A stretch of DNA of 43,620 nucleotides from positions 169,105 through 212,724 of the forward strand of contig JAPKZD010000014.1 in NCBI GenBank assembly GCA_026393975.1, written 5' to 3'. Numbering within the stretch: the first letter of the stretch is position 1; the number at the start of each line of letters is the position of its first letter. The position numbers and the translations under genes are program-made. Shown here piece after piece: positions 1 through 43,620 of this stretch. The DNA is from Candidatus Aminicenantota bacterium (GTDB taxonomy: Bacteria; Acidobacteriota; Aminicenantia; Aminicenantales; Saccharicenantaceae). The notes under the pieces were generated by a model, which was not told the origin of the DNA, did not search any database, and was given only the letters and a program-made list of their open reading frames with translations.

Positions 1-126
1 CTCGACGGCCAGGCCATCTTCCGGGGGCCGCTCCTCGTCCGCAGTTGCCGTTCGGACACGACGGTCGCCCTCGGCCGCGGCGTCGCCCAAAAGGTCCTCG
101 TCGAACTCGTCCATGAACGGCCCTAA
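1..126 (+). CDS. FeoA-like protein, C-terminal end (partial)
   Basis: The window opens inside a reading frame that gives 41 residues before a TAA at 124-126. The tail contains VALGRGVAQKVLVEL, which resembles the last strands of the SH3-like FeoA fold, where an 'ALGRG.A..I.V' stretch is common. FeoA is a small cytoplasmic partner of the FeoB iron transporter. The frame overlaps the feoB start by 14 bases, the tight arrangement expected of feoAB. The N-terminus is outside the window, so the call rests on a short match plus context. Confidence 0.6.
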   Translation, partial: LDGQAIFRGPLLVRSCRSDTTVALGRGVAQKVLVELVHERP

Positions 127-2044
127 GGTCCCGACGGTCATCTTCATCGGTCAGCCGAACAGCGGCAAGAGCACGCTCTTCAACTCCATCGCCGGCCACA
201 AGGCCGAAACGTCGAATTTTCCCGGAACGTCCATCAAGCACACCCACAGCCGGGTCAACATCGAGGGGCGGCTCCTCGACATCGTCGACCTGCCCGGGAC
301 CTACTCGCTCTGCACGACAGACCCCGCCGAACAGGTCGTCCTGACGCACCTGTTCTCGGAAAGGCCCGACCTCGTCGTCAACGTCGTCGACGCTTCGACC
401 CTCAGCCGCGGCCTGGAGCTCACGCTCGAGCTCGTCGAGCTCGGCTATCCGATGGTCGTCGCTCTCAACATGATGGACTTGGCCGAGAGGAAGGGCATTC
501 AGGTGGACGCGCCGGCGGTAGAAAAACTCCTTGGGGCCCCGGTCACGCCGATCATCGCCGCCCACGGCCGCGGGGTCAAGGAGCTGCTCGAAAGGGCGTT
601 CGAGGTCCTGGACAAGGGGCAGTCTCTCCGGACGCTCCGCTTCGCGGGCGACGTCGAAGAGAAGGTCGCCGAGGTCGAGCGCCTCCTGCCGCCGGGCTTT
701 CCCGTCATCTCCAACCCCCGGTTCACGGCCGTCAAGCTGATCGAGACGGCCGGCCACGCCTGCGGCGATTTTCTCGGGGAGGTCGACCCGGGCCTGAAGG
801 CGACCATCGACCGCGTCCGGAAGGCCATCGAGGAGCGCCGCGGCGCGCCCGCCTACGAAGTCATCTCCGCGGAGCGCCACCACCAGGCCATGAAACTCTT
901 CGAGGAAACCGGCCGCGTCCTCCACGGCAAGCGGATGACCTGGGACAAGAAGGTCGATGCCGTCCTCATGCACCCCGTGTTCGGCTACGTCATCCTGGCG
1001 GCCGTCTTCCTGGCCTTCTTCTTCATTATCTTCAAGGTCGGCAGCCCGCTCGAATCGCTCCTCCTCGGGCCGTTCAATAAGCTGAAGGGGGTGCTGGCCG
1101 CACGTCTCGGGGGAGGCCTCCTCTTCTCTCTTGCCGAGGGGCTCATCCAGGGCGTGGGCGGGGGAGTGGCCATCGTCCTGCCGTACTTCCTGCCGCTTCT
1201 TTTCCTGATGTCGGCCCTCGAAGACCTCGGCTATCTCGCCCGGGCCGGCTTCCTCCTCGACGCCTTCATGCACCGGATCGGGCTCCACGGCAAGTCGGTC
1301 TCGCCGTTCATCCTGGGCTTCGGATGCAACGTGCCGGCGATCGTCTCGACGAGGATCCTCGAATCCCAGCGCGACAGGGTCTTGACGTCGATCCTCATCC
1401 CCTTCATTCCCTGCTCGGCCCGGACGACCATCGTCCTGGCTCTCGTGGCCTTCTATTTGGGGCCGCTCTGGGCCATGGGCTTCTATGCTGCCAACATCCT
1501 CGTCGTGGCCGTCATCGGCTGGATCATCAGCCGGTTCATGAAAGAGCCGTCGCCGGGGCTCATCCTGGAGATCCCTTCTCTCAAGGCGCCCCGGCTCGTC
1601 TCCATCCTCCGTAAGACCTGGCTCCAGGTTTATTCCTTCGTCAAGTTCGCCTGGCCCCTCCTCATCGGCGGCAGTCTCGTCCTGAGTCTCCTGAGCTATT
1701 TCCGGGCCGACCGGTGGATCAACGACATCCTCGCCCCGCTCGTCGTCAAGGGCCTCGGGCTGCCGCACGAGTTGGGCGTGACCCTCGTCTTCGGCTTTCT
1801 GCGCAAGGAGCTGTCGCTCATCATGATGCTCCAGGCGCTCGGCGTCGACTACCAGAACCTGCTCACGGCCATCAGCCGCGAGCAGATCATCGTCTTCACG
1901 GTCTTCATCAGCTTCTTCATCCCCTGCCTATCCACCTTCGTCATCCTGTGGAAGGAGATCGGGAAGAAGTGGGCCTTCGTCTCGGCGGGCCTGAGCATCG
2001 CCGTCGCCCTCGTCCTGAGCTGGATCGTCCGGCTCGTCCTCTAG
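113..2044 (+). CDS. feoB: Ferrous iron transport protein B (FeoB)
   Basis: Inner-membrane Fe(II) transporter with an N-terminal G domain. The GTPase motifs are visible: G1 GQPNSGKS at residues 13-20, G3 DLPG at 59-62 and G4 NMMD at 119-122. A helical linker (about 160-270) precedes a polytopic membrane part with two Gate regions; GFGCNVPA near residue 400 and FIPCLSTF near 600 are the usual FeoB gate signatures. At 643 aa it is compact compared with the roughly 770-aa E. coli protein. The ATG at 113 lies inside the feoA frame, so translation is probably coupled. The gene converges on the minus-strand flavodoxin remnant 13 bases downstream; I see no clear terminator between them. Confidence 0.97.
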   Translation: MNGPKVPTVIFIGQPNSGKSTLFNSIAGHKAETSNFPGTSIKHTHSRVNIEGRLLDIVDLPGTYSLCTTDPAEQVVLTHLFSERPDLVVNVVDASTLSRGLELTLELVELGYPMVVALNMMDLAERKGIQVDAPAVEKLLGAPVTPIIAAHGRGVKELLERAFEVLDKGQSLRTLRFAGDVEEKVAEVERLLPPGFPVISNPRFTAVKLIETAGHACGDFLGEVDPGLKATIDRVRKAIEERRGAPAYEVISAERHHQAMKLFEETGRVLHGKRMTWDKKVDAVLMHPVFGYVILAAVFLAFFFIIFKVGSPLESLLLGPFNKLKGVLAARLGGGLLFSLAEGLIQGVGGGVAIVLPYFLPLLFLMSALEDLGYLARAGFLLDAFMHRIGLHGKSVSPFILGFGCNVPAIVSTRILESQRDRVLTSILIPFIPCSARTTIVLALVAFYLGPLWAMGFYAANILVVAVIGWIISRFMKEPSPGLILEIPSLKAPRLVSILRKTWLQVYSFVKFAWPLLIGGSLVLSLLSYFRADRWINDILAPLVVKGLGLPHELGVTLVFGFLRKELSLIMMLQALGVDYQNLLTAISREQIIVFTVFISFFIPCLSTFVILWKEIGKKWAFVSAGLSIAVALVLSWIVRLVL

Positions 2045-2057
2045 CTCGGGCCGAAAC

Positions 2058-2269
2058 TCAAAGATTCAGCTTCGTGACGGCTTCCTCCGCCCAGGCCCGG
2101 AGGCGCTGCCGACGATCACAGCGCGGTAAGGGGAGATGTCCCTGACCTTGCGGACAGGAACCACGTCCACGGCGAAGCCCTTCGCGATCAAAACGTCTCC
2201 GATTTCCTTGGCGATTTCGCCCGTCGACCCGGCCCGGGTGGCGTAAGCGATAAGAACTTTTTGGCTCAT
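2058..2269 (-). pseudogene. Flavodoxin-like gene with internal deletion
   Basis: The first about 55 codons encode a good flavodoxin start: a beta strand followed by the FMN phosphate loop ATRAGSTGEIA, then VIVGSA, the strand before the second flavin loop. Shortly after this the frame runs into unrelated residues and stops. In the next frame the bases up to the TGA at 2058 read RAWAEEAVTKLNL, which looks like a flavodoxin C-terminal helix. Head and tail are thus present but about half of a normal 150-175 aa domain is missing and the join is out of frame. The ATG overlaps the uvrC stop by four bases (ATGA). A HemG-like or general flavodoxin ancestor is possible. I infer a deletion pseudogene. 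Confidence 0.72.
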
Positions 2270-4047
2270 GGCATGTCTCCTTCACCGAGGCGTTTCAGAA
2301 TGTTCGTTGTGGCCGACGTCCCGACGAGCTTTTCGAGTTCGTTCCGCGGAGCGTCCCTAATGGCGACGAGGCTCTCGTAGCGGGCGAGCAGCGCCGCTTT
2401 CTTCTTCGGCCCGAGGCCGGCGATGCCGTCGAGCCTCGAGGCGAAGCTCCTCTTCTCCCGGCGCCCCCGATGAAAGGCGATGGCGAAGCGGTGGGTTTCG
2501 TCGCGGATGGCCTGGATGAGCTTCAACGCCGATGAGGTCCGTTCGAGCCGGATCCCATCGCGGGCCTCCGGTGTGAACAGGATTTCCTCTTTTTTTGCGA
2601 TCGCAACGATCGGGATGCCGGAGAGGCCCAGCCCGGCCAGCGCTTTCTGCGCGGCGCCGAGCTGCGGTTTTCCGCCGTCGACCATGATCAAGTCTGGGAG
2701 AGCCCCTTTTTCCTCGAGGACCCTCCGGTATCTCCGGGTGATGACCTCCTCGAGGCTGGCGACGTCGTTCGAGCCTTCGACCGTCCGGATGAGGAATTTC
2801 CGGTAGCCGTCCTTGTCCGGCCGGCCGTCCCTGAAGACGATGAGGGACCCGACGGATTCCTCGCCGCCCGTGTTGGAGATGTCGAAACCTTCGATGAGCC
2901 GAGGGACGGAGGCGAGGCCCAGTGCCGTCTTCAACTCTTCGAGGGGCTTGGCGTCTCTCGCCTGTTTGCGGAGGTGCGCTTCGGCGTTGCGGCCGGCCAG
3001 GTCGACGAGTTTCCGGTTTTTGCCGCCGCGGGGCACGAAGACGCGGACCTTGGCCCAGCCGAGGAGCGAATGGACCCCCGGCCTGTCGGCCGGGGGGAAG
3101 GGGAGCAGGAGCCGGGGCGGGGTTTCATGGTCACGGTAGAATCGGGCCAGAAAATCACCCAGGACATCCGCGTCCGGAACGTCGGCCGGGACCTCGGTGA
3201 GCCTGGCCGCGGAATTCCGGATCTTGCCCTTGCGCATGAAGAAGACGTAGACGGCCGCCAGGCCTTCCTCGCGGGCGAAACCGACGACGTCCTGGTCCTC
3301 GAGGGCCACGGAAATCGTCCCCGGCCGGTCCTTGTAGTCCTCGATGGTGCGCAGGAGGTCGCGCCAGCGGGCCGCCTCCTCGAACTTCTCCTCGCCGGCC
3401 GCGCGCTCCATTTTTTTCTTCAGCGTCCGGGCCAGCTCGGGCATCCGGCCTTCGAGGAAGAGGCAGGCGTTGTCGACGTTCTCCCGGTAATCGTTTTCGG
3501 AAATGAACTTGACGCACGGGGCCGAGCAGAGCCGGAGCTCGTACTCGAGGCAGGGGCGCTTCCTATTCCGGAAGACCGCCTCGTCGCATCCCCGGACGAG
3601 GAAGTGCTTGTTGACGAGGTGGATAGAGGAGCGGGCCCGGTGGGCCGGGCTGAAGGGCCCGAAGTAGCGCGACCCGTCGTCCTCGACGCGCCGGCTGAAA
3701 TAGACCCCCGGATAGGTTTCGCCGACAGTCACCTTGAGATAGGGAAAGCTCTTGTCGTCCTTGAGCCGGAGGTTGAAGCGGGGTTGGTGCTGCTGGACGT
3801 AGTTGTTCTCGAGGAAAGCGGCTTCCTTCTCGGAGCCGGTCAGGATGAAGTCGATGTCGGCCGTCTCGCGGAGGATGTTCCGGACCTTGAAGTCGGGGTT
3901 GGGCAGGAAGTAGGAGCGGACGCGGTCCCGGAGCGAGCGGGCCTTGCCGATGTAGACGACCTCGCCGGCCGCGTTCTTGAAAAAGTAGATGCCGGGTTTG
4001 GCCGGGAGTTCGGCCGCCCGGACCTTGAGCTCGTCGTAGTCCGCCAT
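2266..4047 (-). CDS. uvrC: Excinuclease ABC subunit C (UvrC)
   Basis: Dual-incision nuclease of nucleotide excision repair. The GIY-YIG nuclease domain is at the N-terminus (PGIY about 18-21, YIGKA about 32-36), followed by a Cys-rich region (RKRPCLEYELRLCSAPC), a UVR motif for UvrB contact (EEKFEEAARWRDLL), the RNase H-like C-terminal nuclease (GFDISNTGG, MVDGGKPQL) and a helix-hairpin-helix tail (LDGIAGLGPKKKAALL). At 593 aa it is of normal length. It starts seven bases after the uvrB stop, so uvrBC are an operon, and it overlaps the flavodoxin remnant by four bases. Confidence 0.97.
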   Translation of the reverse strand: MADYDELKVRAAELPAKPGIYFFKNAAGEVVYIGKARSLRDRVRSYFLPNPDFKVRNILRETADIDFILTGSEKEAAFLENNYVQQHQPRFNLRLKDDKSFPYLKVTVGETYPGVYFSRRVEDDGSRYFGPFSPAHRARSSIHLVNKHFLVRGCDEAVFRNRKRPCLEYELRLCSAPCVKFISENDYRENVDNACLFLEGRMPELARTLKKKMERAAGEEKFEEAARWRDLLRTIEDYKDRPGTISVALEDQDVVGFAREEGLAAVYVFFMRKGKIRNSAARLTEVPADVPDADVLGDFLARFYRDHETPPRLLLPFPPADRPGVHSLLGWAKVRVFVPRGGKNRKLVDLAGRNAEAHLRKQARDAKPLEELKTALGLASVPRLIEGFDISNTGGEESVGSLIVFRDGRPDKDGYRKFLIRTVEGSNDVASLEEVITRRYRRVLEEKGALPDLIMVDGGKPQLGAAQKALAGLGLSGIPIVAIAKKEEILFTPEARDGIRLERTSSALKLIQAIRDETHRFAIAFHRGRREKRSFASRLDGIAGLGPKKKAALLARYESLVAIRDAPRNELEKLVGTSATTNILKRLGEGDMP

Positions 4048-4054
4048 GTGACGC

Positions 4055-6058
4055 CTAGAACCCGAGCTCGAGCTCGCGCTTCTTGAGCTTGATTAGCTCG
4101 TCGCGGTAGCCGGCTGCCTTTTCGAATTCGAGGGCGGCGGAGGCCTCCTTCATGAGCTTCCCCAGCTCGTCCATGCGTTTTTTCCGCCTGTGGGGCGAGA
4201 GGTAGATGTCCTTGTCCTCGGAGATCCTGGTGTAATCCAGGTAATCGCGCTCGTAGACGCTCGTCAGGGCTTCGTCGATGCCTTTGACGATCGTCTGCGG
4301 GGTGATGCCGTTCGCGGCGTTGTAGTCCTGCTGGATCTTGCGGCGGCGTCCGGTCTCCTCGATGGCGACCTTCATCGAGTCGGTCATGGCGTCGGCGTAG
4401 AGGATGGCCCGGCCGGCGACGTTGCGGGCGGCCCGGCCGAAGGTCTGGATAAGCGCCGTCGATGACCGCAGGAAGCCCTCCTTGTCGGCGTCGAGGATGG
4501 CCACGAGCGAGACCTCGGGCAGGTCCAGGCCCTCCCGGAGGAGGTTGATGCCGATGAGGGCGTCGAACGTGCCCTTGCGCAGGTCCCGGAGGACGTTGAC
4601 GCGCTCGAGCGTCTCGATCTCCGAGTGGAGGTAGCGGACGCGCAGGCCGAGCTCGTGGTAGTGCCGGGCCAAGTCCTCGGCCATCTTTTTTGTCAGCGTG
4701 GTGACGAGGACGCGCTCGTTCCGGGCGGCCCGGGCCCGGATCTCGGCCATGAGGTCGTCGACTTGGCCGCGGATGGGCCGGATCTCGAGCTCCGGGTCGG
4801 TCAGGCCCGTCGGGCGGATGACCTGCTCGACCACCCGGCCGGGCGATTTCTTCAGCTCGTAAACCCCCGGCGTCGCCGAGACGTAGAGGGTCGGACCGAC
4901 GCGGCCCTCGAACTCGTCGAAGTTGAACGGACGGTTGTCGAGGGCCGAGGGCAGGCGGAAGCCGTGGTCGACGAGGGTCAGCTTCCGCGAGCGGTCGCCC
5001 GCGTACATGCCGCCGATCTGGGGTACGGTGACATGGGACTCGTCGATGATGGTCAGGAAATCCTTGGGGAAGTAGTCGAGCAAGGTGAAGGGCGGTTCGC
5101 CGGCCTTGCGGCCGGTGAGGTGGCGGGAGTAGTTCTCGATGCCCGGGCAATAGCCGAAGTCGCGCAGCATCTCCAGGTCGTAGAGCGTCCTCTCCTCGAT
5201 GCGTTCGGCCTCGACGGCTTGACCGCGCCGCTGGAAGTGGGCGACCTGCTCGACGAGCTCCGCTTCGATGCCGGCGACCGCCGCCTTGAGGGTGTCGGCG
5301 GGCGTCGAAAAAAAGGTCCGGGGATGGATCATGACGGTTTCGAGACTCTGCCGCACCTTGCCCAAAAGGGGGTCGACGGCCGACATCGCCTTGATCCGGC
5401 CGTCCTCGAGTTCGATCCTGTAGGCCGAGTCCTCGTAGCTCGGGAATATCTCGACGATGTCGCCGCGGACGCGGAAAGTCCCTCTCTTGAATTCGCCCTC
5501 ATCGCGCTCGTATTGGACGGAGACGAGCTTTTCGAGGAGGGCTTTGCGGCCCAGGGTTTCGCCAACGCTCAGGGCGAAGCTCATCGAGTAATAGGTTTCG
5601 GGCGCGCCGATGCCGTAGATGCACGAGACCGAGGCGACGATGATGACGTCCCGGCGGGCGAACAGGGAATTCGTGGCGCAGAGGCGGAGGCGGTCGATCT
5701 CGTCGTTGATCGTCGCTTCCTTGGCAATGTAGGTGTTCGACGAGGGGATGAAGGCCTCGGGCTGGTAATAGTCGTAATAGCTGACGAAGTACTCGACGGC
5801 GTTCCTGGGGAAGAAGCGGCGGAACTCCTGGTAGAGTTGGGCGGCGAGCGTCTTGTTGTGGGAGATGACCAGGACGGGGCGGTTGGCTTGCGCGATGATG
5901 TTGGCCATGGTGAAGGTCTTGCCGGAACCGGTCACGCCTTTCAGGACCTGATGGCGCGCGCCGGCCTCCAGCCCTTCGGTGAGACGGGCGATGGCCTGGA
6001 CCTGGTCGCCTTTGGGGACAAAGTCAGATTGCAAAAAGAAGGTACCAGGTCTACGCAA
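4055..6058 (-). CDS. uvrB: Excinuclease ABC subunit B (UvrB)
   Basis: Damage-verifying helicase-like subunit of UvrABC. Walker A GVTGSGKT is at residues 41-48, the beta-hairpin region ([12 protein letters not shown]) is at about 95-106, the DESH box is in [10 protein letters not shown], and a C-terminal UVR motif binds UvrC. At 667 aa it is of normal length. The start is unusual: the only plausible initiators are TTG codons at 6058 and 6034, and both lie in a REP-like hairpin (6033-6134). With the 6058 start the N-terminus reads [13 protein letters not shown], of which FFLQSDF aligns with the family start FKLNSAF, so the first six or so residues are encoded by the repeat. An AGGA about ten bases before 6058, in the hairpin's central region, may serve as ribosome binding site. 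Confidence 0.96.
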
Positions 6059-6134
6059 TGCCAGTGTTTCCTATTGTCGGGCCAAGTCCGAGACGGCGAA
6101 TACTGGCATTGCGTAGACCTGGTACCCTCTTTTT
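6033..6134. repeat. REP-like long inverted repeat overlapping the uvrB start
   Basis: Arms of about 33 bases (6033-6065 and 6102-6134) are near-perfect reverse complements. Each carries an A/T run, GGTACC and AGGTCTACGCAATGCCAG or its complement; one mismatch (6040/6127) is seen. The centre (about 6066-6101) holds a weaker stem. The element fills the whole gap between the bactofilin stop and uvrB and supplies the first uvrB codons. The form (long imperfect palindrome, intergenic, no coding capacity) fits REP/BIME-type elements moved by Y1 (RAYT) transposases. Family membership is inferred, because no transposase gene is in the window. Confidence 0.8.
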
Positions 6135-6137
6135 TTA

Positions 6138-6512
6138 TTACTCTTTCATGCGGATGCCGCCGGCGAAGCGGGCGCCGTTGGCGATGGTGATCCTGGGCGT
6201 GATCACGTCGCCGTCCATCTCGGCCGTTTCGGAAATGACCGCTTTTTCGGCGGCCCTGACGGTGCCTTTGAGCTCGCCGTGGAGGACGAGGGCCCGGACG
6301 CGGACTTCGGCTTCGACGCGGGCGCCCTTGGCTACGGTCAGCGTGCCCGACGGGACCGTGATTTTCCCCTGAAACCGGCCCTCGACCAAAACGTCCTCGT
6401 GCGCTTCGATCTCTCCATTGAGGACGATCGTTGGGCCCAGCCGGGTGACGCCGGGAAAATGGGGCCTTTCGGGGCTTTGGGGCTGGGGCGGATTCAGGGT
6501 TTCCTTGGACAT
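6138..6512 (-). CDS. Bactofilin family protein
   Basis: The 124-aa product has a Pro-rich N-terminus and then the right-handed beta-helix repeats of bactofilins, with alternating hydrophobic residues and periodic glycines (GPTIVLNGEIEAHEDVLVEG, LVLHGELKGTVRA, AEMDGDVITPRI). Bactofilins polymerise without nucleotide into membrane-associated filaments used in cell shape and polar organisation. I chose the ATG at 6512 because GGGAGG sits upstream at good spacing and the MSKETL start matches the usual short disordered lead. A TTGACT-N17-TATAAT promoter lies just upstream. uvrB follows after 79 bases, all of it repeat, so read-through into uvrBC is likely. Confidence 0.9.
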   Translation of the reverse strand: MSKETLNPPQPQSPERPHFPGVTRLGPTIVLNGEIEAHEDVLVEGRFQGKITVPSGTLTVAKGARVEAEVRVRALVLHGELKGTVRAAEKAVISETAEMDGDVITPRITIANGARFAGGIRMKE

Positions 6513-6545
6513 CTTGGGCTCTCCCTCCCGGATGGTCTCCCTCGG

Positions 6546-6574
6546 ATTATATTGTCGGCACGCCCACAAGTCAA
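6546..6574 (-). promoter_or_regulatory. Sigma70-type promoter of the bactofilin gene
   Basis: Read on the minus strand, TTGACT (6569-6574) is followed after 17 bases by a perfect TATAAT (6546-6551). Transcription would start near 6539, leaving a leader of about 27 bases that contains the GGGAGG ribosome site. The -35 lies inside the left arm of the 6566-6602 inverted repeat. Confidence 0.8.
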
Positions 6575-6602
6575 CGCGCCGCCCTCCGTCGCGTTGACTT
6601 GT
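6566..6602. repeat. 13-bp perfect inverted repeat holding two divergent -35 boxes
   Basis: Arms ACAAGTCAACGCG (6566-6578) and CGCGTTGACTTGT (6590-6602) are exact reverse complements around an 11-base loop. Each arm contains TTGACT on its outward-reading strand, and each serves a promoter: one to bactofilin, one to tRNA-Gly. It may be an operator or simply two promoter copies facing away from each other. Confidence 0.75.
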
Positions 6603-6621
6603 CCGCTGATTGTGTTAGAAT
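6594..6621 (+). promoter_or_regulatory. Promoter of tRNA-Gly
   Basis: TTGACT (6594-6599), a 16-base spacer and TAGAAT (6616-6621) precede the tRNA by 15 bases. The expected start is near 6628, giving a short 5' trailer for RNase P. Confidence 0.65.
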
Positions 6622-6636
6622 TCTAGGGCTTTGTGA

Positions 6637-6711
6637 GCGGGCATAGCTCAATGGTAGAGTACCGGCTTCCCAAGCCGGGAGTTGTGGGTTCGAGTCCCAT
6701 TGCCCGCTCCA
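6637..6711 (+). tRNA. tRNA-Gly(CCC)
   Basis: The acceptor arm GCGGGCA (6637-6643) pairs with TGCCCGC (6701-6707), followed by discriminator T and an encoded CCA (6709-6711). The anticodon stem CCGGC/GCCGG closes the loop TTCCCAA, giving anticodon CCC. The T-loop TTCGAGT and the D-arm AGCTCAATGGTAGAGT are normal. lipM follows after 12 bases and may share the transcript. Confidence 0.97.
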
Positions 6712-6723
6712 TTTTTTCCGCCC

Positions 6724-7527
6724 ATGAAAACCTGGCAATTGATCGTCGAGTCCGCCCCCCTTCCCGGTTCTTGGAACATGGCGGTCGACGAGTTCCTCTT
6801 CCGCCAGGCCGAGAAGGCCTCGCGCACCTTCCTCCGTTTCTACCAGTGGGAGAGGCCGACTGCCTCCCTGGGCTATTCCCAGGACGCGAGCAGGGTCGTC
6901 GACGCGGCCTTCTGCGCGGCCCACGGTATCGACATTGTCCGGCGCATGACCGGCGGCAAGCTCGTCCTCCACGATCGGGAAGTGACCTATGCCGTGGCCT
7001 CGTCCGACACGGCGGCCTTCACCGAGACCCTCCGCGACTCGTATCAGCTCATCTCCCGGGCCCTCCTGAAAGGGCTCGCGATCCTGGGCCTCTCGGCCCG
7101 CCTGGCCGAGACCTCCCCGCCGTCCTACATCAAGGGGACTATGCCCTGCTTCGCCTTCCCGGCCCGCGACGAGATCGAGATCGGCGGGAAGAAGATCGTC
7201 GGCAGCGCCCAGAAGAGGACCGGAACGCTCTTTCTCCAGCACGGCTCCATCCCCCTGGAGAAGGACGAGGCCCTCTTGGCCGCCGTGTCCAGGCCCGGCG
7301 AATCGGAGGAGGGCGCGGGCATGACCTCTCTCTCCGAGGCGCTCGGCCGGCCCATGGATTTCGACGGGGCCGTCGGGCCTCTCGTCCAGGGATTCGCCGA
7401 TTTCTTCGGCGTCTCTTTCGAGCGTTTCGCCCTGGCCCCCGCCGACAAGGAGGCCGTCCGCGTCCTCCAAACCTCGAAATACGCCTCCGACGACTGGACT
7501 TACCGGAGGGCATCCTCCGCCCGTTGA
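6724..7527 (+). CDS. lipM: Octanoyltransferase / lipoate-protein ligase family (LipM-like)
   Basis: A BPL/LplA-fold enzyme of 267 aa that would transfer octanoyl or lipoyl groups to carrier-protein lysines in lipoate synthesis. Motifs seen: RRMTGGKLVLH at 73-83 (family RR.TGG..V.H), Cys142 in the PCF segment, and GKKIVGSAQKR around 155-165 with the usual Lys. Cys in a '(P/A)CF' context before GxK(I/V)xGSAQ is typical of LipM-type octanoyltransferases that form an acyl-Cys intermediate, rather than ATP-dependent LplA; the short length without the LplA accessory domain agrees. The ATG at 6724 was chosen because upstream in-frame codons lie in the tRNA gene. Specificity (octanoyl or lipoate) is inferred. 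Confidence 0.85.
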   Translation: MKTWQLIVESAPLPGSWNMAVDEFLFRQAEKASRTFLRFYQWERPTASLGYSQDASRVVDAAFCAAHGIDIVRRMTGGKLVLHDREVTYAVASSDTAAFTETLRDSYQLISRALLKGLAILGLSARLAETSPPSYIKGTMPCFAFPARDEIEIGGKKIVGSAQKRTGTLFLQHGSIPLEKDEALLAAVSRPGESEEGAGMTSLSEALGRPMDFDGAVGPLVQGFADFFGVSFERFALAPADKEAVRVLQTSKYASDDWTYRRASSAR

Positions 7528-7553
7528 CTTTTCTTCGAACCGGGTGTTACACT
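7524..7553 (+). promoter_or_regulatory. Promoter for the unknown 299-aa gene
   Basis: TTGACT (7524-7529), an 18-base spacer and TACACT (7548-7553). The lipM stop codon TGA is part of the -35 box. A GTGAGG ribosome site lies ten bases before the ATG at 7578. Confidence 0.6.
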
Positions 7554-7577
7554 CGGTCAAGAAGTGAGGTCGACACC

Positions 7578-8477
7578 ATGAACGAAGTGGAAGAACTCTC
7601 CAAGCTGGACCTGGCCGGTCTTCCGCACCTCAAGCCCCTGTTGCTCGACGATCTCTACCAGAGCGTCTCCAAGAACCTGCACCTCGAGCTCGGCCGCGGC
7701 CCCGTCCTCTATCTCCTCTCGCCGAGCTTCTCCGTCCTCAACCCGACGGCCGACGAAGGCATCACCGATTTCATCACCCGGAAGGAGGCCGTCCTCGACT
7801 ATCTCAAGGAGGCCATCGTCCAGAACCTGGCCGTCTACTCGGTGCTCATCGACATCAGCAGCTACTTCATCGAGCAGAATAACGGCCTCGTCCTGGCCCG
7901 GCTTCGGGAGCGGGACTCCGAGGGTCGGCGCTTCGAGATCAAGTTCTACACCCACTCGCCCAAGGAGCTCCTGACCTGCTACGAGGACAAGATCTACATC
8001 GGGCGGGACTTCCTCGACCTGTTCAGCCCCAATCGTAAATACTTCGGCGTCAAGGACTCGGTCGTCTCGCTCAAGGCGCAATTCGAGAGGCTTTGCGAGC
8101 GGGCCGGGGCCAAGCTGAAAAAGGCCCAGGAATTCGGATCCTACTTCCAGGAGATCGGCGATTCGGTCAACGAGCTCCACAACGAAGGCCTGCTCATCCT
8201 CCAGAGCCTGCCGCCGCACCTCGATTTCGCCAAGCTCTCCGGCAAGGACCTCATCGACATCAACGCCCAGTACCGGACGATCAACCACTACGTCGTCGAG
8301 CTCCACGACACGATCGCCGAATTCGAAAGCCTCCTCCGCTTCAAGGAGCGCTCGGACTTCGTGCGCTACGTCACGAAGTACAAGAAAGACGTGACCAACC
8401 TCATCTCCTACTTCAACATCAAGATCAACGGCGTCATCGCCCAGCGCATCCGCCTCTGCAAGGCTAAGCACTCCTAA
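7578..8477 (+). CDS. Conserved-looking protein of unknown function, 299 aa
   Basis: I do not recognise this family. The product is soluble (no signal peptide or membrane segment), acidic and Leu-rich. The first half looks like a mixed alpha/beta region (GRGPVLYLLSPSFSVLNP, YSVLIDISSYFIEQNNG); the second half (about 160-299) is helical with coiled-coil character (FERLCERAGAKLKKAQEF, YVVELHDTIAEFESLLRF). Codon use matches its neighbours and the gene has its own promoter and ribosome site, so it is surely real. It ends at the terminator it shares with the converging DUF4097-like gene. Confidence 0.85.
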   Translation: MNEVEELSKLDLAGLPHLKPLLLDDLYQSVSKNLHLELGRGPVLYLLSPSFSVLNPTADEGITDFITRKEAVLDYLKEAIVQNLAVYSVLIDISSYFIEQNNGLVLARLRERDSEGRRFEIKFYTHSPKELLTCYEDKIYIGRDFLDLFSPNRKYFGVKDSVVSLKAQFERLCERAGAKLKKAQEFGSYFQEIGDSVNELHNEGLLILQSLPPHLDFAKLSGKDLIDINAQYRTINHYVVELHDTIAEFESLLRFKERSDFVRYVTKYKKDVTNLISYFNIKINGVIAQRIRLCKAKHS

Positions 8478-8508
8478 AAAAAACGGCCGGTTCCCGGAGG
8501 AACCGGCC
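8476..8508 (-). terminator. Intrinsic terminator of the ECF/DUF4097 operon
   Basis: A 10-bp perfect stem (8485-8494 with 8499-8508, GGCCGGTTCC and its complement) with a CGGA loop is followed on the minus strand by eight T (8476-8483). It lies 24 bases past the end of the minus-strand gene at 8532. The A-run is on the 5' side for plus-strand transcripts, so it is a good terminator in the minus direction only. Confidence 0.85.
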
Positions 8509-8531
8509 ATAGTGGCGTTGTCTACTCAGTA

Positions 8532-9845
8532 CTAGAACTTGCGGCTTGCGGCCTCGATGCGGATGTTCTCGTAGGTCGTTGATAGGTAGATCAGGGGACT
8601 GCCCGAGTTGGCCGTGAAGGCCTTGATCAGGGACACGCCGTTGGACTGTTCGATGTCCGGCTTTTCCGGAAGCCCCCACTCGACCTCCCCGCCCTTCGAT
8701 CGAGCCTCGAGACGCGGCGACTCGCCGGCCGGCCAGGCGAGATGGATCGTCCCGTACTCGTTGCGGACGTCCATGCCGCGTTTCAGGTCGAGAGGCTTGA
8801 GGGTGACGTTGCCATTGCGGAGGACGACCGTGACCTCCGCCGAGAAATCGGCCAGTTCGACATTCTCGTAGGACGTCTTGACCGAGATCTCGCTGCCGCC
8901 AATCCCCGTCGCCGAGACGGCGGAGTTGTGGGCGTCGACCAAGAAACGGCCCTGGACGCCCGTGGCCCGGACCCCCTCGTAGCTCGTCCGGACGTCCAGG
9001 TCGCCCCGGACGTTCTCAGCGGTGACCGCCATGTTGTGCCCGGTGACCGCGGCCGGGCCGACGTCGGAAAGGAGGACCTTCTCGTAGGACGTGTCGATGG
9101 TGACGGCCCCCGCGACGCGCCGCGCGTCGACGGCGACGTTCGAGCCGCGGATATCCGCCTTTTGGCCGGCGTCCTCGACCCGGACCTGGGCGTAGCTCGT
9201 CTCAATCCACAGGTCGCCCGCGACCGAGACGGCCCGGACGTCGCCGTGGCTGTTGGTGATCCGGCATTCGCCCTGGATCTTCTGCGCCTCGAGGTCCTCA
9301 TAGCTCGTCTCCAGCGCGCAGGGTCCCTGGATGTCCGAGGCATAAAGCTCGCCGTGCCGGTTGCGGACCGTGGCCTCCTTGACCCCCTCGACGCGGACAA
9401 CACCGTAGGCGTTGGCGACGTGGACGGCCATCGCCCGGGGGACGGTCAGGATGAAGCCCGTTTCGAAGTTCTTCTTGCGGAACTCGTCCCGGTTCGTGGC
9501 GAGCGTCAGCTTGTCCGCGGCCGTGGTCAGCGTGTACTTGAGCCGGCCGGCGACGTCCTTGGCCTCCTCCTCCGTCCTGCGCCAGACGACCTTCTTGAAC
9601 GTCAGTTGGACCGTGTCCTGGTCTCCGCCGCGCACTTCCACCCAGCCATGGCCGTTCACGATCTCGATCGCCAGCGGCAGGGGAGCCTCGATCGTGCGCG
9701 TCTCCTCGGCGGTGTACTCTCTGCCGAACCCTGCGAAATCGTCGCCCCAGTTGAAGTCGAGATTCCAGTGCCCCGTCTGGACCTGGTAGACGACGAGGCC
9801 GGCCAGGATCAGGACGACAATGAGGACGACTTCCCTAAATTTCAT
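8532..9845 (-). CDS. DUF4097-like beta-repeat envelope protein
   Basis: A 437-aa protein with one N-terminal membrane anchor (VVLIVVLILAGLVVY, residues 6-20) and a large extracytoplasmic beta region. From about residue 140 on, short strands repeat with TSYE/TSYA at intervals of roughly 38-40 residues (ETSYED, ETSYAQ, DTSYEK, RTSYEG, KTSYEN, STTYEN), the pattern of DUF4097/DUF2807-type putative adhesin beta-helices. Such proteins often sit next to LiaF-like or ECF genes and are linked with envelope stress, though the biochemical role is unknown. It is the last gene of the sigma/anti-sigma operon, overlaps the previous gene by 11 bases and ends at a strong terminator. Confidence 0.82.
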   Translation of the reverse strand: MKFREVVLIVVLILAGLVVYQVQTGHWNLDFNWGDDFAGFGREYTAEETRTIEAPLPLAIEIVNGHGWVEVRGGDQDTVQLTFKKVVWRRTEEEAKDVAGRLKYTLTTAADKLTLATNRDEFRKKNFETGFILTVPRAMAVHVANAYGVVRVEGVKEATVRNRHGELYASDIQGPCALETSYEDLEAQKIQGECRITNSHGDVRAVSVAGDLWIETSYAQVRVEDAGQKADIRGSNVAVDARRVAGAVTIDTSYEKVLLSDVGPAAVTGHNMAVTAENVRGDLDVRTSYEGVRATGVQGRFLVDAHNSAVSATGIGGSEISVKTSYENVELADFSAEVTVVLRNGNVTLKPLDLKRGMDVRNEYGTIHLAWPAGESPRLEARSKGGEVEWGLPEKPDIEQSNGVSLIKAFTANSGSPLIYLSTTYENIRIEAASRKF

Positions 9846-10059
9846 GGTCTTTGTCCCGGGCCGGCGTCTCGGAGCGCTCGCTCCTCTCCTTGAGCCCGAG
9901 ATAGAGCTTGTTGGCGCCCCAGACGATCAGGATGACAGGCCAGAACCGCCAGACCTGGTCCCAGATGTCGATGTGGAACTGCTCGAGGAGGAAGATCCCG
10001 CCGAGCACGATGAGGATGATGCCCCAGATGAGCGAATCGCGGTGTTTCTGTCTTGCCAT
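9835..10059 (-). CDS. Small LiaF-TM/DUF5668-like membrane protein
   Basis: A 74-aa protein with two predicted membrane helices (WGIILIVLGGIFLLEQF and FWPVILIVWGANKLYLG) around the short amphipathic FHIDIWDQVWR. The pattern 'iliGlGvlfLL.nf....w..fWPliLI..G...l' is that of the LiaF N-terminal transmembrane module. The charged C-terminal tail faces the cytoplasm. LiaF-type proteins restrain envelope-stress signalling in Firmicutes; here I infer only a membrane stress role from the shared operon. A GGAGGT ribosome site precedes the ATG. Confidence 0.8.
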   Translation of the reverse strand: MARQKHRDSLIWGIILIVLGGIFLLEQFHIDIWDQVWRFWPVILIVWGANKLYLGLKERSERSETPARDKDHEI

Positions 10060-10071
10060 GGTGGACCTCCG

Positions 10072-10566
10072 TTAGTTGCCTTTCTTGGATTTGGCCACGG
10101 AATCGGCCACGAGCTTGAGTCCGATGGCGATGACCACGGCCGGCCAGAAGCGGAACAGGTCTTCGTAGAGGATGATCTCGAAGTTGGCCAGGATGAGCAG
10201 GACGCCGAGGGCGATGAGAAAAAGGCCCCAAAAGATCGAGCCCGAAGGCACGAGCTCGGGGAGTCCCTGGCCGGCCGGCCCGGCGGCCGGCTTCAGGCCG
10301 GCGGCGTTCAGGTTGATCGTCTTGGCGACCTGGACGCTGTCGATGATCTGAAAGAAATAGAATCCGGCCAGGAGCAGAGCCTTGAAGGGCTGGCCCCCGC
10401 CGCCGTTCTGGATGGTGATCAAGCCGGCGAAGAGGATCATGTAGAAGATGCCCTTGGCGATCTGGCCGTTGTAGAGGGCGCCCGTGCCGGGGAAGATGAT
10501 CGACAGGATACCGGCCGCGGCCGGCGACTTCGGCGGCCTCTGCTGGATGACGACTTTTTCTTCCAT
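10072..10566 (-). CDS. TM2-like plus LiaF-TM-like membrane protein
   Basis: A 164-aa membrane protein. The N-terminal part (AAAGILSIIFPGTGALYNGQIAKGIFYMILFAG is split over two helices, residues 14-46) has the 'PG.G..Y.Gq..kG' turn of TM2-type domains. The C-terminal part (WGLFLIALGVLLILANFE, then FRFWPAVVIAIGLKLV) repeats the LiaF-TM pattern of the following gene, suggesting a duplicated module. The ATG at 10566 was chosen for its GGAGGT seven bases upstream; an in-frame ATG at 10587 would overlap the upstream stop as TAATG and is also possible. Confidence 0.78.
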   Translation of the reverse strand: MEEKVVIQQRPPKSPAAAGILSIIFPGTGALYNGQIAKGIFYMILFAGLITIQNGGGGQPFKALLLAGFYFFQIIDSVQVAKTINLNAAGLKPAAGPAGQGLPELVPSGSIFWGLFLIALGVLLILANFEIILYEDLFRFWPAVVIAIGLKLVADSVAKSKKGN

Positions 10567-10586
10567 GGATGTTACCTCCGTTGGCA

Positions 10587-11102
10587 TTATTGGTTTCCCT
10601 CGCCGCCCTTCAGGAGGTCGAGGGTTTTGATGGACTTGACGACGTTGCCGGCGAACGACCCGACTTCGGATTTGAGCGACCCGGCCCCGGCGTAGAGCTT
10701 TTCGGCCGTGCCGATACCGCGGTGGAACGTCAGGTCGAACTGCTTCCGGATCCCCCGGCCTTCCGGATGGAAGAGGACGAAGGAAACGGCGACGAACAGG
10801 ACGGTGAAAGCGGCGTAGACCGGCTGGAGGGCGGGTCGGGTCAGCCAATCGAAGACCGGCCGGAAAAATTTCCTTTTCTCGCGCTTCGCGGCCGGGATGG
10901 CGTAGAGGCTCGAGAGCAGGGCCGGGGAAGGCTCGGCCTCGGGGAAGGCGGCCATGGCCCCGGTCATTTCCTTCATCAAGGCGAGGAGCGCGGCGCACTC
11001 CGGACAGGCGGCGAGATGGGTGTCCACTTCGGCCTTCTCCGCGGCGGCCAGCTCACCCTCGAGGTAGGCGGACAGCAGTTCTTCGAACCGTTCGCAGGTC
11101 AT
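10587..11102 (-). CDS. Zinc-finger anti-sigma factor (zf-HC2 type)
   Basis: A 171-aa single-pass membrane protein. The N-terminal ZAS domain shows Cys3 and the H29-x3-C33-x2-C36 motif (THLAACPEC), which binds zinc and grips the ECF sigma factor. A membrane helix follows at about 85-105 (YAAFTVLFVAVSFVLF) and an extracytoplasmic tail of about 60 residues ends the protein. Its ATG overlaps the sigma stop by four bases, the standard coupled arrangement. It should hold the adjacent sigma factor inactive until an envelope signal. Confidence 0.92.
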   Translation of the reverse strand: MTCERFEELLSAYLEGELAAAEKAEVDTHLAACPECAALLALMKEMTGAMAAFPEAEPSPALLSSLYAIPAAKREKRKFFRPVFDWLTRPALQPVYAAFTVLFVAVSFVLFHPEGRGIRKQFDLTFHRGIGTAEKLYAGAGSLKSEVGSFAGNVVKSIKTLDLLKGGEGNQ

Positions 11103-11653
11103 GAGATTTCTCCTCGGTATTCCCTCAGGACCTGGGCCAGTTGGAGGCGCGCCCGGTTGACGCGCGACTTGACCGTCCCCAGGGGCAGGCTGAGGATCTC
11201 GGCGACCTCTTCGTAGCTCTTCCCCTGCAGGTCCCTCAGGATAATGACCATCCGCATATCCGCCGACAGGCGATTGAGCCCCTCCCAAACGAGGGCCTTG
11301 GTTTCCTTAGCGACAAGACTTTGCTCGGGGCCGTCGTGGGCAGTCTGGGCCAGGACGCGTTCGTCGTAATCGTCCCTCTGCGTCTTTTCCCACTTGGTCC
11401 GGCGGTACTCGTCGATGAGGTGGTTCTTGACCAGGGTGAGCAGCCAGGGCGTGAAGTTCTTGCCGAAGTCGTATTTCGGCAGGGCGCCGGAAAGCTTGAG
11501 GAAGACCTCTTGGGTCCTGTCCTCGGCTTCCTGCCGGCTCCCGGAGAACTGATAGGCCATGTTAAAAATCCTTTTGGCGAACGTGTTCACCAGAGTTTCC
11601 CAAGCTCCCTGGCTCCCGGCCAGGCACTCTCTGATGACTTCGTTCAAATCCAC
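11099..11653 (-). CDS. ECF RNA polymerase sigma factor (RpoE-like), operon 1
   Basis: A 184-aa sigma factor with only regions 2 and 4. Region 2 contains AYQFSGSRQEAEDRTQEVFL (-10 recognition and core binding); region 4 contains the helix-turn-helix KSYEEVAEILSLPLGTVKSR. The start is GTG at 11653 with AAGGTG as ribosome site; no better ATG exists. The upstream promoter is GGAACTT-N16-GTCAAC, a sigmaE-type element, so the gene probably activates itself. It heads a five-gene minus-strand operon of anti-sigma factor, two small membrane proteins and a DUF4097-like protein. Confidence 0.95.
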   Translation of the reverse strand: MDLNEVIRECLAGSQGAWETLVNTFAKRIFNMAYQFSGSRQEAEDRTQEVFLKLSGALPKYDFGKNFTPWLLTLVKNHLIDEYRRTKWEKTQRDDYDERVLAQTAHDGPEQSLVAKETKALVWEGLNRLSADMRMVIILRDLQGKSYEEVAEILSLPLGTVKSRVNRARLQLAQVLREYRGEIS

Positions 11654-11666
11654 TCAATTCACCTTG

Positions 11667-11695
11667 GTTGACGGAGTCGGATGGAGGAAAGTTCC
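11667..11695 (-). promoter_or_regulatory. SigmaE-type autoregulatory promoter
   Basis: On the minus strand GGAACTT (11689-11695) is followed after exactly 16 bases by GTCAAC (11667-11672). The -35 matches the sigmaE consensus fully and the -10 keeps its GTC core. The distance to the GTG start is 13 bases. The same box with the same spacing occurs at 18165-18193. Confidence 0.75.
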
Positions 11696-11800
11696 ATTCC
11701 CGGCCCATTTTCGTACAAAACGGCCTTCCCGGCAACTGGCGTGCCCGGGCGGACCATAACATCGGCCGCCTAGGGGCTTCGGGCATCGTCTTCGTTCGCC

Positions 11801-11879
11801 GCGGTGATTTTTACGCCTTCCCGGGCCGGATTCGGTGGGAGGAGTCCGCGTATCCGTCCCGGGAAGTCTAAATCACCGC
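11801..11879. repeat. Long imperfect hairpin in the spacer between the two ECF operons
   Basis: Outer arms GCGGTGATTT (11801-11810) and AAATCACCGC (11870-11879) are exact complements; a second stem CTTCCCGGG (11817-11825) with CCCGGGAAG (11858-11866) and a weak inner stem (11828-11835 with 11846-11855) stack inside. A 12-base direct repeat CTTCGGGCATCG flanks the region at 11777-11788 and 11927-11938. It could be a small RNA-like structure or a decayed mobile palindrome. The whole spacer 11654-12068 has no convincing gene. Confidence 0.6.
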
Positions 11880-11942
11880 TTTATGCTTCCTCCGACGACA
11901 CCCTCAGCCCCCCTTTCGGTGGCCTCCTTCGGGCATCGCTCT

Positions 11943-11985
11943 GGCAAAGAGGGACTGTCCCCAATGGGGGCTGTCCCTCTTTGCC
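11943..11985. repeat. REP-like palindrome (GGGACTGTCCC type)
   Basis: Arms of 20 bases (11943-11962 and 11966-11985) pair with two mismatches around a three-base loop; each arm contains AAAGAGGGAC or its complement. A partial copy of one arm (CTGTCCCTCTTT) occurs again at 14708-14719. Such palindromes are typical REP elements of Y1-transposase (RAYT) systems. Confidence 0.8.
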
Positions 11986-12010
11986 GGCAAGTAGCGAAAA
12001 GGGGCCGGCC

Positions 12011-12019
12011 TGCTATAAT
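12011..12019 (+). promoter_or_regulatory. Extended -10 promoter of the second ECF operon
   Basis: TGCTATAAT combines a perfect TATAAT (12014-12019) with the TGn extension. No good -35 is found at 16-18 bases, which fits extended -10 promoters. The start would be near 12026, giving a leader of about 43-49 bases. Confidence 0.6.
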
Positions 12020-12068
12020 AAAAGGGTCCGAAGATGTAACTTTCTTGGGGAAATCGAGGTTTTAGGAT

Positions 12069-12659
12069 ATGAGCATGGACGAACAAGAGCTGATCCGGCG
12101 CGTCCAGGACGGAGACGAGTGGGCGTTCGGCCAGATCATGGGTCTTTATAAGGACAAGATCGTGAATTATCTCTACCAGTTCTCGGGCGACTATCAGAAG
12201 GCCGTCGACCTGGCCCAGGAGACGTTCCTCAGGGTTTACTTCAAGGCCGACAAGTACCGGCCGATCGCGCCCCTGTCCTCCTGGATCTACACTATCGCCT
12301 CGAACCTGGCCAAGACCGAGTGCCGGAGGACGAAGAAGATGGCCACCGTCTCCCTCGAGGACATCCCCAACAACTTCTCGAGCGGCACCTATTACGAGGA
12401 CCCGGCCGACCCGGGGCTCGTCCGGAACCTCCGCGAGGCCCTGGCCGGGCTCCACCCCCGCTACCGCGTCCCGGTCGTCCTCAAGGACATTGAGGGTTTC
12501 TCCCAGGAGGAGATCGCCCGGATCATCAAACGGCCGGTCGGGACCGTCAAGGCCCGGATCAGCCGCGGCCGGGAACAGCTCAGGAAAAAGCTGGAAAAGG
12601 CCATGACCGCCGAGCCCTATCCTGCTGAAAAAGAGGTGAGCGAACATGGAAGGGCATGA
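12069..12659 (+). CDS. ECF RNA polymerase sigma factor, operon 2
   Basis: A 196-aa ECF sigma factor. Region 2 includes YLYQFSGDYQKAVDLAQETF and region 4 the helix-turn-helix FSQEEIARIIKRPVGTVKAR. The ATG at 12069 gives MSMDEQ; the ATG at 12075 is better spaced from AGGA and may be the true start. It is divergent from the first ECF operon and differs in sequence and partners: its downstream neighbours are a membrane protein without zinc finger and an HtrA-like protein. This is the rpoE-rseA-mucD type of order, pointing to control of envelope protein quality. Confidence 0.94.
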   Translation: MSMDEQELIRRVQDGDEWAFGQIMGLYKDKIVNYLYQFSGDYQKAVDLAQETFLRVYFKADKYRPIAPLSSWIYTIASNLAKTECRRTKKMATVSLEDIPNNFSSGTYYEDPADPGLVRNLREALAGLHPRYRVPVVLKDIEGFSQEEIARIIKRPVGTVKARISRGREQLRKKLEKAMTAEPYPAEKEVSEHGRA

Positions 12660-13056
12660 ACTTCTCGCCAAAATGAACAGGGCTGCGGCCCCCGCGGGCT
12701 TCGAAGAGGCCGTCCTGACCAAGCTTCCGGCCGCCCGCAAGGAGCGGGCGCGGATCCACCGGGCGAACTTCCGCTATGCGTTCGCCGGCTCGGCCGCCCT
12801 CGTCTTCGTCGGCTTTGTCCTCCTCAACCCGTCCCTCTTCCAGAAGGAACTCCCACTGACATTCGCCGAGCGGGAGGCCCTAACCGTGCCCTCCGAGGGG
12901 GGGAAGGGGATTTCGTCCGCTCAGCAGTCGCGCCTGATCCCCGTTTTCGAGACCATGGACTACGCGTCCGAATTCCGCAACGCTCAATCCCAACCCCGAA
13001 CGGTTTACATACTGGAGCAGGTTTCCGAGTCCGTATCTTCGGAAATCATTTATTAG
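12646..13056 (+). CDS. Putative anti-sigma factor, single-pass membrane protein
   Basis: A 136-aa protein overlapping the sigma gene by 14 bases. It has a charged cytoplasmic N-terminus of about 40 residues, one membrane helix (YAFAGSAALVFVGFVLL, about 44-60) and an extracytoplasmic tail. There is no His/Cys zinc motif, so it is not a ZAS anti-sigma of the usual form. Position, topology and coupling argue for an anti-sigma role like that of RseA-type proteins; the sequence alone does not prove it. Confidence 0.65.
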   Translation: MEGHELLAKMNRAAAPAGFEEAVLTKLPAARKERARIHRANFRYAFAGSAALVFVGFVLLNPSLFQKELPLTFAEREALTVPSEGGKGISSAQQSRLIPVFETMDYASEFRNAQSQPRTVYILEQVSESVSSEIIY

Positions 13057-13070
13057 GAGGTTATACCGCC

Positions 13071-14696
13071 ATGAACAGGATGATCAAACCGGCTCTCGTG
13101 ATCATGGCTTCCATCGCCGTCCTGGCCCCCTCTTTCGGGGCTAAAACGGCTGGGGCGAAGGGCCTCGAACCCGACATCACGGGCGTCGCCAAAAAAGTCT
13201 TTCCTTCGGTCGTCCGGGTCGAGGTGCAGAACCATACGCGCCGGGTGGCCACCGGCGTCGTAATCGAGAAGGGCGGCTACATTGTCACCACCGCCCTCAT
13301 TTCCCCGCGTGAAGAAAAGATCACCGTCACGACGTCGGAAGGGAAGAGGATCGACGCCGAGTTCCTCGGCTTCGACACGGAGACCCAACTGGCCCTGCTC
13401 AAGGCTAAGGACGCGGGCCTGCCCGCCCTGGCCCCTGGAAAGGCGGCGGACTTGGCGCCGGGCTCCTGGATCTGCGTCATCGGGGTTTCGCCCGAGCAGA
13501 CCGCGACGGTGACCCAGGGCATCGTCAGCTCTGTCGCCGAGGACAAGCTGCGGCTCAACGTCTGGGTGACGCCCGGGTCGAGCGGCGGCCCCGTCGTCGA
13601 CGCCAACGGCCGGATGGTGGGGCTCCTCCGCGGCATCTACATGGAGGAGAAGCCCGTCGTCTTCCAGTTCAGGGACAAGGAACAGTCCGGCTCCGGATAC
13701 GTCTTCAGCAGCCGGGCCGAAGCCCCCTCTTCAGGGATGGCTCTGGCCGTTCCCGTGGACGTCGTCAAGGACATCAGCGCGCAGATCAAGGACAAGGGCA
13801 AGGTCGAACGGGGCTGGCTGGGAGTGGGCATCGTCCTCAACGAGGAAGGCCGGACCGAGATCGGCTCCACCGACCCGGACAGCCCGGCCGAGCTGGCCAA
13901 GCTCCAGACCGGCGACGTCGTCCTCAAGATAGGGGACAAGGACGTCTCCAGCCCCGACGTGCTGGCCGCCGAAATCCGGAAGAGGAAGCCGGGCCAGGAC
14001 GTCACCCTCCAAGTCGAGCGGGACGGCAAGCCCATGGACGTCAAGGTCAAGCTCGGCGAATATCCCGAGAACGAAGCCCAGAGGGAGATGGAGATCCGTT
14101 TCCCGGGGCTCTTCGGGCCGGACACGCCTCCGCCGCAGTTTTCCTTTTCGCCGCGGCCGGCGTCTCCCGACAAGGCCCCGAAGTCCGACGCGCCGCGGCC
14201 GCTCGCTCCTAAGACGCCCGAGTGGTCCTACGAAACGCGGAAATTCATCGGCGTCTACTGCGGCGAGCTCAACCGCGAATTGGCCGAGCACTTCGGGGTC
14301 AAAGAGGGGACGGGTCTCATCGTTTCCAAGCTGACCGAGGGCGGCCCGGCAGAAAAAGCCAAGCTCAAGGTCGGCGACGTCATCGTCAGCGTGGACGGCA
14401 AGCGCGTGGAGACCGTGAACGACCTCATCGACCTCGTCCAGGCCAAGGCCAAGGGGACCAAGGTCAAGCTCGAGATCTTGAGGGACAAGAAGACCATGAC
14501 GCTCGACGTCGAGGTTTCCGAGGAGGAGAGCGGGGGGCTCTTCGACTCCGGAAACTTCCAGGGCTTCCTCGAATCCTGGCAGGACTATACCGACGCTTTC
14601 AAGAACGAGCTCATGAAGTGGCAGGCCGACGGGATGCCTGAGCAGCGGCAGAGCCTGAAGAAGAGCAGTCAAAAGGGGCTATTGAAAAGGATCTAA
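13071..14696 (+). CDS. HtrA/DegP-like double-PDZ protein, probable pseudoprotease
   Basis: A 541-aa exported protein: signal peptide (1 to about 24), trypsin-like domain (about 35-235) and two PDZ domains (about 245-335 and 390-475), joined by a Pro-rich linker. The serine site survives (PGSSGG, Ser171), but the usual TNNHVV is TTALIS, so the catalytic His is Leu76, and the usual 'DxxTDLA' Asp is Gln106 (DTETQLALL). Two of three catalytic residues are therefore gone. The fold and PDZ modules look intact, which suggests a binding or chaperone role, perhaps sensing misfolded proteins for the sigma/anti-sigma pair upstream. It starts 14 bases after the putative anti-sigma gene with AGGAGG before the ATG. 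Confidence 0.88.
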   Translation: MNRMIKPALVIMASIAVLAPSFGAKTAGAKGLEPDITGVAKKVFPSVVRVEVQNHTRRVATGVVIEKGGYIVTTALISPREEKITVTTSEGKRIDAEFLGFDTETQLALLKAKDAGLPALAPGKAADLAPGSWICVIGVSPEQTATVTQGIVSSVAEDKLRLNVWVTPGSSGGPVVDANGRMVGLLRGIYMEEKPVVFQFRDKEQSGSGYVFSSRAEAPSSGMALAVPVDVVKDISAQIKDKGKVERGWLGVGIVLNEEGRTEIGSTDPDSPAELAKLQTGDVVLKIGDKDVSSPDVLAAEIRKRKPGQDVTLQVERDGKPMDVKVKLGEYPENEAQREMEIRFPGLFGPDTPPPQFSFSPRPASPDKAPKSDAPRPLAPKTPEWSYETRKFIGVYCGELNRELAEHFGVKEGTGLIVSKLTEGGPAEKAKLKVGDVIVSVDGKRVETVNDLIDLVQAKAKGTKVKLEILRDKKTMTLDVEVSEEESGGLFDSGNFQGFLESWQDYTDAFKNELMKWQADGMPEQRQSLKKSSQKGLLKRI

Positions 14697-14720
14697 GAGA
14701 CCTGCTCCTGTCCCTCTTTT
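14695..14720 (+). terminator. Decayed REP copy acting as a possible terminator
   Basis: AAGAGAC (14695-14701) and GTCCCTCTT (14710-14718) form an imperfect short stem followed by T residues on the plus strand. The right half, CTGTCCCTCTTT, is identical to the arm of the REP-like palindrome at 11943-11985. It lies at the end of the HtrA-like gene and abuts the converging trmH stop. Confidence 0.5.
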
Positions 14721-15308
14721 TTATTCTGGAAGATTGAGCCAGCGTTTCTTGAGCCGCTCGAATTCCTCGGCCGAGAGCCGGGCCTTGTCGAAATAGCCTT
14801 TCGCCGACCTCTGCCGCAGGGCCTCGTAGAGGATGACCGCTACGGAGACCGACAGGTTGAGGCTCTGGACCATGCCCAGCATCGGGATGCGGACGACCTT
14901 GTCGGCGAAGGTGAGCGCTTCCTCCGAGATACCCTCCGACTCGCTGCCGAAGACGAGGGCGACCGGCTTGGCGAAATCGACGTCCGTATAGGGGATGGCG
15001 TCTTTCTGGAGATGCGTGGCGACGATCTCGAACCCCGCTTTTTTCAACGGCTCGAAGCATTCGGCCGGGGTTGGGTGGACGGCGATCTCGAGCCACTTGT
15101 CGGCCCGGGTCGAGATGGCCTCGTTGAAGCGGAGGAGCTCGGGATTTGGAGAGACGAGGTCGAGATGGAGGACGCCCGCGGCGTCGCACGTCCGGATGAC
15201 GGCGCTGGCGTTGTGGGCGATGGTCACGCCCTCGAGAACGACGCGCAGGTCGGATTGACGGTGGGACAGGACGCGGCTGACCTTTTCGATTCTCTCAGGT
15301 GTCGGCAT
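14721..15308 (-). CDS. trmH: tRNA (guanosine-2'-O-)-methyltransferase TrmH
   Basis: A 195-aa SPOUT (TrmH/SpoU) methyltransferase. The three family motifs are present: NASAVIRTCDAAG (motif 1, with the catalytic Arg), VFGSESEGIS (motif 2) and IPMLGMVQSLNLSVSVAV (motif 3, the knot that binds SAM). The N-terminus with RQSDLRVVLEGV is typical of TrmH proper, which methylates G18 in the D-loop of several tRNAs. The start codon is six bases after the -10 box, so the mRNA would be leaderless. It diverges from tRNA-Leu, and the two -35 boxes overlap. Confidence 0.93.
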   Translation of the reverse strand: MPTPERIEKVSRVLSHRQSDLRVVLEGVTIAHNASAVIRTCDAAGVLHLDLVSPNPELLRFNEAISTRADKWLEIAVHPTPAECFEPLKKAGFEIVATHLQKDAIPYTDVDFAKPVALVFGSESEGISEEALTFADKVVRIPMLGMVQSLNLSVSVAVILYEALRQRSAKGYFDKARLSAEEFERLKKRWLNLPE

Positions 15309-15314
15309 GCCGGA

Positions 15315-15343
15315 ACTATATCAGACAGGGCGTTTCTTGAAAA
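15315..15343 (-). promoter_or_regulatory. Promoter of trmH (leaderless)
   Basis: On the minus strand TTTTCA (15338-15343), a 17-base spacer and TATAGT (15315-15320). Only six bases separate the -10 from the ATG at 15308, so transcription would begin at or next to the A of the start codon. The -35 overlaps that of tRNA-Leu. Confidence 0.6.
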
Positions 15344-15365
15344 TAGGCCGGTTTTCCCTTATAGT
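15337..15365 (+). promoter_or_regulatory. Promoter of tRNA-Leu
   Basis: TTGAAA (15337-15342), a 17-base spacer and TATAGT (15360-15365), ten bases before the tRNA 5' end. The -35 shares five bases with the trmH -35 on the other strand. Confidence 0.7.
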
Positions 15366-15375
15366 TAGTGGCCGT

Positions 15376-15464
15376 GCCGGTGTGGCGGAACTGGCAGACG
15401 CGCGGGACTCAAAATCCCGTCCGGGGCAACTCGGGTGTGGGTTCGATTCCCTCCACCGGCACCA
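15376..15464 (+). tRNA. tRNA-Leu(CAA)
   Basis: The acceptor GCCGGTG (15376-15382) pairs with CACCGGC (15454-15460), then discriminator A and encoded CCA. The anticodon loop CTCAAAA, closed by CGGGA/TCCCG, gives CAA. A long variable arm (CCGGGGCAACTCGGG) marks a class II tRNA, as expected for Leu. The T-arm GGGTTCGATTCCC is normal. Confidence 0.97.
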
Positions 15465-15487
15465 ATTTCCTCTAGCTATTCTACCCC

Positions 15488-15871
15488 TCAGCGCGGGCGG
15501 CGGGCGCTGAACTTGAACCGGCCGTCCCCGAGATCGTCACGTGCGTCTTCAAAGCCCATGGCATGGAGCCTCGCCGGCAACCCGGCCGGGTCGACGAGGC
15601 GCATGGTGTCCCGCAAGTGAAACCAGACCATGCGCCGGCTCCACAAACTGTCTGTCCCGGCGTAGATTCCGCCCGGGGTGAGAACCCGGAAGACCTCACG
15701 GAAAAGTTGGTCCTGGAGCGAGGCCGAGGCCATGTGATGGAGCATGGTGAACGAGACGGCGCCATCGCCGTGCAGAACGGTCACATTCGATCGCTCCATG
15801 CGTTTGCACAGCGATTCCGCGAACTTGACATTACCCGGGGTCGGTGTTAACCTTCGATCAATCCGTTCTAC
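15488..15871 (-). pseudogene. Class I SAM methyltransferase remnant
   Basis: The C-terminal 100 residues look like a class I methyltransferase: FTMLHHMASASLQDQLFREV, RVLTPGGIYAGTD (the 'vLkPGG' strand) and a closing FKFSARRPR. Upstream, NVTVLHGDG should be followed by about 12-14 residues (the usual 'A..LPF.dg.FD') before the AVSFTMLHH strand, but joins to it directly, an in-frame loss. The SAM-binding GxGxG part is absent, replaced by unrelated sequence (VERIDRRL near 15871 is the first recognisable piece). There is no sensible start, and the open frame runs into the OmpA gene on the other strand. I infer a truncated, internally deleted pseudogene. Confidence 0.65.
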
Positions 15872-15962
15872 AGGGGGGACGGTGTCCAAATCGCCCCATG
15901 AAGCGAAAGCTTGACCCGAAATGCCGATTAAATTAACGAGTTCCTTGAACAAAGGAGGTCCT

Positions 15963-17216
15963 ATGTCCAGACGCAATCGCGTGGTATTCATCCTGGCCAT
16001 CCTCTTGGCCTCATCCGCTCTGTCCGCGGCCGAGGTCCAGCTGACGGCCGTGACTCTTCAGGCGGGAAAGCCCGTCGATATCAATTTCTCCCGGACCAGC
16101 CGGGCACCCTCCCAGGCCGCCATGCAGGCGACGCTCCTCTACGATAACGGGAAGGCTGCGGTCAAGCTGAGCTTCGAGAAGATGGAGCCGGCCGTCCTCT
16201 TCGCCGGCGACATCTCAGCCTACGTTCTCTGGGCCGTGACCCTCGACGGTTCCGCCGAGAACCTGGGCGAGGTCATCGCCGACAAGAAAAGCGCCTCCGG
16301 CTCCCTGCAGGGCTACACCGGCAAGAAGGTCTTCGCCCTGATGGTGACGGCCGAACCGTTCGCCACCGTCACCCGTCCGACAGAACTCGTCATCTTCGTT
16401 TCGAGCGAGATACGGGGGACGACCGTCCAGAAAACGCCCTTCTCCTTCACCAACTTTTCGACGGGCTACCAGCCTGCCATCGATTCGATCTCCGGCATCC
16501 AGTACAACGACGACACGCCGGCGGCCGTCAAGCAGGCCAATAAAGCCATCGAGATCGCCAAAAAGCTCGACGCGGCCGCGGTGAATCCGAAGGCTATGGA
16601 CGGAGCGACCGTAGCCTTCGGCAAGGCCATGGCCGCGGCGGGCAATAAGAAGGTCATGGCCGACCAGGCCCGCGTCGCCGCCCAACTGGCTTCCCAGGCC
16701 ATCAAGGACACCATCAAGGCCAACGAGGCCAAGGCGGCCGCCGAAACCGAAGCCAAGCGGCTGGCTGAGAAGGCCGTCCTCGAGCAGAGGGCGACCACGG
16801 CCGAGGGCGAATCCCAGCGCATCGCCCAGCAACTCAAGGAAGTCCAGGTCCAACGGGAAGTCCTGGCCAGCGAAACCAAGAACCTGGCCCTGCTCACGGA
16901 AAAGCTCATCGCGGAAAAGGATGCCATCGCCGCCGACCGGGACGCCGTCAAGGCCGAGTGGGACAAGGTCGCCGCCGACCGTGAGGCCATAAAGGCCGAA
17001 GCCAGACGTCTGGCTGAAAAGGCCGTCCTCGAGCAGAGGGCGACCACGGCCGAGGGCGAATCCCAGCGCATCGCCCACGGGAAGTCCTGGCCGACGAAAC
17101 CAAAAACCTGGTCCTGCTCACGGAAAAGCTCACCGCCGAGAAGGGCGCCATCGCCGCCGAGCGCGATGCCGTCAGGGCCGACCGGGAAAAGTTCGCCGCC
17201 GACCGTGAGGCCATAA
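15963..17216 (+). CDS. OmpA-family coiled-coil protein, N-terminal part (frameshifted)
   Basis: The ATG at 15963 follows a near-perfect AAAGGAGG. A signal peptide (1-26, ending SALSAAE) leads a beta-rich domain (about 27-165), then a helical region of Ala/Lys/Glu-rich coiled coil made of 83-residue repeats. The second repeat lacks 25 bases (at about 17077, where CGCATCGCCC joins ACGGGAAGTCC), so the frame shifts and about 45 unrelated Pro/Ser-rich residues follow before TAA at 17214-17216. Without the deletion the gene would run on to 18136 as one protein with an OmpA domain. The shift may be real, phase-variable or an assembly error in repeats. Confidence 0.8.
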   Translation: MSRRNRVVFILAILLASSALSAAEVQLTAVTLQAGKPVDINFSRTSRAPSQAAMQATLLYDNGKAAVKLSFEKMEPAVLFAGDISAYVLWAVTLDGSAENLGEVIADKKSASGSLQGYTGKKVFALMVTAEPFATVTRPTELVIFVSSEIRGTTVQKTPFSFTNFSTGYQPAIDSISGIQYNDDTPAAVKQANKAIEIAKKLDAAAVNPKAMDGATVAFGKAMAAAGNKKVMADQARVAAQLASQAIKDTIKANEAKAAAETEAKRLAEKAVLEQRATTAEGESQRIAQQLKEVQVQREVLASETKNLALLTEKLIAEKDAIAADRDAVKAEWDKVAADREAIKAEARRLAEKAVLEQRATTAEGESQRIAHGKSWPTKPKTWSCSRKSSPPRRAPSPPSAMPSGPTGKSSPPTVRP

Positions 17217-17710
17217 TGGCCGAAGCCAAACGTCTGGCTGAGAAGTCCGTCCTCGAGCAGAGGGCGACCACGGCCGAGGGCGAATCCCAGCGCATCGCCC
17301 AGCAGCTCAAGGAAGTCCAGGTCCAACGGGAAGCCCTGGACAGCGGAACCAAGAACCTGGCCCTGCTCACGGAAAAGCTCACCGCCGAGAAGGGCGCCAT
17401 CGCCGCCGAGCGAGATGCCGTCAAGGCCGACCGGGAAAAGTTCGCCGCCGACCGTGAGGCCATAATGGCCGAAGCCAAACGTCTGGCTGAAAAGACCGTC
17501 CTTGAGCAGAGGGTGACCACGGCCGAGGGCGAATCCCAGCGCATCGCCCAGGAGCTCAAGGAAGTCCAGGCCCAACGGGAAGCCCTGGCCGGCGAAACCA
17601 AGAACCTGACCCTGATCACGGAAAAGCTCACCGCGGAGAAGGAGAAGGATGCCATTGCCGCCGACCGGGACGCCGTCAAGGCCGAGCAGGACAAGGTCGC
17701 CGCCGAAAAA
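16773..17710 (+). repeat. Tandem 249-bp coding repeats (83 residues each)
   Basis: Equivalent points of the unit lie at 16773, 17022, 17246 and 17495: spacings 249, 224 and 249. Units are nearly identical in DNA as well as protein (LAEK-VLEQRATTAEGESQR at each start). The 224-base unit is shorter by 25 bases, which causes the frameshift. The fourth copy is partial and passes into the OmpA domain. High identity implies recent duplication or gene conversion. Confidence 0.88.
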
Positions 17711-18136
17711 GAACGCACCGAGCTGGCCGGGATGCTCAAGGGCGCCCTGTCCTCGGTCGCCGAAACGACCGAAACGGCCCGGGGCGTCATTGTCAGCCTC
17801 TCCGGCCTCTTCGACGTTGGCAAGGCCACACTCAAGCCGGCCTCCCAGCTCTCGGTGGCAAAATTGGGCGGGATCCTCATGGTCTTCCCGAACATGAACA
17901 TGAGTATCGAATGCTATACCGATTCCACGGGCACGAACGAGCTGAACATGAGGCTGTCCACGGCCCGGGCCCGCTCGGTGTACGAATTCCTCATGGGCCA
18001 GGGGATATCCAACAGCCGGATGAAGTACCAGGGCTTCGGCCCGGACAACCCGGTCGCGCCTAACGACACGGAGACCAACCGGGCCAAGAACCGGCGGGTC
18101 GAGGTCGTCCTGACACGGGCGGTCAAGGCCCCCTGA
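17216..18136 (+). CDS. OmpA-family protein, C-terminal part with peptidoglycan-binding domain
   Basis: The frame continues the coiled-coil repeats and ends with an OmpA C-terminal domain (about residues 185-306): LFDVGKATLKP, the TDSTG Asp, and NMRLSTARARSVYEFL...NRRVEVV, which holds the Asp and Arg that bind meso-diaminopimelate. Its ATG (17216) overlaps the TAA of the shifted upstream frame as TAATG, so ribosomes could re-initiate. Made alone it would lack a signal peptide and stay in the cytoplasm. It is best seen as the second half of the gene starting at 15963. Confidence 0.8.
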   Translation: MAEAKRLAEKSVLEQRATTAEGESQRIAQQLKEVQVQREALDSGTKNLALLTEKLTAEKGAIAAERDAVKADREKFAADREAIMAEAKRLAEKTVLEQRVTTAEGESQRIAQELKEVQAQREALAGETKNLTLITEKLTAEKEKDAIAADRDAVKAEQDKVAAEKERTELAGMLKGALSSVAETTETARGVIVSLSGLFDVGKATLKPASQLSVAKLGGILMVFPNMNMSIECYTDSTGTNELNMRLSTARARSVYEFLMGQGISNSRMKYQGFGPDNPVAPNDTETNRAKNRRVEVVLTRAVKAP

Positions 18137-18164
18137 TAAGAACCTAAGAAAACCCGCCTGCTCC

Positions 18165-18193
18165 GGAACTTTCGTCCCTACATCTGCGTCTCT
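18165..18193 (+). promoter_or_regulatory. SigmaE-type promoter of the MacAB-like operon
   Basis: GGAACTT (18165-18171), exactly 16 bases, then GTCTCT (18188-18193). The -35 and spacing are identical to the promoter of the first ECF sigma gene (11667-11695). Transcription would begin near 18200, with GAGG before the ATG at 18224. Confidence 0.75.
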
Positions 18194-18223
18194 ATGGTTA
18201 TAGGCCGAAGTTCGAGGTGCATC

Positions 18224-19318
18224 ATGAAAAAGTGGATTTTCCGCGGCGTGTCCCTTGTCCTCCTCCTCACGTTCTTTTATTTCCTGTTCGCCTGCGGCAA
18301 GAAAAAAGAGGAGATGAAGCTCGTCTCCGCCACCCGGGGCGACATCCGGGAAAAAGCCCTGGCCGTGGGCACGATCGAACCGGAGAAGGAGATCAAGGTC
18401 AAATCGATCATCCCTGGGATCGTTGCCGAGGTCCTGTTCAAGGTCGGCGACGCCGTGAAATTGGGAGCGCCCTTATTCAAGATCTCGCCCAACCCGACCC
18501 CCCTCGAATACGTCGAGGCCCGCCGCAGCATGGAGCTGGCCGAGGTGACCATGCAGAAGCTCAAGAACGACTGGACGCGCCAGCTCGAGCTCTATAAAGG
18601 GAACCTCATCTCCCGGTCCGAAATGGACGCCTCCGAAGGCTCCTACAGGGAAACCGAACTGAGGTACAGGACCGCCGCGGAGCGCCTCGAGCTCCTGGAA
18701 AAGGGACGGATCCGCATGTCCAACAGGGAGATCGATTCTCTGCTCAGGTCTCCGATCACGGGCATCGTCCTATCCCAGAGCGTTTTCCAAGGGGATCCCG
18801 TTGTGCCCCTGACCAACTTCCAGCCCGGAACCGAACTCTGCTCGCTCGCCGACATGGCCAGCCTGCTCTTCAAGGGCACGGTTGACGAGATCGACGTCGG
18901 CAAGATCGTCGACGGGATGGAAGCCGAGATCCAGATCGGCGCCCTTCCCGACACCAAGATCCCCGGCCGTGTCGACCGGATTTTTCCCAAAGCCAAGAAA
19001 GAGGGGAACGCCACCCTCTTTGACATCTGGATCGTCATCAAGGAAACGGCCGGGGTGACCCTGAGGGCCGGCTTCTCCGCGACGGCCGGCATCCAGATCC
19101 GAGAGCGGAAGCAGGTCGTCCTCATCCCCGAGCGCCTGGTCGTCTTCGAAGACGGGAAGAGGTTCGTCGAGGTCCCCTACAGCGAAAGCAAGGAAGAACA
19201 GAAGACCCGCAAGGTCGAGATCCAGACCGGCCTTTCCGACGGCCTGAACATCGAGGTCCTCTCCGGCCTCAAGGAGGGCGACAAGGTCGTCGAGAAGCCC
19301 CCCCGCGAGATCAAATGA
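18224..19318 (+). CDS. Periplasmic adaptor (MacA/HlyD-like) lipoprotein
   Basis: A 364-aa membrane fusion protein. The N-terminus is a hydrophobic leader ending in a lipobox-like FLFAC with Cys24, so a lipid-anchored form is likely. Two lipoyl-like half motifs (KVKSIIPGIVAEVLFKVGDAVKLGAP is split between strands; later RSPITGIVLSQSVFQGDPV) flank a helical hairpin (about 100-165), followed by beta-barrel domains and a C-terminal EGDKVVEKPP. It would link the inner-membrane ABC permeases to an outer-membrane channel. Its stop overlaps the next start by four bases. The ATG at 18224 was chosen over one at 18194 because of GAGG and the proper leader. Confidence 0.88.
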   Translation: MKKWIFRGVSLVLLLTFFYFLFACGKKKEEMKLVSATRGDIREKALAVGTIEPEKEIKVKSIIPGIVAEVLFKVGDAVKLGAPLFKISPNPTPLEYVEARRSMELAEVTMQKLKNDWTRQLELYKGNLISRSEMDASEGSYRETELRYRTAAERLELLEKGRIRMSNREIDSLLRSPITGIVLSQSVFQGDPVVPLTNFQPGTELCSLADMASLLFKGTVDEIDVGKIVDGMEAEIQIGALPDTKIPGRVDRIFPKAKKEGNATLFDIWIVIKETAGVTLRAGFSATAGIQIRERKQVVLIPERLVVFEDGKRFVEVPYSESKEEQKTRKVEIQTGLSDGLNIEVLSGLKEGDKVVEKPPREIK

Positions 19319-20550
19319 TCGGCATTTTTTTCCGCAACCTCTTCCGGGACCTCGTCCGCCAGCCGCTGAGGACCGCTCTGACCCTGTCCGGGGTCGTTTG
19401 GGGCACGTTCTCGGTCATCCTGCTCCTCGCCTTCGGCGATTCCGTCTCCAAGGCCCAGATGAAGCGCTTCCACGGCATGGGGCAGGGCATCGTCCTCGTC
19501 TTCCCTTCGCGGACGACGCTCTCCTGGCAGGGGTTCCTCAAGGGCAAGGCTGTGCGGGTCACCCCGGAGACGGTCGAGGCGATCCCCGAAAAAGTCCCCG
19601 GCATCGAGCTCATCAGCCCCGAGTTCGTCGACAGCCGCCTCATCAGCTACGGGCGGAAGGAATTCCGGAACACCGTCCGCGGCGTCAATCCCGAGTTCGA
19701 GCTCATGCGCAACACCATCGCCGGGAAGGGCCGGTTCATCGACGCCGAAGACATGGCCGCCCGGAAAAGGGATTGTTTCATCGGCGACGTCCTGGCGACG
19801 GACCTCTTCGGGACCGAGGAGCCCGTGGGCCGGAATGTCCTCATCGACGGTGTCCCGTTCCTGGTCGTCGGCGTGATGCGGACGAAGCTCCAGAACTCGA
19901 ACTACAACGGCCAGCGCGACGAACGCTGCGCGTTCATCCCCTGGACGACCTACTCCTCGCTCTACGGCGCCAAGTACGTCTCGAACATCATTTTCCGTCC
20001 CCGCGACCTCGGCCGGAGCAAGGCGGTCATGGCGGACGTCAAGGGGCACCTGGCCAAGCTCCTCGGCTTTTCGGCGGCCGACCCGGACGCCCTCGGCGTC
20101 TGGGACACACTGGACTTCGAGAGGCAGTTCACGACTTTCTTCCTGGCGTTCACGGTCTTCCTGGGGGTCATCGGCTCGTTCACGCTCCTCGTCGGCGGCG
20201 TCGGCGTCGCCTCGATCATGAGGGTCGTCGTGGAAGAGCGAACGCGCGAGATCGGGGTCAAGCTGGCCGTCGGAGCCCGCCGCCGGACGATTCTCTGGCA
20301 GTTCTTCAGCGAGTCCCTGGTGCTCATGCTCCTCGGCGGGCTGGTCGGTTTCGGGCTCTCGGCCGGCGCTCTCCAGGGGGCCAAGGCCTTTCCCGCGGGC
20401 GGGTTCACCGACTTCGTCGGCGTCCCCGTTCTCAACCCGCTTGTCATCGTCTCCACGGTCCTGATCCTGCTCGCGATCGGCGTCGTCGCCGGGATGATCC
20501 CGGCCCGGACGGCCGCGTCGACCGACCCCATCGAAGCCCTGAGGAAATAG
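19315..20550 (+). CDS. MacB-like ABC transporter permease (FtsX fold), first copy
   Basis: A 411-aa permease with the MacB layout: one N-terminal membrane helix (about 15-40), a large periplasmic domain, and three C-terminal helices (about 275-300, 325-350, 375-400) with the FtsX signature VGGVGVASIMRVVVEERTRE and GARRRTILWQF. The last residues ARTAASTDPIEALRK are the usual 'ParrAa.ldPieALR' tail. No ATPase domain is fused; the ATPase is the separate gene at 21820. The pair of unlike permeases could form a heterodimer. Confidence 0.9.
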   Translation: MIGIFFRNLFRDLVRQPLRTALTLSGVVWGTFSVILLLAFGDSVSKAQMKRFHGMGQGIVLVFPSRTTLSWQGFLKGKAVRVTPETVEAIPEKVPGIELISPEFVDSRLISYGRKEFRNTVRGVNPEFELMRNTIAGKGRFIDAEDMAARKRDCFIGDVLATDLFGTEEPVGRNVLIDGVPFLVVGVMRTKLQNSNYNGQRDERCAFIPWTTYSSLYGAKYVSNIIFRPRDLGRSKAVMADVKGHLAKLLGFSAADPDALGVWDTLDFERQFTTFFLAFTVFLGVIGSFTLLVGGVGVASIMRVVVEERTREIGVKLAVGARRRTILWQFFSESLVLMLLGGLVGFGLSAGALQGAKAFPAGGFTDFVGVPVLNPLVIVSTVLILLAIGVVAGMIPARTAASTDPIEALRK

Positions 20551-20559
20551 GGGAGCGCC

Positions 20560-21810
20560 ATGAACCTGACCCTGCCCCGATTCTTCTGGAGCGAGTACCG
20601 GAAGCGCCGTAAGAAGGCCGCCCTCATCACCTTCGCCCTGTTCTGGGGGACGCTCTCGATCCTCCTCCTCATGGCCTTCGGCCAAGGCATGACGACCCAG
20701 TTCCAGGTCGCCTTCAGCGGGTTCGGCCAGACGCTGATCATGGTCTACGGCGGCCAGACCTCGCTTCCGTTCGAGGGCCTGCCGAAGGGGCGCCCGATCT
20801 CCCTCTATCCGGAGGACGTCGACTACCTCAAGGACAGAGTCCCGGAGATCCTCCGCATCGCCCCGGAGTCGTACAACTTCCTCCAAGTCTCGGCCAACGG
20901 CAAGGAGATCAATCGCACCGTCCATGGAACGACCGCCGAATTCGGCCTCATGCGCACCCAGGTGCCGCAGATGGGCGGCCGCTTCCTTAACGCCGACGAC
21001 GCTGCCGAGGGTCGGAAGGTCGCCTTCATCGGCTGGAAGGTGGCCGCGGACCTGTTCGGGAGCGCCGACCCCGTGGGGAAGCCCATCGTCATCGACCGCA
21101 TCCCCTTCACGGTCATCGGCGTCCTCCAGAAAAAGATCCAGGACTCGATGTACAACGGCCCGGACGCCGAGCAGGTCCATCTCCCGTTCCACGCCTACCA
21201 GCAGATCGACAACCGCCGGCGCATCAACCAGATCCACATCCAGCCCCGCGAGGCGTCCCAGTCCAAGATCATCGAGGCGCGGGTCCGGACGCTCCTCGGG
21301 CGCAAGTACCGCTTCGATCCCGAAGACCGCTACGCCACGAGCTTCTGGAACACGATCGAGGACGCTAAACAAGGACAGGCGATCTTCAAGGGGATCGAGA
21401 TCTTCCTCGGCATCATCGGCGCCCTGACGCTCCTCATCGGGGCCGTGGGCGTCACCAACCTGATGTACGCCGTGGCCAAGGAGCGGACCAAGGAGATCGG
21501 CATCAAGCTGGCCATCGGCGCGCGGCGGCGGGACATCATCCAGCAGTTCTTCCTGGAGACGGTGTTCGTTTTCGCCAAGGGGACGTTCTGGGGGTTCATC
21601 ACCGCCTTCAACGTCGTCCACCTCATCCGGCTGGCCCCGATCAACTACGATTCGTTCGGGATCGATGCCTACCTGCTGCGGCCGGAGTTTTCCCTGCAGA
21701 TCTTCGTCGCCTACACGGCTATCTTGGGCGTCCTCTGCTTCCTATCGGGGATATTCCCGGCGCTCAGGGCTTCGCGGGCGAATCCGATCGAGTCACTCCG
21801 CTATGAATAG
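20560..21810 (+). CDS. MacB-like ABC transporter permease (FtsX fold), second copy
   Basis: A 416-aa relative of the preceding permease with the same order: N-terminal helix (ALITFALFWGTLSILLL), periplasmic domain, then ALTLLIGAVGVTNLMYAVAKERTKE and GARRRDIIQQFF, ending RASRANPIESLRYE. It begins nine bases after the first permease and is followed by the ATPase ten bases later. Substrate cannot be read from sequence; candidates are envelope-damaging compounds or lipids/lipoproteins. Confidence 0.9.
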   Translation: MNLTLPRFFWSEYRKRRKKAALITFALFWGTLSILLLMAFGQGMTTQFQVAFSGFGQTLIMVYGGQTSLPFEGLPKGRPISLYPEDVDYLKDRVPEILRIAPESYNFLQVSANGKEINRTVHGTTAEFGLMRTQVPQMGGRFLNADDAAEGRKVAFIGWKVAADLFGSADPVGKPIVIDRIPFTVIGVLQKKIQDSMYNGPDAEQVHLPFHAYQQIDNRRRINQIHIQPREASQSKIIEARVRTLLGRKYRFDPEDRYATSFWNTIEDAKQGQAIFKGIEIFLGIIGALTLLIGAVGVTNLMYAVAKERTKEIGIKLAIGARRRDIIQQFFLETVFVFAKGTFWGFITAFNVVHLIRLAPINYDSFGIDAYLLRPEFSLQIFVAYTAILGVLCFLSGIFPALRASRANPIESLRYE

Positions 21811-21819
21811 AGGGCCATC

Positions 21820-22482
21820 ATGATCGAGCTCCAAGGCATCACCAAAGTCTACCGGACGGGGAGCCAGTCCCTGGAGGCGCTCCGAGGCATCTCCGTGAAG
21901 ATCGGGAAGGGCGAGTTCATCTCCATCATGGGCCCTTCGGGGTCGGGGAAATCGACGCTGATGAACATCATCGGATGTCTGGACACGCCGACAGCGGGGG
22001 AGTACCTCCTCGGCAGCGACAAGGTGGCGGGGCTGACGTTCGACCAGCTGGCGGCCGTGCGCAACCGCAAGATCGGATTCGTCTTCCAGAATTTCAACCT
22101 TCTCCCGTACGCGACGGCCTGGGAGAATATCGAGCTGCCGATGCTCTTCGACGGGAAGAACGGCCGGAGACGGAGGGAGCGGGTCACGGAGCTCCTCAAC
22201 GCCGTCGGGCTCTACGAGTGGCGCGGCCACCGGCCCTCGGAACTCTCGGGCGGGCAGCAGCAGCGCATCGCCCTGGCTCGGGCCCTGGCCAACGATCCGC
22301 CCATCCTGCTCGCCGACGAGCCGACGGGAAACCTCGACTCGAAAAGCGGCGAGGAGATCATGGCCATCCTGACGGATCTCTGGCGGGCGGGCCGGACGAT
22401 CGTCATGGTCACCCACAACGACCACATCGCCGCCCATTCCGAGCGGACGATCCGCCTCTTCGATGGCCAGGTCGTGGCTTAG
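21820..22482 (+). CDS. ABC transporter ATPase (MacB/LolD type)
   Basis: A 220-aa nucleotide-binding subunit. Walker A GPSGSGKST at 38-46, Q-loop FVFQNFNLLP, signature LSGGQQQR at 142-149, Walker B ILLADEPTGNLD and the switch His in VTHND. The 'MNIIGCLDTPTxGEYL' segment is typical of the MacB/LolD/FtsE group. It energises the two permeases just upstream and ends the operon. Confidence 0.95.
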   Translation: MIELQGITKVYRTGSQSLEALRGISVKIGKGEFISIMGPSGSGKSTLMNIIGCLDTPTAGEYLLGSDKVAGLTFDQLAAVRNRKIGFVFQNFNLLPYATAWENIELPMLFDGKNGRRRRERVTELLNAVGLYEWRGHRPSELSGGQQQRIALARALANDPPILLADEPTGNLDSKSGEEIMAILTDLWRAGRTIVMVTHNDHIAAHSERTIRLFDGQVVA

Positions 22483-22483
22483 T

Positions 22484-22514
22484 ACTCGCCCGTAGATATA
22501 TATCACGGGCGAGT
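22484..22514 (+). terminator. Stem-loop at the end of the MacAB-like operon
   Basis: ACTCGCCCGT (22484-22493) and ACGGGCGAGT (22505-22514) form a perfect 10-bp stem with an A/T-rich 11-base loop, starting two bases after the stop. No T-run follows, so it may be a 3' stabiliser or a weak terminator for both converging operons. Confidence 0.5.
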
Positions 22515-22566
22515 GCCCTCCCGACCGCCGAGGCCGACGGAAAAATGACACGAGACTCTGCCCAGC

Positions 22567-23883
22567 TCAATCGAGGGCGAAGGCCCGCGAGGATACGGCC
22601 ATGAGGGCGACTAGGCCCGGGTCGAGGTCGGCCAGCCGGTCGCAGCCCCCGGGCATCTTGTCTTTGAGCCGGCGCCTCATCTTTTTAAGGTAGGAGAAGC
22701 GGACCGGGAACGCCCGCCGCGCCCGCCGGACGAAGCCCCGGCTGAAATATCCCGGGTGCTTGCCCACGGATTCCCGGAACATCAGGGACAAGCCGCTCCC
22801 GATCGCGTCGCAGAGGGCGGACCGGCGCGGCGTCGCCCCTGCCCTGGCCCTTTCCAGCACGGCGGCGAGATAGCCTTCGAGCCGGGCCGCCGTCGCGTCG
22901 AGCGGGGCGTGTCCATTCGGGCGCGAAAAAAGCGTGCGATGTCTGCAAGCGGCGTCCTCGGCGATGTCCTGGAGGTCGTCGGCCAGCTGCAGGAACGTCC
23001 CGAACCCGAAACAGAAATCCTCGTCGGCGGGATCGAGCCGCCCGGCCACGAGGTAGCCGTCGGCAAGGACGGACGTTCCGCCTTTTTCGAAGCTGATGCC
23101 CAGGATGTCGCCCGGAGGAGGGGGGAATTCCAGCCGATGTTGAAGCAGGCTTTTCACCTGGGCGTTGTAGATGGCCAGCAGGGATTGGTAGACGCCGGGG
23201 AATTCGATCCGCGGATAGCGGCGTTCGATGAGGCCGACGAGAGCGCGGAGCCTTTCTTCGCTCGGCGATTCCGCGCTCTGCCCGGAGCCCTCGAGCCAAT
23301 CCTTGAGCTTGGCGACGAGAGCGAGCTTGTCGGTCTCAGAAGTGCCGGCGTCGTCGAGCATGTTGTCGAGATAAGGGTAGACCATGCTGTAGGCGAAGAC
23401 GGTATCGGTGTGCTCAACGGCGAGTCCCAAGTCGAACTGGAGCGAATTCATGATCCAGACATTGCGGAGAGCCTGGTAGGCCGAGGACAGGCCGAGGCTG
23501 GGGTCGAAATCGCGGGCGGTCTGGAGGAACCGGCGGGTCGAATCGACGAAGCGGGCGTCGTAGACGGCCTCCAGGGGGAGGTCAACGAGCCCGAGGAGCC
23601 GCTTGAACGAGGGGCGAAGCTCCGCGGCCAGCTCCTCCATGCGGGCGGGTTCGAGCGAACCCTCGAGGAAGGACGTCCTCGAGGGTTCAGAGGACAGCCG
23701 GCCGACGAGATGGGACAGCTCCCGCTCGACGGCCTTTTTTTCCCAGCGGGCGAATCGCTTTTTCGGCGAGAGCGGCTCGGCCGGGGCTTGCCGCCAGATG
23801 AGCTCGTGCCCCCGCACGTAGCCGTCGACCCGGGCGCCGAGAGGCCCGACCCGGGTCGATAAGAAAGAAGCGAGGTCGTTCAT
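22567..23883 (-). CDS. Class I isoprenoid-fold enzyme of unknown product
   Basis: A 438-aa soluble, all-helical protein. Two Asp-rich motifs lie on separate helices: D173NMLDD178 (after SMVYPYL) and D302DLQD306IAED (after GTFLQLA). This is the layout of class I isoprenoid enzymes, in which two such motifs bind Mg2+-diphosphate; LADDLQDIAED resembles the second motif of prenyl synthases, while the first is not the classical DDxxD. Segment ISFEKGGTSVLADGYL (264-279) matches the Lys/Gly stretch before the second motif. It is too long for a plain prenyl synthase and differs from squalene/phytoene synthases (DxxxD). Nearby polyprenyl synthase and ispH support an isoprenoid role. It has its own promoter; the start has no clear ribosome site. 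Confidence 0.75.
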   Translation of the reverse strand: MNDLASFLSTRVGPLGARVDGYVRGHELIWRQAPAEPLSPKKRFARWEKKAVERELSHLVGRLSSEPSRTSFLEGSLEPARMEELAAELRPSFKRLLGLVDLPLEAVYDARFVDSTRRFLQTARDFDPSLGLSSAYQALRNVWIMNSLQFDLGLAVEHTDTVFAYSMVYPYLDNMLDDAGTSETDKLALVAKLKDWLEGSGQSAESPSEERLRALVGLIERRYPRIEFPGVYQSLLAIYNAQVKSLLQHRLEFPPPPGDILGISFEKGGTSVLADGYLVAGRLDPADEDFCFGFGTFLQLADDLQDIAEDAACRHRTLFSRPNGHAPLDATAARLEGYLAAVLERARAGATPRRSALCDAIGSGLSLMFRESVGKHPGYFSRGFVRRARRAFPVRFSYLKKMRRRLKDKMPGGCDRLADLDPGLVALMAVSSRAFALD

Positions 23884-23900
23884 GTCGTTCGCAGGCTTCG

Positions 23901-23929
23901 ATTATAAAATAAAAGAGCCCGCATGAAAA
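23901..23929 (-). promoter_or_regulatory. Promoter of the class I isoprenoid-fold gene
   Basis: On the minus strand TTTTCA (23924-23929), 17 bases, then a perfect TATAAT (23901-23906). The leader to the ATG at 23883 would be only about 11 bases and has no ribosome site. Confidence 0.6.
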
Positions 23930-23932
23930 TAG

Positions 23933-23976
23933 GGAGGCCCTAAGCCTGGGCCAGGGTCTCCGTGACCACGGCTTAG
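23933..23976 (-). terminator. Inverted-repeat region after the PilZ gene
   Basis: GGAGGCCCT (23933-23941) pairs with AGGGTCTCC (23953-23961) with one mismatch, and CTAAGCC (23940-23946) pairs with GGCTTAG (23970-23976); the two stems are mutually exclusive. It begins seven bases past the PilZ stop. No strong T-run follows, so termination is a guess. Confidence 0.35.
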
Positions 23977-23982
23977 AACTGA

Positions 23983-24360
23983 TCAGTGGGAGATGGAAGT
24001 GGGGATGCCCCCGTTTCTGTCGGCGTAAAGGTGCTTGATCAACGAGAGGAGCGTCTGAGAAATGCTGTGCAGGAACTCGACGCCGCTCTCTTGGATGTCG
24101 GCTTCCTCCGGGCTCTTCCTGCTCCACTTGATTTCCCCGTCGACCTTGATGGACTGGTGCGTCCGCTCGAGGTCGATGCCGATGCGGACGACGCTGCCGA
24201 CCGGGAAATACTGAGGGCTGCAGATCCTCGCTCCGGACAAGGAGAGGTCATACGTATGGGCGTTGATCCCGTTGCCGTAAACGGGCTCGTGACCTTCCGA
24301 CGTGGATTTGATGAAGGCCCTATTCCGTTCCAAGAACCGCTTGTCTTTGCGATTGTCCAT
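23983..24360 (-). CDS. PilZ-domain protein (c-di-GMP receptor)
   Basis: A 125-aa protein that is one PilZ domain. The c-di-GMP-binding RxxxR motif is in KRFLERNR near the N-terminus and the second motif is DLSLSGARI (D-x-S-x-x-G). The following strands (VGSVVRIGIDLERTHQSIKVDGEI) complete the barrel. The ATG at 24360 has GGGAGG upstream and puts RxxxR at its usual place. It lies between two isoprenoid genes but seems to have its own promoter under palindromes. It may couple c-di-GMP to surface or lipid functions. Confidence 0.9.
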   Translation of the reverse strand: MDNRKDKRFLERNRAFIKSTSEGHEPVYGNGINAHTYDLSLSGARICSPQYFPVGSVVRIGIDLERTHQSIKVDGEIKWSRKSPEEADIQESGVEFLHSISQTLLSLIKHLYADRNGGIPTSISH

Positions 24361-24403
24361 TGTCCGGTTCCTCCCAGTGAGGGTATTGGATAATTCCTCG
24401 ACA

Positions 24404-24432
24404 ATTTTCGTACGAGAGGTGACCCGGGTCAA
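24404..24432 (-). promoter_or_regulatory. Putative promoter of the PilZ gene
   Basis: On the minus strand TTGACC (24427-24432), 17 bases, then GAAAAT (24404-24409). The -35 is inside the palindrome cluster at 24420-24469, so binding of a regulator there would block it. Confidence 0.45.
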
Positions 24433-24469
24433 TCACCCCTAAGGGTGATTCGTGAGGTGATATGTCACC
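24420..24469. promoter_or_regulatory. Cluster of three palindromes, possible operator
   Basis: Three inverted repeats follow each other: TGACCCGGGTCA (24420-24431, perfect 12-mer), AATCACCC-CTAA-GGGTGATT (24431-24450) and GGTGA-TATG-TCACC (24456-24469). All carry TCACC/GGTGA-like half sites. They cover the -35 of the PilZ promoter and follow the end of the polyprenyl synthase gene. They could be operator sites for a dimeric regulator or stacked RNA hairpins. Confidence 0.55.
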
Positions 24470-24492
24470 CCCTCGTAACGCGGGGGGGGCCC

Positions 24493-25557
24493 CTAGCTCT
24501 TGCGCGTAAGGCTGTAGTCCAGAAGGGCTTGCAGGATCTCCCGGTATTTTCCCTCGACGGGTAGTCCCCGGATGACCGCTGCCGCCCGTCGTCCGAAGCG
24601 CTCCATGACCCGCCGGACGTCCTCCCGGACGCCGAGACGTCCGGCCAGACCCCGGACGAAGAGAATGTCCTGTTTTGAGGCGTCCGGCCGCCCGAAGACG
24701 ACCGAAAGCCTGTCCAGATCCGGGCCTGCCGCCCGGTCGAGGAGGCCCAGGTGGAAGAGGGTTTTTTTCCCTTGGCGGACGTCGGAGCCCACGGGCTTGC
24801 CGAGCGTCTTTTCACTGCCGAACAGGCCGAGTTCGTCGTCCTTGATCTGGAACACCAGACCGAGGTCTTCGCCGAGGCGTTGGATCTTCGGCAGGACGGA
24901 TGCCCGCCCTCCGGCCAGCATCCAGCCTGCGGCGAGGGGCAGGGAAAAGGAATACCGGGCTGTTTTGTACTTGTAGATGTCGAGGACGTCGCGTTCCTCG
25001 AGGGGCAGGGTGGATGTCCCCACCTGGATGTCGCGCATCTGCCCGAGGCCGACGAGCCCGAATTCGGCGGCGAAGAGCTTATGGACGGCGGCCGTGTTCT
25101 TCCCGGGGCCGGGAAGGCCGGCCAGGGCTTCGAAAGCGAGGAAGATGGAGATCTCCCCGGCGCAGATGGCCATGCTCGTCCCGAAGTGGGCGGCCTCGGG
25201 CGTCCCCGGGCTTTCCGCGAGGAGCGCGTACTGTTCGTGGATGGACGGCGCCCCGCGTCGACGGGCGTCCCTGTCCATGATGTCGTCGTGGATGAGCAGG
25301 CCCGACTGGATGAGCTCGAAGGCCGTCCCGGCCCGGACGGCCGCACGGGAGATCCTGCCGCCGGCCATTTCGGAGCCGAGTGAGACGAGGCCGCCGCGGA
25401 TCATCTTGCCCTTCCGGGCGAATTCCGCCAGGCGGCGGATGACGTCGCCTCCCCAGGGCTTCAGCCCGACCATGTCCTTTCGCTTGGCGGCCAGGAATTC
25501 GTCCAGGTCGCTGAGGAGACGCTTTCTCGTTTTCTCGAGATAGCTGTCGAACGTCAT
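24493..25557 (-). CDS. Polyprenyl (geranylgeranyl/farnesyl-type) diphosphate synthase
   Basis: A 354-aa trans-prenyltransferase that would condense IPP with allylic diphosphates. The first Asp motif is D91DIMD95 followed by ARRRG; the second is KDDELGLFG (Asp240-Asp241). The 'DD.LGLFG...TLGKPVGSD' form with Gly in place of the last Asp resembles archaeal and IdsA-type short-chain synthases. The usual GGKRxRP is KGKMIRGG. No aromatic residue sits four or five places before the first motif (Gly86, Leu87), so chain length cannot be guessed. It overlaps ispH by four bases (ATGA). Confidence 0.9.
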   Translation of the reverse strand: MTFDSYLEKTRKRLLSDLDEFLAAKRKDMVGLKPWGGDVIRRLAEFARKGKMIRGGLVSLGSEMAGGRISRAAVRAGTAFELIQSGLLIHDDIMDRDARRRGAPSIHEQYALLAESPGTPEAAHFGTSMAICAGEISIFLAFEALAGLPGPGKNTAAVHKLFAAEFGLVGLGQMRDIQVGTSTLPLEERDVLDIYKYKTARYSFSLPLAAGWMLAGGRASVLPKIQRLGEDLGLVFQIKDDELGLFGSEKTLGKPVGSDVRQGKKTLFHLGLLDRAAGPDLDRLSVVFGRPDASKQDILFVRGLAGRLGVREDVRRVMERFGRRAAAVIRGLPVEGKYREILQALLDYSLTRKS

Positions 25558-26465
25558 GCCCCACCGCCCTTCATTTTCCCCGGGAGTGCCGCCGTCTTTT
25601 CCTCCGGACGTCCGGACACGCCGTCACGGGCTTCGAGCCGTCGGACGACCTCTTCGATGAGCTCCCCGGGCGTGGAAGCTCCCGAGGCGACGAAGACCGT
25701 CGCCCCGGCCGGGATGGCGATGGTTTCGACGCTTTCCGGCTTGTCGATGAGATGGGTTTGAGGATTGATCTTCCGGGCGATGTGGAAGAGGTGCATGGTG
25801 TTCGCGCTGTGCCTGGAGCCGATGACGATGACGCAGTCGGCCTTCCGGGTGTGGGCCTCGACCTCGCGCTGGCGGGTCTTCGTCGGCTGGCAGATCGTGT
25901 CGTAGAAGACGACGTCCGGGACGATTCCCCGGATTCGTTCGACGATGGGGAGGGCATCCTCTTCGATGAACGTCGATTGGGCCACGACGCCGGCGCGACG
26001 GACCCCTTCGAAAAGCTCGGGCGTCACTTCGTCGGGAGCCTTCACGACGAGGGCCCGGGCGACCTGGCCGACGATGCCCCGAACCTCCTCGTGTCCGACC
26101 TGCCCGATGACGACGGGCGTGCGGCCCTCGGCCTCGACCTCCCTGATCCGGTCGTGGATGATCTTGACCATGGGGCAGGTAGCGTCGACATGCTCGAGTC
26201 CCCTCTCTTCGAGCTCCCGATAGCGTTTCCGGGTCGAACCGTGGCTCTGGAGGATGACGATGCCGCCCGGCGGGACGTCTTCGAGCGTCTGGACGATGCG
26301 CAGGCCCTTGCCCATGAGGTCTTCGATGACGTGCTCGTTGTGGACGATCTCGCCCAGCATGTAGTAGGTCCGGCCCGGCCGCTCGGCCAGGAGCTTGTCC
26401 GTGAGCTCGAGCGTCTTGCGGACGCCGAAACAGTAGCTCAGTGTTTCGGACAGGACGATCTTCAT
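25554..26465 (-). CDS. ispH: 4-hydroxy-3-methylbut-2-enyl diphosphate reductase (IspH)
   Basis: Last enzyme of the MEP pathway; makes IPP and DMAPP with a [4Fe-4S] cluster. The three cluster cysteines are Cys12 (SYCFGV), Cys97 (DATCPMV) and Cys192 (TICQPTKTRQ). Substrate residues H42 (IVHNEH), H75 (SHG) and E126 (GHEE) are at the usual places. The C-terminus has GASTP. The ATG at 26465 was chosen because the protein then begins MKIVLSE with Cys at 12, the family norm. It lies between the ABC-2 genes and the polyprenyl synthase. Confidence 0.96.
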   Translation of the reverse strand: MKIVLSETLSYCFGVRKTLELTDKLLAERPGRTYYMLGEIVHNEHVIEDLMGKGLRIVQTLEDVPPGGIVILQSHGSTRKRYRELEERGLEHVDATCPMVKIIHDRIREVEAEGRTPVVIGQVGHEEVRGIVGQVARALVVKAPDEVTPELFEGVRRAGVVAQSTFIEEDALPIVERIRGIVPDVVFYDTICQPTKTRQREVEAHTRKADCVIVIGSRHSANTMHLFHIARKINPQTHLIDKPESVETIAIPAGATVFVASGASTPGELIEEVVRRLEARDGVSGRPEEKTAALPGKMKGGGA

Positions 26466-26472
26466 GAGGACA

Positions 26473-27216
26473 TCACTCCCAGCGAAAGGCTTTGGCCGAG
26501 ACGGCGACCCCGAGAACGAGAAGCCCGGCCAGGACGGCGATCTCAAGCAGGTGCTTGCCGAGGGGGTTCCCGATCCAGAGCCCTTGGAGGAGATTGACGA
26601 CATGCGTGAGCGGGATGAACTTGCTGACGGCCTTTACGGCCGGGGGAAAGATCTGTTTGGGGATGGTCGCCCCGGACAGGAAGAGGTTCGGGAAGTAGAG
26701 GACCATGCCTAGGATATTCGCGGCCCGGGCCGTCCGGGCCACGCTGGCCAGGAGGAAGCCCACGGCGAAGAAGCTCAGACAACTCAGAGTGAAACCGAGC
26801 AGGACGTCCAGGGGCCGGCCTTCGAAACGGAGGCCGAAGACAAGACGGGCGGAGGCGATGAGCAGGACCCCGCCGAAGAGCGTCATCAGGAAGTTAACGA
26901 TGACCTGGGAGGCCAGGACGGCCGCCGGCCGGAGCGGTGTCGCCCGATAGCGGCGGAGCACGCCCTTCTCCCTGTTGCTGCTGACCGTGATGGCCATCGA
27001 CATGAGCCCCGTCGAACCGATGATCATGGCCAGGTAGGCCGGCGTGCTGACGTCGACCATGCCCCGGTTGCCGAAGAACGGGTTGGGTGTGTTGCCGTAG
27101 ATGCTGCCGAAGAGGAAAAGGAGCAGCATGGGGAAGACAAGCGTAAAGAAGGCGGCTTCGGGCTGGCGAAGATAGAGCTTGATCTCGACCCAGGCGAGTT
27201 TCCAGAAGCCTTTCAT
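26473..27216 (-). CDS. ABC-2 type transporter permease
   Basis: A 247-aa integral membrane protein with about six helices; it begins FWKLAWVEIKLYLRQPEAAFFTLVFP in the normal ABC-2 way and carries the C-terminal LPNLFLSGATIPKQIFPPAVK, close to the 'pl.flSG.ifP...lP' motif of exporters. It overlaps the ATPase gene by four bases and ispH starts seven bases after it. The substrate is unknown; synteny with isoprenoid genes may suggest an isoprenoid-linked export. Confidence 0.9.
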   Translation of the reverse strand: MKGFWKLAWVEIKLYLRQPEAAFFTLVFPMLLLFLFGSIYGNTPNPFFGNRGMVDVSTPAYLAMIIGSTGLMSMAITVSSNREKGVLRRYRATPLRPAAVLASQVIVNFLMTLFGGVLLIASARLVFGLRFEGRPLDVLLGFTLSCLSFFAVGFLLASVARTARAANILGMVLYFPNLFLSGATIPKQIFPPAVKAVSKFIPLTHVVNLLQGLWIGNPLGKHLLEIAVLAGLLVLGVAVSAKAFRWE

Positions 27217-28148
27217 CGCAATCCTCCGTCGAGGCCGGATTCCGCGGTCAGGGCGAGGAAGACGTCCTCCAGGTCAGGCTGTTCGGTGCGCAGGTCCCGA
27301 AAGCGTGCGCCAGCGGCGTCCAGGGCGTTGACGACGACGACGATGAGGCGGTCGCCCTGCCCGGCGACGATGACCTTTTCCCCGTTCTTCTCGACGCGGG
27401 CGACGCCCGGCAGACTCCGGAGCGGCGCGGGATCGAAGCCGGGCTCGGCGGTGAATAGGATCCGTATCTCGCTCCTGAGGCCCCGGACGAGGTTGGCCGG
27501 CGAATCCAAGGCGACGATGCGGCCGTGGTCGATGACTAGGACCCGGTCGCAGAGGTGCTCGGCCTCCTCCATGTAATGGGTCGTCAGGAAGACGGTCTTT
27601 CCCCTTTCGCGGATGGCCCGGATGAGGTCCCACATGGAGCGCCGGGCATGGGGGTCAAGCCCGGTCGTCAGCTCGTCGAGGAAGACGAGCTCGGGGTCGT
27701 TGACCAGGGCCAGGGCGATGAAGAGGCGCTGTTTCTGCCCGCCGGAGAGCTTGGAGAAACGGGCGTTTCTCTTGTCGGCGATCTCCAGCCGGTCGAGAAG
27801 CGGCTGCCAGGCCGCCGGCTTCCGGTAATAGGAGGCGAAGAGGTCGAGGGCCTCCCAGACTCTCATGTCGTCGGGCAGGGCGCTCTGCTGGAGCTGGACG
27901 CCGGTCCTTTCGCGGAGCTCCTGGCCGTCCTTGCGGGGGTCGAGGCCGAGGACGCGGACGACTCCGCCGTCGGGGAAGCGCATGCCCTCGAGGCATTCGA
28001 TCGTCGTCGTCTTGCCTGCGCCGTTGGGCCCGACCATGCCGAAGATCTCCCCCGTGCCGACTTTGAAGCTGATGCCGTCGACGGCCCTGAGCCGGCCGTA
28101 GGATTTGGCCAGGGATTCGATTTCGATCGCCGGGGTCGCTGAGGGCAT
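27213..28148 (-). CDS. ABC-2 type transporter ATPase
   Basis: A 311-aa ATPase: Walker A GPNGAGKTT (40-48), signature LSGGQKQR (134-141), Walker B VFLDELTTGLD and switch His in TTHYMEE. The residue after the catalytic Glu is Leu rather than the common Pro (DELTTG), which is tolerated in this family. The C-terminal extension of about 90 residues is typical of the CcmA/DrrA group. It heads the operon ATPase, permease, ispH, polyprenyl synthase. Confidence 0.93.
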   Translation of the reverse strand: MPSATPAIEIESLAKSYGRLRAVDGISFKVGTGEIFGMVGPNGAGKTTTIECLEGMRFPDGGVVRVLGLDPRKDGQELRERTGVQLQQSALPDDMRVWEALDLFASYYRKPAAWQPLLDRLEIADKRNARFSKLSGGQKQRLFIALALVNDPELVFLDELTTGLDPHARRSMWDLIRAIRERGKTVFLTTHYMEEAEHLCDRVLVIDHGRIVALDSPANLVRGLRSEIRILFTAEPGFDPAPLRSLPGVARVEKNGEKVIVAGQGDRLIVVVVNALDAAGARFRDLRTEQPDLEDVFLALTAESGLDGGLR

Positions 28149-28179
28149 GTTTGCTTCGCCTTTCCGTCAGAAGGAATGA

Positions 28180-28208
28180 AGTATAAATCGCTGCGCGAAA
28201 AGTTGCAA
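28180..28208 (-). promoter_or_regulatory. Promoter of the ABC-2/ispH operon
   Basis: On the minus strand TTGCAA (28203-28208), 17 bases, then TATACT (28180-28185), about 31 bases before the ATG at 28148. It is divergent from the promoter of the CocE-like gene. Confidence 0.65.
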
Positions 28209-28218
28209 GGAATCCCAA

Positions 28219-28248
28219 TTGACTTCCGAGGACCGGCGAGGATATCAT
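28219..28248 (+). promoter_or_regulatory. Promoter of the CocE/S15 hydrolase gene
   Basis: TTGACT (28219-28224), 18 bases, then TATCAT (28243-28248), 30 bases before the ATG, with TGAGGAG as ribosome site. Confidence 0.6.
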
Positions 28249-28278
28249 CGGGCCGCCCCGCACGTTGAGGAGTAGGCT

Positions 28279-30156
28279 ATGAAACACTTTTCCGTGAAGA
28301 CCGGAACGGTCTGGATGCTTTTGACTCTCGGGGCCGCGATCGCGGCGTTCGCTTGGGCGGCCCAATCCGGCCAGGCACCTGCTGCGGCGCCCGAGTTCTC
28401 CGAGACACGGGCGATGATCCCGATGCGGGACGGCGTGAAGCTCCACACGGTCATCTTTGTGCCGAAAAACGCTCCGCCGCCCCTGCCTTTCCTGATCATG
28501 AGGACGCCCTACCCCCGGCCCCTGATGTCAGAGTCCTATAAGGAGCTCGTCGACGAGGGCTACATCTTCGTCTATCAGGATATCCGCGGACGCTACAAGT
28601 CCGAGGGACAATTCGTCATGCAGCGGCCGCCGCGCGACAAGCGCGACCCCCGGGCCATCGACGAGAGCACGGACGCCTACGACACCGTCGAATGGCTGTT
28701 GGCGAACATTCCGGGCCACAACGGCCGGGCCGGCCTGATGGGCATCTCCTACGGCGGCTGGCTGACGGCCATGGCCATGCTCGACCCGCATCCGGCCGTG
28801 AAGGCCGTCTCGCCCCAGGCCCCTCCGGCGGACATGTATCTGGGCGACGACTTCCACCACAACGGGGCCTTCCGTTTGAGCTACGGCTTCGAGTACGCGG
28901 CGAGGATGGAAACCACCAAGGAGGACGCGTCGTTCCGGTTCGACGCGTTCGACACGTACGAGTGGTACCTGCGGCTCGGCCCGCTGTCGACGGTGAACGA
29001 GAAATACCTTCTTGGAAAGATCCCGACCTGGAACGATTACATCGCCCACCCGAACTACGACGCGTTTTGGCAAAAGCAGGCGATGGCCCCCTACCTGACC
29101 CGGGTCGCGGTCCCGACCCTGAACGTCGCCGGCTGGTGGGACCAGGAGGATTTCTACGGACCGCAGAAGATCTACGAGACGCTCGAGCCCCTCGACCGCG
29201 GGGAGATGAGCTTTTTCGTCGCCGGCCCGTGGAGCCACGGCGGCTGGATGCAGACCGACGGGAGCTCGCTGGGGCGGATCAAGTTCGGCGGCAACACCTC
29301 GAAATATTTCCGGGAGAAGATCCAGGCCCCGTTCTTCGCCCATTACTTGAAGGGCAAACCCGGCTGGAACATTCCGGAGGCGGTCACGTTCGAGACGGGG
29401 ACCAACGCCTGGCAGGTCTACGACGAATGGCCGCCCCGCAACCTGACCGAGGATCGCGGCCTCTACTTCCGGGAGGACGGCCGGTTGTCGTTCGAAGCTC
29501 CCGCGACGGAGGACGACCGGGCTTTCGACAGCTACGTTTCCGATCCCTCCCGGCCCGTGCCCTACCGGCCGCGGCCGATAGAGGCGACCTACGATCCGCG
29601 AGGCTCCGGCTGGAGAACGTGGCTCGTCGGCGACCAGCGCTTCGTCCATCTTCGGCCGGACGTCCTGAGTTGGGAAACGGAGCCGCTCGTCGAAGACATC
29701 ACCGTCACCGGGCGGATCGTGGCGCGTCTGTTCGCCTCGACCACGGGAACGGACAGCGACTGGATCGTAAAACTGATCGACGTCTATCCCGAGGACGTGC
29801 CCGCCGAGCCGGCCATGGGCGGCTACCAGCTGATGATCGCCAACGAGGTTTTCCGCGGCCGGTTCCGGTCGAGCTTCGAGAAGCCCGAGGCCCTCGTCCC
29901 GGACCGCGTCACGGACTTCACCATCGACCTCCACGCGGCCGACCACCGTTTTCTCAAGGGCCACAAGATCATGGTCCAGGTCCAGAGCACTTGGTTCCCC
30001 CTCATCGACCGCAACCCGCAGACCTTCGTCGAGAACATCTTCCTGGCCAAGGCCTCGGATTACCGGTCGGCCACCCAGCGCGTCTTCAGGTCCAAAGAGC
30101 ACCCGTCGCACATCGTCCTGCCGGTCCGGACGCGTCAGAATGTATCGCGGAAGTAA
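28279..30156 (+). CDS. Secreted CocE/NonD-family hydrolase (X-Pro dipeptidyl-peptidase S15 fold)
   Basis: A 625-aa exported alpha/beta hydrolase. Signal peptide 1 to about 28; the nucleophile is Ser157 in GISYGG, the acid Asp is in AGWWDQED (near 289) and the His is in AGPWSHGGW (near 325). A C-terminal jelly-roll domain (about 400-610, DITVTGRIVARLFASTTGTDSDW) completes the alpha-amino-acid ester hydrolase/CocE layout. It likely cleaves amino-acyl esters or dipeptides in the periplasm; the substrate is unknown. Its 3' end overlaps the converging SDR gene by 22 bases. Confidence 0.92.
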   Translation: MKHFSVKTGTVWMLLTLGAAIAAFAWAAQSGQAPAAAPEFSETRAMIPMRDGVKLHTVIFVPKNAPPPLPFLIMRTPYPRPLMSESYKELVDEGYIFVYQDIRGRYKSEGQFVMQRPPRDKRDPRAIDESTDAYDTVEWLLANIPGHNGRAGLMGISYGGWLTAMAMLDPHPAVKAVSPQAPPADMYLGDDFHHNGAFRLSYGFEYAARMETTKEDASFRFDAFDTYEWYLRLGPLSTVNEKYLLGKIPTWNDYIAHPNYDAFWQKQAMAPYLTRVAVPTLNVAGWWDQEDFYGPQKIYETLEPLDRGEMSFFVAGPWSHGGWMQTDGSSLGRIKFGGNTSKYFREKIQAPFFAHYLKGKPGWNIPEAVTFETGTNAWQVYDEWPPRNLTEDRGLYFREDGRLSFEAPATEDDRAFDSYVSDPSRPVPYRPRPIEATYDPRGSGWRTWLVGDQRFVHLRPDVLSWETEPLVEDITVTGRIVARLFASTTGTDSDWIVKLIDVYPEDVPAEPAMGGYQLMIANEVFRGRFRSSFEKPEALVPDRVTDFTIDLHAADHRFLKGHKIMVQVQSTWFPLIDRNPQTFVENIFLAKASDYRSATQRVFRSKEHPSHIVLPVRTRQNVSRK

Positions 30157-31127
30157 GTCCAGCCGTCGCGGATGGTCTTTTCCGCGTCGATGTAGGTGTG
30201 GTCGAATTCCCGGCGGCTCTTGGCGTTGTCGTAGTAGGCCGTCCAGCCGCTTAACCGGCCGTAGGCGGACGTCAGCAGAGGTCGCTTGCCCGTCCTCCGG
30301 CTGGTCCGCTCGAGGATGTGGCCGGCCGTGGCGAGCAGGGGACTCGGGATGGGGAAGGGGTAGGCCCTTCGGCCGCAAGCCCGGCTGATCCGCCGGACGA
30401 CCTCCCGGTAGGTCAGGTTGGCCCCGACGACGAGATAGCTTTCGCCGTCGCGGCCCCGGCCTTCAAGGGTCTTGAGGATGAGCGCGACGAGGTCGCGGAC
30501 ATCGACGATAGCCAGTCCGCCGGCGAAGGAGCCAAAAAAAGGGCTGCGCGAGATCCTCCGGTAGAGCTCGTTATGCGGCGTCGCCGGGTTATGGTCGCCC
30601 GGACCCATGATCGAGGCCGGGTTGAGAATGACGGCCCGCAGGCCGCGCTCGCGGACGGCCTTTTCGACGATGTCCTGCCCGCGGCGTTTCGAGGCCATGT
30701 AGAGGATGTCCTCCGGCCAATTGAAAAGCGTCGTCTCGTCGGCCGGCTGTCCCGACTCGTGAAACCCGACGGCCCCGACGGAAGAAATATGGATGAGGCG
30801 CTCGACCCCCGCCGCAAGCGAGGCCTCGACCATCGCCCGGGCGCCGTCCTCGTTGACTTTCCGCAGCCTGTCCTCGTCCCCCCTCCAGTAGGAGATGAAG
30901 CCGGCCAGATGGACGACGTGGCCGTGGCCGCTGACGGCCGCACGGACGGCCGCGGTGTCGGCGATGTCTCCCTCTAACGTCTTGACTCCGGAGGTGCTCC
31001 ACGTCGCAGGGATCTTGTCCCCGGGGAGAACGAACGCGGAGACGGCGTCAGCGCCATAGCGGCCGACGAGTGCCGGCATGAGGACGGCGCCGACGAATCC
31101 TGTCGCCCCGGTGACGAGGACCTTCAC
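30135..31127 (-). CDS. Extended SDR (NAD-dependent epimerase/dehydratase family), third of the operon
   Basis: A 330-aa Rossmann enzyme: nucleotide-binding GATGFVG at 7-13, HLAG after strand 4, SSVGAVG, and the catalytic YMASK (YxxxK). The C-terminal half binds the substrate. The closest styles known to me are the HpnA-like, dihydroflavonol-reductase-like and 3beta-HSD-like extended SDRs, so a sugar-lipid or hydroxy-lipid substrate is possible. Last gene of an overlapping five-gene set; its start overlaps the CPBP stop by four bases. Confidence 0.9.
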   Translation of the reverse strand: MKVLVTGATGFVGAVLMPALVGRYGADAVSAFVLPGDKIPATWSTSGVKTLEGDIADTAAVRAAVSGHGHVVHLAGFISYWRGDEDRLRKVNEDGARAMVEASLAAGVERLIHISSVGAVGFHESGQPADETTLFNWPEDILYMASKRRGQDIVEKAVRERGLRAVILNPASIMGPGDHNPATPHNELYRRISRSPFFGSFAGGLAIVDVRDLVALILKTLEGRGRDGESYLVVGANLTYREVVRRISRACGRRAYPFPIPSPLLATAGHILERTSRRTGKRPLLTSAYGRLSGWTAYYDNAKSRREFDHTYIDAEKTIRDGWTYFRDTF

Positions 31128-31831
31128 GGTCTCCCCGGGCCGCGGCGGAGGAAGAGGAAAGTGTCCGTGGCGATCCCCGTCACGGCGTGCAGAATAAACG
31201 TGTAGAGGAATGAACCCGTGGCGTAGGCGATCATTCCGAAGACGAGCCCCGCCCCGGCCGCGGCAAAGACTTCGGTGTCGGGATGCCCGACATGGAGGAG
31301 CGTCGAGATCGCCGTCTGGATGGCCAGCGCCGGAATAAGCCCAACCGCCGGGACGAGCGGCAGAAAAAGGACTCCGCGGAAGACGAATTCCCAGGGGAGA
31401 TAATAGAGGAAGAGATAGGACAATTCATAACCCACGAAGGTCCGGACGCTGCCGCACGCCGCCTTGGCGAACGGATACATCTTTTGCATCTCCGGGTCCC
31501 GGGAGCCGATGAACCCGGCCAGGACGGCCAGCGGCAGTCCCGCCCCGGCGAGTGCAAATCCCAGGCCGGCCCGCCCGAATGTCCAGCCGAAGGAGGCCAG
31601 AACGGCCCACGGCCCGGACGAGGTCAGGAATACGAGGAAACAGGGTACGGCCAGCAGAAGGACGGAAAAGACGACGAAATACCGGTGGACGGCGGCGAGC
31701 TCGTCTCTTGTCCTGCGCAGGTTGCGGAAATGAACGACGGTGGCGAGAAACGTCAGGGCAATGGCTAGTTCCAGGTAAACGAGCGCCAAGGGGACGGACG
31801 GACCGGCCGCCTTCTCAAACCATGTTGCCAT
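31124..31831 (-). CDS. CPBP-like intramembrane metalloprotease family protein
   Basis: A 235-aa protein with about seven membrane helices. The YLPWEFVFRG segment corresponds to motif 1 (EExxxR, here only one Glu), TLLHVGHP to motif 2 and FILHAVTG to motif 3 His. These match the CPBP (Rce1/CAAX protease-like) family, although the first motif is reduced. In bacteria such proteins process or protect membrane proteins or act in prenyl/lipid contexts. It sits inside an operon of lipid-type enzymes, overlapping the SDR upstream by 17 bases and the next by four. Confidence 0.78.
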   Translation of the reverse strand: MATWFEKAAGPSVPLALVYLELAIALTFLATVVHFRNLRRTRDELAAVHRYFVVFSVLLLAVPCFLVFLTSSGPWAVLASFGWTFGRAGLGFALAGAGLPLAVLAGFIGSRDPEMQKMYPFAKAACGSVRTFVGYELSYLFLYYLPWEFVFRGVLFLPLVPAVGLIPALAIQTAISTLLHVGHPDTEVFAAAGAGLVFGMIAYATGSFLYTFILHAVTGIATDTFLFLRRGPGRP

Positions 31832-32816
31832 TCCGCTTCTCCTTTAAGTACCAGTCGACGACCTCGGCGAACTGGCGCTCGAAGTCGTCGTCGGGCTTAT
31901 ACCCAAGCTCGGCGACCGCCCGGGAAATGTCGTAGGTCGTTTCGGTCGTGATGCGCTTGATCCGGTAATAGTTCAGCCGGCGCTTGAAACGGGGGAGGAT
32001 GGCGGCGAGCAGGCGAGATACTCCTGAAGCGACATAGGCGAGCCGGATGGGGACATAAATCCTCTGTTTCCTTCCCAGTCCTTTCTGAAGGGCCTGGAAG
32101 AAATCACGCCAGGTCGGGAGCGTGTCGTTCGTCACCGTGTAGGACTTCCCCTCGATCCCCTCTTTGACCAGGGTTAGCTCCACGGCCTGGCAGAGGTTTC
32201 CGACATGACAGTAGCCGAAGCGCCAGCGGCCGTGCCCGACGATAAGGGGCGCGCCCCGCTCGCATTCCCTGAGGATGTTGGCGCAAGTCACGCGGTCGTT
32301 TGGCCCGAAGACGTCGCCGGGCCTGAGGATGACGGCGGGAAAGCCCCTGCCCGCATGCTGGTCGCGGAGCTCGTTCTCCGTCCGGATCTTGTGGCGCACG
32401 TAAGGCAGGAACACCGCCGACTTGCCGGGCCTATCCTCCGCGATGTCCCGGCGGCCGAAGCCGAGGGTCAGGGCCGTCGAGATGTAAACGAAGCGCCGGA
32501 GGGGCGCGCCGGAATCCCGGAGCCTTCGGATGAAATTCCGGGTCTGGTCGAAGATGTTCTGAGCGCAATCCTCGTCGCAGGCCATGTCGGAAACGAGCGC
32601 GGCGGCGTGGACGATGTGCGTCGTCCCGGCCGGCAGGTCGATTTTTTCGGGGAAACGGAGATCGCCCTTGATGAGCCGGACGTCGAGCCCGGCCAGGAAA
32701 TGGAGGTCCGAGGATTCCCGGACGAGAGCGTCGACCTCCCAGCCCCGTTCCAAGAACCAGCGGCAGAGGTTGGAGCCGATGAAGCCGTTGGCGCCGGTGA
32801 TCAGGACGCGGCTCAC
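31815..32816 (-). CDS. Extended SDR (NAD-dependent epimerase/dehydratase family), second of the operon
   Basis: A 333-aa enzyme starting with GTG at 32816, whose GTGA overlaps the TGA of the PAP2 gene. It shows GANGFIG near the N-terminus, HAAALVSD, STALTLG and the active-site YVRHK (YxxxK). A motif-rich C-terminus (TVTNDTLPTWRDFFQAL) is that of extended SDRs. It differs from its two paralogs in this operon by more than a recent copy would, so they probably do different steps. Confidence 0.9.
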   Translation of the reverse strand: MSRVLITGANGFIGSNLCRWFLERGWEVDALVRESSDLHFLAGLDVRLIKGDLRFPEKIDLPAGTTHIVHAAALVSDMACDEDCAQNIFDQTRNFIRRLRDSGAPLRRFVYISTALTLGFGRRDIAEDRPGKSAVFLPYVRHKIRTENELRDQHAGRGFPAVILRPGDVFGPNDRVTCANILRECERGAPLIVGHGRWRFGYCHVGNLCQAVELTLVKEGIEGKSYTVTNDTLPTWRDFFQALQKGLGRKQRIYVPIRLAYVASGVSRLLAAILPRFKRRLNYYRIKRITTETTYDISRAVAELGYKPDDDFERQFAEVVDWYLKEKRNGNMV

Positions 32817-33730
32817 GAAGTGTCTCCGGGCCTGCCGTCGTTTAACCGGCTCCAGGCCCCCGTGATAGCGGGCGCGGCGAGGAGGACTAGCACGGCCGCG
32901 GCGATACCGATGACCATGTCGGAGAGGTAGTGGAAGCGGCCGTAGACCGTGGAGACGTAGAGAGACAGGATGACCGGGGCGAGAAACCAGAAACCCCGGC
33001 GCGTGTACTTCAAGGACATGAACCACATGACCGTGGCCACGGCGCAATGGGGGCTGGGGATCGTCCCGCCGGCGGCATGGACATGCGACCGGATGTACTC
33101 GGCCACGGAGGCGAAGACGCCACCCCGGAGGGGCTCGGTCAGAAGGACGCGCACCTTCTCTAAGCGCATGGGGCCGGCCACGGGAAAGAGGATGAAGCCC
33201 AGGCCGCAGACGAGGTTGATCAGGCCCAGCTGGAAGAGATAATCCTCGTTCGCCTCCTCGCCGCGCCGGAAGAAGATGACCGCGCCCAGGATGGGGTAGA
33301 TGACGATATAGACAACGTAGACGAAGAACATCCACTCCGTCAGCGGCGGCGTGTAGAGCTTCTGGATCCAGACGAGCGGCTGGAGGCCGAAGGCCGCCGT
33401 CTCCCAGGCGATGACGCGATCGTCGTTCCAGTTGAAGAAGATGAGCTGGAGGCCGCGGCCCGCCAGGAATATCTGGAGATACATGAGCTGGACGGAGGCC
33501 GTCCGCAGAAGAAACCGGAGCACTTTCGGCCGGAGGCGCCGCAGGATGAGAAGGGTCAGGATGTAGAGGACGATGGCGAGGAGGTTCCTGCCGATGAAGG
33601 CGAGCGGCCTGTCGAGGCGCCCGTTGAAAACGGCGGCCAGGAAGAGGAAAAAGCCGAGCCCGCCGAGGATGACGGCGTCGGTCAGCCGGAGCTCGAGTCC
33701 AGCCAAGGAGAGCCGCTTGGACCCCATCAC
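32813..33730 (-). CDS. PAP2-superfamily membrane protein (Aur1/inositolphosphotransferase-like)
   Basis: A 305-aa protein with about eight membrane helices. The PAP2 motifs are IPSPH (224-228, conserved His228) and GRFHYLSD (264-271, with Arg, His and Asp). The spacing and the 'GGTIPS.H' form are those of the Aur1/PAP2_3 subgroup, which includes inositol phosphorylceramide synthases and other lipid head-group transferases as well as phosphatases. In an operon with three SDRs it probably acts on a diphosphate or phospholipid substrate. It overlaps both neighbours by four bases. Confidence 0.88.
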   Translation of the reverse strand: MMGSKRLSLAGLELRLTDAVILGGLGFFLFLAAVFNGRLDRPLAFIGRNLLAIVLYILTLLILRRLRPKVLRFLLRTASVQLMYLQIFLAGRGLQLIFFNWNDDRVIAWETAAFGLQPLVWIQKLYTPPLTEWMFFVYVVYIVIYPILGAVIFFRRGEEANEDYLFQLGLINLVCGLGFILFPVAGPMRLEKVRVLLTEPLRGGVFASVAEYIRSHVHAAGGTIPSPHCAVATVMWFMSLKYTRRGFWFLAPVILSLYVSTVYGRFHYLSDMVIGIAAAVLVLLAAPAITGAWSRLNDGRPGDTS

Positions 33731-34731
33731 GCCTCCTCCTTCCGTCCGGCGCGGCCCCGTCTCCCGAGCCGGGACTCTTCAACGGCCCGCCGGACCGATT
33801 CGCGCAGGCCGTATCTTGGATGAAAGCCGAGCTCACGCTCGATTTTCGATCCGTCGTAGATCCAAAAATGGTCCCGGGCCGCCCGGACGATCTCCCGGGT
33901 CAAGAGGGGAGGCTTCCGGCCGAGACGGGCGGCCGTTTCGGCCAGCCGAGCGGCCAGGATCTGGATGCCGAAGGGGACCTTGATCATGAACCGCTTGACG
34001 CCGAGCTCTTCGGCGATCGCCGCCGTGATCTCGGGCCAGGCGTAGGCCCGGCCGTCGGTGACGAAATATGTCCGGCCAACGCTCCGGGGATTTTCCGCCG
34101 CGAGGAGCAGGGCTTCGACGAGATCGTCGACGTCGATGAGACTCGTCCGCGGCCGGCCGTCGCCGAGGGCCGGAACGAGTCTTTTCCGGAGGAGTCCGAC
34201 GGCCCGCTCGATCTCCTTCGAGCCCGGCCCGAGCACGTTCGGCGGCCGGACGATCGTCACCGGCATCCTGGCCCCCGCCTCCAGGACGATGCGCTCGGCG
34301 GCGAGCTTGCTCCGGCCGTAGGCCGACACCGGCCGGGGTTCGTCGTCTTCGGTCAGGGCCTTCCCGTCCGGGCTCGGTCCCGCGGCGGCGATGCTCGAGA
34401 CGAAGACGAACCGCTTGACGCCGGGCGCAGCTTGGAGGCAGGCGTCGACGAGATTCCGCGTTCCCAGCGCGTTGTCTGTTTCGAAAGCCGGCCCGTCGAT
34501 TGCCTGGATGACCCCGGCCAGGTGGAAGATATGATCCCTGCCCTTGACGGCGTGGACGAGGGAGGCGGCGTCGCCGAGGTCGCCGAGGACGAATTCGACC
34601 GGCAGGTCCCTGAGCGGTGCGGTCTTGCTCGTCCGACGGACGAGACAGGCGGTCTCGTGGCCGCGGCGGGCCAATTCCATGACCAGACGCCGGCCGATGA
34701 ACCCGCTGGCCCCCGTGACGAGGGCTCTCAT
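33727..34731 (-). CDS. Extended SDR (NAD-dependent epimerase/dehydratase family), first of the operon
   Basis: A 334-aa enzyme with GASGFIG at 7-13, HLAGVIQ, SSIAAAG and YGRSK as the catalytic Tyr/Lys. It heads the operon SDR, PAP2, SDR, CPBP, SDR, in which every junction overlaps by 4-17 bases, so the five proteins are likely made in a fixed ratio. A promoter TTTTCT-N17-TAGAAT lies upstream with a leader of about 50 bases. Confidence 0.9.
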   Translation of the reverse strand: MRALVTGASGFIGRRLVMELARRGHETACLVRRTSKTAPLRDLPVEFVLGDLGDAASLVHAVKGRDHIFHLAGVIQAIDGPAFETDNALGTRNLVDACLQAAPGVKRFVFVSSIAAAGPSPDGKALTEDDEPRPVSAYGRSKLAAERIVLEAGARMPVTIVRPPNVLGPGSKEIERAVGLLRKRLVPALGDGRPRTSLIDVDDLVEALLLAAENPRSVGRTYFVTDGRAYAWPEITAAIAEELGVKRFMIKVPFGIQILAARLAETAARLGRKPPLLTREIVRAARDHFWIYDGSKIERELGFHPRYGLRESVRRAVEESRLGRRGRAGRKEEA

Positions 34732-34789
34732 GATACGAAATCCTGCATTCGGTCTCCCGCGGCATTCAGGCGGTCTTCGAACGGGCCAG

Positions 34790-34818
34790 ATTCTAACAAA
34801 AGTCGGAGGGGAAGAAAA
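34790..34818 (-). promoter_or_regulatory. Promoter of the SDR/PAP2/CPBP operon
   Basis: On the minus strand TTTTCT (34813-34818), 17 bases, then TAGAAT (34790-34795). The -35 resembles the TTTTCA boxes at trmH and at the isoprenoid gene. Confidence 0.5.
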
Positions 34819-34833
34819 GGGACGGCCGGCGCG

Positions 34834-34862
34834 TTGACGAAATCCGCAGACCGTGGGATAAT
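34834..34862 (+). promoter_or_regulatory. Promoter of the metal-efflux operon (leaderless)
   Basis: TTGACG (34834-34839), 17 bases, GATAAT (34857-34862). Nine bases lie between the -10 and the ATG at 34872, and no ribosome site exists, so the transcript would start about two bases before the codon. Confidence 0.7.
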
Positions 34863-34871
34863 CTGCGCAAC

Positions 34872-35177
34872 ATGAAAAAGGCCGCGGTCATCGCTTTCGT
34901 CATATTCTTCGCCGTCGGCATGTTCCATTATTTCTACGCCGAGGACCACTGCCCGGTGCACTGCCCTTCGAGAGGCGGTGGATTCGGCCACGTCCACCAA
35001 CACCACGGGGGCGCGTTGATCTGCCTCTGCTTTTGGAGCTCGCTCTTCGGCCCGGAAACGGACGACTTTGCCCGTGACATGGACTTCCGGATCATGAGAG
35101 CCCCGGACGAAGCGACCCGCCTGCGCGGCCCCCTGGGCGCCGACATCGCCCACCCCCCGAAATCCTCCCTCGTCTGA
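34872..35177 (+). CDS. Small exported His/Cys-rich protein of a metal-efflux operon
   Basis: A 101-aa protein with an N-terminal hydrophobic segment (5-18, signal or anchor) and a cluster of possible metal ligands between residues 26 and 53: His26, Cys27, His30, Cys31, His40, His42, His44, His45, Cys51 and Cys53. I do not recognise a family. It lies 45 bases before the TolC-like gene of the RND metal pump and has the operon promoter directly in front. I infer a periplasmic metal-binding accessory or sensor. Confidence 0.75.
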   Translation: MKKAAVIAFVIFFAVGMFHYFYAEDHCPVHCPSRGGGFGHVHQHHGGALICLCFWSSLFGPETDDFARDMDFRIMRAPDEATRLRGPLGADIAHPPKSSLV

Positions 35178-35222
35178 GCCCTTCCCCGGTCTCGCCCCGA
35201 CGTCCCGACAAGGAGGATTCCC

Positions 35223-36467
35223 ATGTTTCGAAAGAGACTGCTCGCCAGCGTCGTCCTGACGGCAATACTCATTTCCGCGCTTCCGGCCGAAGATCGGAGC
35301 ATCACCCTAGAGGAGGCTGTCGCCCTGGCCTTGGACAGGCATCCGGCCGTCGTCCTGGCCCGCCAGGGGGTCGACGCTGCCCGAGGACGGCGGATGCAGC
35401 TCGAGGCGGTTCCCAACCCCGAGCTGACCTTTGAAGCGGTGGGGCTCCCGCTCTGGAATTCGAGCGGCGAGAAGGAGTTCAGCTTGGGCTTCAGCCAGCT
35501 GATCGAGCATCCGCGAAAGAGGGCTGTCCGTAGAGACATCGGGGCCCTGGGAGAGGCCCGGGCCCAGATCGAGCTCGACCGGGCCCGCAACGTCGTCCGC
35601 GGCCGCGTGGAGCGGGCTTACTTCGAAGCCGCTTTCGCCCAAAAGAGCCTGGCCGACCTCGAATCGTTCCTGCTCACTCTCGAGGATTATACCGGGCTTG
35701 CGGTCGAACGCTACAAGGCCGGAGAGGTCGCCTACCTCGACGTCGTGCGCGGCCGGCTGGAGACCCTACGGGCCCGGAACCAGATCATCGAGGGCCGGCG
35801 GCTTCTCAAGGAAAAAACGCTGGCCCTGATCCTCCTCCTGGGGGACTCCGGATACGCGCCGCTGAGCTTCTCGACGCCGGTCGGATTCGCCCCTCTCGGC
35901 AAGACCTGGGAGGAGCTGAAAGCCGCCGCCCTGGCCGGCTCCTCTCTCCGCCTCGCCGCCGAAAGGGAAAAGCTGGCCGGCCGCTCCCTCGCCCTGGCCA
36001 GGACGATGACCTTGCCGGACTTTACCCTGGGCTTCTTCCTTCCCAGCAAGAGGCTCGGCGGCTGGGGCGTCGAATTCGGACTATCCCTGCCTCTCCAACG
36101 AAAGGCGCCGCGGGGCGCCGCGATGGAAGCCGAGGCTCTAGTCGGCCAGGCCGCCGTCTCGACCGCGGCGCGGACTCGCGAGGTCCTGGCGGTCCTCGAG
36201 CGATCCTACGCCGACGCCCTGGCGCTCGAGGAACAGATCCGTCTCTTCCAGGATTCGCTGCTTCGGGAAGTCGAAGAATCCTTGAAAACGGGGATCATCA
36301 ATTACCGGTTCGGGAAGTCGGATTCCCTCAGCGTCCTGGACATCGTCAGGAGCCTAAAGGAGGTCCGGTTCGAATACCTCAAGGCCCTTCTCAACCACCG
36401 GCTGTCGCTCATCGACATTGCCGCCGCCGGCGAAGATGGGTCTTTCGGCATGGGCGAGATAGAGTGA
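35223..36467 (+). CDS. TolC-family outer-membrane efflux protein (CzcC/CusC-like)
   Basis: A 414-aa exported protein: signal peptide 1 to about 22 (ending ALPAE), then the two alternating beta/helix repeats of outer-membrane factors. The first line reads ITLEEAVALALDRHPAVVLAR, the classic OEP start, and NPELTFEA matches the 'NP.l....' of the family. It forms the outer-membrane channel of the RND pump encoded next. AAGGAGG stands before the ATG. Confidence 0.9.
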   Translation: MFRKRLLASVVLTAILISALPAEDRSITLEEAVALALDRHPAVVLARQGVDAARGRRMQLEAVPNPELTFEAVGLPLWNSSGEKEFSLGFSQLIEHPRKRAVRRDIGALGEARAQIELDRARNVVRGRVERAYFEAAFAQKSLADLESFLLTLEDYTGLAVERYKAGEVAYLDVVRGRLETLRARNQIIEGRRLLKEKTLALILLLGDSGYAPLSFSTPVGFAPLGKTWEELKAAALAGSSLRLAAEREKLAGRSLALARTMTLPDFTLGFFLPSKRLGGWGVEFGLSLPLQRKAPRGAAMEAEALVGQAAVSTAARTREVLAVLERSYADALALEEQIRLFQDSLLREVEESLKTGIINYRFGKSDSLSVLDIVRSLKEVRFEYLKALLNHRLSLIDIAAAGEDGSFGMGEIE

Positions 36468-36483
36468 GAACAGGAGGATAGTC

Positions 36484-37617
36484 ATGGACATGAACCGCTG
36501 TGCAACGCGTATCGCCGCTGCGGCCCTGCTGGCCGGGCTGTTGTTATTCATTATCCAGGCCTGCGCGCCCGGGAAGCAGGAAAAAGGAGGCGGCAGCACC
36601 GGAAAGCCGGAAATGCAGAGCGAGGTCGCCCTGAGTGCGGGAGCGGTCCGGACGGCCGGCGTCCAAACCGCGGCCGTCGAGCGGCTGACGTTCCTGACGT
36701 CCGTAAAAGCGACAGGATCGGTCTCCTTCAACCGCAAAAAGTACGTCCGGGTGAGTCCCCGCGTCGCGGGACGGGTCGAGCGAGTCCTCGCTCTTCCGGG
36801 CGACCGGGTCGCCGCCGGCCAGTTGCTTTTCGAGCTCTTCAGCCCCGGGCTAATGGCCGTCGAAGCCGAATTTGTCCAGATCCAAGGCCGCGTCGCGGGC
36901 GCCACTCGAACGCGGACCGCGGAGGACGCCGCGCTCGACGCCGAGCTCCTCGCTTCCACTGAGGCCAAGCTCCGACTTCTCGGATTCGCAGAACCGGACT
37001 TCGCCTCCTTCCGGTCCGCACGCGCGCCGCTTCCGACATTCGGTGTCCACGCCCCTATCGCCGGAACGATCGTCGAGACCGAGGTGCTGCCCGGGAGCGC
37101 CGTCGAAGCTGGGAGCTGTCTGGCCGAGCTCGCCGACCTTTCGACGCTCTGGGTCCTCGCCAACGTCTACGAAAAAGACCTGGCGGCGGTCGCGCCGGGC
37201 GCGAAAGCGGAAATGACCGTCGCCGCCTACCCCGGGGAGGTTTTCGCCGGATCTCTGACCCAGGTCGGATCGGTCATGGACGAACAGACGCGGACCGTCA
37301 AGTGCCGCCTCGAAGTCGGCAACCCCGCCGGCCGCCTCAAGCCGGGCATGTTCGCCGAAGTCCGGATTTTTGCCTCCGGGAAAATCTCCTTCCTGGCCGT
37401 TCCCGAGGAGGCCGTCCGCACGGCGGAGGGGAGGGCGATTGGCTTCGTGGAGACCGTAGCCGGCCGGTACGCGCGCCGGGCCGTCGAGACGGGCCGGGCG
37501 GCCGAGGGTTTCGTCGAGATCCTCAAGGGGCTCTCGGCCGGGGAGCGCGTCGTCACCGCGGGCAGCTTCGACGTCAAGGCCGAGATGCTCAAGGGCACCC
37601 TCGAAGGAGAGAAATGA
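36484..37617 (+). CDS. RND metal-efflux periplasmic adaptor (CzcB/CusB-like) lipoprotein
   Basis: A 377-aa membrane fusion protein with a lipobox IIQAC ending at about Cys27, so a lipoprotein. It has the barrel-sandwich halves (YVRVSPRVAGRVERVLALPGD; HAPIAGTIVETEVLPGSAVEAG), a helical hairpin between, the beta-barrel (LKPGMFAEVRI) and the terminal GERVVTAGSFDVKAEM typical of CusB/CzcB. Its TGA overlaps the ATG of the pump gene by four bases. Confidence 0.92.
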   Translation: MDMNRCATRIAAAALLAGLLLFIIQACAPGKQEKGGGSTGKPEMQSEVALSAGAVRTAGVQTAAVERLTFLTSVKATGSVSFNRKKYVRVSPRVAGRVERVLALPGDRVAAGQLLFELFSPGLMAVEAEFVQIQGRVAGATRTRTAEDAALDAELLASTEAKLRLLGFAEPDFASFRSARAPLPTFGVHAPIAGTIVETEVLPGSAVEAGSCLAELADLSTLWVLANVYEKDLAAVAPGAKAEMTVAAYPGEVFAGSLTQVGSVMDEQTRTVKCRLEVGNPAGRLKPGMFAEVRIFASGKISFLAVPEEAVRTAEGRAIGFVETVAGRYARRAVETGRAAEGFVEILKGLSAGERVVTAGSFDVKAEMLKGTLEGEK

Positions 37618-40600
37618 TGATCGAGAAGATCATCGCCTTTTCCCTCAGGCAAAGGACTCTTATCCTCATCGTCCTCGCCCTCATCGTCGGGGTCGGGCTT
37701 TATTCGTTCTTGTCGCTGCCGATCGACGCCTTCCCCGACGTGACCAATGTCCAGGTCGAGGTCGTGGCCACGGCGCCCGGCCTCTCGCCCCTGGAGATCG
37801 AGAAGTTCGTGACTTACCCGGTCGAGATGGCCATGAGGGGCCTGCCCGGACTCGACATCATGAGGTCGGTCACGAAGTACGGGATCTCGGTCGTCACCCT
37901 CGTCTTCCAGGACAAGATGGACATCTATTTCGCCCGCCAGCTCGTCTTCCAGCGCCTGGCCGAGGCCAAGGACGCCATCCCCGAGAACGTCCAGATCGAG
38001 ATGGGGCCGGTGGCCACGGCGATGGGGGAGATCTACCAGTACACGCTTGAAGGCCCGGAGCCGGCCGACGCGGCAGCGCGAGAGATCCACCTCACGGAGC
38101 TCAGGACCCTCCAGGACTGGGTGATCAGTCCGCTCCTGAAATCCGTCCCCGGGGTCAGCGACGTCAATTCCTTCGGCGGGTACATCAAACAGTTCCAGGT
38201 CATCGTGGACCTGGACCGGCTTCTCAAATATGGACTGAGCGCGGGCGATGTCTACGCGGCCGTCAGGAATAACAACCAGAATGTCGGCGGCGGCTTCCTC
38301 GACCGCCATTCCGAGCAGTTCCTCATCCGCGGGATCGGGCTCATCCGCTCGGTCGAGGATATCTCGAGGATCGTCCTCAAGTCGTCGGCCGGCGTCCCGG
38401 TCACTATCGCCGACGTCGCCGAGGTCAGGATGGATCACGCCGTCCGCCAGGGTGCGGCCGTCAAGGACGGGAAGAGAGAATGCGTCGGCGGGGTCGTCAT
38501 GCTGCTCCGCGGAGAGAACAGCCGTGACGTCGTCGCTCGGGTCGAGGCCAAGGTGGCCGAGATCAACGACTCGAACCTCATGCCCGCGCGCGTCCGGATC
38601 GAACCCTACTACAAGCGCTCCGATATCATCGTCAAGAGCATCGATACCGTGACGGGGGCGCTGGCCGTCGGGTCCATCCTGGTCATCATTGTCCTCTTCC
38701 TGTTCCTGCGGAGCGTCCGCGGAGCGTTCGTCGTCATTCTGGCCCTGCCGCTCTCGGCCCTGCTCACGTTCACGGTCATGAAGAGCGCCGGCCTGACCGC
38801 CAACCTCATCTCGCTCGGCGGGCTGGCCATCTGCATCGGCATGATCATCGACGCGACCATCATCCAGGTGGAGAACGTCCAGCGGCACCTGAGCGAGGCG
38901 GGGAAGGGGAGGTCGACCATCCACGATGTTTTCAAGGCCGTGATCGAAGTCCGGAAGCCCAGCATTTTCGGCGAGCTCATCATCGCCCTGACCTTCCTGC
39001 CCATCGTTATGCTCCAGGGTTACGAGGGCAAGATGTTCTCTCCCCTGGCTTTCACGGTAGCCATCGCCTTGCTGGCCTCGCTTCTCCTCTCGATCTTCGT
39101 CATCCCGGTCCTCTGCTCGCTCGTCCTCAAGCCGGGGCATGAAAAGGAGAGCTTCCTGCTGCGGGGGGCAAAGAAGGCCTATCTGCCGGTCCTCAAGTTC
39201 GGGCTGAGAAGGAAGGCCGTCGTTATCGGAGCCGCGGTGCTGCTGCTGGCCGCGGCCGTCGCCGTCATCCCGCGTCTCGGGACGGAGTTCCTGCCCGTCA
39301 TGGACGAGGGCGCCTTCGACATGGACTTCCAGCTTCTCCCCGGCGTTTCGCTCGACAAGGCCCTGGAAATTTCCAAGCTCGTCGAGCAAAGGGTCATGGC
39401 TTTTCCCGAGATGGCCGTCATCGTGGGCAAGACGGGCCAGACGGGGATCGCCATCGAAGCGCGCGGCGTCGACAAGACGGGCTATGTCGGTGCGCTGAGG
39501 CCCCGTTCCGAGTGGAAGAACGCGAAGACAAGCGCCGAGCTCATGGAGAAGATGCGCCGGGCCGTGGCCGACATCCCGGGCATGGTCATTTCCTTCAGCC
39601 AGCCTATTCAGTGCCGGATCAACGAGCTGATGGAAGGCACCAGGGCCGAGGTCCTGGTCAAGGTCTTCGGCGAGGACATGGACGTGCTCAAGTCCACGGC
39701 CGAGGATATCGCCCGCGTCCTGTCGGGGGTCCACGGGGCGAAGGACATCCTCGTCGAACAGGTCTCCGGCCAGCCGTACATCTCGATCACGGTGGACCGG
39801 GCGAAGATCGCCCGGTACGGGATCAACGTCCGGGACGTCCTCGACGTGATCGAGATCGCGGTCGAGGGAAAGCCGGCCAGCCTGATGTATGAGGAAAACA
39901 AGTTTTTCGACATCATCACCCGGTTCGCCGAAGATCACCGAGACTCCATCGAAAGGCTCAAGACGATCCTTATCAGCGCGCCCGGCGGATACCGGGTACC
40001 GCTGGGGGACCTGGCCGCCGTGGAGGCCGTCGAAGGGCCGGCTCAGATCAGCCGGGAAAACGGCCAGCGCCGGATCGGGATCGAGATGAACGTCGCCGGC
40101 CGCGACATCGGCGGATTCGTCAGAGAGGCGCGGGCCAGGGTCCGGCGGGACGTCCCGCTCCCGAGCGGAACGTTCGTCAGCTGGGGCGGCCAGTTCGAGA
40201 ACCAGCAGCGGGCCATGGCCCGGCTGATGGTCATCACTCCCGCCGTCATAGCGCTCATTTTTTTCCTCCTCCTCATGACCTTCAAATCGGCCCGGCTGGC
40301 GCTCCTCGTTCTGATGAACTTGCCCTTCGCCCTCATCGGCGGCGTCTTCGCCCTCCTCATCTCGGGCCTCTACCTCTCGGTGCCGGCGTCGGTCGGGTTC
40401 ATCGTCCTGTTCGGTGTTGCCGTCCTTAATGGGCTTGTCCTCGTCTCTTATGTGTCCCAGCTCCAGGATTGCGGGATGCCCGTCGAACAGGCCATCCTCA
40501 AAGGGACGGAGACCCGGCTCCGGCCGGTCCTCATGACCGCGTCCATCGGCGTCTTCAGCCTCATCCCGATGCTCTTTGCCACCGGACCGGGTTCGGAGAT

Positions 40601-40763
40601 CCAGAAGCCCCTGGCTGTCGTCGTCGTGGGCGGCCTGATCTCGTCGACCCTGCTGACCCTCCTGGTCCTGCCGGTCCTTTATGGCTTCTTCAGAAAGAAG
40701 CCGGAGACCGTCATTCCGGAGTCTGAGCTCGAAGCGCCGGCGGGGGAGCGGCAGGGAGCGTAG
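37614..40763 (+). CDS. Heavy-metal RND efflux pump (CzcA/CusA family)
   Basis: A 1049-aa inner-membrane proton/metal antiporter of the HME-RND class. The N-terminus MMIEKIIAFSLRQR and PIDAFPDVTNVQVEV are family hallmarks; twelve membrane helices and two large periplasmic loops are expected. The TM4 region GGLAICIGMIIDATIIQVEN holds the conserved proton-relay Asp and the 'vEN.qR' end. GTEFLPVMDEG lacks the Met of the CusA methionine relay, so divalent metals (Zn/Co/Cd/Ni) are as likely as Cu/Ag. ATG at 37614 overlaps the adaptor stop. Confidence 0.95.
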   Translation: MMIEKIIAFSLRQRTLILIVLALIVGVGLYSFLSLPIDAFPDVTNVQVEVVATAPGLSPLEIEKFVTYPVEMAMRGLPGLDIMRSVTKYGISVVTLVFQDKMDIYFARQLVFQRLAEAKDAIPENVQIEMGPVATAMGEIYQYTLEGPEPADAAAREIHLTELRTLQDWVISPLLKSVPGVSDVNSFGGYIKQFQVIVDLDRLLKYGLSAGDVYAAVRNNNQNVGGGFLDRHSEQFLIRGIGLIRSVEDISRIVLKSSAGVPVTIADVAEVRMDHAVRQGAAVKDGKRECVGGVVMLLRGENSRDVVARVEAKVAEINDSNLMPARVRIEPYYKRSDIIVKSIDTVTGALAVGSILVIIVLFLFLRSVRGAFVVILALPLSALLTFTVMKSAGLTANLISLGGLAICIGMIIDATIIQVENVQRHLSEAGKGRSTIHDVFKAVIEVRKPSIFGELIIALTFLPIVMLQGYEGKMFSPLAFTVAIALLASLLLSIFVIPVLCSLVLKPGHEKESFLLRGAKKAYLPVLKFGLRRKAVVIGAAVLLLAAAVAVIPRLGTEFLPVMDEGAFDMDFQLLPGVSLDKALEISKLVEQRVMAFPEMAVIVGKTGQTGIAIEARGVDKTGYVGALRPRSEWKNAKTSAELMEKMRRAVADIPGMVISFSQPIQCRINELMEGTRAEVLVKVFGEDMDVLKSTAEDIARVLSGVHGAKDILVEQVSGQPYISITVDRAKIARYGINVRDVLDVIEIAVEGKPASLMYEENKFFDIITRFAEDHRDSIERLKTILISAPGGYRVPLGDLAAVEAVEGPAQISRENGQRRIGIEMNVAGRDIGGFVREARARVRRDVPLPSGTFVSWGGQFENQQRAMARLMVITPAVIALIFFLLLMTFKSARLALLVLMNLPFALIGGVFALLISGLYLSVPASVGFIVLFGVAVLNGLVLVSYVSQLQDCGMPVEQAILKGTETRLRPVLMTASIGVFSLIPMLFATGPGSEIQKPLAVVVVGGLISSTLLTLLVLPVLYGFFRKKPETVIPESELEAPAGERQGA

Positions 40764-40779
40764 TCTTCGAAGCGACCAG

Positions 40780-40816
40780 CAGAATTGTGGCGGAGTGGCT
40801 CGGAGCCACAATTCTG
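40780..40816. repeat. Perfect 12-bp inverted repeat after the RND operon
   Basis: CAGAATTGTGGC (40780-40791) and GCCACAATTCTG (40805-40816) enclose 13 bases; a competing palindrome GTGGCTC-G-GAGCCAC (40795-40809) lies inside. It starts 17 bases after the pump stop. REP-like; it may also stabilise or end the transcript. Confidence 0.65.
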
Positions 40817-40838
40817 GGAAATATCTTAAGATAAGAGG

Positions 40839-40867
40839 GGGGACATGTACCGGGGGTACATGTCCCC
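40839..40867. repeat. REP-like palindrome with GGGGACATGTACC arms
   Basis: Arms of 13 bases (40839-40851, 40855-40867) are perfect complements with loop GGG. The GGGGACATGTACC half site is a second, different REP-type palindrome next to the one at 40780-40816, giving a BIME-like pair between the RND operon and the permease. Confidence 0.75.
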
Positions 40868-40895
40868 GAACCGGGGGTTGCTCCGCGAGCCGGCT

Positions 40896-40925
40896 TTGAC
40901 AACCTTCGAGATGCTGTGCTATAAA
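40896..40925 (+). promoter_or_regulatory. Promoter of the amino-acid permease (leaderless)
   Basis: A perfect TTGACA (40896-40901), 18 bases, then TATAAA (40920-40925). Eight bases separate the -10 from the ATG at 40934 and there is no ribosome site, so translation is likely leaderless. Confidence 0.7.
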
Positions 40926-40933
40926 TCGGCACC

Positions 40934-42385
40934 ATGAAAAGCGTCTTGTTCGCCACGAAGAGCCTGGAGCAGTTGACCCATGAAGCCGACTCGGAGACGT
41001 CGGGCCTTAAGCGTGTCCTCGGGCCGTGGCACCTCATCTTCCTCGGCGTCGGGGCCATCGTCGGCGCCGGGATCTTCGTCATCACCGGCCATGCCGCCGC
41101 CCAGTACGCCGGGCCGGCCGTCACGCTCTCCTTCATGCTGGCCGGCGTGACCTGCGCCTTCGCCGGGCTCTGCTACGCAGAATTCGCCTCTCTCATCCCC
41201 ATCGCCGGCAGCGCCTACACCTACGCCTATTCCACCCTCGGCGAGCTTATCGCTTGGATCATCGGCTGGGATCTCATCCTGGAGTATTCGCTGGGCGCCA
41301 CGACGGTGGCCATCGGCTGGTCGGGCTACGTTGTCAGCTTCCTCAAGGACATCGGCGTCGATTTCCCCGCCTCCCTGGCGGCGGCTCCCTACTCCTTCAA
41401 CCCGCAAACCGGGGCCTGGACGAAGACCGGGGCCGTCCTCAACCTGCCGGCGGCCTTCATCATCGCTCTCGTCGCCTACATCCTCGTCCGGGGCATCAAG
41501 GAGTCGGCGACGGTCAACTCCGTCATCGTCTTCCTCAAGATCAGCATCATCCTCATCTTCATCGGGGCGGGTCTGTTCTTCATCAAGCCGGCCCTCTGGA
41601 AACCGTTCATCCCTCCGAACCAAGGCCAGTTCGGGTTTTTCGGCCTGAGCGGTGTCCTGCGCGGCGCGGGCGTGATGTTCTTCGCCTACCTCGGCTTCGA
41701 CGCCGTCTCGACCGCGGCCCAAGAGGCCAAGAACCCGAAGCGGGACATGCCCATCGGTATCCTCGGCAGCCTCTTCGCCTGCACGGCCATCTACATCGCG
41801 TTTTCCCTCGTCCTCACCGGCGTCGTCCATTACACCCAGCTTGACGTCCCGGCCCCCGTCGCCGTGGCCATCGACGCCATGCGCCTCTTCTGGCTGTCGC
41901 CGCTGGTGAAGATCGCGGCCATCATCGGGCTCATGTCGGTGATGATGGTCCAGCTCATGGGCCAGCCGAGGATCTTCTACACCATGGCCAAGGACGGCCT
42001 CCTGCCCCCGGTGGCGGCCCGGGTCCACCCGAAGTATGGCACGCCCCACGTCACGACCATCGTCACGGCCGTCTTCGTCGCGATCGCGGCGGCCATGCTT
42101 CCCATCGGCATTGTCGGCGAGCTGGTCAGCATCGGGACGCTCTTCGCCTTCGTTATCGTCTGCGGCGGAGTTCTCGTCCTCCGCTACACGCGTCCCGACA
42201 TCCCGCGGCCCTTCAAGACCCCCCTCGTCCCCTTCGTCCCGGTCATGGGCATCCTGTCTTGTTTCTACCTGATGTCGGGGCTGCCCAAGGACACGTGGTT
42301 CCGGCTCCTCGTCTGGATGGGGATCGGGCTGGTCATTTATTTCACCTACGGCATCCGAAAGAGCAAGCTGAGACGAAAGACCTGA
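40934..42385 (+). CDS. APC-family amino-acid permease (cationic amino-acid transporter type)
   Basis: A 483-aa transporter with about twelve membrane helices. The unwound first helix [16 protein letters not shown] is the APC signature that binds the amino-acid backbone; [20 protein letters not shown] (helix 3) and [20 protein letters not shown] (helix 6 end) are typical of the CAT/YfnA subgroup. Length is normal. The substrate (Lys/Arg or broad) cannot be fixed. Confidence 0.93.
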
Positions 42386-42391
42386 ACGCGC

Positions 42392-42583
42392 CTACTTCTT
42401 CTTTTCGGCGGCGAGGACCCCGGCCGCCATGTACTCTTTCGGGGAAAACTCCTGGACCCAGACCCGGATCGTTTCGAGGGGGGCGCCGATCGATTCGTGA
42501 ACGGCCGTCGTGACGGCGGTGAGGAGGGCCTTTTTCTGTTCGTCCGTCCGACCTTCGAGGAGGTGGATCTCTACGAGTGGCAT
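42392..42583 (-). CDS. 4-oxalocrotonate tautomerase family protein
   Basis: A 63-aa subunit. After removal of Met the catalytic Pro1 is exposed; Arg11 (EGRTDEQK) and Arg39 (IRVWVQEF) are exactly where 4-OT has them, with Tyr50 in place of Phe50. The enzyme would tautomerise 2-hydroxydienoates or relatives as a hexamer. AAGGAG precedes the ATG. It lies alone between two plus-strand genes, converging with the permease. Confidence 0.9.
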   Translation of the reverse strand: MPLVEIHLLEGRTDEQKKALLTAVTTAVHESIGAPLETIRVWVQEFSPKEYMAAGVLAAEKKK

Positions 42584-42628
42584 GGCGTTCTCCTTTCCTC
42601 CTTATTCTAGCAAAAAGAAGGGGTTTTG

Positions 42629-42655
42629 TTGACTTTCCGGCGGGCTTTTGATAAA
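42629..42655 (+). promoter_or_regulatory. Weak candidate promoter of the STAS gene
   Basis: TTGACT (42629-42634) is followed after 15 bases by GATAAA (42650-42655); the short spacer makes the pairing uncertain. It lies 22 bases before the ATG at 42678. Confidence 0.35.
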
Positions 42656-42677
42656 CACATGGTCAAGGCTGGCAGAC

Positions 42678-43025
42678 ATGCTGATAAAAACTCGAGAATC
42701 CAACAACGTCGTCATCTTTGACATCGAAGGTGAGATACGCCGCTCCGAGAGCATGCAGACGACCCTCCACAACTTGGTCAAGTCGCACCTCGACCGGGGG
42801 AAGAGGAACGTCCTGCTCAACCTCGAAGGTGTGGAGTTCATCGACAGCTTCGGGGTGGGGGAGATCCTGGCCAGCTACATCTCGACCCAAAACGTAGGCG
42901 GGAAGCTCAAGCTGTGCCGGATCTCCAAGAAGCTCCTCCTGATCTTCCAGATCACGATGCTGACCAAGGTCCTCGACATCCAGGAGGATTGCGAGTGCGC
43001 CTTGGAGAGCTTTGACAAAGCCTGA
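42678..43025 (+). CDS. STAS-domain protein (anti-sigma factor antagonist type)
   Basis: A 115-aa single STAS domain. The core reads VEFIDSFGVGEIL; in SpoIIAA-like antagonists this is 'DSSG' with the second Ser phosphorylated, but here that residue is Phe58 (D56-S57-F58-G59). Phosphorylation would then have to use Ser57 or not occur. The ATG at 42678 was preferred over an upstream TTG. The TLC carrier gene follows 29 bases later, and a functional link is possible. Confidence 0.85.
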   Translation: MLIKTRESNNVVIFDIEGEIRRSESMQTTLHNLVKSHLDRGKRNVLLNLEGVEFIDSFGVGEILASYISTQNVGGKLKLCRISKKLLLIFQITMLTKVLDIQEDCECALESFDKA

Positions 43026-43054
43026 CCTCGGGGGGGCCTGACAAGGGGGGCCGC

Positions 43055-43620
43055 GTGGCCAACGGGCGGCTCGAAAAACTCCTCAACCGTTTCGCCGACG
43101 TCCGCGGTCACGAAGCCCACGCGGCGCTCTACCTGTCCGGGTTTTTCTTTCTGATCACGTTCTCCTTCTACATCGTCAAGCCGGTCAAGGAGAGCTTCCT
43201 GATCGGCCTCGTCAACCCCGCCTGGTGGCCGTATGCCGACCTGGCCACCGCTCTCCTCATCGGCTTCGTCGTGGCCCTCAACGCCCGGCTTCTCAATCGC
43301 CTGCCGCGGCGGACCTACATTTCGGTCTCCATCCTGTTCTTCATCGGCTGCCTTCTCGTCTTCTGGTACGCCTTCGACGTCTACTTGAAAAGCCTGGTTT
43401 CGACGCCCGTGGCCGATTCCTCTGGGGGCATTTTCTTCGTCTGGCTCCCGCTGGCCATCATGAGGGCCTGGCCCATCCCCGTTTTCGTCTTCTGCTTCTG
43501 GTCCGACGTCTTCATCGCCATGTCCGTCACCCAGTTCTGGATTTCCGTGAACGACGTTTTCGACCCCTACCAGGGCAAGAGGCTCGTCGGGCTCTTCGTC
43601 ACGGGCGGGCTCTTCGGCGG
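43055..43620 (+). CDS. TLC-family (Npt/ADP-ATP carrier-like) transporter, N-terminal part
   Basis: An open frame begins with GTG at 43055, preceded by AAGGGGGG, and runs off the window after 188 codons. It has hydrophobic helices such as YLSGFFFLITFSFYIVKPVK; the 'fLitFsfYivKPvkEsfli' stretch is close to the first helix of NTT/TLC nucleotide transporters, which in free-living bacteria often carry extra C-terminal domains. Further helices include ADLATALLIGFVVALN and ISVSILFFIGCLLVFWY. The rest lies outside. Confidence 0.7.
   Translation, partial: MANGRLEKLLNRFADVRGHEAHAALYLSGFFFLITFSFYIVKPVKESFLIGLVNPAWWPYADLATALLIGFVVALNARLLNRLPRRTYISVSILFFIGCLLVFWYAFDVYLKSLVSTPVADSSGGIFFVWLPLAIMRAWPIPVFVFCFWSDVFIAMSVTQFWISVNDVFDPYQGKRLVGLFVTGGLFG

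Follow-up and report, generated by a model that had tools for sequence, protein, structure and literature searches.

A conserved five-gene operon of Candidatus Aminicenantes pairs an Aur1-like PAP2 protein with three SDRs and a CPBP protein and may act on a sphingolipid-type membrane lipid

What would a bacterium make with three SDRs, a PAP2 membrane protein and a relative of the CAAX proteases, all encoded in one overlapping unit? The question is raised by a locus in the 43,620-nt stretch of DNA analyzed here (the window), which belongs to a Candidatus Aminicenantes MAG (Acidobacteriota; assembly 95% complete). Five open reading frames on the minus strand follow one another in the transcription order SDR_A, PAP2, SDR_B, CPBP and SDR_C (Table 1), with junction overlaps of 4, 4, 17 and 4 bases, while a convergent CocE/NonD hydrolase gene on the plus strand (28279-30156) shares 22 bases with SDR_C. 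In Pfam and NCBIfam profile searches, all three SDRs match Pfam Epimerase/3Beta_HSD, the PAP2 protein matches PAP2_3 (57.8 bits against a cut-off of 27), and the CPBP protein matches the Rce1-like CPBP profile (33 bits against a cut-off of 22.4). The five-gene overlapping unit of the preliminary description is thus confirmed in its reading frames, domains and overlaps. The interpretation that we favor, to which we assign about an even chance, is that these genes form a satellite operon whose products synthesize or alter a membrane lipid of the sphingolipid type.

Table 1. Genes of the five-gene operon, in transcription order, with positions in the window.
Gene	Position	Strand	Product
SDR_A	33727..34731	-	334 aa extended SDR, gene 1
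PAP2	32813..33730	-	305 aa PAP2_3 membrane protein, Aur1-like; GTG start at 33730, alternative ATG 33727
SDR_B	31815..32816	-	333 aa extended SDR
CPBP	31124..31831	-	235 aa CPBP/Rce1-like membrane protein
SDR_C	30135..31127	-	330 aa extended SDR, last gene

The five-gene order is kept in 16 relatives, which represent three families of the order and a fourth family of the class, and several of them repeat the -4/-4/-17/-4 overlaps exactly, even at protein identities as low as ~60%. The same order in 16 related genomes, together with the recurring overlaps, rules out chance as an explanation. The arrangement is therefore not limited to the source genome, and the earlier proposal of a conserved unit holds; the five genes are presumably co-transcribed and translationally coupled as one operon. 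The ispH, polyprenyl synthase, CocE and ABC genes that lie nearby are confined to the genus and were ruled out as members. Beyond these relatives, the CPBP-PAP2 pair is found with one different SDR in no fewer than five additional groups (Ignavibacteria/Bacteroidota, other Acidobacteriota, Myxococcota, Zixibacteria and Verrucomicrobia). The SDR of this simpler module falls in a fourth clade and was rejected as an orthologue of SDR_A, SDR_B or SDR_C. When a plasmid collection was searched, no PAP2 homologue was found, and the SPT-like plasmid matches were PKS-type clusters.

An indication of function comes from the PAP2 protein. In a structure search with its AlphaFold model (pLDDT 90.8), the only structures at E<1e-3 are those of Aur1/IPC synthase (9vj4 and 9ivc, E ~4e-5, TM 0.58), followed by PgpB (5jki, E 0.02) and LpxE (0.13). 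Aur1, the inositol phosphorylceramide synthase of the PAP2_3 family that includes fungal Aur1 and Bacteroides BT1522, is hence the closest solved fold. Although the two share only ~18% identity, they have in common a His-His-Asp site, an FPxAxP segment and the STxY...HYxxD motif, and the operon protein also carries the PSxH element of the Aur1-like pattern. Alignment to Aur1 and YodM places a Thr at the site of the C3 Arg of PAP phosphatases. Across 81 sequences, conservation is high at H228 (81/81), H267 (79/81), D271 (80/81) and T261 (78/81). The fold match and the shared active-site pattern bear out the Aur1-like assignment originally made from the DNA, and on this modeled basis the protein is probably a phospho-head-group transferase. 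The gene context differs from that of the Bacteroides enzyme: the BT1522-1526 locus includes PI-synthase, MIPS and GtrA genes (PMC8791184), in place of which the operon has SDRs and CPBP.

The three SDRs are as divergent as first described. In our tree they form three anciently separate clades, which rules out a recent triplication of one SDR, and the extended-SDR motifs TGxxGxxG and YxxxK are present in all three and invariant within each orthologue set (TGxxGFIG and YGRSK in SDR_A, TGANGF and YxRxK in SDR_B, TGATGF and YxxSK in SDR_C). SDR_A is sister to the SDRs of Acidobacteriota gene clusters for serine palmitoyltransferase (SPT; fork 91/91), and its best paralogue in the source genome is an SPT-adjacent SDR (158 bits). 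Its likely role is the reduction of a keto group on a lipid of the sphingoid or ceramide type. SDR_B represents a long-branched clade that is specific to the five-gene operon, while SDR_C has HpnA-type SDRs as its nearest relatives in profile searches. HpnA, the hopanoid-associated sugar epimerase, is the top NCBIfam match for all three, with scores (160, 97 and 182 bits for SDR_A, SDR_B and SDR_C) that do not reach the cut-off of 367.65. As these scores are far under the cut-off and a PF13243 search of the source genome (95% complete) found no squalene-hopene cyclase, a hopanoid pathway is excluded at this assembly's completeness. An OleD-type olefin pathway was likewise rejected, as none of the 149 Acidobacteriota genomes has a relative that reaches the OleD cut-off. 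The CerR reductase of bacterial ceramide synthesis is described as NDUFA9-like (PMC11087976); by comparison with this description only, SDR_A is not specifically CerR-like, as it prefers 3wj7/HpnA-type proteins (145 bits) to NDUFA9 (66 bits).

A sphingolipid link had initially been set aside because no SPT gene was seen, but the rest of the genome and the rest of the phylum lend it weight. The source genome encodes two SPT-like genes (AOS proteins) whose best solved match is the Sphingobacterium SPT (400 and 390 bits, versus 261 and 238 bits for KBL); their top NCBIfam match is NF047600, at ~501 bits, which is under the equivalog cut-off of 640. One of them lies on the operon's contig, at C5:16.8 kb with the operon at C5:199-204 kb, and adjoins an SDR whose nearest operon SDR is SDR_A. 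A GNAT gene at ~61.8 kb of contig C15 scores 256 bits against the GNAT profile of SPT clusters, in a search over roughly a quarter of the source genome and the regions already retrieved. Putative counterparts of the SPT, acyltransferase and SDR components of the Caulobacter Spt/bCerS/CerR ceramide pathway also occur in this genome. A literature search on Aminicenantes sphingolipids found no paper.

Elsewhere in the phylum, Aur1-like PAP2 homologues lie 1-5 kb from an SPT gene in 17 other Acidobacteriota, typically in the order SPT-GNAT-SDR-PAP2 (e.g., loci L223, L225 and L229), and the position of the GNAT suggests that it is a bCerS-type N-acyltransferase. These clusters, found in this work, contain an SDR that is sister to SDR_A and an Aur1-like PAP2 homologous to that of the operon. 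The operon differs in being without SPT and GNAT, in adding SDR_B, CPBP and SDR_C, and in its PAP2, which belongs to a subclade of its own, associated with CPBP and lying apart from the PAP2s of SPT clusters. Outside Aminicenantia, the co-occurrence of PAP2 and SPT has an odds ratio of 11 (p 1.5e-11, a statistic that ignores kinship), and among module-bearing genomes of other groups, the only ones counted here, 31 of the 34 have SPT-like genes at ≥430 bits. Within the class, SPT-like genes are near-universal (46 of about 47 genomes), so that their co-occurrence with the operon is uninformative there; relatives with SPT that do not have the operon also exist (G006 and G012). Together, the two SPT-like genes of the source genome and the PAP2 and SDR homologues inside SPT clusters strengthen the sphingolipid link, and the membrane-lipid role originally proposed is probable.

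The principal alternative is a membrane-lipid operon with a non-sphingolipid substrate, such as a polyprenyl, glycerolipid or other long-chain alcohol, in which PAP2 would transfer or remove a phosphate group and the three SDRs would modify the lipid or an attached sugar. We consider this possible but not probable. It is consistent with the breadth of the SDR families, for which the best solved matches are an uncharacterized oxidoreductase (3wj7) and sugar epimerases, and with the DAGK/YegS-type lipid kinase gene that adjoins the module in Saccharicenans, which would suit any lipid. It also gains from the lack of any SPT linkage of the CPBP-type PAP2 at the retrieved loci. The flanks count against the sphingolipid reading too: in the flanking sequence retrieved, the five-gene operon has neither an SPT nor an acyltransferase gene, and no CPBP-type module has an SPT gene. 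SDR_B and SDR_C, moreover, show no tie to sphingolipids. The nearby ispH and polyprenyl synthase genes would favor it as well, but they are neighbors within the genus only and the other families lack them, and the Aur1-specific fold and motifs, together with the SPT linkage of homologous PAP2 and SDR genes, argue for an acceptor that resembles ceramide.

The sugar-epimerase structures, together with the PF01370 matches of all three SDRs, could also indicate a surface-polysaccharide or glycolipid operon, with the SDRs as nucleotide-sugar epimerases or dehydratases and PAP2 recycling a lipid-phosphate carrier. This is unlikely, however, as glycosyltransferase, nucleotidyltransferase and flippase genes are neither in the operon nor constant neighbors of it, NCBIfam ranks the lipid-associated HpnA, SdmB and OleD above GalE or RmlB for all three SDRs, and neither PgpB nor LpxE comes nearly as close to the PAP2 fold as Aur1 does.

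The CPBP protein shares with the CAAX protease family (Rce1, MrtX and MrtA) an Rce1-like domain and the conserved Glu, Arg, His and His residues, in the motifs W147-E148-xxx-R152, H180-x-G-x-P-x-x-E187 and H215-xxx-G219. It differs from these enzymes at two positions that are key in MrtX and MmRce1 (PMC11980579), namely the initial Glu of EExxxR and the final Asn of HxxxN. In all 59 CPBP homologues the former position is W, F or Y, with the second Glu and the Arg invariant, and the latter is Gly (58/59) or Ala (1/59). A PDB fold search with CPBP gave no significant match. The top NCBIfam match of CPBP, archaeomyxosortase MrtA, hints at a protein-sorting or lipidation system in which CPBP would be a protease of the myxosortase type and the remaining genes would make a lipid anchor. 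This is very improbable, as the match scores 57.7 bits against a cut-off of 200 and the needed residues are missing throughout the homologues. A bolder and rather doubtful idea is that CPBP is a dedicated non-proteolytic subunit or new lipid-modifying enzyme that serves a bacterial group of Aur1-like transferases in at least six phyla, with the three SDRs building an undescribed Aminicenantes sphingolipid.

Returning to the sphingolipid-type reading, a pathway can be sketched in which SPT and the GNAT N-acyltransferase, encoded elsewhere, would produce an N-acylated 3-keto long-chain base, and SDR_A or its SPT-adjacent paralogue would reduce a keto group of a lipid of this kind. The His-His-Asp site of PAP2 could then take a phospho-head group off a glycerophospholipid and attach it to a ceramide-type hydroxyl, SDR_B and SDR_C may carry out further oxidation, reduction or epimerization of the lipid or head group, and CPBP might act as the membrane partner of the PAP2 enzyme rather than as a standard CAAX protease. 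Inositol was considered as a necessary head group, as suggested by Aur1 and by a MIPS gene that adjoins a CDP-alcohol phosphatidyltransferase gene in the source genome; together with the SPT-like genes, these could supply parts of an Aur1-type pathway. However, MIPS was not found in several near-complete module-bearing relatives (e.g., G004, G009, G052 and G054), and inositol is therefore not obligatory as the head group.

The steps of bacterial sphingolipid synthesis that lead to ceramide are well defined, while to our knowledge the head-group enzymes are not known for most phyla. Our analysis connects a family of Aur1-like PAP2 proteins with SPT gene clusters across the Acidobacteriota. It also delineates a CPBP-PAP2-SDR module that is shared between phyla and that takes the form of the five-gene operon in Aminicenantes. 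For the lipids of these uncultured anaerobes, the operon provides a testable gene set. In CPBP, it presents a conserved CAAX protease relative with an altered active site as the fixed partner of a lipid enzyme, a partnership that would give the family a new role.

The assembly carrying the window (C5:169105-212724) spans 2.95 Mb and is 95% complete. The five minus-strand genes of the preliminary description, encoding the extended SDRs SDR_A, SDR_B and SDR_C, the Aur1-like PAP2 and the Rce1-like CPBP, are found where it placed them, with overlaps of 4, 4, 17 and 4 bases, and the proposed operon is real and conserved. Rather than being confined to this genome, the full order is recovered by a genome-neighbourhood check in 16 related genomes from three families of the order (counting L068, a locus whose SDR_A is truncated at the contig end), in L240 from another family of the same class, and in further Aminicenantes loci. 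The overlap set −4/−4/−17/−4 is repeated exactly in several relatives, and TGxxGxxG and YxxxK are retained by all three SDRs across all orthologues aligned. The neighbouring ispH, polyprenyl synthase, CocE, ABC and RND efflux genes are largely constant inside the genus, but not across families, and this variation defines the unit as the five genes. SDR_B and SDR_C are each in pieces at locus L062, SDR_B is damaged at L069, and PAP2 is interrupted by a stop at L028 and in a second copy in genome G003; the breaks could reflect either misassembly or true decay. Near the operon, a small Cys/His-rich protein without a family match is conserved in the genus directly 5′ of the genes for an outer-membrane factor, HlyD and an RND efflux protein; it might bind metal and work together with this efflux system.

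Coordinates of the operon and of other features discussed
Feature	Location	Strand
SDR_A-PAP2-SDR_B-CPBP-SDR_C operon	window 34731 to 30135	-
Small Cys/His-rich protein	window 34872-35177	+
ABC pair	window 27213-28148 and 26473-27216	
ABC pair in closest relative, seemingly fused or frameshifted	L053:14876-15796	
Second G003 PAP2 copy, with stop	G003:C12:903858	
DAGK/YegS-type kinase and OsmC neighbourhood, example	L156:9720-10697	
MIPS locus of own genome (L184)	G000 C2:82000-101500	

More widely, a PAP2 profile scan over 84,980 species, followed by neighbourhood screening, yielded same-strand SDR-CPBP-PAP2 arrangements in Ignavibacteria and Bacteroidota, in Thermoanaerobaculia and other Acidobacteriota, and in Myxococcota, Zixibacteria and one Verrucomicrobia MAG. 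In Saccharicenans, the SDR-CPBP pair is instead convergent with PAP2, and genes for OsmC and a DAGK-type lipid kinase lie close by; these two genes (the kinase of DAGK/YegS type) adjoin SDR-CPBP and PAP2 in nearly all Saccharicenans and relatives (L150-L164, cluster c5). The CPBP-associated PAP2s of all these groups form one clade (support 97/90), inside which those of the five-gene operon fall, while the SDR of the simpler modules forms its own clade apart from SDR_A, SDR_B and SDR_C. What stays fixed is thus the pairing of CPBP with PAP2, and the accompanying SDRs vary.

Sequence and model both favor a head-group transferase role for PAP2. Its AlphaFold model (pLDDT 90.8) has only two Foldseek matches in the PDB at E<1e-3, both Aur1 inositol-phosphorylceramide synthase, whereas the phosphatases PgpB and LpxE match much more weakly. 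The PAP2 profile aligns with Aur1 across the FPxAxP, PSxH and STxY...HYxxD segments, and over 81 homologues, two His and the Asp are conserved while Thr replaces the C3 arginine of PAP phosphatases, as in Aur1.

Outside Aminicenantia, PAP2 homologues co-occur with SPT-like genes (odds ratio 11, p 1.5e-11, 396 Acidobacteriota genomes; the statistic ignores kinship), and the two lie 1-5 kb apart in 17 of 26 co-occurring genomes, ordered SPT-GNAT-SDR-PAP2 or in near variants. Within Aminicenantia, co-occurrence is uninformative because SPT is near-universal. In many Acidobacteriota (L223, L225, L227-L234), SPT, a two-domain GNAT, an extended SDR and an Aur1-like PAP2 are grouped in what looks like a phosphosphingolipid gene cluster across the phylum. 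In the tree, the SDRs from such clusters are the sister group of SDR_A (fork 91/91), and among module-bearing genomes of other groups, the only ones counted, 31/34 have SPT-like genes of at least 430 bits. On Methylocystis and Thioclava plasmids (L172, L173), an SPT-like α-oxoamine synthase (AOS) sits in a large cluster with ACP, AMP ligase, PKS, a PEP/pyruvate-binding domain protein and RND efflux.

The preliminary description saw no serine palmitoyltransferase; this holds for the operon, but two SPT-like AOS genes lie elsewhere in the genome. Of solved structures, both match Sphingobacterium SPT best (400 and 390 bits, versus 261 and 238 for KBL), and they score ~501 bits against NF047600 (cut-off 640). 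One is on the operon's contig, adjoining a FabH-type gene and an SDR that scores highest against SDR_A of all its paralogues in this genome (158 bits; the runner-up has 82), and a homologue of the SPT-cluster GNAT is on contig C15 (256 bits).

Among known systems, the Bacteroides locus BT1522-1526 holds an Aur1 homologue together with genes for inositol lipids (PMC8791184), Caulobacter has Spt, bCerS and the NDUFA9-like CerR (PMC11087976), and Bacteroides BT_0972 is a 31 kDa 3-ketosphinganine reductase picked by similarity to yeast and human enzymes (PMC9278070). In none of these does an Aur1-like PAP2 occur together with CPBP and extended SDRs, and the operon is unnamed. Many SPT-like genes of the Black Sea lack co-located bCerS or CerR (ISME J, PMC11334938), so it is nothing exceptional for the pathway genes to be dispersed. 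The most likely reading, to which we give about an even chance, is that the operon is a satellite of a sphingolipid-type pathway, our confidence being held there mainly because CPBP-type PAP2 is nowhere linked to SPT in the fetched flanks. For the same reason, this PAP2 may act on a different acceptor than its counterparts in the SPT clusters.

As for the head group, MIPS adjoins a CDP-alcohol phosphatidyltransferase in the genome under study. The latter is nearest to inositol-phosphate lipid synthases, and the locus also encodes an inositol-1-phosphate cytidylyltransferase-like domain fused with an LPG-synthase/HpnL membrane domain. Inositol as the required head group is ruled out, since MIPS was not found in near-complete module-bearing relatives.

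Pfam and NCBIfam place CPBP in the Rce1-like family, the closest named model being MrtA at a score far under its cut-off. All 59 homologues compared, which span several phyla, carry W, F or Y instead of the first Glu of EExxxR, and the HxxxN motif ends in Gly in 58 of them and in Ala in one. The second Glu, the Arg and a pair of His never vary. The missing residues rank among the key ones in MmRce1 and MrtX (PMC11980579). With these replaced, the sequences make a standard glutamic-protease mechanism unlikely. Aur1 has a partner, Kei1, and one Foldseek match of the PAP2 model, 9ivc, is the Aur1-Kei1 complex. By analogy, we infer that CPBP may serve as a partner protein of PAP2 in a Kei1-like role, and this unusual partner is the most novel component of the operon.
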